This document shows, in pieces, positions 1 through 45,469 of a DNA stretch of 45,469 nucleotides (the stretch's first letter is position 1; each line of letters opens with the position of its first letter). This DNA is from Gemella haemolysans. Lineage in GTDB: Bacteria > Bacillota > Bacilli > Staphylococcales > Gemellaceae. The translations under genes were made by a program, and so were the position numbers. The notes under the pieces are model-generated. The model saw only the letters and a program-made list of their open reading frames with translations. It was not told where the DNA came from and searched no databases. Location: positions 1,854-47,322 of the forward strand of contig NZ_KQ959995.1 in the NCBI RefSeq assembly GCF_001553035.1, given 5' to 3'.

Positions 1-511
1 CAAGAATTTAATCCTGCTGAGCCTAATATGGTTTGGGCTAGCGATTTTACTTATATAAAAGTAAATGGTGTTTGGTTTTATTTGTGTATAATTATGGATT
101 TATTTTTCTAGAAAAATTATATCGTGGAATATTTCTAATAAATCTGATTCTAACCTTATTATGAGTACATTTAACAACGCTTATAATAAAAGAAATTCTC
201 CTACTGGTTTTATGTTTCACACTGACCGTGGTACTCAGTATACAGCAGTTCCCTTTAGAAAGCTCCTGGATAAATTTAATGTAGTTCAATCTTTTTCTAA
301 AAAAGGATATCCTTTCGATAATGCTTGTTGTGAGTCGTTCTTTAAATATCTGAAGAAAGAGGAGTGCAATAGAAAAAATTATCACTCAATTAGAGAATTA
401 AAACTTTCTTTATTCGAGTATATTGAGGTATTTTACAATCTTAAAAGATCACACTATTCGTTAGGACTTATGGCATCTAACGAGAAAGAATTAGTATTTT
501 ATGAACATTAA
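1..511 (+). pseudogene. IS3-family transposase (OrfB, integrase core), frameshifted and partial
   Basis: Frame 1 reads NMVWASDFTYIKVNGVWF and runs to a stop at 109-111. The continuation SRKIISWNISNKSD starts at 107 in frame 2, so one extra T in the T run at 103-107 breaks the gene. The catalytic residues of the rve/DDE domain can be seen: Asp in ASDFTYI, Asp in HTDRGTQYT and Glu in NACCESFFKYLKKEE, followed by the usual C-terminal segment. IS3 OrfB cuts and joins DNA during transposition. With its 5' part outside the window and a frameshift in the core, this copy should be inactive unless slippage on the T run restores it. Confidence 0.85.
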
Positions 512-623
512 AAATTTATTTTATACTGAGCCTCTGTTGATACGGTTCTTAATGTGGGAAAAGTGGCACTGCCACATTTTTCTCACAGGATACCACATCT
601 GCTACTCAGTATAAAATAAATTT
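512..623. repeat. 19-bp perfect inverted repeat with a nested hairpin
   Basis: Left arm 512-530 (AAATTTATTTTATACTGAG) is perfectly complementary to right arm 605-623. The 74-base loop holds a second imperfect hairpin built from GTGGGAAAAG and TGGCA against TGCCA and TTTTTCTCAC. It starts right after the transposase stop. It could be the transcription terminator of the insertion sequence or a terminal structure used in transposition. Confidence 0.6.
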
Positions 624-682
624 CATTTAAGTTTTTTAACTAATTTTCGTATTTTCATGTCTATTTACTTGACTATAGTCCA

Positions 683-1022
683 TTTTAATTCTTCTATTTC
701 TGAAATGTCTTTTTCTCTCTTTGGAACTATCATTGGTTCGAATGTAGAATTTCTATCTTGTAGAACAGCTATTTCTAGATCTCCATAATTACTTTGAACT
801 CTTTTTGCTTTGTATCCATTCCTATAGTTTTCTTTATCTCCATGCCCATACTTTTCATACCCTAAGTGATTATTAATTTCTGCTTGTAGTAGCTCTTCTA
901 TCGTACTACTCAGTAAACCCTTTAAGGCATTTTGTATATCAGCTATACTTTCTACTCCGTATTCTGATACTAACTGTTTTATTAATTCTATTTTTTGGAT
1001 CTCTTTTTATTCTTCTTGTCAT
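683..1022 (-). pseudogene. IS256/Mutator-family transposase, N-terminal fragment
   Basis: Starting from ATG at 1022-1020 the minus strand gives MTRRIKRDPK, then a shift of one base in an A run is needed to continue as IELIKQLVSEYGVES, ADIQNALKGLLSSTIEELLQ, INNHLGYEKYGHGDKENYRN and YGDLEIAVLQDRNSTFEPM. This is the typical N-terminal region of IS256-family transposases, including the HLGYEKY stretch and the DRN-x-FEP motif before the catalytic domain. The reading stops after DISEIEELK, where the IS3-like end begins. The catalytic residues are missing, so it is a dead remnant. Confidence 0.75.
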
Positions 1023-1092
1023 TTTTTTACCCTACCTAGTTAATTTTAGTTTAACATAGGAAGGAGGGAACAGATTTTTTTTCACAGGCTCC
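683..1092 (-). mobile_element. Left portion of an IS256-family insertion sequence
   Basis: On the minus strand this contains a candidate terminal sequence (GGAGCCTGTGAAAAAA, near 1092-1077), a short leader and the first third of a Mutator/IS256-type transposase. The element appears cut at 683 by the IS3-family element, and its outer end at about 1092 appears inserted into a copy of the dispersed repeat: the repeat reads AATAAAC and then stops matching. Borders are inferred from where similarity changes. Confidence 0.5.
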
Positions 1093-1190
1093 AGTTTATT
1101 AGATATCTAAAAAGCTTTTATAAAGCGCATTTAGATATCAATAAACCATTGTGTCTATGAGTTCTCATGTACACTTTGTTAAAATTTGAA
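1093..1190 (-). repeat. Dispersed two-hairpin repeat, copy 1 (truncated)
   Basis: Read on the minus strand it matches the copies at 34368-34524 and 45415-45469: TTTAACAAAGTGTACATGAG, AACTCATAGAC, GGTTTATTGATATC and TAGATATCTAATAAAC. It stops matching at AATAAAC, where the putative IS256-family end begins, so the second module is missing. Confidence 0.75.
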
Positions 1191-1343
1191 TTTTTTGGGT
1201 CAGTCTCAGGAAGAGACGATATAGAAATTAAAATTTGTATTGATATTAAAATGGTTAAATTACAGAGATTCTGACTTTTTGAAATTCAGGAGGCAAAACA
1301 ATTCCTATATTATCTCTTATTTGCCCCCAATGATTTCTAAATA

Positions 1344-1352
1344 TGATATAAT
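1344..1352 (+). promoter_or_regulatory. Extended -10 promoter of tadA
   Basis: TGATATAAT (TG at 1344-1345, TATAAT at 1347-1352) forms an extended -10 box. No good -35 box is seen at 17 bases. Transcription would start near 1359, after the upstream in-frame TTG at 1356, which helps place the tadA start further in. Confidence 0.55.
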
Positions 1353-1388
1353 TAATTGAAAAAAGTATTTGTGGAAGGATGTAGTGAT

Positions 1389-1853
1389 GTGGAAAATCAT
1401 TCATATTATATGGAGTTGGCATTAGAAGAAGCGCGGAGAGCTTACGCTAAAGGAGAAGTCCCAATAGGAGCTGTGCTAGTTGTTGATGATAAGGTTATTG
1501 CGAAGGCTCATAATACTCGTGAAGAAAATCAACAGGCGTTGAATCATGCAGAGATGTTAGTTATTAAAGAAGGTTGCGAGAAGCAAGGTTTTTGGAGACT
1601 TGATAATAGTTTTTTGTATACTACTGTAGAGCCTTGTGTTATGTGCAGTGGCGCCATTGTTCAAGCTAGAGTTGAAAATGTTATTTATGGTGCGAGTGAC
1701 CCTAAATATGGTTGTTGTGGTAGTTGTATTGATTTGGTAGGTGAGAATAAATTTAATCATCAGGCTAAGGTTATCTCTGGGGTGCTTGAAGAAGAGTGCT
1801 CTATGCTGATGAAGAATTTTTTTAAAGAGTTAAGAGAGCGAAAAAAGAAATAA
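1389..1853 (+). CDS. tadA: tRNA-specific adenosine deaminase TadA
   Basis: Cytoplasmic zinc enzyme that converts adenosine 34 to inosine in the anticodon of tRNA-Arg(ACG), and is normally essential. The CDA-fold signature is complete: His53-Ala-Glu55 (zinc ligand and proton shuttle) and Pro82-Cys83-x-x-Cys86 (zinc ligands), with the usual helical C-terminus. I chose GTG at 1389 (154 residues) because GGAAGGAT at 1373-1380 is a well-spaced ribosome site and the protein then begins in the usual place; the longer frame from TTG at 1356 would start before the likely transcript start. It stands alone, with transposon debris upstream and a dispersed repeat downstream. Confidence 0.93.
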   Translation: MENHSYYMELALEEARRAYAKGEVPIGAVLVVDDKVIAKAHNTREENQQALNHAEMLVIKEGCEKQGFWRLDNSFLYTTVEPCVMCSGAIVQARVENVIYGASDPKYGCCGSCIDLVGENKFNHQAKVISGVLEEECSMLMKNFFKELRERKKK

Positions 1854-1887
1854 CGTTTTAATATATTAGGGTTAATACAAAGATCTT

Positions 1888-2027
1888 AAATTTTTTAAAA
1901 GTTTATATAAAACTCATAGATGCAAGGTTTTATTGATATATTAATTTGCTTAATAATAGCTTTTTGGATAACTAATAAACCACTGTGGAAAGTGGCTCGA
2001 CGAAATCAAGATTTATGAGTTACTCCC
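1888..2027 (+). repeat. Dispersed two-hairpin repeat, copy 2
   Basis: About 35 bases after tadA. It shares AACTCATAGA, GGTTTTATTGATAT, AGCTTTTTGGATA, TAATAAACCACTG, GGAAAGTGGCT and GAGTTACTCCC with the 34368-34524 copy. The second module lacks an internal piece of about 16 bases. Same orientation as tadA, so it will be transcribed if tadA reads through. Confidence 0.75.
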
Positions 2028-2062
2028 GTATAAAATAATAAAAAATATTAATATATAAATAT

Positions 2063-2110
2063 AATGACGATAAAAATATTCTGAAGAAATCTGTCGTCAT
2101 TTTTTGTTTT
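2063..2110 (+). terminator. Rho-independent terminator
   Basis: AATGACGA (2063-2070) pairs with TCGTCATT (2094-2101) and is followed by a T-rich tail. It would end transcription from tadA before the next gene. Confidence 0.6.
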
Positions 2111-2226
2111 AAAATAGCGGAATGAAATCGGTAATTAGTTAATAAAAATAAAGTTTTGAAGAAAACTGAAAAAAATGAAATTTTCTAATATTTTAGCTGT
2201 TTTAGCTATCAATATTGAAGGAAATT

Positions 2227-2235
2227 TGATACAAT
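2227..2235 (+). promoter_or_regulatory. Extended -10 promoter upstream of the rlmA-like gene
   Basis: TGATACAAT at 2227-2235 is an extended -10 element about 28 bases before the start codon. The -35 region is weak. Confidence 0.45.
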
Positions 2236-2262
2236 AAACTTAGAAAGTATAGAGGTGTTTTA

Positions 2263-3078
2263 ATGAAAATAGAGAATGTAATAAAGAAGTTTAATCAAGA
2301 AAAAATATACCTTTGTCCAAAATGTTTATCAGAATCTTGTATAGAGAATATTAGTTTGGTTTGTAGTAATAATCATCGTTATGATTTTTCTAAAAAAGGA
2401 TATATTCATTTAATAAATAATTATAAACCTACAAAATATAGTGAAGAGCTGTTTAGAGCTCGTAGTGAAGTTTTTGGTAATGATTTTTATGCGAATATTT
2501 TAAAAAATATCCAAAGTTTAGTTGAAAAATATGCTAAAGGTATTGTACTGGATATTGGATGTGGAGAGGGTTATTACATCAAGAAGTTAAAGACGATATT
2601 TCCCGAGAAATATTTTTATGGTCTAGACAATAGTAAGGATGCGATAGAACTAGCTGTTAAAGAGGATAAATTGAATCCATATATGGTTGCTAACCTAGCT
2701 AATCTTCCGTTCAAAGATGGCAGTGTTTCGTGTATCTTGAATATATTAACACCGGCGAATTATGAAGAGTTTTTCAGAGTGCTTGGAGATGAAGGGTATT
2801 TGATTAAGGTTATTCCGAATGCTAATTATCTAAGGGAGATTAGAGAGTTGGTTGGTGGTAAGGAATATACGAATAGTGATACTGTAAGTCTAATCGAGGA
2901 GAATTGTATTATCGTGGAGAGGATAACGGTAAGTGATACATTTGAATTAACACAGATGCAGGCAGCAAGTTTTCTAAAGATGACACCTTTGACATTTTCT
3001 AAAGTAATCACAGACGCTGATATAGATAAACTAAAAGAAATTACGATAGATTTGGAGCTTTTAGTTTGTAAAAGGTAA
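2263..3078 (+). CDS. rlmA: 23S rRNA (guanine-N1)-methyltransferase, RlmA family
   Basis: Predicted SAM-dependent methyltransferase that modifies a guanine in hairpin 35 of 23S rRNA (G745 in the RlmA(I) type, G748 in the Gram-positive RlmA(II)/TlrB type). The N-terminal zinc site is visible as Cys18-x2-Cys21, Cys34 and His38, followed by the family-typical YDFSKKGYIHLI. The SAM-binding motif VLDIGCGEG is at residues 95-103. Length 271 fits the family. ATG at 2263 is preceded by an AGAGGTG ribosome site. The context points to the Gram-positive type, but the target nucleotide cannot be read from sequence. Confidence 0.85.
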   Translation: MKIENVIKKFNQEKIYLCPKCLSESCIENISLVCSNNHRYDFSKKGYIHLINNYKPTKYSEELFRARSEVFGNDFYANILKNIQSLVEKYAKGIVLDIGCGEGYYIKKLKTIFPEKYFYGLDNSKDAIELAVKEDKLNPYMVANLANLPFKDGSVSCILNILTPANYEEFFRVLGDEGYLIKVIPNANYLREIRELVGGKEYTNSDTVSLIEENCIIVERITVSDTFELTQMQAASFLKMTPLTFSKVITDADIDKLKEITIDLELLVCKR

Positions 3079-3120
3079 TATAAGTTTGATAAAGGGGAAA
3101 ATTATGAAGGAGGAGATATT

Positions 3121-3399
3121 ATGAACGCAAGTAAATACGATCATGTAGTAGAGGTAAAAAAACATGCTAAGGTACCTTGGTATAAAAGATGTCTTGACTT
3201 TTCTTTAGAAGAGGATATGGACTTTATGCAAGGGATGTATGACAGACAGAAAAACTTTTATCTATGTGAGAAGGGGAGTAAGATTTACTTAGTAGACAGT
3301 GATAATCATGAAAATGAGATTACGTGGATAGATCTTACGAATTTTATAGAAGTAGAAGTTGATGATTCTGTGTATAGAAAATATAGGTATTTAAAATAA
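3121..3399 (+). CDS. Small acidic protein of unknown function
   Basis: A 92-residue soluble protein with no signal peptide or membrane helix. The start is well supported by AAGGAGGAG a few bases upstream of ATG at 3121. It has many aromatic and acidic residues (for example VPWYKRCLDFSLEEDMDFM and EITWIDLTNFIEVEVDD), and two Cys without a metal-like pattern. I do not recognise the family. It sits 42 bases after rlmA and 70 bases before coiA on the same strand, so it may share their transcript. Codon use is like its neighbours. Confidence 0.75.
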   Translation: MNASKYDHVVEVKKHAKVPWYKRCLDFSLEEDMDFMQGMYDRQKNFYLCEKGSKIYLVDSDNHENEITWIDLTNFIEVEVDDSVYRKYRYLK

Positions 3400-3469
3400 A
3401 TTGACAATTGAATAAGAGGCGTTAGAAGTAGTTTGTAAGTGTAGTACAGAAAAAAAGAGGAGAAATATT

Positions 3470-4519
3470 ATGTACGTGGCATACGATAGTAAAGATGAAG
3501 TTTTTAATGCATTGGATAAGGATATAGAAAAGGATAAGGAGTATCATTGTCCGATATGTGGGGGAAAAGTAATTTTCAAAAAGGGAGTGAAGATTCAATC
3601 GCATTTTGCTCATGCTAAAAATTGCTCTTGTGAGTTTGAAACTTATAAGAAGGAGAGTAGTGAGCATCTAGAAGCGAAGAAAGATCTTTACGAACATTTT
3701 AAAAAAAAATATCGTAATGTGGAAGTCGAACATATTTTTAAAACAGGGGAAAATAATGATATTCAAATAGCGGATGTGTTTATTAAAGATAATAGCATAG
3801 CTTTTGAGTATCAAAGATCAGTTATTCCTTTTGATCTTATTAAAGCTAGAACAAGAGGATATATGAAAGCTGGATTGAAGTTAATCTGGTTAATTGATAC
3901 AAACAAATTTATAAAAGAATTAAAAAGTTATGATGGTATAAGTTATATTAGATATTCGCCATTTGTGGATAATTTTTTGAATTATTATCAAGGGAAAGTG
4001 TTCTTTTATGGGTGGGATAATACAAATAAAAAATTTGAATTCTATCAAATCTGGGCGCATAATCTAAAAAAACGTAACGCTGTTTGTATAAAAACTTCAT
4101 TAAGTATTGATGAGTTTGATGTGCCGCTTGATTTGAAATTACTCGATAAAGATTTAACGTCGAAGTTATATCCATCAGATGTTGAAAATTATGTCTACGA
4201 ACAAATTAAATTCGATAAAACTGTAAAAAATAAAGTTTTAAGCATGTTTTATAATCAGCATATAGAGTTGAATAATATTCCTGAAGTAATTGGTGTTAAC
4301 ATGTTAGAACAGGTACTTATTAGAACGCCGCTTGTCTATTGGCAAGGATTAATGTATAGATTCTATAAAGAAGGTAAAAGTTATTCTGAGCTTATAAGAA
4401 TAATGAGTAATATTATAGAATTTAAAGATAGTATTTATATTAACAATGTTCAACAAGGGGAAATTTTCTTAAAAGTATTCAAAGCGTATTATGCTTTATT
4501 AGTAGAAAATGATAAGTAA
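3470..4519 (+). CDS. coiA: Competence protein CoiA family (nuclease-like)
   Basis: CoiA is a competence-induced protein of Firmicutes needed for recombination of incoming DNA during transformation. The N-terminus has a zinc-finger-like pattern, Cys27-Pro-x-Cys30 and His45-Phe-Ala-His48. The following segment has a nuclease-like signature, Asp102 and Glu113-x-Gln115 (in IAFEYQRS), compatible with the restriction-endonuclease-like core assigned to CoiA. Length 349 fits. The start has AGAGGAGAA upstream. It lies only 12 bases before dprA, another transformation gene, so the pair is probably co-transcribed. No competence box (ComX/SigH type) could be identified in front of it. Confidence 0.85.
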   Translation: MYVAYDSKDEVFNALDKDIEKDKEYHCPICGGKVIFKKGVKIQSHFAHAKNCSCEFETYKKESSEHLEAKKDLYEHFKKKYRNVEVEHIFKTGENNDIQIADVFIKDNSIAFEYQRSVIPFDLIKARTRGYMKAGLKLIWLIDTNKFIKELKSYDGISYIRYSPFVDNFLNYYQGKVFFYGWDNTNKKFEFYQIWAHNLKKRNAVCIKTSLSIDEFDVPLDLKLLDKDLTSKLYPSDVENYVYEQIKFDKTVKNKVLSMFYNQHIELNNIPEVIGVNMLEQVLIRTPLVYWQGLMYRFYKEGKSYSELIRIMSNIIEFKDSIYINNVQQGEIFLKVFKAYYALLVENDK

Positions 4520-4531
4520 GAGGACAAAATT

Positions 4532-5422
4532 ATGGGGGAGTACATTGAGAGTTTTACAGATGAACAAAAAAGGGTGTTGCTTTCTTTAATAACTATAGAG
4601 AAAGTTACAACTTTAAAGATGCATAGGGTGTTTAAAGATTTAAATGGCATAGAGAAGATTTTGGATTTATCTATACCGGAGTTATCTGTGTATTTTGGAG
4701 ATAATGCTGAGGAAATCTATACCAAACTTCATAATAATATGGACTTTGATTTCGAGAGTTATTTTGAATTTTATAATGTGAACTATATGTTTTGTGATGA
4801 TGTTCATTATCCTAAGGAACTTTTTAGGGTTTATGATTATCCGTATGTTATCTTTTATAGAGGTAATAAAGATCTGCTACTGTTTAGGAGAAAGATTTCT
4901 ATAGTAGGTAGTAGAAATAATACCTCGTATTCGAAAGAAGCTCTCGATAGTATAGTGCCGTATTTAGTGATGAATAATTTTGTGATAGTAAGTGGTCTTG
5001 CGATTGGGGTTGATAGCCTTGCTCATGAGGGGGCTTTAAAAAGTAAAGGATACACTATAGGTGTAATAGCTCATGGGCACAATATTATTTATCCAGAACA
5101 AAGTTATAAGCTCTATAAGGAGTTAGAACGAAACCATCTTATTATATCTGAGTATTTTCCTACTTCGCCTATAAGGAAATATAAGTTTTTAGAACGAAAT
5201 AGGCTTGTTGCTGGGTTGTCATGTGCTCTTTTAGTGACGGAAGCGGCAAAGAGAAGTGGAACGCAAAGGACGGTGGATTTCGCTTTAGATGTAGGTTCTG
5301 ATGTATTCTGCCTACCGGGAAAATTTGGCGATAAGATGAGTTATGCAATGAACGAGTACATTAAAGAGGGGGCGATACTTGTAAATAAATTAGAGGATTT
5401 TGGTAATGAATTAGGATTCTAG
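4532..5422 (+). CDS. dprA: DNA-processing protein DprA (Smf)
   Basis: Cytoplasmic single-strand DNA-binding protein that protects incoming DNA and loads RecA during natural transformation. The Rossmann-like core is complete: GSRN at 126-129, SGLAIGVDSLAH at 154-165, YPEQS, SEYFP, ERNR at 221-224, EAAKRSGT at 237-244 and LPG at 261-263. The N-terminal region of about 100 residues looks like the family's helical domain. At 296 residues there is no room for a C-terminal winged-helix domain. Next to coiA. In many Firmicutes topA follows dprA, but not here. Confidence 0.93.
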   Translation: MGEYIESFTDEQKRVLLSLITIEKVTTLKMHRVFKDLNGIEKILDLSIPELSVYFGDNAEEIYTKLHNNMDFDFESYFEFYNVNYMFCDDVHYPKELFRVYDYPYVIFYRGNKDLLLFRRKISIVGSRNNTSYSKEALDSIVPYLVMNNFVIVSGLAIGVDSLAHEGALKSKGYTIGVIAHGHNIIYPEQSYKLYKELERNHLIISEYFPTSPIRKYKFLERNRLVAGLSCALLVTEAAKRSGTQRTVDFALDVGSDVFCLPGKFGDKMSYAMNEYIKEGAILVNKLEDFGNELGF

Positions 5423-5448
5423 TGTAGATATTTGAAAGGATGATTATA

Positions 5449-6123
5449 ATGACAGATATCTTATTTATTAATCCACTAGGTTGGGATAGATATATTTGGG
5501 CGAGAGTCTTAGAAAATATGCCAGACCAAACTTTTGATTTTATTGAATTTACCGAAGAGAGTTTTAAATCTATATCAAAAAAAGAAATTGAGCAGGTACT
5601 TTTAAATAAAATGACAAGAGTAAGAAGAGGAGGTTATATTATAACTGCTTCTTATGGTACGGTCGTTTTACTTAATGGTTTAGAGATTTTTAGTGAATAC
5701 CTTGATGGTGTTAATTTAATTATCATTGAGGGCTTAGAACCTATACCTCCTGAATCGGTGTTAAAAACATATTTTGAACCAGAGATAAAGTTCACTAGTA
5801 AAGAAGAATATCTATCAAAGACACTTAGTGTAGAAGAGATGAAAGACGAGTTTTTGGTGGAGTTAATCCTAAGAAAACTCAGAAAAGAAGGTAGTGAATA
5901 TATGGTGAGGCCGAACTCGCAAACAGAGTATGATTATTTATCTTTGTATGCGGGGGTAGATAATTTAGAACTATTAAAAAGAAGTAGGAATGTATTTAAT
6001 AAACTTACGGTTTTTTCTTACTTTAAGTTAATAGGGATGAATTATACACAAATAGAGGAGTCAGATCATCTTCTTATGGTAACTAAACCAAAGATGATCT
6101 TGGATATATTATTAGGGAAATAG
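5449..6123 (+). CDS. Uncharacterised protein, possibly alpha/beta-hydrolase-like
   Basis: Starts at ATG 5449, preceded by GAAAGGA with 8-base spacing; the in-frame ATG at 5440 overlaps that site, so it is less likely. The 224-residue protein begins with a beta-strand-like DILFINPLGWDRYIW, has a possible nucleophile elbow ITASYG with Ser68, and ends with ESDHLLMVTKP, where His207 would be the catalytic histidine of an alpha/beta hydrolase. The classical G-x-S-x-G is not perfect (A-S-Y-G), so function is uncertain. It lies 26 bases after dprA on the same strand, which may link it to the competence transcript. Confidence 0.7.
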   Translation: MTDILFINPLGWDRYIWARVLENMPDQTFDFIEFTEESFKSISKKEIEQVLLNKMTRVRRGGYIITASYGTVVLLNGLEIFSEYLDGVNLIIIEGLEPIPPESVLKTYFEPEIKFTSKEEYLSKTLSVEEMKDEFLVELILRKLRKEGSEYMVRPNSQTEYDYLSLYAGVDNLELLKRSRNVFNKLTVFSYFKLIGMNYTQIEESDHLLMVTKPKMILDILLGK

Positions 6124-6207
6124 AAAATTATGATAAATTTTATAATGGAAAATTCGATAATGTGTAAGAGGAGCACATTATTGTTGCGATATAAAATAAT
6201 TATATAA

Positions 6208-6250
6208 AACAAGTAGTTAATTGAAATATTATTAACTACTTGTTATTATA
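6208..6250. terminator. Perfect 14-bp hairpin between the dprA group and capA
   Basis: AACAAGTAGTTAAT (6208-6221) pairs fully with ATTAACTACTTGTT (6231-6244) across a 9-base loop. The tail is AT-rich rather than a clean T run. It is likely the end of the coiA-dprA transcript. Confidence 0.55.
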
Positions 6251-6286
6251 TCTATATATAATATTTAATAAGGAGGAAATAAGATA

Positions 6287-7465
6287 TTGAGAAAAATATT
6301 AGTTTATATGCTGGGATTGCTAAGTATTAGCGGTATTATTTTTTCATGTATTTATTTTTTAACAGCATCTGATAAAGAAGGAGGAATATTAAAGAAAGAT
6401 AGTGACTCAAGTATAAAAACTGCACGAGTAGTAGCTAATGGAGATATTCTTATTCACGATGCTTTGTATTATACTGCTAAAAAGGGAGATGGAAGTTATG
6501 ATTTTAATCCGTTTTTTGAATATGTTAAACCGTGGATAGAAGGAGCTGACCTGGCGATAGGTGATTTCGAAGGTACTATTAGTGATCGTTCTCCGTTAGG
6601 AGGGTATCCGTTATTTAATGCTCCTGTGCAAATTGCAGACACTATGAAAGATGTAGGGTATGATGTTGTCGATTTAGCTCATAATCATATACTAGATACA
6701 GGTTTATATGGATTGAAATATACGGATAAGGTCTTTAAAGAAAGAGGTTTAGAAACTGTTGGAGTTCATGCAGATAAAAATCGTTCAGAAGATAAAATTC
6801 TTATAAAAGAAGTTAATGGAATCAAAATAGCAATACTAGCCTATGCGTATGGTTATAATGGAATGGATGCAAATCTTACAATGCAGGAAAGAAACAATCA
6901 TTTATCGGATCTTGATGAGGAGAAGATGAAAGAAGAGATAGAGAGAGCTGAGAAGGAAGCCGATATTACAGTAGTAATGCCTCAAATGGGGATAGAGTAT
7001 AAGATGGAACCTACAGAAGAACAGAAAGTCCTTTATCACAAAATGATTGAATGGGGTGCTGATGTAGTATTTGGAGGACATCCTCATGTTATAGAACCTG
7101 CTGAGACTGTGGAAAAAGATGGAGATAAGAAATTTATTATATATTCTATGGGTAATTTTGTTTCTAATCAACGTATGGAAAGAATGGAGAATAAGTGGCC
7201 TGAGAGAGGTTTACTGATGGATGTTACATTTGAAAAAACAAACGATAAAACAACTGTTAAAACTGTAAAAGCTCATCCAACACTAGTTTATTCTAAACTT
7301 AACGGTAGAGATATAAATGGAATTCCATTATATGACTATAAAATTATGGTGTTAGAGGATTTTATCGAAGGTGGAAAATATCGAGATAAACTAGATGGGG
7401 ATATGAAAGATAAAGTGGATACTTCATATAAAGAAATAATGGAACTTGTTGATTTAAAATGGTAA
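6287..7465 (+). CDS. CapA-family metallophosphatase, membrane-anchored
   Basis: CapA/PgsA-type proteins belong to the calcineurin-like phosphoesterase superfamily and are linked to poly-gamma-glutamate or capsule export. The start is TTG at 6287 with AAGGAGGAAAT upstream. Residues 4-25 form an N-terminal membrane anchor, so the catalytic domain is outside. Motifs: NGDILIHD (Asp53), GDFEG (92-96), AHNH (131-134), GGHPHV (263-268) and YSMGNFVSNQ. At 232-237 the sequence is PQMGIE, where many family members have a His-Trp-Gly core, so one usual His appears replaced by Gln. No other capsule genes are adjacent, so the substrate is unknown. Length 392 is normal. Confidence 0.85.
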   Translation: MRKILVYMLGLLSISGIIFSCIYFLTASDKEGGILKKDSDSSIKTARVVANGDILIHDALYYTAKKGDGSYDFNPFFEYVKPWIEGADLAIGDFEGTISDRSPLGGYPLFNAPVQIADTMKDVGYDVVDLAHNHILDTGLYGLKYTDKVFKERGLETVGVHADKNRSEDKILIKEVNGIKIAILAYAYGYNGMDANLTMQERNNHLSDLDEEKMKEEIERAEKEADITVVMPQMGIEYKMEPTEEQKVLYHKMIEWGADVVFGGHPHVIEPAETVEKDGDKKFIIYSMGNFVSNQRMERMENKWPERGLLMDVTFEKTNDKTTVKTVKAHPTLVYSKLNGRDINGIPLYDYKIMVLEDFIEGGKYRDKLDGDMKDKVDTSYKEIMELVDLKW

Positions 7466-7520
7466 TTAATAGTAATTTGAATGTATAATAAAAGTCTAAA
7501 GTTTTAATGAGCTCTTTTAT

Positions 7521-7549
7521 TTGATAATAATTCTCAAGTGTAGTAAAAT
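7521..7549 (+). promoter_or_regulatory. SigA-type promoter of the nitroreductase gene
   Basis: TTGATA (7521-7526) and TAAAAT (7544-7549) are separated by 17 bases, about 35 bases before the start codon. Confidence 0.6.
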
Positions 7550-7583
7550 AATCAAGTTAATTACGTATAGAAGGAGAAGATAA

Positions 7584-8234
7584 GTGAGAAACTTTTTTAA
7601 TGCACTATTAGGTAAGAAAAATCCAGAGTTTTTTGAAGTGATAAAAGGAAGAAAATCAGTTAAGTATTTTGATACTGATGTTAAAATTAAACGTGAAGAA
7701 ATTATAGAGATGTTAGATGAGGCAAATATTGCTCCTTCATCTTGTAACCTGCAACCTTGGAGATATATTGTTGTAGATACTCCGGAAGGGAAAGAGAAGT
7801 TAGGTAGTGCTAACTACAATAAAATTCAAAATGATACTTCTGCTGCGATGATTATTGTACTAGGGGATTTAAACTACTATAATAAGTTTGATGAAATATA
7901 TGGTGAGGCTGTAGAAAAAGGTTATATGACTCAAGAAGTTAAAGATGGTTTTGAAAAAGGTATGGTTCCTCAATTAGAAAAAATCCCGGTTGATAAAAAT
8001 AGAGAAGGTATTTACTTTGATTGTGGATTATGGACGATGCAATTTACTAATATAGCTTACGCTAAAGGATATGACACTAACATTATTGGTGGATTTATGA
8101 GAGATAAAGTTGCCGAACTATTTGAGTTAGAGGAAAACTTAGTGCCTGTGATGTTAATTGCACTAGGTAAGAAAGAGAAAGATGGAAGACCATCTGTGAG
8201 AGTTGAAGCTGAAAAATTAGTAAGATTTGAATAA
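7584..8234 (+). CDS. Nitroreductase-family flavoprotein
   Basis: Predicted FMN-dependent NAD(P)H oxidoreductase of the nitroreductase superfamily; the natural substrate cannot be told from sequence. The family's FMN-binding N-terminal segment is clear: IKGRKSVKYFD and then APSSCNLQPWRYIVV. Towards the C-terminus YDTNIIGGF and LVPVMLIALGKK match the conserved strand and glycine-rich parts. The start is GTG at 7584 with AAGGAGAAG in front. Length 216 is usual. It has its own promoter and a terminator-like hairpin behind it, so it is probably monocistronic. Confidence 0.88.
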   Translation: MRNFFNALLGKKNPEFFEVIKGRKSVKYFDTDVKIKREEIIEMLDEANIAPSSCNLQPWRYIVVDTPEGKEKLGSANYNKIQNDTSAAMIIVLGDLNYYNKFDEIYGEAVEKGYMTQEVKDGFEKGMVPQLEKIPVDKNREGIYFDCGLWTMQFTNIAYAKGYDTNIIGGFMRDKVAELFELEENLVPVMLIALGKKEKDGRPSVRVEAEKLVRFE

Positions 8235-8275
8235 TATAATAGTACTTTTGCTATAATATCGAAAAATATAAAAAG

Positions 8276-8323
8276 GAGCAACTAGGGGAATTGAAGTTTC
8301 AGTTTCAAAGTTGCTCTTTATTT
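8276..8323 (+). terminator. Rho-independent terminator after the nitroreductase gene
   Basis: GAGCAACT (8276-8283) pairs with AGTTGCTC (8309-8316); the following TTTATTT supplies a T-rich tail. Confidence 0.65.
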
Positions 8324-8336
8324 CGTCCAAATAATT

Positions 8337-8364
8337 TTGAATTTTAGTAAATACATTATAAAAT
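8337..8364 (+). promoter_or_regulatory. Probable promoter of the HAD phosphatase gene
   Basis: TTGAAT (8337-8342) and TAAAAT (8359-8364) with 16-base spacing, about 40 bases upstream of the start codon. Confidence 0.45.
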
Positions 8365-8402
8365 AGTAAATATATGTTTAAATAGAAAAAAGGAGAAATA
8401 AA

Positions 8403-9068
8403 GTGGAAAAATTAGAGGCGGTAATATTTGATTTTGATGGAACGATAGTGGATACAGAAAAAGTTTACTATGAAAACATGCGCGACTTAACGGAAGAAGT
8501 ATTAGGTCAAAAATTAGATAAGATGGACTATATAAAAAATGTTTCGGGAACGAATGAAGAAACAAGTAAGAGATACTATAATGAAAGATATGGAATGTCT
8601 AGTGACGATTACGATAAGTTTGAAGCGGAGATTACTAAGCGTATTCTAGATAATTATCATAATGCACCTGTATTACCAGGTATTGCGGAACTTATGGAAT
8701 ATCTGTATAATAAAGGAATTAAGATGGCAGTCGCATCAAATGGGAAGAGAGTGCATATAGAAACTGGGCTACAAAGAAAAGGTTTTGAGAAATATATTTC
8801 TGTTATTGCAACAAAAGAGGAAGTAAGTAATCCAAAACCTGCTCCAGATATCTATTTGTTAGCTGCTGAGAAGTTAGGTGCGGATATAAGTAATTCTATA
8901 GCTATAGAGGATTCACGCCCAGGTGCCTTAGGAGCAGTAGCATCGGGAGCAACATTAATCTTACAAACAAATGATATTACAAAATATATGGACTTCTCAG
9001 GAGTGGATTATAAATATAAAGATGTAGATTTAGTTGAAACAGTTAAAGAAATTGTCGAGAATAAATAG
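8403..9068 (+). CDS. HAD-superfamily phosphatase, beta-phosphoglucomutase-like
   Basis: Cytoplasmic haloacid dehalogenase-like hydrolase of subfamily I with a small helical cap. Motif I is FDFDGT with nucleophile Asp10 and acid/base Asp12; motif II is Ser112-Asn113 in VASNGKR; motif III Lys is in SNPKPAPD (Lys145); motif IV is IEDSRPGALGA with Glu169-Asp170. The arrangement fits beta-phosphoglucomutase or sugar-phosphate phosphatases, but substrate specificity cannot be inferred. The start is GTG at 8403 behind AAAGGAGAAA. Length 221 is typical. Confidence 0.88.
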   Translation: MEKLEAVIFDFDGTIVDTEKVYYENMRDLTEEVLGQKLDKMDYIKNVSGTNEETSKRYYNERYGMSSDDYDKFEAEITKRILDNYHNAPVLPGIAELMEYLYNKGIKMAVASNGKRVHIETGLQRKGFEKYISVIATKEEVSNPKPAPDIYLLAAEKLGADISNSIAIEDSRPGALGAVASGATLILQTNDITKYMDFSGVDYKYKDVDLVETVKEIVENK

Positions 9069-9146
9069 TGTACAAAAATTATTCAGAAGAGTATAATAAA
9101 CTTATTAAGAGAAATCTTAAAATCAAATATACAAAGGGAGACTGTT

Positions 9147-9533
9147 ATGTATACGTCTAATTTAAAAATTAAAGAAGGTTTTACTTCATACGCAACGACA
9201 CCACTTGGTGGAGAATATAAAATGTTTATAGAAGAAAGTAAAGATGGTCCAATGGATCTATTTGCTACAGCATACAATGGATGTGTTAGTATGTGTGCAA
9301 AAGGATATTTCTTCAGAGCATACGAATTAGTAGACTTAGTTATTGAAACTGAATTAGTTGTTGACTATGATAATAGAAAAATTGTAGTTAACGTTCATGT
9401 GGATAGAACAGAGGAACAACTAGCGACAGGGGATAGACAAGGAGTTTTAGATAATATTAAACTTCGTTGTAAAGTATCTCATTTACTATCTTCTGATTTA
9501 GAAATTCAATACAATATTTTACCGTTAAAATAA
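9147..9533 (+). CDS. OsmC-family protein
   Basis: OsmC/Ohr-type proteins are small cytoplasmic thiol peroxidases acting on organic hydroperoxides, or relatives of unknown role. The 128-residue length and fold pattern fit: an N-terminal strand region, PMDLFATAYNGCVSMC with Cys46, and a second conserved Cys108 in LRCKVSHLLS. Both redox cysteines appear present, and Cys50 is an extra. ATG at 9147 is preceded by AAAGGGAGA. A possible promoter (TGTACA at 9069, TATAAT at 9092) lies just after the HAD gene, and a strong terminator follows. Confidence 0.8.
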   Translation: MYTSNLKIKEGFTSYATTPLGGEYKMFIEESKDGPMDLFATAYNGCVSMCAKGYFFRAYELVDLVIETELVVDYDNRKIVVNVHVDRTEEQLATGDRQGVLDNIKLRCKVSHLLSSDLEIQYNILPLK

Positions 9534-9545
9534 AATAAATAAACG

Positions 9546-9585
9546 AAAAACTTAGTGTCAAAAAACTCTAAGTTTTTTTATTTTT
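9546..9585 (+). terminator. Rho-independent terminator
   Basis: AAAAACTTAG (9546-9555) pairs with CTAAGTTTTT (9568-9577) and runs into a T tract. It isolates the ribosomal operon from upstream reading. Confidence 0.8.
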
Positions 9586-9702
9586 GGTGAAGAAAATAAA
9601 AAATTTCTTCTATATAATTATAGATTATTTTAGTAAGAGAAAAATGAATAAAAAATAGAAAACATATTCATAAATTTTTTTAAAATTTTTTCGTCAAAAC
9701 TC

Positions 9703-9731
9703 TTGCATTATATGCTTTAACCATGTATAAT
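9703..9731 (+). promoter_or_regulatory. Main promoter of the S10-spc-alpha operon
   Basis: TTGCAT (9703-9708) and perfect TATAAT (9726-9731) are 17 bases apart. AT-rich DNA with T and A runs precedes it and may act as an UP element. The start point would be near 9738. Confidence 0.85.
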
Positions 9732-9737
9732 AATAAA

Positions 9738-9878
9738 TGTTGGTCTTGCAAAAGACTTGCGTTGAAGCGAAAGGTTACTGACACGCCCGGCCGCTTTGCC
9801 ATGGCATGGCGTGCTGGAGAACTTTCGTGGAGAAGTCGCTACTAGATAGCGGCGAATAAATGTATAGGAGGAGAAATG
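9738..9878 (+). promoter_or_regulatory. Structured S10 operon leader RNA
   Basis: A leader of about 140 bases, far richer in G and C than its surroundings, with three visible stems: GTCTT/AAGAC (9743-9756); CACGCC/GGCGTG (9782-9787 with 9808-9813) enclosing GCCATGGC; and CGCTA/TAGCG (9837-9851). The composition and order resemble the conserved leader before rpsJ in other Bacilli, which suggests autogenous control, as known for the S10 operon of Escherichia coli through L4. Whether L4 is the regulator here is not known. The S10 ribosome site AGGAGG follows at 9866-9871. Confidence 0.65.
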
Positions 9879-10187
9879 ATGGCAAAACAAAAAATTCGTA
9901 TTCGTCTTAAAGGATATGATCACAGATTAGTAGATCAAAGTGCAGAGAAAATTGTTGAAACTGCAAAACGTTCTGGAGCAAAAGTTTCTGGACCAATTCC
10001 ATTACCAACGGAAAAAGCAGTATACACAATCTTACGTTCAGTTCACATTTACAAAGATAGCCGTGAACAATTCGAACAACGTACACACAAACGCCTAATC
10101 GATATTATTGAACCAACACAAAAAACAGTTGACGCTTTAATCAGCTTAAACTTACCATCAGGTGTTGACATCGAATTAAAATTATAA
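9879..10187 (+). CDS. rpsJ: 30S ribosomal protein S10
   Basis: S10 is part of the 30S head and also the NusE transcription elongation partner of NusB. The protein of 102 residues begins [20 protein letters not shown] and contains the typical [20 protein letters not shown] and [12 protein letters not shown] parts. ATG at 9879 is preferred to the adjoining ATG at 9876, because AGGAGG (9866-9871) then has a 7-base spacing and the protein starts as in other species. First gene of the operon, behind the leader RNA, and 19 bases before rplC. Confidence 0.97.
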
Positions 10188-10206
10188 TTATAGGAGGTGA
10201 CTTTCG

Positions 10207-10869
10207 ATGACCAAAGGTATCTTAGGAAGAAAAGTAGGTATGACTCAAATCTTCGCTGAAAATGGAGAATTAATCCCAGTAACAGTAGTTGAAGCGAAAG
10301 GTAACGTCGTATTACAAAAGAAAACAGAAGAAGTTGAAGGATACAACGCAATCCAATTAGGATTCGACGATAAACGTCCTTACGATAAAGAACGTAAAGA
10401 CCGTTTAGTAAAAGTTGCGAACAAACCTGAACAAGGTCACGCAGATAAAGCTAACACTGCTCCAAAACGTTTCGTACGCGAAATCAGAGATGCAGAAGTT
10501 GCTAATTATGAAGTAGGTCAAGAAGTCCAAGTTGATATTTTTGCAGCAGGGGACTTAGTTGACGTAACAGGAGTAAGTAAAGGTAAAGGATTCCAAGGGG
10601 CAATCAAGCGTCATGGACAAAGCCGCGGACCAATGGCTCACGGTTCTCGTTACCACCGTCGTCCTGGGTCAATGGGACCTGTAGCACCTAACCGTGTATT
10701 CAAAGGTAAAGCATTACCAGGTCAAATGGGTGGAGTTACAGTTACTACTCAAAACTTAGAAATCGTAAGCGTAGATGTAGAAAATGGATTAATCCTAGTT
10801 AAAGGATGTATTCCAGGATCTAAGAAAAGCTTCGTAAAAATCCAATCAGCAGTTAAATCTGGTAAATAA
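10207..10869 (+). CDS. rplC: 50S ribosomal protein L3
   Basis: Early-assembling 23S rRNA-binding protein whose loop reaches the peptidyl transferase centre. The start [16 protein letters not shown] is diagnostic, and the central loop with [20 protein letters not shown] carries the residues that approach the catalytic centre. At 220 residues it is slightly longer than the roughly 209 of common homologues, with the extra length in the variable middle. The ribosome site TAGGAGGTGA overlaps the end of rpsJ. Second gene of the S10 operon. Confidence 0.97.
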
Positions 10870-10901
10870 TCGGAAAATATACGGAAGGAGGAAATTAGAT
10901 A

Positions 10902-11525
10902 ATGCCACAATTAGATTTATTTAAACAAGACGGTACTAAAGTTGGTGCAGTTGAAGCTAATGAAGCAGTATTCGGAATCGAACCAAATCAACACGTTTTA
11001 TTCCAAGCTGTAACTTTACAAAGAGCATCACTTCGTCAAGGTACACACAAAACAAAAGGACGTTCTGAAGTTTCAGGTGGTGGTCGCAAACCATGGCGTC
11101 AAAAAGGAACAGGTCGTGCTCGTCAAGGATCTATCCGTTCACCACAATGGCGTGGAGGTGGAATTGTATTCGGACCTACACCACGTAGCTACAGCTTTAA
11201 AATGCCTCGTAAAATGCGTCGTTTAGCATTACGTTCTGCTTTATCTTCTAAAGTAGCAGCTAACGAAGTATTTGCATTAGAAAGTTTATCATTTGATACA
11301 ATTAAAACTAAAAACTTTAAAGAAATGTTATCAAACCTTAGCCTAGAGAAAAAAGTATTATTCGTAGTTACTGAACTAGAAGAAAATACTGTTTTATCAG
11401 GAAGAAATATTCCAGGAGTTGAATTCGTAGAAACAACTGGTCTTAACGTATTAGACATCTTAGGAAGCAACAAAGTTGTATTCACTAAAGATGCAGTAGA
11501 AAAAGTTGGGGAGGTATTAGCATAA
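10902..11525 (+). CDS. rplD: 50S ribosomal protein L4
   Basis: L4 binds 23S rRNA and its extended loop lines the exit tunnel near the macrolide site; the loop motif [14 protein letters not shown] followed by SPQWRGGG is intact. In Escherichia coli L4 also represses its own operon. Protein of 207 residues with AAGGAGGAAA upstream of ATG. The stop overlaps the rplW start by one base (TAATG), which implies translational coupling of L4 and L23. Confidence 0.97.
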
Positions 11526-11806
11526 TGGAAGCACGCGATATTATCAAACGCCCAGTACTAACTGAAAAAAGTTATTTATTAATGCAAGAAAATAAATACA
11601 CTTTCCTAGTAGACACACGCGCTCACAAAACTCAAATTAAACAAGCTATCGAAGAAATCTTCGGAGTTAAAGTTGAGAAAGTAAACGTAATGAACTACAA
11701 ACCAAAATTCCGTCGTGTTGGAAGATACGGTGGATACACTAACAAACGTAGAAAAGCAATCGTTAAGTTAGCAGAAGGACAAACAATCGAAGGATTATTC
11801 GCTTAA
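11525..11806 (+). CDS. rplW: 50S ribosomal protein L23
   Basis: Protein at the tunnel exit that forms the docking site for trigger factor and SRP. It begins [17 protein letters not shown], the conserved start of the family, and has the lysine- and arginine-rich [18 protein letters not shown] loop. Length 93 is normal. The start codon overlaps the rplD stop; GGGGAGG lies inside the end of rplD as ribosome site. Confidence 0.97.
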
Positions 11807-11841
11807 GAATAACAAATACCATTAAGGAGGAAAAATGACAA

Positions 11842-12672
11842 ATGGCAATTAAAGTATATAAAGCTATAACTAACGGTCGTCGTAACATGACATCATTAGA
11901 TTTCGCGGAAATTACAACTAACAAACCAGAAAAGTCATTATTAGCGCCGCTACCGAAAAAAGCGGGAAGAAATAACCAAGGTAAAATTACAGTTCGTCAC
12001 CACGGTGGAGGACACAAAAAACAATACCGTATTATTGACTTCAAGAGAAATAAAGACAACGTACCAGCAAAAGTTGCTACAATCGAGTACGATCCAAACC
12101 GTTCAGCGAACATCGCTCTATTACACTACGTAGATGGAGAAAAAAGATACATCATCGCTCCTAAAGAACTTAAAGTAGGACAAATCTTAGTATCTGGTGA
12201 AACTGCTGATATTAAAGTTGGTAATGCATTACCACTAGCAAACATCCCTGTAGGGACATTAATTCACAACATCGAACTTAAACCTGGTAAAGGTGGACAA
12301 TTAGTACGTTCTGCTGGAGCAAGTGCTCAAGTACTTGGTAAAGAAGGTAAATACGTATTAGTACGTCTTAAATCAGGAGAAGTAAGAATGATCTTAGCAA
12401 CTTGCCGTGCTACAATCGGTGAAGTTGGTAACGAACAACACGGACTAGTAAATATCGGTAAAGCCGGTAGAACTCGTTGGTTAGGTAAAAGACCAACTGT
12501 ACGTGGATCTGTTATGAACCCGAACGATCACCCACACGGTGGTGGTGAAGGACGTACTTCAATCGGACGTAAATCACCAATGTCACCATGGGGTAAACCT
12601 ACTCTTGGTAAGAAAACTCGTTCTAAAAAAGCTCGTTCAAACAAATTTATCGTACGTGCTAGAACTAAATAA
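11842..12672 (+). CDS. rplB: 50S ribosomal protein L2
   Basis: Largest and most conserved 50S core protein, needed for subunit joining and the peptidyl transferase centre. Of normal length (276) with the RNA-binding middle and the C-terminal [13 protein letters not shown] motif, whose histidine is important for activity. ATTAAGGAGGAAA precedes the ATG. It is followed by an unusually long 87-base spacer holding a stable hairpin before rpsS. Confidence 0.97.
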
Positions 12673-12684
12673 TAAAATTAAACA

Positions 12685-12726
12685 AAGGTCAGTTGGTGAG
12701 GAGCAAGTGCTCTTTACCAAAACCTT
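12685..12726 (+). promoter_or_regulatory. Conserved-looking hairpin in the rplB-rpsS spacer
   Basis: Three coaxial stems fold into one long hairpin: AAGGT/ACCTT (12685-12689 with 12722-12726), TTGGT/ACCAA (12693-12697 with 12716-12720) and GAGC/GCTC (12701-12704 with 12709-12712) with a four-base AAGT loop. There is no T run, so it is not a classical terminator. It may be an RNA processing site, an mRNA stabiliser or a protein-binding site. Confidence 0.55.
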
Positions 12727-12759
12727 AAGTATGCAAAGTATCGGAAAGGAGATAACACA

Positions 12760-13038
12760 ATGGCTCGTAGTTTAAAAAAAGGACCATTCGCTGATCACCA
12801 CTTATTAGCAAAAGTTGAAAAAATGAACGAACAAGAAAAGAAACAAGTAATTAAAACTTGGTCTCGTCGTTCAACAATCTTCCCAACATTCATAGGACTT
12901 ACTTTTGCAGTATATGACGGAAGAAAACATGTACCTGTATATGTGACTGAAGATATGGTAGGACACAAATTAGGTGAATTTGCACCAACAAGAACTTACA
13001 AAGGTCACGTAGCAGACGACAGAAAAACAAGAAGATAA
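12760..13038 (+). CDS. rpsS: 30S ribosomal protein S19
   Basis: 30S head protein that contacts S13 and the A-site finger of 23S rRNA. The sequence [16 protein letters not shown] and the [21 protein letters not shown] stretch are typical. 92 residues. The ribosome site is GGAAAGGAGAT, after the long spacer with a hairpin. Confidence 0.97.
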
Positions 13039-13071
13039 TTTAGAAATTAGTAAAATCAAGGAGGCACATTC

Positions 13072-13407
13072 ATGGAGTCAAAAGCAATGGCTAAGACAGT
13101 CCGCATTGCTCCTCGTAAAGTAAGACTAGTATTAGACTTAGTACGTGGAAAAAAAGTGGGCGAAGCATTAGGAATTTTAGAATTCACAACTAAATCAGCT
13201 TCTTTACCAGTAGCTAAAGTAATTAAATCAGCTGCTGCTAACGCTGAACACAACTATGGAATGAATGTAGAAGACTTAGTAGTATCACAAGCATTTGCAA
13301 ATGAAGGACCAACTCTTAAAAGATTCCGTCCAAGAGCAAAAGGTGCTGCAAGTTCAATCAACAAAAGAACAAGTCACATCACTATCGTTTTAAGTGATAA
13401 CAAATAA
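13072..13407 (+). CDS. rplV: 50S ribosomal protein L22
   Basis: L22 lines the exit tunnel opposite L4; its beta-hairpin ([20 protein letters not shown], near the C-terminus) is intact, so the tunnel constriction should be normal. 111 residues, start ATG at 13072 behind AAGGAGG; a second in-frame ATG at 13087 could give a protein five residues shorter. Expressed as part of the S10 operon. Confidence 0.97.
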
Positions 13408-13458
13408 TAAAAATTAAGAAATTATAAAAGCTAAACTAGTTAAAGGAGGCTACAAACT

Positions 13459-14112
13459 GTGGGTCAAAAAGTACATCCAATAGGCTTACGTGTTGGAGTT
13501 ATTCGTGATTGGGATTCAAAATGGTATGCGGAAAAAGATTTCGCTGCTAACTTACACGAAGATTTCAAAATCCGTGAGTTCATCAGTAAACAATTAAAAG
13601 ACGCTTCAGTTTCTAAAGTAGAAATTGAAAGATTTGATAAGAAAGTAAACATTTCAGTACACACTGGTAAACCAGGTATGGTTATCGGTAAAGGTGGTTC
13701 TGAAATCGATAAATTAAGATTAGAATTAAACAAATTAACTGGAAAAAGAGTACACATTAATGTAGTTGAAATCAAAAAAGTTGATATCGACGCTAAATTA
13801 GTAGCTGAAAACATTGCTCGTCAATTAGAAGCTCGTGTATCATTCCGTCGTGCTCAAAAACAAGCTATCCAAAGAGCTATGAGAGCAGGAGCTAAAGGAA
13901 TTAAAACTCAAGTATCAGGACGTCTTGGTGGAGCAGATATCGCTCGTGCAGAACACTACTCAGAAGGTTCAGTGCCACTACACACATTAAGAGCAGACAT
14001 CGACTACGCTCACGAAGAAGCAGATACTACATATGGTAAACTTGGAGTTAAAGTTTGGATTAACCGTGGTGAAGTATTACCAACTAGAAAATCTGAAAAA
14101 GGAGGTAACTAA
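13459..14112 (+). CDS. rpsC: 30S ribosomal protein S3
   Basis: 30S head protein at the mRNA entry tunnel with helicase activity. It has the N-terminal [20 protein letters not shown], a KH RNA-binding loop [12 protein letters not shown] and the C-terminal Arg-rich end. The start codon is GTG at 13459, with AAAGGAGGC upstream. 217 residues, normal. It is 3 bases from rplP. Confidence 0.97.
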
Positions 14113-14115
14113 TTT

Positions 14116-14541
14116 ATGTTAATGCCTAAACGTGTTAAATATCGTCGTCAACACAGACAATCAACAAAAGGTAAATCTAAAGGCGGAAACGTAGTAGATT
14201 TCGGTGAATTTGGATTACAAGCTACTACTGCAGCAAGAGTTACTTCTCGTCAAATAGAAGCTGCTCGTATAGCGATGACTCGTTATATGAAACGTGGTGG
14301 TAAAGTTTGGATTAAAATCTTCCCTCACATGCCTTACACTAAAAAACCATTAGAAGTACGTATGGGATCTGGTAAAGGTGCAGTAGAAGGATGGGTTGCA
14401 ATCGTTAAACCAGGTAGAGTGATGTTCGAAGTTGCTGGAGTAAGTGAAGAAGTTGCACGTGAAGCTCTAAGACTTGCATCTCACAAGTTACCTGTTAAAT
14501 GTAAATTTGTAAAACGTGAAGAAACAGGTGGTGAAGCATAA
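14116..14541 (+). CDS. rplP: 50S ribosomal protein L16
   Basis: Late-assembling protein next to the A-site tRNA elbow. It begins [20 protein letters not shown], as in Bacilli, and keeps the [16 protein letters not shown] loop. 141 residues. The ribosome site GGAGG lies in the last codons of rpsC. Its stop overlaps the rpmC start by one base (TAATG). Confidence 0.97.
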
Positions 14542-14750
14542 TGAAAACAAATGAATTCAAATCAATGATTAGAGAATTAACTTCACAAGAGTTAGAAACA
14601 AAAATCAAAGAATTAAAAGAAGAGCTTTTCAACTTACGCTTCCAATTGGCAACTGGTCAATTAGAAAATACAGCTCGTATTAGTCAAGTTAGAAAATCAA
14701 TCGCTCGTATGAAAACTGTTATTCGCGAAAGAGAATTAGCGAATAAATAA
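14541..14750 (+). CDS. rpmC: 50S ribosomal protein L29
   Basis: Small two-helix protein near the tunnel exit, next to L23. 69 residues with the characteristic [20 protein letters not shown] segment. Translation is likely coupled to rplP through the TAATG overlap; 14 bases separate it from rpsQ. Confidence 0.96.
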
Positions 14751-14764
14751 TATAGGAGGCAAAC

Positions 14765-15028
14765 ATGACTGAGAGAAATGATAGAAAAGTTTACGTTGGA
14801 AAAGTAGTTTCTGATAAAATGGACAAAACAATCACAGTTTTAGTAGAAACTTACAAAAAACACCCTCTATACGGTAAACGTGTAAAATATTCTAAAAAAT
14901 TCAAAGCACATGATGAAAACAATGTTGCTAAATTAAATGATATCGTTAAAATAATGGAAACTCGTCCATTATCTGCAACTAAAAACTTCCGTTTAGTAGA
15001 AGTAGTAGAAGAAGCAGTTATAATCTAA
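14765..15028 (+). CDS. rpsQ: 30S ribosomal protein S17
   Basis: Primary 16S rRNA-binding protein with an OB fold. The motif [19 protein letters not shown] and the loop [20 protein letters not shown] identify it. 87 residues, preceded by ATAGGAGGC. Confidence 0.97.
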
Positions 15029-15049
15029 TAAAACTAGGATAAACCCTAA

Positions 15050-15436
<387 letters not shown>

Positions 15437-15472
15437 TATAAAAAGTACAGTAAAGAAGGAGGTTAACAAGAA

Positions 15473-15778
15473 ATGTTCATTAAAAAAGGTGATAAAGTTG
15501 TAGTAATTACTGGTAAAGACAAAGGTAAAGTTGGTACAGTAATCGAAGCTCAACCTAAAAAAGATCGTGTTGTTGTAGAAGGTGTTAACATCATTAAAAA
15601 ACACGTTAAGAATTCTCAAGATGCACCTCAAGGTGGAATCGTTGAAAAAGAAGCAGCAATTCACGTATCAAACGTAATGTTACAAGATCCTGAAACTGGT
15701 AAAGCGACAAGAGTACGTTTCGAAACAAAAGATGGTAAGAAAGTACGTATCGCAGTAAAATCAGGAAAAGAAATATAA
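15473..15778 (+). CDS. rplX: 50S ribosomal protein L24
   Basis: Assembly-initiating protein near the tunnel exit. The KOW motif [15 protein letters not shown] is at the N-terminus. 101 residues with AGAAGGAGG upstream. It lies between rplN and rplE with 36- and 31-base spacers. Confidence 0.97.
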
Positions 15779-15809
15779 TAATAGTTGAAGAAAGGAGGCA
15801 CTATTTTAG

Positions 15810-16349
15810 ATGGCTCGTTTAGAAGATAAATTTAAATCTGAGATAACAAAAGAATTAATGACAAAATTTGAGTACAGCAGTGTAATGCAAGTACCAAAAA
15901 TTGAAAAAATCGTAATTAACATGGGTGTAGGTGATGCAGTGCAAAACTCTAAAGCCCTAGACAACGCAGTAGCAGAATTAGCTTTAATTTCTGGTCAAAA
16001 ACCATTAGTAACAAGAGCTAAAAAATCAATCGCTACTTACAGACTTCGTGAAGGTATGCCTATCGGGGCTAAAGTTACTTTACGTGGAGAAAGAATGTAT
16101 GAATTCTTCGACAAATTAGTAACTGTAGCACTTCCACGTGTACGTGACTTCCACGGTGTTTCTAAAAAAGCATTCGATGGTCGTGGTAACTACACACTAG
16201 GTGTTAAAGAACAATTAATTTTCCCTGAAATTGATTACGATAAAGTAAGTAAAGTACGTGGTATGGACATCGTTATAGTAACAACAGCTAACACAGATGA
16301 AGAAGCTCGTGAGTTATTAACACAATGTGGAATGCCATTCGCAAAATAA
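15810..16349 (+). CDS. rplE: 50S ribosomal protein L5
   Basis: Binds 5S rRNA in the central protuberance. Conserved [13 protein letters not shown] near residue 30 and the [21 protein letters not shown] and FPEIDYDKV regions are seen. 179 residues, preceded by GAAAGGAGGC. Followed 21 bases later by rpsN. Confidence 0.97.
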
Positions 16350-16370
16350 GAAAGGTGAGGTAAAAGACAC

Positions 16371-16640
16371 ATGGCTAAAAAAGCAATGGTAGAGCGTGAA
16401 TTAAAACGCCAAAAATTAGTTGACAAGTATGCAGCTAAAAGAGCGGAATTAAAAGCTAAAGGTGATTACATCGGACTTAGCAAACTTCCAAAAAACTCAG
16501 CTCCAGCTCGTTTACACAATCGTTGTAGCATAACTGGACGTCCTCACGGATACATTGGAAAATTTGGAATCAGCCGTATTAAATTCCGTGAATTAGCTTA
16601 CAAAGGACAAATTCCTGGAGTTAAAAAAGCAAGTTGGTAA
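16371..16640 (+). CDS. rpsN: 30S ribosomal protein S14, long zinc-independent type
   Basis: S14 sits in the 30S head. This copy has 89 residues and begins [20 protein letters not shown]. In the region where the short form has two Cys-x2-Cys pairs it has only [17 protein letters not shown] with one cysteine, so it should not bind zinc. In Bacillus subtilis the operon copy is the short zinc form and the long form lies elsewhere under zinc control, so the operon position of the long form is noteworthy. GAAAGGTGAGG precedes the start. Confidence 0.96.
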
Positions 16641-16672
16641 TATATTAGTAGAAGAAAGGAGGATTTATCCTA

Positions 16673-17068
16673 ATGACAATGACAGATCCTATCGCAGATA
16701 TGCTAACACGTATTCGTAACGCTAACATGGTTAAACACGAAACATTAGAATTACCTGCGTCAAATATTAAAAAGCAAATTGCAGAAATCTTAAAACAAGA
16801 AGGTTTCATTAAAGATGTAGAATACATCGAAGATAACAAACAAGGAAAACTTAAACTTACTCTTAAATACTCAAAAGGTGAAAGAGTAATTAAAGGTATT
16901 AAAAGAATTTCAAAACCTGGTTTACGTGTATACGCTAAAGCAGATGAACTGCCAAGAGTATTAAACGGACTAGGAATAGCAATCGTATCAACTTCAACTG
17001 GAGTTGTAACTGATAAAGTTGCTCGTAAAAATAACACAGGTGGAGAAGTATTAGCTTACATCTGGTAA
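16673..17068 (+). CDS. rpsH: 30S ribosomal protein S8
   Basis: Primary 16S rRNA binder; in Escherichia coli also the repressor of the spc operon. The start [18 protein letters not shown] and C-terminal [20 protein letters not shown] are typical. 131 residues; AAGGAGG lies before ATG 16673, and a second ATG at 16679 is the start used in many homologues. Both are possible; the first has a spacing close to normal. Confidence 0.96.
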
Positions 17069-17091
17069 TATTATAAGGAGGTGCCAATTAA

Positions 17092-17628
17092 ATGTCACGT
17101 ATAGGTAATAAAGTTATTACAGTACCTGCAGGGGTTGAAGTTAACATCGTTGATAACTTCGCAACAGTTAAAGGACCTAAAGGTGAATTAAAACAACAAT
17201 TTGATAAAGACATGACTTTCAACATTGAAGGAAGTGAAATCACAGTAGTACGTCCATCTGACTCTAAACGTCACCGTACAGTACACGGAACAACTCGTGC
17301 TATCTTAGCAAACATGGTTGAAGGTGTATCTGCTGGATTCAAAAAAGAACTTGAATTAATCGGGGTTGGATACCGTGCTCAAATGCAAGGTAAAAAATTA
17401 GTACTAAGTGTTGGATACTCTCACCCAGTTGAATTCGAAGAAATCGAAGGAATTACATTAGGTGTTGAAGGAAACACTAAAGTTAGTATCGAAGGTATTA
17501 ACAAAGAAGTAGTAGGACAATACGCAGCTAAAGTTCGTGCAGTACGTCCTCCAGAACCTTATAAAGGTAAAGGTATTCGCTACGTTGGTGAATATGTTCG
17601 CCGTAAAGAAGGAAAAACTGGTAAATAA
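17092..17628 (+). CDS. rplF: 50S ribosomal protein L6
   Basis: L6 lies near the factor-binding site and sarcin-ricin loop. Two similar alpha/beta domains in 178 residues; the C-terminal motif [20 protein letters not shown] is diagnostic. The ribosome site is AAGGAGGTG. Confidence 0.97.
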
Positions 17629-17655
17629 TAGATAACAGAAAGGAGTGTTTCAAAT

Positions 17656-18012
17656 ATGATTACGAAACTTGATAAAAATAAAGTTCGTAAAAAAAGACAC
17701 GCAAGAGTACGTGTTAAAGTTCAAGGAACTACAGAAGTTCCACGTTTAAACGTATACCGTTCAAACACAAACATTTACGCACAAATTATTGATGACACTA
17801 AAGGTGTTACATTAGCACAAGCTTCTTCATTAAAACTTGAGAACGTTTCTAAATCAAGTGTAGAAGCAGCTAAAGAAGTTGGAAAATTAATCGCAGAAGT
17901 AGCTAAAACTAAAGGAATTGAAAAAGTTGTTTTCGACCGTGGAGGATACCTATATCACGGACGTGTTAAAGCATTAGCTGAAGCAGCACGTGAAAACGGA
18001 CTTGTATTCTAA
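17656..18012 (+). CDS. rplR: 50S ribosomal protein L18
   Basis: Binds 5S rRNA together with L5. 118 residues with the basic N-terminus [17 protein letters not shown], and the motifs [18 protein letters not shown] and [31 protein letters not shown] is upstream; rpsE follows after 19 bases. Confidence 0.97.
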
Positions 18013-18031
18013 TAAGGAGGGAAATAAGTAG

Positions 18032-18529
18032 ATGCGTCAAGAAGAAATCAAAAAAGAATTTGAAGAACGCGTAGTTGCCATTCGCCGTGTAGCTAAAGTT
18101 GTTAAAGGTGGACGTCGTTTCCGTTTCTCTGCTTTAGTAGTAGTTGGTGACAAAAATGGTCGCGTAGGATTTGGTACAGGTAAAGCTCAAGAAGTACCAG
18201 ATGCAATCAGAAAAGCAGTTGAAGCTGCTAAACATAACTTAATTACTGTACCAGTAGTTAATGGAACAATACCTCACGAAATCATCGGACAATTTGGAGC
18301 AGGTTCAGTATTAATCAAACCAGCTGCACCTGGTACAGGGGTTATCGCTGGTGGACCAGTTCGTGCCGTATTAGAATTATCAGGTATTTCAAATATCTTA
18401 TCAAAATCTCTAGGTTCAAACACACCTGTAAACATGGTTCGTGCTACAATCGAAGGATTAACAAGATTACAAACAGTAGAACACGTAGCAGCTTTACGTG
18501 GTAAATCTGTGGAAGAATTATTAGGATAA
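18032..18529 (+). CDS. rpsE: 30S ribosomal protein S5
   Basis: S5 lies at the mRNA entry site and affects decoding accuracy; its N-terminal loop is where spectinomycin-resistance changes occur in other bacteria. Here [20 protein letters not shown] looks normal. 165 residues. AAGGAGGGAAA is upstream. Confidence 0.97.
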
Positions 18530-18545
18530 GAGGAGGGAAAAGAAC

Positions 18546-18722
18546 ATGACATTAAAAGTAACCCTAACTCGTAGTACTATTGGTCGTCCAAAGAATCAAA
18601 GAAAAGTTGTTGAAGCTCTTGGTCTTAAAAAAATGCACCAAACAGTTGAACACAAAGATAACGCTGCGATTCGCGGAATGATCAACAAAGTTTCACACTT
18701 AGTAACAGTAGAAGAAAAATAA
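18546..18722 (+). CDS. rpmD: 50S ribosomal protein L30
   Basis: Short 58-residue protein. It begins [20 protein letters not shown] and continues [19 protein letters not shown], the conserved L30 pattern, ending [22 protein letters not shown] lies upstream of ATG. Located between rpsE and rplO, its normal place. Confidence 0.96.
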
Positions 18723-18753
18723 GAATTATTAATACAAGGAGGTGCTAGTCTAA

Positions 18754-19194
18754 ATGAAATTACATGAATTACAACCAGTTGAAGGTTCTCGTAAAGAGCG
18801 TAACAGAGTAGGTCGTGGGATTGGATCAGGAAATGGTAAAACTTCAGGACGTGGTCAAAAAGGACAAAAAGCACGTAGTGGTGGTGGAGTTCGCCCAGGA
18901 TTTGAAGGTGGACAAAACCCATTATTCAGACGTATTCCAAAACGTGGATTTAACAATGTAAACAGAAAAGAATTTGCAGTTGTAAATCTTGACGACTTAA
19001 ATAAATTTGAAGATGGTACTGTAGTATCACCTGCTCTATTATTAGAAACTAAAGTTATTAAAAAAGAACTTTCAGGTGTTAAAGTATTAGCTAACGGTAA
19101 ATTAGAGAAAAAATTAACTGTACAAGCTCACAAATTCTCATCTTCAGCAAAAGAAGCTATCGAAGCAGCTGGAGGAGTTTGCGAGGTGCTATAA
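18754..19194 (+). CDS. rplO: 50S ribosomal protein L15
   Basis: Late-assembly 50S protein with a long Gly/Arg-rich N-terminal extension ([20 protein letters not shown]) that enters the rRNA core. 146 residues. AAGGAGGTG is upstream. Only 3 bases separate its stop from secY, which fits coupled synthesis of ribosomes and the translocon. Confidence 0.97.
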
Positions 19195-19197
19195 TAT

Positions 19198-20502
19198 ATG
19201 TTTAGTGCATCACTAAATTTATTTAAAGTTAAAGAAACTCGTAATAAAATTTTATTTACCTTATTTGGTATATTCCTATTCCGTATCGGTTCTTACTTAC
19301 CGATACCTGGAGTAGATGCAGATGTTCTTAAAAGTCAAGATGCATCTGGACTATTTGGAATATTTAATACATTTGCAGGAGGGGCTTTACAACAGTTTTC
19401 TGTATTTGCTATGGGTATTATGCCATACATTACAGCATCTATCGTAATTCAACTTATGCAAATGGATGTTATTCCTACATTAACTGAGTGGTCAAAACAA
19501 GGTGAAGTAGGTCAAAAGAAAACACAAAAATTAACAAGAGTCTTAGCAATTGTCTTAGCATTTATCCAATCGCTTATTATGTCTTATGGATTTAATAACG
19601 CGTATCAAGGATTAATTAAAGATACATCTGTTATAGGATTCATTACAGTAGCTTTAGTATTAACAGCTGGTACAGCGTTATTATTATGGCTAGGGGATCA
19701 GATATCTCAATATGGTGTTGGTAATGGTGTTTCTATCATTATCTTAGCGGGTATTATCGCTCGTTTACCAATGGAATTCATTCAAGTTTATGAATCTCAA
19801 ATTAAAGATGCTGAAAACCTTACATTAGCAATTTTAAAAATTGTTATTGTAGCAATCATTGTTATAGGAATTGTTGCTGCTGTTGTTTACATGCAAGAAG
19901 CAATTCGTAAAATTCCTATTCAATACTCTCAAGCGAGAGCAGGTCGTAGAATGTTAGGAGCAAGATCAACTTTCTTGCCTCTTAAAGTGAACAGTGCCGG
20001 GGTTATCCCAGTAATCTTCGCTATCGCATTCTTACAATTACCTAGAACTATTGCGATATTCGCACCTAATAACGAAAAGTTACAAAGAATTGTATCATAT
20101 TTCGATTTCAGTCATGTTCTAGGATTAACATTATACGTAGTATTAATTATTGCGTTCTGTTACTTCTATGTAATGGTTCAAGTTAACCCAGAAAAAATGG
20201 CTGATAATTTAAGAAAACAAGGAAGTTTTGTTCCAGGGGTTAGACCAGGTAAAAAAACTGAACAATACATTACAGGTATTTTATACAGACTAACGTTTGT
20301 AGGTTCAATATTCCTAGCAGCTGTTTCGGTTCTTCCAACAATATTCACAAGCATTGCTAAATTACCAGCATCTGTTCAAATTGGTGGTACAAGTTTAATA
20401 ATTGTTGTCAGTGTAGCGCTAGAGACAGTTAAACAACTTAATACTCAATTAACAGAGAAGAACTATAGAAGTTTTATTACAGGACGAAAAGGCGGTAAAT
20501 AG
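19198..20502 (+). CDS. secY: Protein translocase subunit SecY
   Basis: Channel protein of the Sec translocon in the cytoplasmic membrane, with ten predicted transmembrane helices in 434 residues. Seen motifs: FRIGSYLPIPGVD in the first helix region, PYITASIVIQLMQMD, LWLGDQISQYGVGNGVSIII and the C-terminal KQLNTQLTEKNYRSF. The ribosome site is GCGAGGTG inside the end of rplO. Normal operon position between rplO and adk. Confidence 0.97.
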   Translation: MFSASLNLFKVKETRNKILFTLFGIFLFRIGSYLPIPGVDADVLKSQDASGLFGIFNTFAGGALQQFSVFAMGIMPYITASIVIQLMQMDVIPTLTEWSKQGEVGQKKTQKLTRVLAIVLAFIQSLIMSYGFNNAYQGLIKDTSVIGFITVALVLTAGTALLLWLGDQISQYGVGNGVSIIILAGIIARLPMEFIQVYESQIKDAENLTLAILKIVIVAIIVIGIVAAVVYMQEAIRKIPIQYSQARAGRRMLGARSTFLPLKVNSAGVIPVIFAIAFLQLPRTIAIFAPNNEKLQRIVSYFDFSHVLGLTLYVVLIIAFCYFYVMVQVNPEKMADNLRKQGSFVPGVRPGKKTEQYITGILYRLTFVGSIFLAAVSVLPTIFTSIAKLPASVQIGGTSLIIVVSVALETVKQLNTQLTEKNYRSFITGRKGGK

Positions 20503-21162
<660 letters not shown>

Positions 21163-21177
21163 TCAGGGAGGAAAAGT

Positions 21178-21393
21178 ATGGCAAAAGATGTCATTGAAGT
21201 AGAAGGTTTAGTAGTAGAAAACTTGCCGAATGCAATGTTTAAAGTAGAATTAGAAAATGGTCATATTATTTTAGCTCATGTTTCTGGAAAAATCAGAATG
21301 AATTATATAAGAATTTTACCAGGTGATAAAGTTACAGTAGAAATGAGTCCGTATGACCTGACAAAAGGTAGAATAACTTATAGATTCAAGTAA
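21178..21393 (+). CDS. infA: Translation initiation factor IF-1
   Basis: OB-fold factor of 71 residues that binds the 30S A site during initiation. It begins [20 protein letters not shown] and has the motif [17 protein letters not shown] and the end [10 protein letters not shown]. Upstream AGGGAGGAAA. 26 bases before rpmJ. Confidence 0.97.
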
Positions 21394-21419
21394 GTTATAA
21401 ACTCAAGGAGGAAATAACG

Positions 21420-21533
21420 ATGAAAGTAAGACCATCAGTAAAAAAAATCTGTGACAAATGTAAAGTAATTCGTCGTGGTGGTAAAGTATTAGTGATTTGC
21501 GAAAACGCAAAACATAAACAAAAACAAGGATAA
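21420..21533 (+). CDS. rpmJ: 50S ribosomal protein L36
   Basis: Small 37-residue zinc-ribbon protein: [20 protein letters not shown], with Cys11, Cys14, Cys27 and His32 as zinc ligands. Upstream CAAGGAGGAAA. The zinc-binding form is kept for L36 although S14 in the same operon is the zinc-free form. Confidence 0.96.
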
Positions 21534-21555
21534 TTAATTAGGAGGTGCAAACTTA

Positions 21556-21921
21556 ATGGCACGTATAGCAGGAGTAGATATTCCACGTGAAAAACGCGTT
21601 GTTATATCTCTAACTTATGTATATGGTATAGGTTTAAAAACTTCTCAAAAAATCTTAAAAGAAGCTGGAGTTTCTGAAGATGTGAGAGTTAAAGACTTAT
21701 CAGAAGATCAATTAGATAAAATTCGTGAAATCGTAGATAACTACAAAACAGAAGGTGACTTACGTCGTGAAGTTTCATTAAACATTAAACGTCTAATGGA
21801 AATCGGATGTTACAGAGGAATTCGTCACCGTCGTGGACTTCCAGTAAGAGGGCAAAACACTAAGAACAACTCTCGTACTCGTAAAGGTCCTAAGAAAACA
21901 GTTGCGAACAAGAAAAAATAA
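21556..21921 (+). CDS. rpsM: 30S ribosomal protein S13
   Basis: 30S head protein bridging to L5 and contacting P-site tRNA with its basic tail. 121 residues; [39 protein letters not shown] and the Lys-rich C-terminus are typical. TTAGGAGGTG is upstream. First gene of the classical alpha segment. Confidence 0.97.
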
Positions 21922-21946
21922 TTAGGATAGGAGGAGAAACACAACT

Positions 21947-22336
21947 ATGGCTCGTAAACAACAATCACGTAAACGTCGTGTGAAAAAAAATATACAAAAT
22001 GGTGTTGCACACATTCGTTCTACATTCAACAACTCAATCGTAACAATTACAGATGAACATGGTAATGCAGTATCATGGTCAAGTGCAGGAGCACTAGGAT
22101 TCAAAGGTTCTAGAAAATCTACTCCATTCGCAGCACAAATGGCAAGTGAAGCAGCAGCTAAACAAGCTATGGAACACGGAATGAAATATGTAGATGTAAC
22201 AGTTAAAGGTCCAGGTGCAGGACGTGAAGCAGCTATTCGTGCATTACAATCTGCTGGATTAGAAGTTACATCAATCAAAGACGTAACTCCAGTTCCTCAC
22301 AATGGATGTCGCCCACCTAAACGTCGTCGTGTATAA
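21947..22336 (+). CDS. rpsK: 30S ribosomal protein S11
   Basis: Platform protein near the mRNA exit. 129 residues; [20 protein letters not shown] and the end [15 protein letters not shown] are diagnostic. Upstream ATAGGAGGAG. Followed by rpoA after 35 bases. Confidence 0.97.
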
Positions 22337-22371
22337 TAATAACATAGACAAAATTTAGGAGGTTTAACATA

Positions 22372-23313
22372 ATGTTAGCAATAGAAAAACCAAAAATTCA
22401 AATCATTGAAGAATCATCGGATAAAAGATTTGGTCGCTTTGTAGTTGAACCACTTGAACGTGGTTATGGAACTACATTAGGTAATTCATTGAGAAGAATG
22501 TTAATCTCATCATTACCAGGAGCAGCAGCAAGAAGCATCGATATTGAAGGAGTTCAACACGAATTCCAAGCAATTAAAGGTGTTGTAGAAGATGTTACTG
22601 AAATCATTATGAACGTTAAAAACATCGCGTTTGTAGTTCATTCTGAAGAAGAAAAACAAGTTTCAATCAGTGTTAAAGGTCCTGCAGTTGTTACAGCAGC
22701 AGACATCGCTATCGATTCTGATATCGAAGTAGTAAATACTGATCAACACATTGCAACAGTATCTGAAGGTGGACAATTTGAAATGATTATTTACGTTGGA
22801 AAAGGACGTGGATTTGTACCAGCTGATGGAAACAAAAAACGTGACTTACCAATCGGAGTTATTCCAATCGATTCAATTTACACACCAGTATCAAAAGTTA
22901 ACTATACTGTAGAAAAAACTAGGGTAGGTCAAAGTACTGACTTTGATAAACTTATCTTAGACGTTACTACAAATGGTTCAATTACAGCTAACGACGCTTT
23001 AGCATTAGCATCAAAAATTCTAATTTCACACTTAGAATTATTTATGGAAATGTCTGAAGAAGCAAAAGCTGCTGAAATATTGGTAGCTAAAGAAGAAGAT
23101 AACAAAGTTCAAATGTTAGAAATGACAATTGAAGAATTAGACTTATCAGTACGTAGTTACAACTGCTTAAAACGTGCAGGAATTAACACAGTACAAGAAT
23201 TAGCTAACAAAACAGAACAAGAAATGATTAAAGTAAGAAACTTAGGTCGTAAATCTCTAGAAGAAGTTAAAATTAAACTTCAAGAGTTAGAACTAGGATT
23301 CAAAGAAGAATAA
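22372..23313 (+). CDS. rpoA: DNA-directed RNA polymerase subunit alpha
   Basis: Assembles RNA polymerase and contacts UP elements and activators. The N-terminal dimerisation domain has [20 protein letters not shown] and the C-terminal domain (about residues 245-313) has the helix-hairpin-helix region [20 protein letters not shown] and [12 protein letters not shown]. 313 residues, normal. TTAGGAGGTTT is upstream. Normal position between rpsK and rplQ. Confidence 0.97.
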
Positions 23314-23334
23314 TACTAACAAGGAGGCACACTA

Positions 23335-23703
23335 ATGGGTTACAGAAAATTAGGACGTACATCAGCTCACCGTAAAGCGATGTTAAGAAACTTAGTAACT
23401 GCTCTACTAGTACACGGTAGAATTGAAACAACTGTTACAAGAGCGAAAGAAGTTCGTTCATTAGCAGAAAAAATGATTACATTAGGTAAAAAAGGTGATC
23501 TAGCAGCAAGACGTAATGCAGCTAAATTTATCCAACCTGTTGCAGTAGCAACTGAAGAAGGTAAGAGTCAATTAGCTCTTAAAAAATTATTTGAAGAAGT
23601 AGCACCTAAATATGCTGACCGTAACGGTGGATACACTCGTATTCTACGTGTTGGACCACGTAAAGGTGATGGTGCAGAAACAGCTATTATAGAATTAGTT
23701 TAA
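23335..23703 (+). CDS. rplQ: 50S ribosomal protein L17
   Basis: Protein near the tunnel exit. 122 residues; it begins [20 protein letters not shown], contains [20 protein letters not shown] and ends [28 protein letters not shown] is upstream. Last gene of the cluster; the energy-coupling factor genes often found next in Bacilli are not present. Confidence 0.97.
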
Positions 23704-23768
23704 TAAAAATTTTTCATACAACAATAACATACTACATACACACACAACTAAACAACACATACAACAAG
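23704..23768 (+). other. G-free, A/C-rich 3' untranslated stretch
   Basis: From the rplQ stop codon to about 23765 there is practically no G on the plus strand; the text is repeats of ACATAC, AACA and CACACA. Such unstructured C-containing, G-free RNA is what Rho factor prefers, so this could be a Rho-loading site at the operon end, or a deliberately unstructured spacer ahead of the hairpins. Confidence 0.4.
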
Positions 23769-23840
23769 AATTTAAACTAATTTTTTTGGCAAAAGAGTGC
23801 TTGAAATGCGTAGGAAAAGGCTACGTCGTCTAGCTCTAAT

Positions 23841-23880
23841 GTATCCTAGCATATCGCTAGGATACCCTTTTGTCCCTTTA
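23841..23880 (+). terminator. Terminator-like hairpin after the ribosomal operon
   Basis: GTATCCTAGC (23841-23850) pairs perfectly with GCTAGGATAC (23856-23865) around ATATC, followed by CCTTTTGTCCCTTT. This is the first strong hairpin after rplQ. Confidence 0.65.
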
Positions 23881-23907
23881 AAAATTAAATCTAATTATAC
23901 TTTAAAA

Positions 23908-23934
23908 GATTACCAGGCAAGGTAGTCTTTTTTT
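23908..23934 (+). terminator. Second Rho-independent terminator
   Basis: GATTACC (23908-23914) and GGTAGTC (23921-23927) form a seven-pair stem with one G-T pair, followed directly by a run of seven T. It backs up the first hairpin. Confidence 0.75.
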
Positions 23935-23939
23935 GCGTT

Positions 23940-24280
23940 GTACCTTTCGTTTTAGCAATTCTTCGAATTGCATAAAACGTTAGGTACAAAGTACGCAAGG
24001 ACGTACCAAGAAGCAAAGCGACAGCTGTAGCTGATTGGAGTACGTCTACTGCGAAGTTGCCAATTGTAATATAGTAAATTATAATGAGATTTCTAGTGCC
24101 AAAGGCACGTCGAAATCATTACGTGCAAAATACGCAAAAGGAACTAAATTTCTAAGGAACGGAGAGACGAAAGAAATTTTTAGTTCCAACTGCGAAGTGA
24201 CAATGGAATTATAAGAAACCTTATAGGAGTATCATTACGTGCAAAATATGCAAAAGTAACTAAATAAAACGTAGCAAAAT
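23940..24280 (+). repeat. Array of hairpin units with shared flanks
   Basis: No gene is seen in 23704-24480. This part holds a series of different hairpins set between similar flanks. Stems: GTACCT/AGGTAC (23940-23987, with CGTTTTA and CAATTC stems inside); ACGTACCAA with TTGG and GTACGT (24001-24045); GATTTC and GTGCC with GGCAC and GAAATC (24088-24117); GGAACTAAATTTCT with AGAAATTTTTAGTTCC (24140-24186). Left flanks read TACGCAAG, TACGCAAAAG and TATGCAAAAG; right flanks read ACTGCGAAGTTGCCAAT and ACTGCGAAGTGACAAT. TTACGTGCAAAATA occurs at about 24118 and again at 24236. Function unknown. Confidence 0.6.
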
Positions 24281-24292
24281 TAGTTTTAGGTT

Positions 24293-24323
24293 AAATTCCA
24301 GTTTTTTATTTGAACTGGAATTT
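24293..24323. repeat. Perfect 11-bp hairpin upstream of the accessory cassette
   Basis: AAATTCCAGTT (24293-24303) is complementary to AACTGGAATTT (24313-24323). No T run follows on the plus strand. It might be the last member of the hairpin array or a weak bidirectional terminator. Confidence 0.45.
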
Positions 24324-24374
24324 ACTTTGAGAATTAACAATTTATCATTATTCTACATCTAATTCTGTTTTTAT

Positions 24375-24403
24375 TTGACAGTTATTTTATTTTTTGATAC
24401 ACT
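24375..24403 (+). promoter_or_regulatory. Strong SigA-type promoter of the accessory cassette
   Basis: Consensus TTGACA (24375-24380) and TACACT (24398-24403) are 17 bases apart, with TG in front of the -10 box (TGATACACT). The start point is near 24410, giving a leader of about 70 bases before the first gene. Confidence 0.75.
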
Positions 24404-24480
24404 TGAGTTGGGAGAACAAAGAAGTCTTTTAGATATATGTATATTTTTTATTTTTTCAGTTATATTAGGAGAACTTCAAA

Positions 24481-24879
24481 ATGAAATTAATTATTAAGAA
24501 AATATTGGCAGTCACTTGTCTTTTGGGTATGTTTTTGTCTACTGTATATCCAGTTGCTGAAGCAAGATATTTTGGATATTTTAGTGATTTTTGGGTATAT
24601 AGATATGGTAATCAAAAAACAGGATATGTTCAAAAAACTGTGTGGAATGGTTGGTATGTCATTAATCTTGGTGCATCTGCTCGTGGAACTACAGTAATTC
24701 ATCAATTAATAGATACTTATGGTAATGGAAAGAGTGAATGGAATTATACAGAAACAGGAACTCAGAATAACTATTATACTTTTGATTGTAATTCAGGTGG
24801 TAAATATGCTTTGCAAATGCATTTAGCAAATAAAGATAGTGATAATTTGTATGGAAATTGGTCACCAGATCATTATTAA
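24481..24879 (+). CDS. Small secreted aromatic-rich protein, possible bacteriocin-like effector
   Basis: 132 residues with a clear Sec signal peptide: basic MKLIIKK, hydrophobic core, and a likely cut after YPVAEA near residue 28. The mature part of about 104 residues is rich in Tyr, Trp, Gly and Asn (FWVYRYG, TVWNGWYVINLG, ASARGTTVIHQ, LYGNWSPDHY) and has one Cys. I do not recognise a family with certainty; size, aromatic-Gly composition and genetic setting recall secreted class II-type bacteriocins such as the lactococcin 972 group, but specific motifs do not convincingly match. TATTAGGAGAAC precedes the ATG. It is followed by two membrane proteins and an ABC ATPase, a layout common in bacteriocin export or immunity. 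Confidence 0.8.
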   Translation: MKLIIKKILAVTCLLGMFLSTVYPVAEARYFGYFSDFWVYRYGNQKTGYVQKTVWNGWYVINLGASARGTTVIHQLIDTYGNGKSEWNYTETGTQNNYYTFDCNSGGKYALQMHLANKDSDNLYGNWSPDHY

Positions 24880-24961
24880 TTATTATAAATATAACTTTTA
24901 AAATACATATATTGTAATTCTTGTTCTCCTTCTATTCTTTTAAAAGGGGGATCTTTTTGTT

Positions 24962-25756
24962 ATGTTTAAAATTCCGAAAAAATATTATTTACTTTTTATT
25001 TTACTTTTTTTTGTTTTGTATTTTGCACTTATTGATGTTAAAGTTTGGTATGATTTCTTCACGTATGATATTAATGCACAAGATCTTACTATTGATGGAC
25101 GACTGGCACGTAATAAATATGTACTTTCTTATTATGATGTTCGTATCTTATTTGGTGAGTTATATAGTTATGAACTAATAGTACTTCCTATGACCTTACT
25201 TCCTAGTTTATATTATTATAATAAATTCCGTAGAAAAATAATTAAATATATAATTGGGAAAAGTGATAAAATAAAAAAATATCTATTTATATTAAAATTA
25301 AAAGTTTCAACAATACCGTTGATTATTTTTAATGTAATATTCTTTTATTACGTATTAATTAGCTATTTATTAAGAGGATTAAAAACACGTCCGGGTGCTA
25401 ACTTTGAGTTTCTTTTTGCTAAAGATAGTGTTTTAAATTACTTTAATAATTCTACATTTTGGTTTTTATTTTTGTATTGGATAAGTCACATACTGGTTAT
25501 TTTCTTAACTAGTTTAATTTTAACTGAGATACTTGATTATAATTATAATTACATAAGAGTTTTTATATTTTTCTATTTGATTTTATATATAGGAAATAGA
25601 TTTATAATTACATATATAGGACAATACTATCAACTTGATATTTCTATTTCTTGGTGTATTAATTCACAAGCTTATTTTTATGAAATAATTAGAACTTATA
25701 TTTATCTTATTTTTATTTATTTTATATTTAAACTATTTAAAAGAAAAGAGTTTTAA
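24962..25756 (+). CDS. Six-helix membrane protein, putative ABC permease subunit
   Basis: 264 residues with about six hydrophobic stretches (near residues 8-25, 70-90, 115-135, 165-190, 195-215 and 240-258), rich in Phe, Ile, Tyr and Leu and very AT-rich at DNA level. An extracytoplasmic loop after the first helix contains DVKVWYDFFTYDINAQDL. No enzyme motif is seen. AAAAGGGGGAT precedes ATG 24962. It is 2 bases upstream of a second membrane protein and close to a short ABC ATPase, so it probably forms part of an ABC exporter for the secreted protein or an immunity pump. Not assigned to a known family. Confidence 0.75.
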   Translation: MFKIPKKYYLLFILLFFVLYFALIDVKVWYDFFTYDINAQDLTIDGRLARNKYVLSYYDVRILFGELYSYELIVLPMTLLPSLYYYNKFRRKIIKYIIGKSDKIKKYLFILKLKVSTIPLIIFNVIFFYYVLISYLLRGLKTRPGANFEFLFAKDSVLNYFNNSTFWFLFLYWISHILVIFLTSLILTEILDYNYNYIRVFIFFYLILYIGNRFIITYIGQYYQLDISISWCINSQAYFYEIIRTYIYLIFIYFIFKLFKRKEF

Positions 25757-25758
25757 GT

Positions 25759-26382
25759 ATGAAAAAATTATTATCAAAATTTCAGATGAATGTTATACTG
25801 GTAATTTTACTTTTTATATTGGAAATAAAAAAATATCATGATTTATCTTACGATATACTTATAAAAAATTATATTAATAATGTATATATTTTGGAACACC
25901 AACTTAACATTACACAACTAATTTTTTTGATTAGCCTATATACGTTAATGTTGTGGAATTTTATTAATGTCTTTTCTGTTAGTTTAAATAATTTTAAAGT
26001 AATAATAAAATTTCATAGTAGAAACATAATTCAATATTATTTTAAAGTGATACTATATTTATTTAAGAATCTTTTATTTTCTTACTTTGGGTATATATTT
26101 ATTTTTAATATAATATATATTTATAAATTTAAAGAAATATGTCTTAGAAGTTTGTTAGTAGGTAATTTAGAAATAGTTAAAATATACTTTTTATTTTTTA
26201 TGATATTATTGATTAATACAGTATTTAATTTTAATAAGGTTATTGTAATGGGTTTTTGTTATTTAACAATAGTTATTTACATTGTATTTTTAAATAATAT
26301 TTCATTTGTTTATTATTATTTAATTATGATATTAGTGATATTTTTTAGTATTTTTAAAATGTATAGTACGAAAGATCTTTAG
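25759..26382 (+). CDS. Second membrane protein of the cassette, putative permease subunit
   Basis: 207 residues with about six transmembrane stretches and an extremely AT-rich sequence; starts MKKLLSKFQMNVILVILLFI. No recognisable motif. The two-base gap from the previous gene suggests tight co-translation, and the two proteins could be the unlike membrane halves of one ABC transporter. Codon choice, with many ATA and TTA, is much more AT-biased than the ribosomal genes nearby, which points to horizontal acquisition, though membrane proteins always lean this way. Confidence 0.72.
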   Translation: MKKLLSKFQMNVILVILLFILEIKKYHDLSYDILIKNYINNVYILEHQLNITQLIFLISLYTLMLWNFINVFSVSLNNFKVIIKFHSRNIIQYYFKVILYLFKNLLFSYFGYIFIFNIIYIYKFKEICLRSLLVGNLEIVKIYFLFFMILLINTVFNFNKVIVMGFCYLTIVIYIVFLNNISFVYYYLIMILVIFFSIFKMYSTKDL

Positions 26383-26393
26383 GAGGGATTAAT

Positions 26394-26996
26394 ATGTTAG
26401 AAATAAAAAATGGTTATAAAAGATTTAATGGTAAGTATATATTTGAAAATTATTCGATAAAATTTGAAAATGGAAAAATTTATGGAGTAACAGGAAAAAA
26501 TGGGAAAGGGAAAACACTTCTTTTAAAGATATTATGCGGATATAGTGTTTTAACTAAGGGTTCTGTTTATCAAGATACTGTAAAACTTCGTAATAAATTT
26601 AATTTTATAAAAAATGCAGGAATTGTAATAGAAAAACCAGATTTCATAGAAAATTATACTTTATACGATAATTTAAATACTATTAAGATGTTAAGCGATA
26701 ATAAAGATATTAATCTTGATTTTTGGATTGAATTTTATGATTTATTCGAGCATAAGGACAAGAAATACAAGGATCTTTCGTTAGGTACAAAACAAAAAGT
26801 ATTGATTATTCAGGCATTCATGACAAATCCTGATATATTAATACTAGATGAATGTTTCAATGGATTAGATGAAAAAAGTCATACTAAAACTAAAGAATAT
26901 TTAAAAAACTATATTAACGATAATAGATTGATTATTTTAACTTCACATATCAAAGATGATATAGAGGAGTTATGTGATGAATTTATAGAATTATAA
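26394..26996 (+). CDS. Short ABC transporter ATP-binding protein
   Basis: Cytoplasmic ATPase of 200 residues with all core motifs: Walker A GVTGKNGKGKTLLLK (about residues 32-46), signature LSLGTKQK, Walker B ILILDECFNGLDE, and the H-loop His in LTSHIKDD. The signature is LSLGT instead of LSGGQ, as in many bacitracin- or lantibiotic-type self-protection ATPases. It lacks the long C-terminal extension of most drug-export ATPases. AGGAGGGAT is upstream. It closes the cassette and presumably powers the two membrane proteins before it. Confidence 0.88.
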   Translation: MLEIKNGYKRFNGKYIFENYSIKFENGKIYGVTGKNGKGKTLLLKILCGYSVLTKGSVYQDTVKLRNKFNFIKNAGIVIEKPDFIENYTLYDNLNTIKMLSDNKDINLDFWIEFYDLFEHKDKKYKDLSLGTKQKVLIIQAFMTNPDILILDECFNGLDEKSHTKTKEYLKNYINDNRLIILTSHIKDDIEELCDEFIEL

Positions 26997-27104
26997 TTAT
27001 ATCACTATTAGTAATAAGGATATAAGTACAGTATTAACAAAGTTATAGTGTGAACGCATATAAAAATAATAATTATAAAATTACTCTTTAACCTTTGAAT
27101 CTGT

Positions 27105-27232
27105 GAAATTTAATGATTAACTCATAGTCAAGACTGCGAGTTAGTGTTAAGATTTTTAGAATCTAATAAATTTTGAAGGGGTGATTCAACAAAATCTTGT
27201 TTCTCTGAAATCAAGATTTTTGAGTCACTCCC
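27105..27232 (+). repeat. Dispersed two-hairpin repeat, copy 3 (first module degenerate)
   Basis: The 450-base gap between the ABC cassette and thrE holds this repeat plus the thrE promoter. AACTCATAG and TCTAATAAA of the first module remain, and the second module is well kept: GGGGTGATTCAACAAAATC paired with GATTTTTGAGTCACTCCC at 27215-27232. The second module alone could act as a terminator-like hairpin for the cassette. Confidence 0.65.
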
Positions 27233-27306
27233 TTACTTTTGGAACTAACAGCCTATGATTATTTAATTTGTATAATTGAAAAACTATGTTTTTATACATG
27301 GTTTTA

Positions 27307-27315
27307 TGATATAAT
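27307..27315 (+). promoter_or_regulatory. Extended -10 promoter upstream of the ThrE genes
   Basis: TGATATAAT with TG at 27307-27308 and TATAAT at 27310-27315; no convincing -35. The transcript would start about 125 bases before thrE and include the small leader ORF. Confidence 0.5.
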
Positions 27316-27344
27316 GATTTTAAAATTTATTTATGGAAGGTAAG

Positions 27345-27389
27345 ATGATTAGATATGTAATGAATTTTAATTTATTTAAAAATATGTAA
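27345..27389 (+). CDS. Possible 14-residue leader peptide
   Basis: ATG at 27345 with GGAAGGTAAG upstream encodes MIRYVMNFNLFKNM. It lies between the promoter and the ThrE pair. It could be a leader peptide or chance; it has no run of Thr or Ser codons to suggest simple attenuation. Confidence 0.25.
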   Translation: MIRYVMNFNLFKNM

Positions 27390-27447
27390 TTATATATGGT
27401 TTTTATTTAATTTGGTTTTCATATCTAATCTTAAATGGAGAAGAGTA

Positions 27448-28218
27448 ATGTATGAGAAGTTATTGATGAAAACAGCGTTACTTGCAGGAAAAATATTAAT
27501 GGAAAATGGAGCTGAGGTATATAGAACAGAAGATACGCTTGAGAGAATCATTAAACATGGTGTTGGTGATGAGCGTACTGATGAATATTATACACATGTG
27601 ACTTTAACTGGTATTTTTGTTAGGATTGAAGGTTTTGGGACTGATTTTCGAAGGGTAGGTGATAGAAACTACAATCTAACAAAAATTTCGGAAGTTAATG
27701 CACTATCGAGGGCATTTACATCAGGAAAAATAAGTTTACCAGATATGTACAAAGCACTTAAAAGAGTTCAAGAAGAAAAGAGTCCTATAAAAGATTGGTT
27801 TAAAGTTCTTTGTTCAGGGGTTCTTAGTGGTAGTATCGTATTAATCTTTGATGGTAACTTTTGGGATGTTATACCAGGAGGAATAGCTGGAGCAGTAGCA
27901 TTTTATGTTTATATTAAAGTTATAGATTATTTAAAAGCACCTTTTATCTCTGAGTATATTAGTACTTTTGTCGGAGGTATAGCGGGCTATATTGGTTTTG
28001 TATTATTAAATGGACATTCACTAAGACTTGCTATGATAGGTGCAGTAGTGCCTCTTGTACCAGGTATTACGATAACTAATTCTATGGGAGACATTATTGC
28101 TAAACGATTTATTTCTGGATCTATTCGATTTATTGAAAGTTTCTGTGTGGCATTTGCGTTAGGTGCAGGAATAGTGACCGTATATTTCATAGTTAGGCTA
28201 ATGGGGGGTGTGGTATAA
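27448..28218 (+). CDS. Threonine/serine exporter ThrE, N-terminal-domain protein
   Basis: Half of a ThrE-type exporter split over two genes, as usual in Firmicutes (the first gene carries the DUF1212 domain). The cytoplasmic first part has the conserved ENGAEVYRTEDTLERI and the RVGDRNYNLTKISEVN section; the later half has about five membrane helices with VPLVPGITITNSMGDI. ATG at 27448 is chosen because GGAGAAGAG sits right before it; the frame extends to TTG at 27412 without a ribosome site. 256 residues. It overlaps the next gene by one base (TAATG). Confidence 0.88.
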   Translation: MYEKLLMKTALLAGKILMENGAEVYRTEDTLERIIKHGVGDERTDEYYTHVTLTGIFVRIEGFGTDFRRVGDRNYNLTKISEVNALSRAFTSGKISLPDMYKALKRVQEEKSPIKDWFKVLCSGVLSGSIVLIFDGNFWDVIPGGIAGAVAFYVYIKVIDYLKAPFISEYISTFVGGIAGYIGFVLLNGHSLRLAMIGAVVPLVPGITITNSMGDIIAKRFISGSIRFIESFCVAFALGAGIVTVYFIVRLMGGVV

Positions 28219-28688
28219 TGCTTGCTGTAATGAGTCATGCCTTGTTGCTGCTATATCATTTTGTATTTAGCTTCATATCTTCAATATCTTTCGGAATTAT
28301 TTGTGATGTCCCAAGAAAAACTTTGGTGACTGGTGGAATAATTGGTGCGATAGGATGGTGCGGATACTGGGAGATGTGGAGCCATGGACATAGTGTATTC
28401 ATGTCAAGTTTAGTATGTTCGTTATTATTGGCTAATATAGGGCAAATTTGTGCGATTAAATTTAAAAATCCTGTAACTGTATATTTCGTTCCAGGACTTG
28501 TACCTGTGGTGCCTGGGGTAACTATTTATGATGCGTTCCGAACATTGTTGTTAGATGATTATGGTAATTCTGGTAAAATTTTCTTAAATAGTTTTTATGG
28601 TGCAATAGGGTTAGCAGTTGGTATAATAATAGCTGATTCGATTTTTAGAGTCGTACTAAAACCTTTACTAAATAAAAGATCTAAGTAA
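28218..28688 (+). CDS. Threonine/serine exporter ThrE, C-terminal-domain protein
   Basis: Second half of the split exporter (ThrE_2/DUF3815 type), 156 residues with four or five membrane helices. Conserved VYFVPGLVPVVPGVTIYDAF mirrors the first half's VPLVPGITI. Translation is coupled with the first gene by the TAATG overlap. A strong terminator follows at 28693. Confidence 0.87.
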   Translation: MLAVMSHALLLLYHFVFSFISSISFGIICDVPRKTLVTGGIIGAIGWCGYWEMWSHGHSVFMSSLVCSLLLANIGQICAIKFKNPVTVYFVPGLVPVVPGVTIYDAFRTLLLDDYGNSGKIFLNSFYGAIGLAVGIIIADSIFRVVLKPLLNKRSK

Positions 28689-28692
28689 ATAT

Positions 28693-28740
28693 AAGATATA
28701 ATAATTGTTTCTTTGAAATTTATTATTATATCTTATTTTT
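28693..28740 (+). terminator. Rho-independent terminator after the ThrE pair
   Basis: AAGATATAATAAT (28693-28705) pairs with ATTATTATATCTT (28722-28734), followed by a T-rich run. Confidence 0.75.
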
Positions 28741-28743
28741 TTA

Positions 28744-28772
28744 TTGCATTGTGTGGTGATGTATGGTACACT
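28744..28772 (+). promoter_or_regulatory. Promoter of the GntR-ABC operon
   Basis: TTGCAT (28744-28749) and TACACT (28767-28772) with 17-base spacing. The -10 box lies inside the first copy of a repeated operator-like sequence. Confidence 0.65.
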
Positions 28773-28808
28773 TTAAGTAGAAGGTGTATGGCGATGTATG
28801 GTACACTT
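28758..28808 (+). promoter_or_regulatory. Duplicated operator-like site for the GntR regulator
   Basis: GATGTATGGTACACTT occurs twice, at 28758-28773 and 28793-28808, 35 bases apart. With the sequence before it, the second copy gives GTGTA, 13 bases, TACAC, an inverted pair very like the YtrA operator of Bacillus subtilis (AGTGTA-N13-TACACT). One copy covers the -10 box and one lies after the start point, so binding should block transcription. Confidence 0.65.
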
Positions 28809-28823
28809 AGGAAGGAGGTCACT

Positions 28824-29192
28824 ATGTTTCAAATTGATTCATTATCAGAGAAACCGATTTATAAACAAATAGTAGATCAAATCAAGTCTATGATAAGCAA
28901 AAATCTATTACAGGAGGGAGATAAATTACCATCGGTAAGAGAATTTTCGAAAATGCTTAGTGTTAATGTTAGTACAATTCAAAAAGCATTTCAGCAGTTA
29001 GAAAGTGAAAAGATAATTACAACAATAGTAGGGAGAGGTACTTTTATTACAAATAATTTTGATAATATTGTTCCAAATTATGAACTAATAGATTCGATAA
29101 TTGAGGATTTAGTTAGGGAAGTAAAAATAAGAGGAATCTCGGAAGAAGATTTATTAGAAAAAATTAAGTTAGAATTTCGAAAGGGTGATTAA
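28824..29192 (+). CDS. GntR-family regulator, YtrA subfamily
   Basis: Short 122-residue transcription repressor. The N-terminal winged helix is seen in PIYKQIVDQIKSMI, LPSVREFSKMLSVNVSTIQK and GRGTFI, and the short helical tail of about 45 residues is typical of YtrA-type members that control an adjoining ABC transporter. ATG at 28824 follows GGAAGGAGGTC; a longer frame from 28713 crosses the promoter and is not used. It probably represses its own operon through the duplicated sites just upstream. The inducing signal is unknown; in relatives it is cell-wall antibiotics. Confidence 0.88.
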   Translation: MFQIDSLSEKPIYKQIVDQIKSMISKNLLQEGDKLPSVREFSKMLSVNVSTIQKAFQQLESEKIITTIVGRGTFITNNFDNIVPNYELIDSIIEDLVREVKIRGISEEDLLEKIKLEFRKGD

Positions 29193-29194
29193 TT

Positions 29195-29341
29195 ATGGAT
29201 AATGAGAAGAAGATTGATGGAAAGTTAAAAGAATTAATCATGGAATGGAAATTTTTAGGATTATCGATGGAGAAGTTATGTGAAGTCATTTTAGAAAAGA
29301 TAAAGGAGGAAAACTATGAAGCTTACGATAGAAAAAATTAA
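29195..29341 (+). CDS. Small 48-residue protein in the GntR-ABC operon
   Basis: ATG at 29195, two bases after the GntR stop, encodes a charged helical peptide (MDNEKKIDGKLKELIMEWKF, then LGLSMEKLCEVILEKIKEEN). It ends by overlapping the ATPase start by 26 bases, so it could couple translation of regulator and ATPase. The ribosome site AAAGGGTGA is fair. No family recognised; it could be a real small protein or only a translated spacer. Confidence 0.5.
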   Translation: MDNEKKIDGKLKELIMEWKFLGLSMEKLCEVILEKIKEENYEAYDRKN

Positions 29342-30182
29342 TAAAAAATTTTCCAAAAAGATAGTATTAAATAATGTTAGTTTTTCTGTAACTACAGGAG
29401 AAATTGTAGCACTTGTTGGTAGAAATGGAAGTGGGAAAACAACATTATTAAAGATACTATCAGGAATATATAGTAAAGATTCTGGTGAAATAGGAATTGA
29501 AGGAATAGATAATAAAAATATAAGAAAACAACTGATTTATATACCGGATAGATTCGATTATTTTAAAAATTCTAAAATTAAAAAGGTTTGTGAGTTTTAT
29601 AAGTTAGCTTATGAAAATTTTGATGAACAATATTTTAAAACAGAATTAGAAAAAATTAAATTATCACAAACCAGCAGATTATCTGAATTATCAAAAGGAC
29701 AACTAGCTATTTTTAGTTTGATTTTGGGGATTTCATGCCGAACTAAGTTTATCCTCTTAGATGAACCACTAGATGGGATAGATGTAATAAATACTAAAAA
29801 GATAGTTGATTATATTTTGGATGCTCAAAGTGATGGAATTGGGTTATTAATTAGTAGTCATCAATTAAATTCTTTGGAAAACATAAGTGATAAGGTTGTC
29901 TATTTAGATGATGGAGTTGGAGTTAGTGAAGAAATTAATAAGGATGAGTATAGTAAATATCAATTAGTGTACCAAGATAAAATACCAGCGGAGTTACGTA
30001 ACAATCCTGATGTAAGAATTATTAGTAATATTGGAAGAGTCTATGTGGTTATTATGAAGGGAAGTTATGATGCTACTCATGATATTATTCAAGATAAAGA
30101 TCTTCTTCAATATGATAAACTCCCTATTGCATTAGAGGATATCTTTTTATTAAATAGTAAGGGGGAAGATGAAAATGTGTAA
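29316..30182 (+). CDS. ABC transporter ATP-binding protein
   Basis: 288-residue ATPase with Walker A ALVGRNGSGKTT (about residues 32-43), signature LSKGQ, Walker B FILLDEPLDGID and the H-loop SSHQL. The C-terminal 80 residues are a family-specific extension. AAGGAGGAAA lies upstream of ATG 29316. It overlaps the permease gene by a few bases. Regulator-ATPase-permease order is that of YtrA-type operons (multidrug or wall-stress transport), so the role is probably stress-related export. Confidence 0.9.
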   Translation: MKLTIEKINKKFSKKIVLNNVSFSVTTGEIVALVGRNGSGKTTLLKILSGIYSKDSGEIGIEGIDNKNIRKQLIYIPDRFDYFKNSKIKKVCEFYKLAYENFDEQYFKTELEKIKLSQTSRLSELSKGQLAIFSLILGISCRTKFILLDEPLDGIDVINTKKIVDYILDAQSDGIGLLISSHQLNSLENISDKVVYLDDGVGVSEEINKDEYSKYQLVYQDKIPAELRNNPDVRIISNIGRVYVVIMKGSYDATHDIIQDKDLLQYDKLPIALEDIFLLNSKGEDENV

Positions 30183-31584
30183 AGATATTTTAAAAATTAT
30201 TCGTATATATTTGAAACAATATTCAATTATGTTAGTTATACTATTAATTGCCTTCTCAACATTTGCTGCTACAACTACTAATAAACAACTAAATGAATTG
30301 AAAAATGGAGTTGCAGCTTATGATTTTCAATTAACAACAGGAATAGCAAAGGAATTGGAAATAAGAAAAGGTGCATCTAATGATGAATTAAATCAAAAAA
30401 CACACGAACTGTATAAGTTGAAAGAAGAATATCAGAAAAATTATAAAGAAAAATTATCAAAAGAAAAATTAGATGAGATGAAACATTCTTATGCGGTTGG
30501 AGCATATTTACATAATTTTCCTAGTACAGCATTATGGACATTTTATACTAATAATGAGGATCTAAATGTACTTACAGGTGGAGGAAGTGAAAAATACAAA
30601 CAGTACTTAACTGAAGAAGAATTGAATAACGTTCCTAAGTATAAAGAATGGTCACGAATGCAGCCGGGAAGCAAGGAGTATTTTGATAAACAAGAAGAAC
30701 TGGATAAATTATACCCTCCAGCGCTAGATATTAGTAATACAAAAACATTAACTTTCTTAAAAGAAAATCTAGAAGCTAGTAAGGTTAAGTTAAAAGAAAC
30801 TCTGTTTAACGAGGGAACTAATATTGGTTATTATATTTTGATAACTTTAATCCCGTTGTTAATCTTTGGAGATGAATACCATACTAATTTTGGTAAATTT
30901 GTAGCGAGCTTACCTTACGAAAAAGAGAAAGTATATTTTGCAAAAGTAATTCTATCGTTCTTAATTTTAATAGTTACTTATATTTTAACAGGACTAGCTA
31001 ATATAGCGGTTATAAGTAATAGTTTGTTAGGAGAAATCTATAACGTGCCAGCGGTACTTGAAATAAATAATAAAATATATATACTGGGAATAGGTTTAGT
31101 ATTACTAGGAGCTATCTTATCGAGTTTTTGTGGAAATATATTGAGTATAGGCGTAATGTATATTCCTGCTCTTACACTGATATATTATCCATTGGGAGTA
31201 TGGGTTGTTATAGGGAAATTGTTCGTTGTAGATTATTTTTCAAATGAGCCGTTTCTTGATAATATACCAAGGATGCCAATATTTTATTATTTCGGCTACA
31301 CTCCTTGGAAGAATATTATTATTTACCTAGTTATTTTAACAATAATTATGCTGTTAGCAAGTAAGGTTTATAAAAAGCATAATGTAGAAAAAGAAGGTGA
31401 ATTTTTCATAATAGAAAGAGTTTCATTAGTAGGATATTTAATATTATTAATGGGAGTATTCGCATCCACATTATTAGTATTAGTAGACATATTCGGCATT
31501 AATCAAATCGTTGCTCTAGCGCTAACAATATTATTAGTACCAGCTGTTCTTTGGAAGTTGGTTAAAACAAAGATTAGAATATAA
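30175..31584 (+). CDS. ABC transporter permease, YtrC/D-like
   Basis: Membrane protein of 469 residues from ATG 30175 (an in-frame ATG lies six bases before it; the later one has a better distance to AAGGGGGAAG). One helix near the N-terminus (residues 13-32), a large external domain of about 170 residues with the segments LPYEKEKVYFAK and ELEIRKGASNDEL around it, and then about six to seven helices. The external domain between first and second helix is typical of ABC-2 type permeases in wall-stress systems. It overlaps the ATPase gene and ends the operon before a terminator. Confidence 0.82.
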   Translation: MCKDILKIIRIYLKQYSIMLVILLIAFSTFAATTTNKQLNELKNGVAAYDFQLTTGIAKELEIRKGASNDELNQKTHELYKLKEEYQKNYKEKLSKEKLDEMKHSYAVGAYLHNFPSTALWTFYTNNEDLNVLTGGGSEKYKQYLTEEELNNVPKYKEWSRMQPGSKEYFDKQEELDKLYPPALDISNTKTLTFLKENLEASKVKLKETLFNEGTNIGYYILITLIPLLIFGDEYHTNFGKFVASLPYEKEKVYFAKVILSFLILIVTYILTGLANIAVISNSLLGEIYNVPAVLEINNKIYILGIGLVLLGAILSSFCGNILSIGVMYIPALTLIYYPLGVWVVIGKLFVVDYFSNEPFLDNIPRMPIFYYFGYTPWKNIIIYLVILTIIMLLASKVYKKHNVEKEGEFFIIERVSLVGYLILLMGVFASTLLVLVDIFGINQIVALALTILLVPAVLWKLVKTKIRI

Positions 31585-31612
31585 AATTTTATTGAAAATT
31601 AAAGGAAAGAGA

Positions 31613-31655
31613 TGAGAGTTTCTAAGAAATAATTAGAAATTCTCACTTTTTTATA
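31613..31655 (+). terminator. Rho-independent terminator of the GntR-ABC operon
   Basis: TGAGAGTTTCTAA (31613-31625) pairs with TTAGAAATTCTCA (31633-31645), followed by TTTTTT at 31647-31652. Confidence 0.8.
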
Positions 31656-31873
31656 TATTTAATAAAGTACAGGTAAAAATAAATTTTATAAAGTTATTAA
31701 TTAATATTTTCTGTAAATAATATGTATTTGTAGCAAACATGAAAATTTTTAATTGATGAAAAGGGTGACTTTAGACTTTACAATCCGCTGATTTAAGTAA
31801 CTTTCATTCAAATAATATGGAGTATATAAAAGTTCTACAGAAAGAAAACATGTAAAATTTTTCAAAAAAACTA

Positions 31874-31902
31874 TTGACAGATAAAAAATAACTTGTTATA
31901 CT
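31874..31902 (+). promoter_or_regulatory. Promoter of the T-box transcript
   Basis: Consensus TTGACA (31874-31879) and TATACT (31897-31902), 17 bases apart, with an extended TG before the -10 box. About 220 bases upstream (31655-31873) hold no gene or clear element. Confidence 0.85.
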
Positions 31903-31908
31903 TAATCA

Positions 31909-32201
31909 CAAGTTAATGATTCACACGTTGATAAGATAAGTAAAAGTGAAAGATGGTAAAGAGAGTCTCGGTTGGTGAAAAGAGATCGTATTAGAAACTT
32001 TGAAAATGGTCTTTGAGTGTTAATGGTCGAATAATTAGACCTTTACGGGTGAGCCCGTTATAGCTTCAGGGTATAACACCATTGTATTTTGGTGCGTACT
32101 TTTTGAGTTGATATTTGTGAGAATATCATAAAGTAAGGTGGTAACACGTAAATTATTAGACGTCCTTGCAGAAGCAAAAGCTTCTGTGAGGACTTTTTTT
32201 A
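31909..32201 (+). promoter_or_regulatory. T-box riboswitch, methionine-type
   Basis: The leader of about 360 bases has the T-box architecture: an AGAGAG bulge and the GGTTGGTGAAAA apical loop of stem I near 31966-31983, then the specifier region GAAAATGG followed by TCTTTGAGTG, the T-box sequence TAAGGTGGTAACACG at 32134-32148 and a terminator of GTCCTTGCAGAAG with CTTCTGTGAGGAC (32162-32193) and a T run. ATG in the GAA-A-ATG-G context fits a methionine specifier; the UGGU bulge would pair with the ACCA end of an uncharged tRNA with discriminator A, as in tRNA-Met. So uncharged tRNA-Met should switch the downstream genes on. Confidence 0.88.
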
Positions 32202-32268
32202 TTTCTCAAAATAATCACAAGAATTCTTAACTTAAAGAAATAATATAAACATTTCGGAGGAAAGAAAC

Positions 32269-33009
32269 ATGTCAGAATTACTAAATATCTATAAAACTTT
32301 AAAAAACAAAAAATGGGTTAACTTAAGCCACAAAATTGATGAAAAGTCACCTAAGTTTCCAGCGTTACCTGCGTTAGAAAAAGAAAATGTCTTTACTTTA
32401 AAAGATGGATTCTATGTTCAAAAATTCTCAGTTGTTGGACAATATGGAACACACATCGATGCGCCAATTCACTTCGTTGAAGGTGGACGTTGGTTAGATG
32501 AAATTGAACTTAAAGATTTACTATTACCTTTATACGTAATTGATAAGAGTAAAGAAGTAGCGGAGAATAATGACTATGTAATTTCTAAACAAGATATTCT
32601 TGATTTTGAAGCTGAACATGGAGAAATATTACCAGAATCATTCGTAGCATTCAGAAGTGATTGGTCTAAGCGTTGGCCAAGTTATGATGAAATTAGAAAT
32701 CTAGATGAAAATGAAGTTCAGCACACTCCAGGATGGGGGAGAGATGCACTAGAATTTTTAATTAAAGAAAGAAAAGTTAAAGCTGTAGGCCATGAAACAC
32801 TAGATACTGATTCAGGTGTTACAGCCGCAGCTGAAGGACTTATTCAAGAGTATTACTTACTAGAACAAGATATTTACCAAATCGAAGTTTTAGCAAATCT
32901 TGACCAAGTACCAGCGACTGGAGCATTAATTTCAATTGCTTATCCAAACTGGACAGAAGCAACGGGCTCTCCGGTAAGAGTAGTAGCGATACTACCAGAA
33001 GACGAATAG
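32269..33009 (+). CDS. Cyclase/kynurenine formamidase-like metal hydrolase
   Basis: Metal-dependent hydrolase of the cyclase family (Pfam Cyclase). The signature GTHIDAPIHF (His and Asp metal ligands) is at about residues 64-73, with conserved WVNLSHKID at the N-terminus and VGHETLDTDSG, HTPGWG and VPATGALISIAYP later. 246 residues. CGGAGGAAAG is upstream. It is the first gene after the methionine T-box and lies 165 bases before a MetE-like enzyme, so a role in methionine supply or salvage is likely; kynurenine is less likely as substrate. The precise reaction is unknown. Confidence 0.85.
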   Translation: MSELLNIYKTLKNKKWVNLSHKIDEKSPKFPALPALEKENVFTLKDGFYVQKFSVVGQYGTHIDAPIHFVEGGRWLDEIELKDLLLPLYVIDKSKEVAENNDYVISKQDILDFEAEHGEILPESFVAFRSDWSKRWPSYDEIRNLDENEVQHTPGWGRDALEFLIKERKVKAVGHETLDTDSGVTAAAEGLIQEYYLLEQDIYQIEVLANLDQVPATGALISIAYPNWTEATGSPVRVVAILPEDE

Positions 33010-33174
33010 AACGGTCTTTATAAAAAAGTTTTAGTTTATGAGAAAAAATATGTATTAGAAAAGAGAAAAGAAAAAAAGTTTGAAGAGAAAAGTAACTAGA
33101 AGTTTATAATAAAGTCAAAATAATAAAGTCAGAAGAGTAAAGTTAAAAGAGAAAATAAAAAGGAAAAAAATATT

Positions 33175-34338
33175 ATGTGTCAAGGATGTCAAAATAAAGT
33201 AGTAGAAAGAGCAGCATATAGAGTAGATCACGTGGGATCATTTTTAAGACCTAAGGAGTTAGTAGAAGCTCGTGAAAAATTTTCAAAAGGAGAATTATCA
33301 CAAGAAGAATTAACTAAGGTAGAAGATAAAGTAATTACAGAATTAGTTGAAAAACAAATAGCAAATGGACTAAAAGGAGTAACAGATGGAGAGTTTCGTC
33401 GTGCATACTGGCACCTAGACTTCTTTTGGGGACTTAATGGTGTAGAACACGTTCAAGGTGAAAAAGGTTACCCATTCAAAGGTATCGAAACTAAACCAGA
33501 TACAGCAAAAGTATCAGGAAAAATCAGTGGAGAAAATCATCCATTTGTAGCACACTATAAATTCTTAAGAGACTTAGTAGCTGATAAAGAAGGTGTAACT
33601 GTAAAATTAACAATTCCATCACCATCACAATTATACTTTGAGTTAATTCGTACAGAAGATCACATTAAAGGATATGAAAAATTCTATCCAACATTTGAAG
33701 AATTAAAAGATGCGATTGTAGCAGCTTATAAACAAGTTATCGCAGACCTTTACAACGAAGGATTACGTGTATTACAATTTGATGATTGTACTTGGGGAGC
33801 ATTAGCTGATGATGGATTTGCGAATCGTTTCCGTGACGCACGTCCTTTAGAAGAAGTTCGTAGAGAATATGCAGCACGTTGTCTAGCATTAAATAATGAA
33901 GTTATCGAAGGGAAACCAGGAGATTTAGCTATCAATACGCACGTTTGTCGTGGGAATTTCGCTTCTAAATGGATTTCTCAAGGTGGATACCAAAACGTTG
34001 AAGACGAGCTACTTGCGGGAGAAAATGTAGATGCATACTACTTAGAATACGATACAGATCGTGCAGGAGATTTCAAGCCACTAGCAAAAGTTGGAAAAGA
34101 TAAAAAAGTTGTTTTAGGATTAATTACATCTAAATTTGCAGATTTAGAAGATAAAGAAGAAGTAATCGCAAGAATTAAAGAGGCTAGTGAATACGTACCA
34201 TTAGAAAATATTTACTTAAGTACACAATGTGGTTTTGCTTCTACAGAAGAAGGAAATGTGATTACTGAAGAAGACCAATGGAAGAAAATCGCCCTAATTA
34301 AAGAAATCGTAGAAGAAGTTTGGGGCACAGAAAATTAA
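33175..34338 (+). CDS. MetE-like homocysteine methyltransferase (YxjG/YxjH type)
   Basis: Cobalamin-independent methionine synthase C-terminal-domain-type protein, 387 residues, TIM-barrel. The start VDHVGSFLRPKELVEAREKF, the catalytic zinc residues in NTHVCRGN (His-x-Cys) and STQCGFASTEEGN (second Cys) and the DDCTWGAL motif are visible. Such short proteins use a methyl donor other than the long folate of full MetE. Unusual MCQGCQ N-terminal extension with a Cys-x2-Cys pair. ATG 33175 follows AAAAGGAAA. Under the same T-box as the preceding gene. Confidence 0.88.
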   Translation: MCQGCQNKVVERAAYRVDHVGSFLRPKELVEAREKFSKGELSQEELTKVEDKVITELVEKQIANGLKGVTDGEFRRAYWHLDFFWGLNGVEHVQGEKGYPFKGIETKPDTAKVSGKISGENHPFVAHYKFLRDLVADKEGVTVKLTIPSPSQLYFELIRTEDHIKGYEKFYPTFEELKDAIVAAYKQVIADLYNEGLRVLQFDDCTWGALADDGFANRFRDARPLEEVRREYAARCLALNNEVIEGKPGDLAINTHVCRGNFASKWISQGGYQNVEDELLAGENVDAYYLEYDTDRAGDFKPLAKVGKDKKVVLGLITSKFADLEDKEEVIARIKEASEYVPLENIYLSTQCGFASTEEGNVITEEDQWKKIALIKEIVEEVWGTEN

Positions 34339-34367
34339 TAATACTTTAGGTCTGAACAAAAAGTCCT

Positions 34368-34524
34368 AAAATTTAACAAAGTTCATATGCGAACTCATAG
34401 ACGCAGTGGTTTATTGATATCCAAATTCGCTTTATAAAAGCTTTTTAGATATCTAATAAACCACTGCGGAAAGTGACTTTACAAAATCTTGTTTCTCCGA
34501 AATCACGATTTTTGAGTCACTCCC
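34368..34524 (+). repeat. Dispersed two-hairpin repeat, copy 4 (most complete)
   Basis: Starting 30 bases after the MetE-like gene. Module 1: CGCAGTGGTTTATT (34402-34415) pairs with AATAAACCACTGCG (34455-34468), with GATATC and GATATC near the loop. Module 2: GTGACT with AGTCAC and AAAATC with GATTTT (34473-34521), ending CTCCC. It gives two consecutive stem-loops. The rest of the gap (34525-34814) holds only a weak promoter candidate before oppA. Confidence 0.85.
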
Positions 34525-34574
34525 AACCAAAAGAATTATATAATTAAAGTAAATGATAAAAGTAAGCACATAAA

Positions 34575-34604
34575 TTGACATATTTATATATAATACAGTA
34601 AACT
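34575..34604 (+). promoter_or_regulatory. Weak promoter candidate upstream of the peptide-transport operon
   Basis: Consensus TTGACA (34575-34580) and a poor -10 TAAACT (34599-34604) 18 bases apart, with about 210 bases of leader before oppA. A TATAAT at 34589 is too close to be used with that -35. Confidence 0.35.
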
Positions 34605-34814
34605 AAACTAGCATTGATTTCATTCGTTCAATGTTAAATAATATCTGGTTTTATTATTCTTATTATAAAATATAGTCTATTTAATTAATACATGAGTAGC
34701 AATGTAAGTCTCTCACTGTCGAATAGACAAATGTATTTAACCATTATTAAATAGGGGAAACCAAAATAATTTGTAGTTAGAAAAATAGGACTTAAAATCA
34801 AGGAGGAAAAAAGA

Positions 34815-36374
34815 ATGAAAAAGAACAAATTGTTTATAGGAGCACTAGCGTTAGTAATGAGTGTTGTAACAGCATGTAGTTCAAAAACGCAAAACACAAT
34901 TACCACTTCTCAAGATAAAGATACTTTCACGTATGCTATTAATGATGATCCATCATCAACTAACCCAATCAAGGTAAGTGACCGTTGGGGATTAACAATG
35001 ACTAATATTATTTACTCACCATTAATCAAAGTTAATGGGGATGGTTCAAAAGAATATGCCTTAGCAGAATCTACTGAACTTGCAAAAGATGGTCTTAGCT
35101 TAAAAGTTAACTTAAGAAAAGACGTAAAATGGTCTGATGGACAAAAATTCACAGCTGACGATGTAGTTTTCACTTATCAAACAAAAGCTAAAAAAGAAAA
35201 TGGAAACTTTAAAAACTTATGGATTGGTGACAAACCGATAACTATTGAGAAAGTAGATGACTACACTGTATTATTTAAGTTCCCAGAACCAAGTGCAGCT
35301 GCGGCAAATAACATTGCGAATGAAACTTACATTATTCCAAAACACGTTTATGGAAATGTATCTGACTTCTCAGTTAAAGAATTAAAAGAAACACCAGTAG
35401 GAACTGGACCATACAAACTAGTAGAAAACAAACGTGGAGAATATATTAAATTTGAAGCGAATGAAAATTATTACAATGGTAAGCCAAAAGTTAAAAATGT
35501 AGTACTACGTATTATTAAAAGTGCTGATACTACAAAAGTAGCATTACAAAAAGGTGAGGTAGATGCAGCATATGTATTACCTGCTGCAATTAAAGATTTA
35601 GATTCTAAAAACATCGATACTTATCCTTACAGTGAAAACCGTATCGGATACTTAGGACTAAACACAAACACAGATGAATTAAAAGATGTTAAAGTTAGAC
35701 AAGCTATTTTATACGCATTAAACAAAGAAGACATGAATAAAGCGGCTTACTTAGATAGCAAATACTACCAAAACCCTTATTCATTCTTACCACCGAAAAA
35801 TCCATTCCATACTGATGATGTAGAGAAATATACTCAAAATGTTGAAAAAGCAAAATCACTATTAAAAGAAGCTGGAGTTTCTAACTTGAAACTTAACTTA
35901 GGATATGCAAGTAATGATGCTGCAAATACTATCCAAGCAACATTCATCCAACAACAATTACAAGCAGTAGGAATCAATGTAGAGCTTCGTGGTGGAGATG
36001 AAACAGCTATCTTTACAGAGTTAAGAAAACCTGGTTCTAAAGCTTACAACCTATTCTTAGGTGGATATATCATGGGTAACGATCCTGATTTATACTCTAA
36101 GCTATTTGGATCAAATGGTACTTCAAATTACTTCCAATACAGAAGTGAAAAAGTTGATGGATTATTCAAACAAGGTGCAGCTGAATTAGATGAAGCTAAA
36201 CGTAAAGAAGTGTACAAAAACCTTCAACAAGAAATTGCTAACCAAGCATACCTATACCCAATCGTAGATAACCAAAAAATCTTAGCGGTTAACAAACGTG
36301 TTGGAAATGTTAACGATGCTAAGTTAGTTCCAATCTACACATTTGATGATTTATCAAAAATTACTCTTAAATAG
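34815..36374 (+). CDS. Peptide ABC transporter substrate-binding lipoprotein (OppA/DppA-like)
   Basis: Family-5 extracellular solute-binding protein, 519 residues. N-terminal signal of a lipoprotein with lipobox VVTAC, so Cys21 would carry the lipid anchor. The SBP_bac_5 signature appears as LRKDVKWSDGQKFTADDVVF, and PVGTGPYKLVEN and RQAILYALNKED are further markers. Binds peptides outside the cell and delivers them to the permeases encoded downstream. AAGGAGGAAAA is upstream. Ligand unknown; it follows the methionine genes, so methionine-containing or formylated peptides are worth testing. Confidence 0.92.
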   Translation: MKKNKLFIGALALVMSVVTACSSKTQNTITTSQDKDTFTYAINDDPSSTNPIKVSDRWGLTMTNIIYSPLIKVNGDGSKEYALAESTELAKDGLSLKVNLRKDVKWSDGQKFTADDVVFTYQTKAKKENGNFKNLWIGDKPITIEKVDDYTVLFKFPEPSAAAANNIANETYIIPKHVYGNVSDFSVKELKETPVGTGPYKLVENKRGEYIKFEANENYYNGKPKVKNVVLRIIKSADTTKVALQKGEVDAAYVLPAAIKDLDSKNIDTYPYSENRIGYLGLNTNTDELKDVKVRQAILYALNKEDMNKAAYLDSKYYQNPYSFLPPKNPFHTDDVEKYTQNVEKAKSLLKEAGVSNLKLNLGYASNDAANTIQATFIQQQLQAVGINVELRGGDETAIFTELRKPGSKAYNLFLGGYIMGNDPDLYSKLFGSNGTSNYFQYRSEKVDGLFKQGAAELDEAKRKEVYKNLQQEIANQAYLYPIVDNQKILAVNKRVGNVNDAKLVPIYTFDDLSKITLK

Positions 36375-36401
36375 TAATAGTAGTGGAAAATAAAATATAG
36401 T

Positions 36402-36465
36402 GTGAGGGGGAGTACGATAAAATCCTATTTATAATAAGATTTTATAGTATCTCCCTCGCTTTATT
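36402..36465 (+). terminator. Long hairpin between oppA and the permease genes
   Basis: Arms 36402-36424 and 36438-36459 pair almost fully: GTGAGGGGGAGTAC with GTATCTCCCTCGC and ATAAAATC with GATTTTAT. The tail TTTATTAGTTTT is T-rich. A partial terminator here would give more binding protein than permease. Confidence 0.65.
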
Positions 36466-36481
36466 AGTTTTAAGGGGAATG

Positions 36482-36529
36482 TTCATTTATAATTTATATC
36501 GAAAAGATTTGTGATAAATTATAAATGAA
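36482..36529. repeat. Perfect 16-bp inverted repeat before the permease genes
   Basis: TTCATTTATAATTTAT (36482-36497) is fully complementary to ATAAATTATAAATGAA (36514-36529), 16-base loop. Just after the preceding hairpin and about 40 bases before the permease start. Could be an operator or an RNA element. Confidence 0.55.
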
Positions 36530-36569
36530 TTTTATAAAAATATAGTAGTTAAAATTTAAAGGAGATTGT

Positions 36570-37526
36570 ATGATTCGATATATTTTGAAACGTATATTAC
36601 AAGCAGTACCATTACTTTTAGTAATATCGTTTATAGTATTTACTTTAATACATTTAGCACCATATGATGCTATCGATGCACAGATAACGTCGAATATGTC
36701 ACAAGAAGAAATTAATATTCTTCGTGAGCAAAGTGGACTTAATAAACCATTCTTAATTCAGTATGTGGATTGGTTAGGACAAATATTGAGTGGGAATTTC
36801 GGGCACTCATTAGTAACTCACAATAGTGTAGGAGAAGAAATCCTAGCGAAAATACCTAATACAATATCATTAGTATTACCAGCCTACATAACAGCACTAA
36901 TAATCGCAATAGTACTAGGATTACTAGCGGCTGCAAACAAAGGTAAATGGCAAGATAAATTCATCGATGCTGTAGCTTCATTGGGAATAGCTACTCCATC
37001 ATTTTGGATAGCAATGATATTCATCTATGTTTTAGGATACCAATTAAACTTATTCCCAATAATAGGAATGCACACAATTGGTAAAGAGGATGATTTTGGT
37101 GATTTCTTATCACACTTTATCATGCCTTATCTAACATTAACAATCGTATTCTTCGCAGAACTTACACGTTATGTAAGGTCTTCAGCTTTAAGTCAAACAA
37201 ATGAAGAGTATGTAGTAGTTCAACAAGCTTTTCAAGCGACAAAAACTCAAATCTTCACAAGGCACATTATAAAAAATGTATTAATACCAGTAATAACTCA
37301 AGTGGGTATGTCACTGCCGATGTTAGTAACTGGAGCGATTATTACAGAAACAGTATTTAGTTGGCCAGGAATTGGACCATATATCACACAAGCAACTAGA
37401 GCGTTAGATTATCCTATAATAATGGCGGTAATGTTACTGTCAGCTACATTAGTAATAGTAGGTAACTTAATTTCAGACATACTTTACTCAATAGTAGATC
37501 CTAGAATCAGAAGAGGAGGTAAATAA
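36570..37526 (+). CDS. Peptide ABC transporter permease (OppB/DppB-like)
   Basis: Inner-membrane permease of 318 residues, about six helices, with the binding-protein-dependent transport motif in YVVVQQAFQATKTQIFTRHI, the loop that docks onto the ATPase. The N-terminus MIRYILKRILQAVPLLLVIS is typical of DppB. AAAGGAGAT lies upstream. The next permease begins one base after the stop. Confidence 0.93.
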   Translation: MIRYILKRILQAVPLLLVISFIVFTLIHLAPYDAIDAQITSNMSQEEINILREQSGLNKPFLIQYVDWLGQILSGNFGHSLVTHNSVGEEILAKIPNTISLVLPAYITALIIAIVLGLLAAANKGKWQDKFIDAVASLGIATPSFWIAMIFIYVLGYQLNLFPIIGMHTIGKEDDFGDFLSHFIMPYLTLTIVFFAELTRYVRSSALSQTNEEYVVVQQAFQATKTQIFTRHIIKNVLIPVITQVGMSLPMLVTGAIITETVFSWPGIGPYITQATRALDYPIIMAVMLLSATLVIVGNLISDILYSIVDPRIRRGGK

Positions 37527-37527
37527 G

Positions 37528-38352
37528 ATGAAAAGATTTATTAAAATAGCTAAAAGTTCAAAAATCTATATTTTTTCACTTATTTTTATTGCGATATTAG
37601 TGTTTGTATCATTAATAGCACCGTTACTTCCTATAGATCCAGCGGCTACTGATGTAGCGAATCTATCTCAATCACCGAGTCTACAACATTTATTCGGGAC
37701 TGATGAGGTAGGACGTGATTATTTCATTCGTGTAATCTATGGAGGGCGTATTTCTCTTATAGTAGGATTACTAGCGATGGTGACTGCCGTAACAATTGGA
37801 ACGATAGTAGGACTTATCGCAGGTTATGTTGGTGGAGTTGTTGATACTTTACTTATGCGTTTAGTTGATGTATTATCTTCCATTCCATGGTTAGTGTTAG
37901 TAATCGTTCTAAGTGTGTTTTTAAAACCAGGAATTGGGTCAATAATTATAGTAATAGGATGTTTTTCTTGGATGCGTCTTGCGAGGTTAGTTCGTGCTGA
38001 AACTCTATCAGCAAAAGAATATGACTATGTAGTATATAGTAGATTTAGCGGGGTAAAAACTATCTCTATCCTAAAGAAACATATTATTCCAGCTATAATA
38101 CCAACTTTAGTAGTAGCAGCAAGTGCTTCAATAGCAAATGCAATAATGACAGAAGCGGCACTTAGTTTCTTAGGTCTTGGTATTCAACAACCTATGACTT
38201 CTTGGGGAACATTGCTACAAAATGCACAACAAAGTCTACAACGTGCTCCTCATATGGCTATTATCCCTGGATTATTTGTAATGTTAACAATTTATTCATT
38301 TAATAATATTGGTAACTTACTTACAAAATATATTCAAAAGGAGGGAGAATAG
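37528..38352 (+). CDS. Peptide ABC transporter permease (OppC/DppC-like)
   Basis: Second membrane subunit, 274 residues, about six helices. Conserved HLFGTDEVGRDYFIRVIYGG, the EAA-like loop AKEYDYVVYSRFSGVKTISI and the AALSFLGLGIQQPMTSWG motif are typical of DppC. GAGGAGGTAAATAAG upstream. Acts with the preceding gene product as the heterodimeric channel. Confidence 0.93.
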   Translation: MKRFIKIAKSSKIYIFSLIFIAILVFVSLIAPLLPIDPAATDVANLSQSPSLQHLFGTDEVGRDYFIRVIYGGRISLIVGLLAMVTAVTIGTIVGLIAGYVGGVVDTLLMRLVDVLSSIPWLVLVIVLSVFLKPGIGSIIIVIGCFSWMRLARLVRAETLSAKEYDYVVYSRFSGVKTISILKKHIIPAIIPTLVVAASASIANAIMTEAALSFLGLGIQQPMTSWGTLLQNAQQSLQRAPHMAIIPGLFVMLTIYSFNNIGNLLTKYIQKEGE

Positions 38353-38353
38353 T

Positions 38354-39220
38354 ATGACAAACATAGTAGAATTAAAAAATCTAACGGTTAATTATAAACC
38401 AAATAAAGAAGTAGATAAACAGTTAATACATGGTATCGATATTAATTTTAGAAAAGGTCATATCACTGGTGTTGTTGGAGAATCAGGTAGTGGAAAAAGT
38501 ATTCTGATGCGTAGCATAATGTCTATTCTTCCTAACAATATTTTTGATGAAAATGATAAGTTTAACTTTGATGGAAAGGAAGTTAAGAAGGGCGAAAAGT
38601 TACCAATCTCTATGATTTTCCAAAACCCTATGACTTCACTAGATCCAGTTAGAACGATTGGTTTTCACTTAATAGAAGTAATAGAAAGATTCCAAAATAA
38701 GTCTAAAGAAGAAGCAAAAAAATTAGCAATAGAGCAACTTGAAAAAGTAGGAATTCTTAATGCACCTCTTAGAATTGAGCAATATCCACATGAATTATCT
38801 GGAGGTATGCGTCAAAGAATATTAATAGCCATGGCATTACTTGCTAATCCTAAGTTATTGGTAGCAGATGAACCAACAACAGCTTTAGACGTTACGGTTC
38901 AAGCACAGATTCTATCTCTTATTAAAAAATTACAAAAAGAAACAGAACTTAGTGTTGCACTAGTCAGCCACGACTTCGGTGTAATAGCTGGAATGTGTGA
39001 CTATGTGTATATTATGTATAGAGGTAGAGTTGTCGAAAAAGGAAATGTTGAAGAAATCTTCAGCAATGCACAACACCCATATACAAAACAACTTCTTGCA
39101 GCGGCAAGATTAGAAAATACTAATAAAGAACTTCTGACTGTTGATTATAAAGAAGATGATAAACACTATACTTGGCAAAAACTTAGCGATACTCATGAGT
39201 ATCTGAAAGAGGTGGAGTAA
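38354..39220 (+). CDS. Peptide ABC transporter ATPase (OppD/DppD-like)
   Basis: ATPase of 288 residues from ATG 38354, which follows AAGGAGGGAGAATAGT; the frame is open further back to 38309, but that is inside the previous gene. Walker A GVVGESGSGKS, signature LSGGMRQR, Walker B LLVADEPTTALDV and H-loop SHDFG are present, and the C-terminal HPYTKQLLAA is characteristic of the Opp/Dpp ATPases. The C-terminal cluster of Cys seen in iron-sulfur-containing OppD proteins is not visible. Stop overlaps the next start (TAATG). Confidence 0.93.
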   Translation: MTNIVELKNLTVNYKPNKEVDKQLIHGIDINFRKGHITGVVGESGSGKSILMRSIMSILPNNIFDENDKFNFDGKEVKKGEKLPISMIFQNPMTSLDPVRTIGFHLIEVIERFQNKSKEEAKKLAIEQLEKVGILNAPLRIEQYPHELSGGMRQRILIAMALLANPKLLVADEPTTALDVTVQAQILSLIKKLQKETELSVALVSHDFGVIAGMCDYVYIMYRGRVVEKGNVEEIFSNAQHPYTKQLLAAARLENTNKELLTVDYKEDDKHYTWQKLSDTHEYLKEVE

Positions 39221-40113
39221 TGAGTAAAGAGTATTTAAAACTAAAAAATGTACGAAAAGTTTATAAGTCTAAAGGAATGGGTAAAGAAGTCAAAGAAACT
39301 ATAGCTGTTAATGATATTAGTTTAGATATTTATAAAGCTGAGACGCTAGCTGTAGTAGGTGAATCTGGAAGTGGAAAGACTACCCTAGGTAAGGGGATAT
39401 TAAATATTGATCCATTCATATCAGGTGATGTTTTTGTAGAAGGTAATGAAAAATCTTTAACAAAAATGTCAAAAAAAGAGCTTGCAGAAGTATACAGCAA
39501 GATGCAAATTATATTCCAAGACCCTTATTCATCATTAAATCCGCGAATGAGTGCTTTAGATATAGTTATGGAAGCTTTACATAAAGAAGACAAAGAAACT
39601 GCGAAGGAAAAGGCGTTAGAAATTTTAGAGTTTGTTGGGATTTCTAATGAAGACGCGTTAAAATTATCAAATGCTTTTAGTGGAGGGCAACGTCAACGTA
39701 TAGGTATTGCTCGAGCAGTTGTAACAAAACCAGATTTCATTCTATGTGATGAACCAACTTCTGCCCTAGATGCTTCAACACAAGCTCAGGTAATTAATTT
39801 ATTAAAAGATTTACAAGAAAAATTCTCTCTAACATATTTATTCATCTCACATAACTTAGGTGTAGTAGAGTATATCGCAGATAGAATAGCGGTAATGTAT
39901 AGAGGGAATCTAGTAGAACTAGGAACAACAGAACAGATTATGAAGAATCCGCAGCACGTTTATACAAAACGTCTTCTAAACTCTATGCCGATTATCGATC
40001 CAGTAAGAGCTAGAAAGATGTTCGAAGAATTCGAAGTAAGTGCAGAGGAAATAGTAATAACTGGTACAGAAAAATTCGAAGAAGTTGAAGAAGGACACTT
40101 TGTGTTAAAATAA
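39220..40113 (+). CDS. Peptide ABC transporter ATPase (OppF/DppF-like)
   Basis: Second ATPase, 297 residues. Walker A AVVGESGSGKTT, Q-loop QIIFQDPYSSLNPRM, signature FSGGQRQR, Walker B FILCDEPTSALDA and H-loop SHNLG. The C-terminal YTKRLLNSMPIIDP is family-typical. Together with the preceding subunit it drives the two permeases. A clear terminator follows. Confidence 0.94.
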   Translation: MSKEYLKLKNVRKVYKSKGMGKEVKETIAVNDISLDIYKAETLAVVGESGSGKTTLGKGILNIDPFISGDVFVEGNEKSLTKMSKKELAEVYSKMQIIFQDPYSSLNPRMSALDIVMEALHKEDKETAKEKALEILEFVGISNEDALKLSNAFSGGQRQRIGIARAVVTKPDFILCDEPTSALDASTQAQVINLLKDLQEKFSLTYLFISHNLGVVEYIADRIAVMYRGNLVELGTTEQIMKNPQHVYTKRLLNSMPIIDPVRARKMFEEFEVSAEEIVITGTEKFEEVEEGHFVLK

Positions 40114-40122
40114 TAATTTGAA

Positions 40123-40170
40123 TGCCAATCTCAAAAATTAGAAAATTTAACTTTTGAGGTTGGTATTTTT
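40123..40170 (+). terminator. Rho-independent terminator of the peptide-transport operon
   Basis: TGCCAATCTCAAAA (40123-40136) and TTTTGAGGTTGGTA (40152-40165) form a long stem, followed by TTTTT. Confidence 0.8.
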
Positions 40171-40192
40171 GCAAAAATATTTAAAACAGATT

Positions 40193-40221
40193 TTGACAGT
40201 AGGCAAACTTTGGAGTAAAAT
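40193..40221 (+). promoter_or_regulatory. Promoter of ybaK
   Basis: TTGACA (40193-40198) and TAAAAT (40216-40221), 17-base spacing. Confidence 0.65.
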
Positions 40222-40259
40222 AATAATATTATTACATAATATGGAAAAGAGGAGCTATT

Positions 40260-40751
40260 ATGGCTAAGAAAAAAGAATTAAAAACAAATGCTATGAGATT
40301 TTTAGACGAAAATGGTGTAGAATATAATCATTTTGAATTTGATGCAGAAAGTGATGCTGCGAAGACTGGTGTAGGAGTAGCTGATATTATCGGGCGCGAT
40401 CATAATCAAGTATTTAAAACAATTATGACTACAGATGGAAAAGGTAACTACGTTGTTGGAGTACTTATGAGTGAAGACAGTATAAACTTTAAGAAACTTG
40501 CCAAAGCAGCAGGAGTGAAAAGTTTATCAATGTTACCACTTAAAGACCTAACAAAAATTACAGGATATGTAAAAGGTGGTTGCTCACCATTTGCGATGAA
40601 GAAACTATTTCCAACTTTTGTAGATGAAAAATGTCGTGAAGTTGAAACGATTATTATCTCTGCAGGTAAAGTAGGTCACCAAGTAGAAGTAAAACCAGAA
40701 GTTTTAGAGCAATTTATCGGTGCTCAAGTAGTAGATTTCAAAGCTGAATAA
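40260..40751 (+). CDS. ybaK: Cys-tRNA(Pro)/Cys-tRNA(Cys) deacylase, YbaK family
   Basis: Trans-acting editing enzyme that hydrolyses mischarged Cys-tRNA(Pro). 163 residues with the YbaK/ProX-domain features: HFEFDAESDAAKTG at the N-terminus, the key lysine in NQVFKTIMT, and KGGCSPFAMKKLFPTFVDE, with ISAGKVGHQVEV at the end. AAGAGGAGC precedes ATG 40260. Own promoter, so monocistronic. Confidence 0.9.
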   Translation: MAKKKELKTNAMRFLDENGVEYNHFEFDAESDAAKTGVGVADIIGRDHNQVFKTIMTTDGKGNYVVGVLMSEDSINFKKLAKAAGVKSLSMLPLKDLTKITGYVKGGCSPFAMKKLFPTFVDEKCREVETIIISAGKVGHQVEVKPEVLEQFIGAQVVDFKAE

Positions 40752-40847
40752 TATAAGTAGAATGACTTTAGATAATGATGTGCTTTCCTGAAATTTAGGG
40801 AAGATTTATATTTAAAGTTATTTTTTATATAATCATCATAAAAAGGC

Positions 40848-40875
40848 TTGCATTGTTAAAAAAAAGGAGTATAAT
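40848..40875 (+). promoter_or_regulatory. Promoter of the small secreted protein gene
   Basis: TTGCAT (40848-40853) and TATAAT (40870-40875), 16 bases apart. Confidence 0.65.
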
Positions 40876-40910
40876 AGTAGTAAAATAAGTAGATAGGGAG
40901 GTCAATACTT

Positions 40911-41279
40911 ATGAAAAAAAGTATTAAAATAGGAGCGATGAGTTTATTATTAGTGCTACTTCCAGGAAGCTTAGGAGTTGGTATAGTTTATTCTTCATCA
41001 GGTGGAAATCCTAATGTGAATGAAGAAAATACAACATATCGAGATAATAATGTTGTAACGGATAAAAGTCCAATTGTGAATAATTCTGAGAATACTGCAG
41101 AAAAGATTTCTAAAAGTATTCCTTATGACTATCCTGTAGGTTCAGAGTATCCAACAAGTGTAAATTATAGTCAATTTTATGATGGGCGTGGTTGGGCTTC
41201 GGGTACATTATACTTCAGTGATATTTATCCAATAGGAAATGGTAAAGTACGTGTTTGGTACCATGGAGAACTAAATTAA
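40911..41279 (+). CDS. Small secreted protein of unknown function
   Basis: 122 residues. The N-terminus MKKSIKIGAMSLLLVLLPGS is a signal peptide or membrane anchor with a likely cut in the Ser-rich YSSSGG region. After a polar Asn-rich spacer comes an aromatic-Gly-rich C-terminal part (SVNYSQFYDGRGWASGTLYF, KVRVWYHGELN) that looks like a small beta domain. No Cys. I do not recognise the family. Perfect promoter and terminator show a single-gene unit. Its style (secreted, Tyr-, Trp- and Gly-rich) recalls the protein at 24481, though the sequences are not clearly similar. Confidence 0.78.
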   Translation: MKKSIKIGAMSLLLVLLPGSLGVGIVYSSSGGNPNVNEENTTYRDNNVVTDKSPIVNNSENTAEKISKSIPYDYPVGSEYPTSVNYSQFYDGRGWASGTLYFSDIYPIGNGKVRVWYHGELN

Positions 41280-41302
41280 ATATAATAAACTCATTTTATA
41301 GA

Positions 41303-41342
41303 GATGTCTTAGAGTGTTAAAATGCTCTAAGGCATCTTTTTT
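41303..41342 (+). terminator. Rho-independent terminator
   Basis: GATGTCTTAGAG (41303-41314) pairs with CTCTAAGGCATC (41325-41336), followed by six T. Confidence 0.85.
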
Positions 41343-41497
41343 GTTAGCGCCTTAAATAATTATAAATTATTATTGAAAAAAGATAATAATTCTCCCTAAA
41401 TATTGCTGAAAACGCATAAAGTAACAATATTTGCGTTAATTGAAAATGTATTGTAACATAATTGAAATACTTTAGATATTTTAATGAAACGTTGTTT

Positions 41498-41506
41498 TGA
41501 TATAAT
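41498..41506 (+). promoter_or_regulatory. Extended -10 promoter of tatD
   Basis: TGATATAAT at 41498-41506, 22 bases before the start codon; -35 weak. Confidence 0.55.
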
Positions 41507-41528
41507 CTTAAGAGTAAGGAGGCGTGGT

Positions 41529-42317
41529 ATGTTATTTGATACACATGCGCATCTAAATGATGATGCTTATTTAGAAGACTTAGAAGAAACTATTTCTCGT
41601 GCAAAAGAAGCGGGAGTAAAATTAATAAACATAGTTGGTTTCGATGATAAAAGTATAGAAAAAGCACTGGAAATCACAGCTAAATATGACTTTTTATATT
41701 TAACAGTAGGTTGGCACCCAGTAGAAGCAATTGACTTTACAGAAGAAAAATATGAAATGATAAAAAAAATTGCTTTAACTAATGATAAAGTAGTAGCTAT
41801 CGGAGAGATTGGTCTAGATTATCACTGGGATAAAAGTCCAAAGGATGTTCAAAAAGAAGTATTTAGAAGACAAATTCAACTAGCAAAAGAAGTAAACAAA
41901 CCAATAGTAATTCACACACGTGATGCTATGGCAGATACAATACAAATACTTCAAGAAGAAAAAGCTAGTGAAATTGGTGGAATAATGCACAGTTTTTCTG
42001 GTTCTGTAGAAAGCATGAATATAATGCTAAAAGAGAACTTCTATATTTCATTAGGTGGACCAGTGACATTTAAAAATGCAAAAACACCTAAAGAAGTAGC
42101 AAAAGCTTGTCCGTTAGATAAGTTGTTAATTGAAACGGACTGTCCGTATTTGACACCAACACCATATAGAGGAAAAAGAAATGAACCTGCATACGTGCAC
42201 TATGTAGCACAAGAAATTGCAGATCTTAAAGAAATGTCGTATGAACAACTAACAAAACAAACATTCAATAATGCATGTACGTTGTTCGGATTAGAAGGTA
42301 AAAAGGAGATTGATTAA
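41529..42317 (+). CDS. tatD: TatD-family metal-dependent hydrolase/DNase
   Basis: Amidohydrolase-fold nuclease of 262 residues. Metal ligands visible: DTHAHLND (His6, His8), IGEIGLDYHW (Glu), VIHTRDA (His), MHSFSGS (His) and ETDCPYL (Asp). ATG at 41529 has AGGAGG six bases before it; an in-frame ATG at 41484 is upstream of the probable transcript start. It lies 3 bases before the YabE/Rpf-like gene, the same order as yabD-yabE in Bacillus subtilis. Confidence 0.93.
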   Translation: MLFDTHAHLNDDAYLEDLEETISRAKEAGVKLINIVGFDDKSIEKALEITAKYDFLYLTVGWHPVEAIDFTEEKYEMIKKIALTNDKVVAIGEIGLDYHWDKSPKDVQKEVFRRQIQLAKEVNKPIVIHTRDAMADTIQILQEEKASEIGGIMHSFSGSVESMNIMLKENFYISLGGPVTFKNAKTPKEVAKACPLDKLLIETDCPYLTPTPYRGKRNEPAYVHYVAQEIADLKEMSYEQLTKQTFNNACTLFGLEGKKEID

Positions 42318-42320
42318 TAC

Positions 42321-43343
42321 ATGAAATTAGGTAGAATTGTAGCCGCAGCGGCAACATCGGGATTATTATTATCGGGAGCTTTCGTAGTAGCGGAAGAATA
42401 TACAGGGCACAATGTTTTCGCCGTAAACTTAGATAATAGTAACAAAATTGAGCTAAAAACTAAAAAAGGAACAGTTAGAGAAATTCTTATCGCTAATAAT
42501 ATACCTTTTGGTGCAGATGATAGAGTAGAACCAGGATTAGACACTAGAGTGAACGGTGGAGAAACTATTAACATTTATAAAGCTCGTGAAATAACAATCG
42601 TTGATGGAAATACAACTACAGTAAGAAAAACTACTTACAAAAAAGTTGAAGATATCTTAAAAGAATTAAACATTACTCTTGGTGAAAAAGATGAAGTTAC
42701 ACCAGGATTAAAGAGTGAAGTAGCTACAGTTGATACAATTAAAATTGCCAGAACTGGAAAAACTACTGAAACGAAAAAAGAAGTAATTAAATTTGAAACA
42801 AAAGAAGAAAAAGACGATTCTAAATATGTAGATGAAAAAGTTACAAAAGTTGAAGGTAAAAATGGTGAGAAAGAAGTTACTTATAACATTGTAAGAGAAA
42901 ATGGTAAAGAAGTATCTAGAGAAGTTGCTTCTGAGAAAGTAATCACTGAAGCTACAGCAAAAGTTGTAGTAGTAGGAACTAAACAACGTCCAGCAGCTCA
43001 ACAACAAGGAGTAGTAGCAGCGCAACAATCTTACGCAGCACCAGCTCAATCGTATTCAGCACCAGGAGGATCTGTTGTATTATCAAATGGTAATACTGCA
43101 GGGGCTGATGGAGCAGCAGCAGCTCAAGAAATGGCTCGCCGTACAGGAGTACCAGCGTCGACTTGGGAACACATTATTGCGCGTGAATCTAACGGGCAGG
43201 TAAATGCGAGAAATGCTTCTGGAGCTAGTGGATTATTCCAAACAATGCCAGGATGGGGATCTACAGCAACAGTTCAAGATCAAATTAATGCGGCAACTCG
43301 TGCATATCAAGCACAAGGTTTAGCAGCTTGGGGAATGAGATAA
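42321..43343 (+). CDS. YabE/Rpf-like secreted wall protein with G5 domain and lysozyme-like C-terminus
   Basis: 340 residues. N-terminal signal ([20 protein letters not shown]); two DUF348 ubiquitin-like repeats (about residues 43-145, with [18 protein letters not shown] and [19 protein letters not shown]); a G5 domain (about 149-221, [12 protein letters not shown] with [16 protein letters not shown]); a Gln/Ala/Ser linker (222-260); and a transglycosylase-like C-terminus (about 262-340) with [12 protein letters not shown] holding the probable catalytic Glu, then [15 protein letters not shown]. Resuscitation-promoting-factor and YabE proteins share DUF348-G5-catalytic order, but here the catalytic end looks like SceD/IsaA-type lytic transglycosylases instead of the 3D domain. 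Probably cleaves peptidoglycan during growth. GGAGAT precedes the start. Confidence 0.87.
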
Positions 43344-43353
43344 ATAATTAAAA

Positions 43354-43379
43354 GAAGACGATTAATCGTCTTCTTTATT
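43354..43379. terminator. Bidirectional terminator
   Basis: GAAGACGATTAATCGTCTTC (43354-43373) is a perfect palindrome flanked by T-rich DNA on the plus side and A-rich DNA on the other. It ends the tatD operon and can also end the minus-strand small gene. Confidence 0.7.
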
Positions 43380-43454
43380 TGTAAGAAAATAGCCTAAAGT
43401 TCCACCTATAGCGCCACATACCATACAAATTATTACTAATATTGGAATATACAT
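43362..43454 (-). CDS. Small 30-residue membrane peptide
   Basis: Minus strand from ATG at 43454: MYIPILVIICMVCGAIGGTL then GYFLTNKEDD. One hydrophobic helix with GxxGG and a charged C-terminal tail, with AAAGGGGAAAAT about 6 bases upstream. Looks like a real single-helix small protein: clear ribosome site, membrane segment and polar end. The stop codon lies in the palindromic terminator. No family recognised; toxin-like or regulatory small membrane peptides have this form. Converges with the Rpf-like gene. Confidence 0.55.
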   Translation of the reverse strand: MYIPILVIICMVCGAIGGTLGYFLTNKEDD

Positions 43455-43479
43455 TTTTATTTTCCCCTTTTTTTATTTA

Positions 43480-43530
43480 GGTAGATTCAACAAAATTGAT
43501 TTTTTGAAATCACGATTTTTTAGCTACTCC
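43480..43530 (+). repeat. Dispersed repeat, second module only
   Basis: GGTAGATTCAACAAAATTGA, then GAAATCACGATTTTTTAG and CTACTCC match module 2 of the 34368-34524 and 27105-27232 copies. The first module is missing. Confidence 0.65.
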
Positions 43531-43627
43531 TTAAAACAGCTGCTATTACTTTTCACTTTCAACTCATCATAAATTAAGGGGTAAAACAAGTCTTATAATA
43601 ACTAAGAATATATGATATAATAAAATG

Positions 43628-43730
43628 GATAACATGTTCAAACGAAGAAGAAAAATCTAAGTTATATTGGAAAAACTCATCTTTAAATTAGATATTTTTA
43701 GTATCCGAATTTATAACTTAGATTTTTTTT
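43628..43730 (+). ncRNA. Possible small RNA, about 100 bases
   Basis: An extended -10 box TGATATAAT (43613-43621) is followed by about 100 bases without a useful ORF (only MDNMFKRRRKI), ending in a terminator-like structure: AAAAATCTAAGTTATA (43651-43666) pairs with TATAACTTAGATTTTT (43712-43727), then more T. The -35 is poor. It lies between the convergent genes; it could instead be the terminator of the MFS gene acting from the other side. Confidence 0.35.
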
Positions 43731-43733
43731 ATT

Positions 43734-44897
43734 TTATATTTTCTTTTCAACTAGTTTGAATGTTACGAATGATATAGCTGAACAAATTACGATTGCTATT
43801 GCACTAGAGTGGAAGATATTTCCAATACCGACTAGTGGTGAAACAACACCACCTAAGAAGAATGGTACAAATCCAAAGAAAGCCGAGGCACTTCCAGCAC
43901 GCTCACGTTCTAAACTCATAGCGATAGCAGAACCAGCAGGTAAAATAAATCCTAATCCTAGTAGAAGAAGGAAGAATCCTACTTCAATGAATAGGAAAGG
44001 TAGTGTAAGAGTTAGTGCAACTGCAAGGTAGATGCTAACTAATAACATAAGGGATAACCCTAGTTTGATACTAACTTTCTCTTTAAAATTACCAGCGTTC
44101 TTGCTTCCTAAAACTATAGCAAAACCATTTAGACCAAAGCATAAGCTATACATTAATGGACTTAAGCTATAATGAGTTTGTAAGATGAATGGTGATGCCG
44201 CGATATAGGCGAACATAGCAGCTAAGGCAAATCCTTGAACAATAACAAGAGCAAAGAATAGTCTATTTTTTACAACATATACAAGAGAATAATATGTCTT
44301 AGTTATTGGAAGATCTAAGCGTTTTTCAATGGCTAAAGATTCATTGAATTTAAAGCTTACAGCTAATAAAATCACACCGATTAGAGCAAGTGTAATGAAA
44401 ATACCTCTCCAATCTGTAAGTTCTAGTAATACACTTCCTAGGATAGGAGAAAGAATAGGTGCTAAGCCGTTAACAGCCATAAGTAGGGCAAAGAAAGCAG
44501 CTAATTCACGTCCATGGTATAAATCTGTAGAAATAGCACGAGAAATAACTACAGCTCCTGCAGAAGATACACCTTGGATAAATCGTAATACTATCATTGC
44601 GTATACATTAGGAAAAAGAATAATAGCAATAGTACTTATTAAATAAACTATTAAGCTGATTATTAATGGATTCTTACGACCATATTTATCACTAATAGGT
44701 CCGATAAGTAGCTGTCCTAATGCAAGTCCTACCATACTACCTGTTAGAGTAAGTTGAATTGTTGATGTACTAGAATTAAAATACGAACTCATAGTAGGTA
44801 GTGCTGGTAAATATAAATCTGTAACAAATGGCCCAAAAGCCGATAACGTTCCTAGAAAGAGTACTAGAAACAATTTAGAATTTCTTTTTAATGTCAT
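43734..44897 (-). CDS. MFS drug exporter, Bcr/CflA family
   Basis: 387 residues, 12 predicted helices. N-terminal GPFVTDLYLPALPTMSSYF and loop 2-3 motif GPISDKYGRKNPLI (motif A) are characteristic of Bcr/CflA; motif C-like region GLAPILSPILGSVLLELTDW in helix 5 marks an antiporter. Likely substrates are small toxic molecules; the precise one is unknown. GAAAGGAGTC precedes ATG (44897). Own promoter on the minus strand. Confidence 0.88.
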   Translation of the reverse strand: MTLKRNSKLFLVLFLGTLSAFGPFVTDLYLPALPTMSSYFNSSTSTIQLTLTGSMVGLALGQLLIGPISDKYGRKNPLIISLIVYLISTIAIILFPNVYAMIVLRFIQGVSSAGAVVISRAISTDLYHGRELAAFFALLMAVNGLAPILSPILGSVLLELTDWRGIFITLALIGVILLAVSFKFNESLAIEKRLDLPITKTYYSLVYVVKNRLFFALVIVQGFALAAMFAYIAASPFILQTHYSLSPLMYSLCFGLNGFAIVLGSKNAGNFKEKVSIKLGLSLMLLVSIYLAVALTLTLPFLFIEVGFFLLLLGLGFILPAGSAIAMSLERERAGSASAFFGFVPFFLGGVVSPLVGIGNIFHSSAIAIVICSAISFVTFKLVEKKI

Positions 44898-44932
44898 GTT
44901 GACTCCTTTCGATTTTTAAGAAATATGAACAG

Positions 44933-44941
44933 ATTATAGCA
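44933..44941 (-). promoter_or_regulatory. Extended -10 promoter of the MFS gene
   Basis: On the minus strand ATGCTATAAT gives TG-C-TATAAT (TATAAT at 44938-44933), about 35 bases before the start. The upstream part (44942-45080) is very A/T-rich with no gene. Confidence 0.55.
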
Positions 44942-45085
44942 TAAAAAAATTTTTTTCGTAAGTTTTTTTTTCGTTTTTTGAAAAAAGTTTATATGTAATT
45001 TTCAGTTTTCATTTTTATAAATATAAAGTTGTATTTCATAAACATTTTTTAAAAAAAGATGAAGTTTGAGATGTTTACAGAAAAT

Positions 45086-45140
45086 AATAAAAGTACTTAA
45101 ATAATCCTAATATGATTAATTTAAGTACTTTTATTTTACA
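45086..45140. terminator. 17-bp hairpin terminator downstream of the minus-strand gene
   Basis: AATAAAAGTACTTAAAT (45086-45102) pairs with ATTTAAGTACTTTTATT (45119-45135). It overlaps the stop codon of the minus-strand gene (45131-45133) and works as a terminator for it; T-rich on both sides. Confidence 0.7.
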
Positions 45141-45391
45141 TCGAAATCAACAGAGTCGATATTTGCGATTAATTTATTTTTTATAAACCAAATTAATGAG
45201 AATACATAAACTGTATATGTGAAAAATAAAAAGCTAGAAAAAAGAGTGACCTTAGAGTTTTTTAATAGTAAAAAATTTATTAAGATAATTACTATATAAG
45301 CAATAAAAGCAACTACTAATCTTCGAGTATTTTTTTTGATCCAGTTATTGTATTTTGTTTGTAATTCGGCTCTTTTTATTTCTATATCCAT
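45131..45391 (-). CDS. Small membrane protein with two helices
   Basis: 86 residues, minus strand from ATG at 45391 with GGAGGA before it. Charged N-terminus (MDIEIKRAELQTKYNNWIKK), then two hydrophobic helices (about residues 25-45 and 50-70) and a charged tail. No family recognised. The next upstream sequence is a dispersed repeat at the window end. Possibly a regulatory or stress-related membrane protein. Confidence 0.7.
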   Translation of the reverse strand: MDIEIKRAELQTKYNNWIKKNTRRLVVAFIAYIVIILINFLLLKNSKVTLFSSFLFFTYTVYVFSLIWFIKNKLIANIDSVDFDVK

Positions 45392-45414
45392 AAAAAATCC
45401 TCCGAAGGGGGCAG

Positions 45415-45469
45415 ATTCAAAAGATCTGAATTTTAATAAAGTGTATATGAGAACTCATAGACGCAGTGG
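45415..45469 (+). repeat. Dispersed two-hairpin repeat, copy 5 (cut by window end)
   Basis: GAATTTTAATAAAGTGTATA, GAGAACTCATAGACGCAGTGG matches the first 45 bases of copies 1 and 4 closely. It continues beyond the window. Confidence 0.75.

What the first reader, a model, noticed from the sequence alone, without database searches (positions are those of the whole stretch)
24375..26996. Unrecognised secreted-protein plus ABC transporter cassette
A strong promoter drives a 132-residue secreted, Tyr/Trp/Gly-rich protein, followed by two very AT-rich six-helix proteins and a short ABC ATPase with an LSLGT signature. Layout fits bacteriocin production with export or self-immunity, but the effector does not match a family I can name and the membrane proteins look unlike the usual large bacteriocin-associated protein. 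Its composition differs from neighbours and it is bordered by repeats, suggesting mobile accessory DNA.
Basis: partly seen in the sequence, partly recalled or inferred. Interest (0 to 1): 0.8.

Follow-up and report, generated by a model that had tools for sequence, protein, structure and literature searches.

The report
Secreted-protein bacteriocin-like cassette with ABC immunity
Some Gemella bacteria, and some relatives inferred to be streptococci, carry a four-gene cassette: an unnamed small secreted protein followed by a three-part ABC transporter, which most likely makes an antibacterial protein and protects its maker from it.

Summary
In a Gemella chromosome, window 24481-26996 holds four co-directional genes: a 132-aa Sec-secreted protein, two dissimilar six-helix membrane proteins and a 200-aa ABC ATPase. 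The secreted protein matches no Pfam, NCBIfam, PADLOC, PHROG or PDB family. Profile searches found it in 3 Gemella genomes, truncated in Gemella sp. GH3, and full-length in 11 of 284 genomes of another genus (inferred Streptococcus). In all 11 it heads the same four-gene cassette, some near class II bacteriocin-like genes and LytTR or RNPP-type regulators. Elsewhere the secreted gene is a relic or absent while transporter genes remain, as reported for pneumococcal streptococcins.

Best reading (confidence about 0.6): a Sec-exported protein bacteriocin with a LanFEG-like (one ATPase, two permeases) self-protection transporter. It is not lactococcin 972. The permeases match no LanE/LanG model, so it works like LanFEG but is not shown to be a member. 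Against: several relatives keep the secreted gene while the transporter is broken, and no activity is known. Low GC is not evidence of foreign DNA (GC3 equals the neighbours'). The flanking repeats belong to the genus's rplQ-downstream array. An unassigned family and a new variant of a known kind.

The parts
24375..24403 (+). Promoter-like site TTGACA-17-TACACT upstream of the secreted-protein gene
   Evidence: a TTGACA..TATAAT pair at the equivalent place in G002. Consensus match only.
24481..24879 (+). Secreted protein gene, 132 aa (putative bacteriocin); signal peptide codons 24481-24564 (inferred cleavage after AEA), mature part about 104 aa with C-terminal GNWSPDHY
   Evidence: homologs; dN/dS 0.06
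24962..25756 (+). Permease subunit 1, 264 aa, six hydropathy peaks
   Evidence: relatives
25759..26382 (+). Permease subunit 2, 207 aa, six hydropathy peaks
26394..26996 (+). ABC ATPase, 200 aa, LSLGT signature, Glu in the Q-loop position (GIVIEKP)
   Evidence: PF00005 8.8e-23, TIGR03740 8e-36 below cut-off, alignments
24115..24265 (.). Two 35-nt direct repeats (24115-24149, 24231-24265) of the intergenic repeat array downstream of rplQ; flank, not part of the function
27075..27164 (.). Repeat module on the far side of the cassette, about 90% identical to modules in the rplQ-downstream array of cassette-free G004 and G005

Best explanation
The cassette encodes a protein bacteriocin and its self-protection. 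The 132-aa precursor is exported through Sec by its own signal peptide and cleaved after AEA (inferred from sequence), releasing a Tyr/Trp/Gly-rich mature protein of about 104 aa that acts on the envelope of competing, probably related, Gram-positive cells (inferred). The next three genes form a LanFEG-like ABC transporter, two different six-helix permeases and one short ATPase, that removes the protein from the producer's own membrane or shields its target (inferred). Shown here: gene structure, purifying selection, linkage of effector to transporter in two genera, bacteriocin-type neighbourhoods of some copies, and repeated loss of the effector with transporter genes left behind. Not shown: killing, immunity, target and fold.
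For: Sec signal peptide without a lipobox in every effector. All 11 full-length homologs outside Gemella are the first gene of the same effector-permease1-permease2-ATPase cassette, intact or with recognisable broken parts. Some lie near double-glycine bacteriocin-like peptides (L091, L098, L099), LytTR response regulators (L095, L099) or an RNPP-type regulator (L100). Effector relics stand beside retained transporter genes in G002, G001 and G006, and G311 and G799 have the three transporter genes with no effector found upstream. The same pattern is reported for pneumococcal streptococcins: most partial clusters lack the bacteriocin but keep immunity and/or transporter genes (PMC6120550), and streptococcin B is active (PMC11796350). 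One ATPase plus two dissimilar permeases is the LanFEG make-up, mostly self-immunity (PMC4239024); the ATPase's best model is lantibiotic protection, TIGR03740, 8e-36, below its cut-off.
Against: No activity data. Several genomes keep an intact effector ORF with a damaged transporter: G867, insertion sequences in permease 1 and the ATPase; G843, frameshifted ATPase; G926, frameshift near the start of permease 1. In the streptococcal set the effector is more conserved (mean 78%) than its transporter (55/37/60%), unusual for a toxin. Retained transporter genes at the second Gemella locus are themselves partly broken. The permeases match no LanE/LanG model.
Confidence: 0.6

Rival explanations
1. 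A peptide-resistance module: the transporter protects against foreign antimicrobial peptides and the secreted protein is its extracellular binding partner, sensor or decoy, not a toxin.
For: LanFEG-type transporters occur in non-producers and some use partner proteins such as LanI or NukH (PMC4239024); the effector is strongly conserved; transporters occur without it.
Against: The protein is neither a lipoprotein nor membrane-anchored, unlike LanI and NukH. It is lost while transporter genes remain. Some copies lie among bacteriocin-like genes.
Confidence: 0.15
2. The secreted protein acts on something other than competing bacteria, for example the own cell wall, adhesion or the animal host, and the transporter serves the same envelope process.
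For: Conservation of the mature protein and dN/dS 0.06; intact effector genes beside broken transporters.
Against: Patchy presence (3 of 9 genomes of the window's genus; 11 of 284 in the other genus) and repeated loss argue against a housekeeping role. There is no cell-wall anchor motif.
Confidence: 0.12
3. The ABC transporter exports the secreted protein or another peptide from the locus instead of giving immunity.
For: In lactococcin 972-type clusters the B and C products are predicted immunity and transport proteins without experimental proof (PMC11796350); TIGR03608, a putative bacteriocin export ATPase, also hits the ATPase (8e-24).
Against: The protein has a Sec-type signal peptide. No peptidase domain was found in the ATPase, and the closest named ATPase model is protective.
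Confidence: 0.08

Closest known systems
LanFEG three-component self-immunity ABC transporters (NisFEG, EpiFEG, NukFEG; ATPase model TIGR03740)
   Same: One short ATPase and two different permeases of about 200-260 aa, linked to a secreted antimicrobial gene (here putative); LanFEG make-up and role as in PMC4239024.
   Different: The permeases match no LanE/LanG model. The Glu in the Q-loop, typical of LanF to my knowledge, is present in Gemella, L075, L100 and L101 but is Gly in most streptococcal copies. No lanthipeptide enzymes were seen, and the effector is an unmodified-looking Sec-secreted protein.
Lactococcin 972 / streptococcin systems (PF09683, TIGR03608, streptococcin B ScbABC)
   Same: A Sec-secreted, unmodified-looking protein bacteriocin followed by ABC transporter genes; losses that leave transporter/immunity genes behind (PMC6120550, PMC11796350).
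   Different: The effector does not match PF09683, and profile comparison aligns only the signal peptide. It is longer (mature about 104 aa) and shares none of the W-x-YG...W-S-YY...H...ST core seen in the staphylococcal members. Two small permeases replace the single large membrane protein.
BcrAB-type bacitracin transporters
   Same: Related short-permease ABC layout; small ABC ATPase.
   Different: Two different permeases instead of one; BcrA is 280-320 aa (PMC4239024) against 200 aa here; linked to a secreted protein.

Membership tests
Lactococcin 972 (PF09683) | Sequence match to the family profile | tested here: not met
   No Pfam hit at E<=10; the PF09683 search of the order rings in 24 staphylococcal-type relatives and in none of the Gemella genomes shown; hhalign 14% and 20% probability, signal peptide region only
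Lactococcin 972 (PF09683) | Sec signal peptide and downstream ABC transporter genes | tested here: met
   gene order
LanFEG immunity transporter | One ATPase and two dissimilar permeases encoded together | tested here: met
   same order in both genera; definition PMC4239024
LanFEG immunity transporter | ATPase of the LanF family (TIGR03740) | tested here: inconclusive
   Best of all NCBIfam models, 8e-36, but 123.8 bits against a cut-off of 309.75
LanFEG immunity transporter | Permeases of the LanE / LanG families | tested here: not met
   No such model among NCBIfam or Pfam hits for Gemella or streptococcal permeases
LanFEG immunity transporter | Glu in place of Gln in the Q-loop (E-loop; from own knowledge) | tested here: inconclusive
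   Glu in all Gemella copies, L075, L100 and L101; Gly in most streptococcal copies
LanFEG immunity transporter | Confers immunity to the linked antimicrobial | not testable with these tools
   Needs an experiment
Bacteriocin | Ribosomal protein, secreted, encoded with a protective gene | tested here: inconclusive
   Secretion signal and linked transporter present; protection not shown
Bacteriocin | Kills or inhibits other bacteria | not testable with these tools
   No activity data

The most novel reading that the evidence does not exclude
A previously undescribed family of Sec-secreted protein bacteriocins (C-terminal G-x-W-S-P-D motif) shared by Gemella and streptococci, each with a three-component transporter diverged from LanFEG, possibly switched on with competence in streptococci (CGAAT / TACGAATA-like motif about 49 nt upstream of most copies).
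Probability: 0.42. Interest if true: 0.7.

Novelty: new variant of a known kind. Interest (0 to 1): 0.57.

Why it matters
If true, it adds an unassigned protein-bacteriocin family to Gemella and streptococci, bacteria that share the mouth and upper airway. It makes genetic tests easy, because intact, effector-less and transporter-damaged versions exist naturally, and it predicts cross-protection or cross-killing between Gemella and streptococci. The orphan transporter genes would be testable examples of immunity kept after the weapon is lost.

Tried and rejected
Lactococcin 972 membership: rejected. Foreign origin from low GC: rejected, GC3 is the same as in the neighbours. Plasmid or phage carriage: no match to the Gemella or streptococcal effector and none in viral contigs. 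Weak class-wide hits of the first effector profile: treated as chance, with broken frames or only a signal peptide. A Pfam hit of one streptococcal effector to Botulinum_HA-17 (E 0.015, below the gathering cut-off, only one of the two scanned): treated as chance. Permease 1: pLDDT 61, no Foldseek hit at E<=0.001. ComE and ComR boxes upstream of the effectors: none found with the patterns tried. PDB sequence searches: nothing significant for effector or permease 1. Distance correlations between effector and transporter genes are weak (0.16-0.62), so no coevolution claim is made.

Full report
WHAT IS THERE. The window is a Gemella chromosome segment (G000, 1.89 Mb; a homolog-bearing relative of the same family is Gemella sp. 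GH3). Between rplQ and a thrE pair lie four + strand genes: 24481-24879, 24962-25756, 25759-26382 and 26394-26996. The first encodes 132 aa with a signal peptide ending AEA and a Tyr/Gly/Trp-rich mature part. The next two have six hydropathy peaks each. The last is an ABC ATPase (PF00005 8.8e-23). A TTGACA-17-TACACT element is at 24375-24403, and a TTGACA..TATAAT element is at the equivalent place in G002. All four genes show purifying selection between G000 and G002 (dN/dS 0.06-0.16).

NO NAMED FAMILY. The effector gives no hit in Pfam or NCBIfam (E<=10) or PADLOC. The wider family gives nothing convincing in Pfam, NCBIfam, PDB sequences or PHROGs. The permeases match no model beyond chance-level hits. 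The ATPase's best model is TIGR03740, lantibiotic protection (8e-36, below its cut-off), followed by other exporters.

RELATIVES IN GEMELLA. The effector is in G000, G003 (identical) and G002 (89%), and truncated in GH3. In G002 the cassette lies elsewhere, between a DEAD-box helicase gene and deoC, so it is not tied to one site. Permease 1 revealed a second, diverged locus beside dtd and an amidase-like gene in G002, G006 and G001. Upstream of it the effector survives only as relics: the C-terminus GNSGFDDIYGTWSPDHY in G002, and signal-peptide pieces in G001 and G006. These loci are themselves partly broken: a stop in the G002 permease 1, and a split permease 2 in G006. In GH3 no permease ORF remains between effector and ATPase, and the ATPase is split.

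RELATIVES OUTSIDE GEMELLA. A search with the permease profile found the three transporter genes in G311 (E 1e-16) between der and secA, with no effector upstream, and in G799. A search with the effector profile in the 284 genomes of that genus found 11 homologs at 2e-7 to 5e-14. Every homolog is the first gene of the same effector-permease1-permease2-ATPase cassette, most between era/NUDIX and mutM. Across 13 sequences 28 columns are invariant, including G, W, S and D of the G-x-W-S-P-D end motif. Near some copies lie double-glycine bacteriocin-like peptides, LytTR response regulators and an RNPP-type regulator.

INTERPRETATION. A freely secreted protein whose gene is followed by a small three-subunit ABC transporter, whose loss can leave the transporter genes behind, and which sometimes sits among bacteriocin genes, is best explained as a bacteriocin with self-protection. 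The transporter's make-up is that of LanFEG systems, which are mostly self-immunity (PMC4239024) and release peptides into the medium (PMC7038271). The pattern 'effector lost, transporter kept' is described for pneumococcal streptococcins (PMC6120550), of which streptococcin B is active (PMC11796350).

WHAT SPEAKS AGAINST. In G867 insertion sequences interrupt permease 1 and the ATPase while the effector is intact. In G843 the ATPase, and in G926 the start of permease 1, are frameshifted. Either the effector is not always expressed or lethal, or some of these are sequencing errors, or another immunity exists. Within the streptococcal set the effector is more conserved than its transporter, unusual for a toxin. 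The Glu in the Q-loop, typical of LanF to my knowledge, is present in Gemella and some relatives but is Gly in most streptococcal copies.

MOBILITY. The composition argument fails: GC3 of all four genes is that of ribosomal neighbours. The repeats are real, but they are modules of an intergenic array that also lies downstream of rplQ in cassette-free G004 and G005. Other genes (LPxTG-type surface proteins, a peptidase-like gene, a thioredoxin-like gene) occupy that interval in relatives. The interval behaves as an accessory hotspot; no integrase or transposase was seen with the window's cassette.

VERDICT. It is an unassigned protein-bacteriocin-like family with a LanFEG-like but divergent transporter: a new variant of a known kind. 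The literature search covered open-access papers only, so an earlier description elsewhere cannot be excluded.

Noticed in passing
window 23950-24265 and 27075-27164: Mosaic intergenic repeats downstream of rplQ, present as arrays in G004, G005 and G008, on both sides of the cassette here; the rplQ-thrE interval holds different accessory genes in different Gemella genomes.
   Followed up: partly
L091-L099, about 49 nt upstream of the streptococcal effector start: Aligned CGAAT-type motif in 8 of 11 copies, exact TACGAATA (com-box-like) in L091; L101 has TTCGAATA at -81. Possible ComX/SigX control; not tested statistically.
   Followed up: partly
L097 (G867): Insertion sequences interrupt permease 1 and the ATPase while the effector ORF is intact: a natural test of whether the effector is harmful without its transporter.
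   Followed up: partly
window 28713-31584: GntR-type regulator followed by an ABC ATPase (29316-30182) and a membrane protein: a separate ABC system, with Asp in the Q-loop position.
   Followed up: no
L091 8187-8402, L098 8505-8807, L099 10351-10497 (oriented as): Double-glycine bacteriocin- or pheromone-like peptides near streptococcal cassettes.
   Followed up: partly
literature: Gemella haemolysans supernatant contains an unidentified heat-labile protein that inhibits Porphyromonas gingivalis (PMC8175725); nothing links it to this cassette.
   Followed up: no
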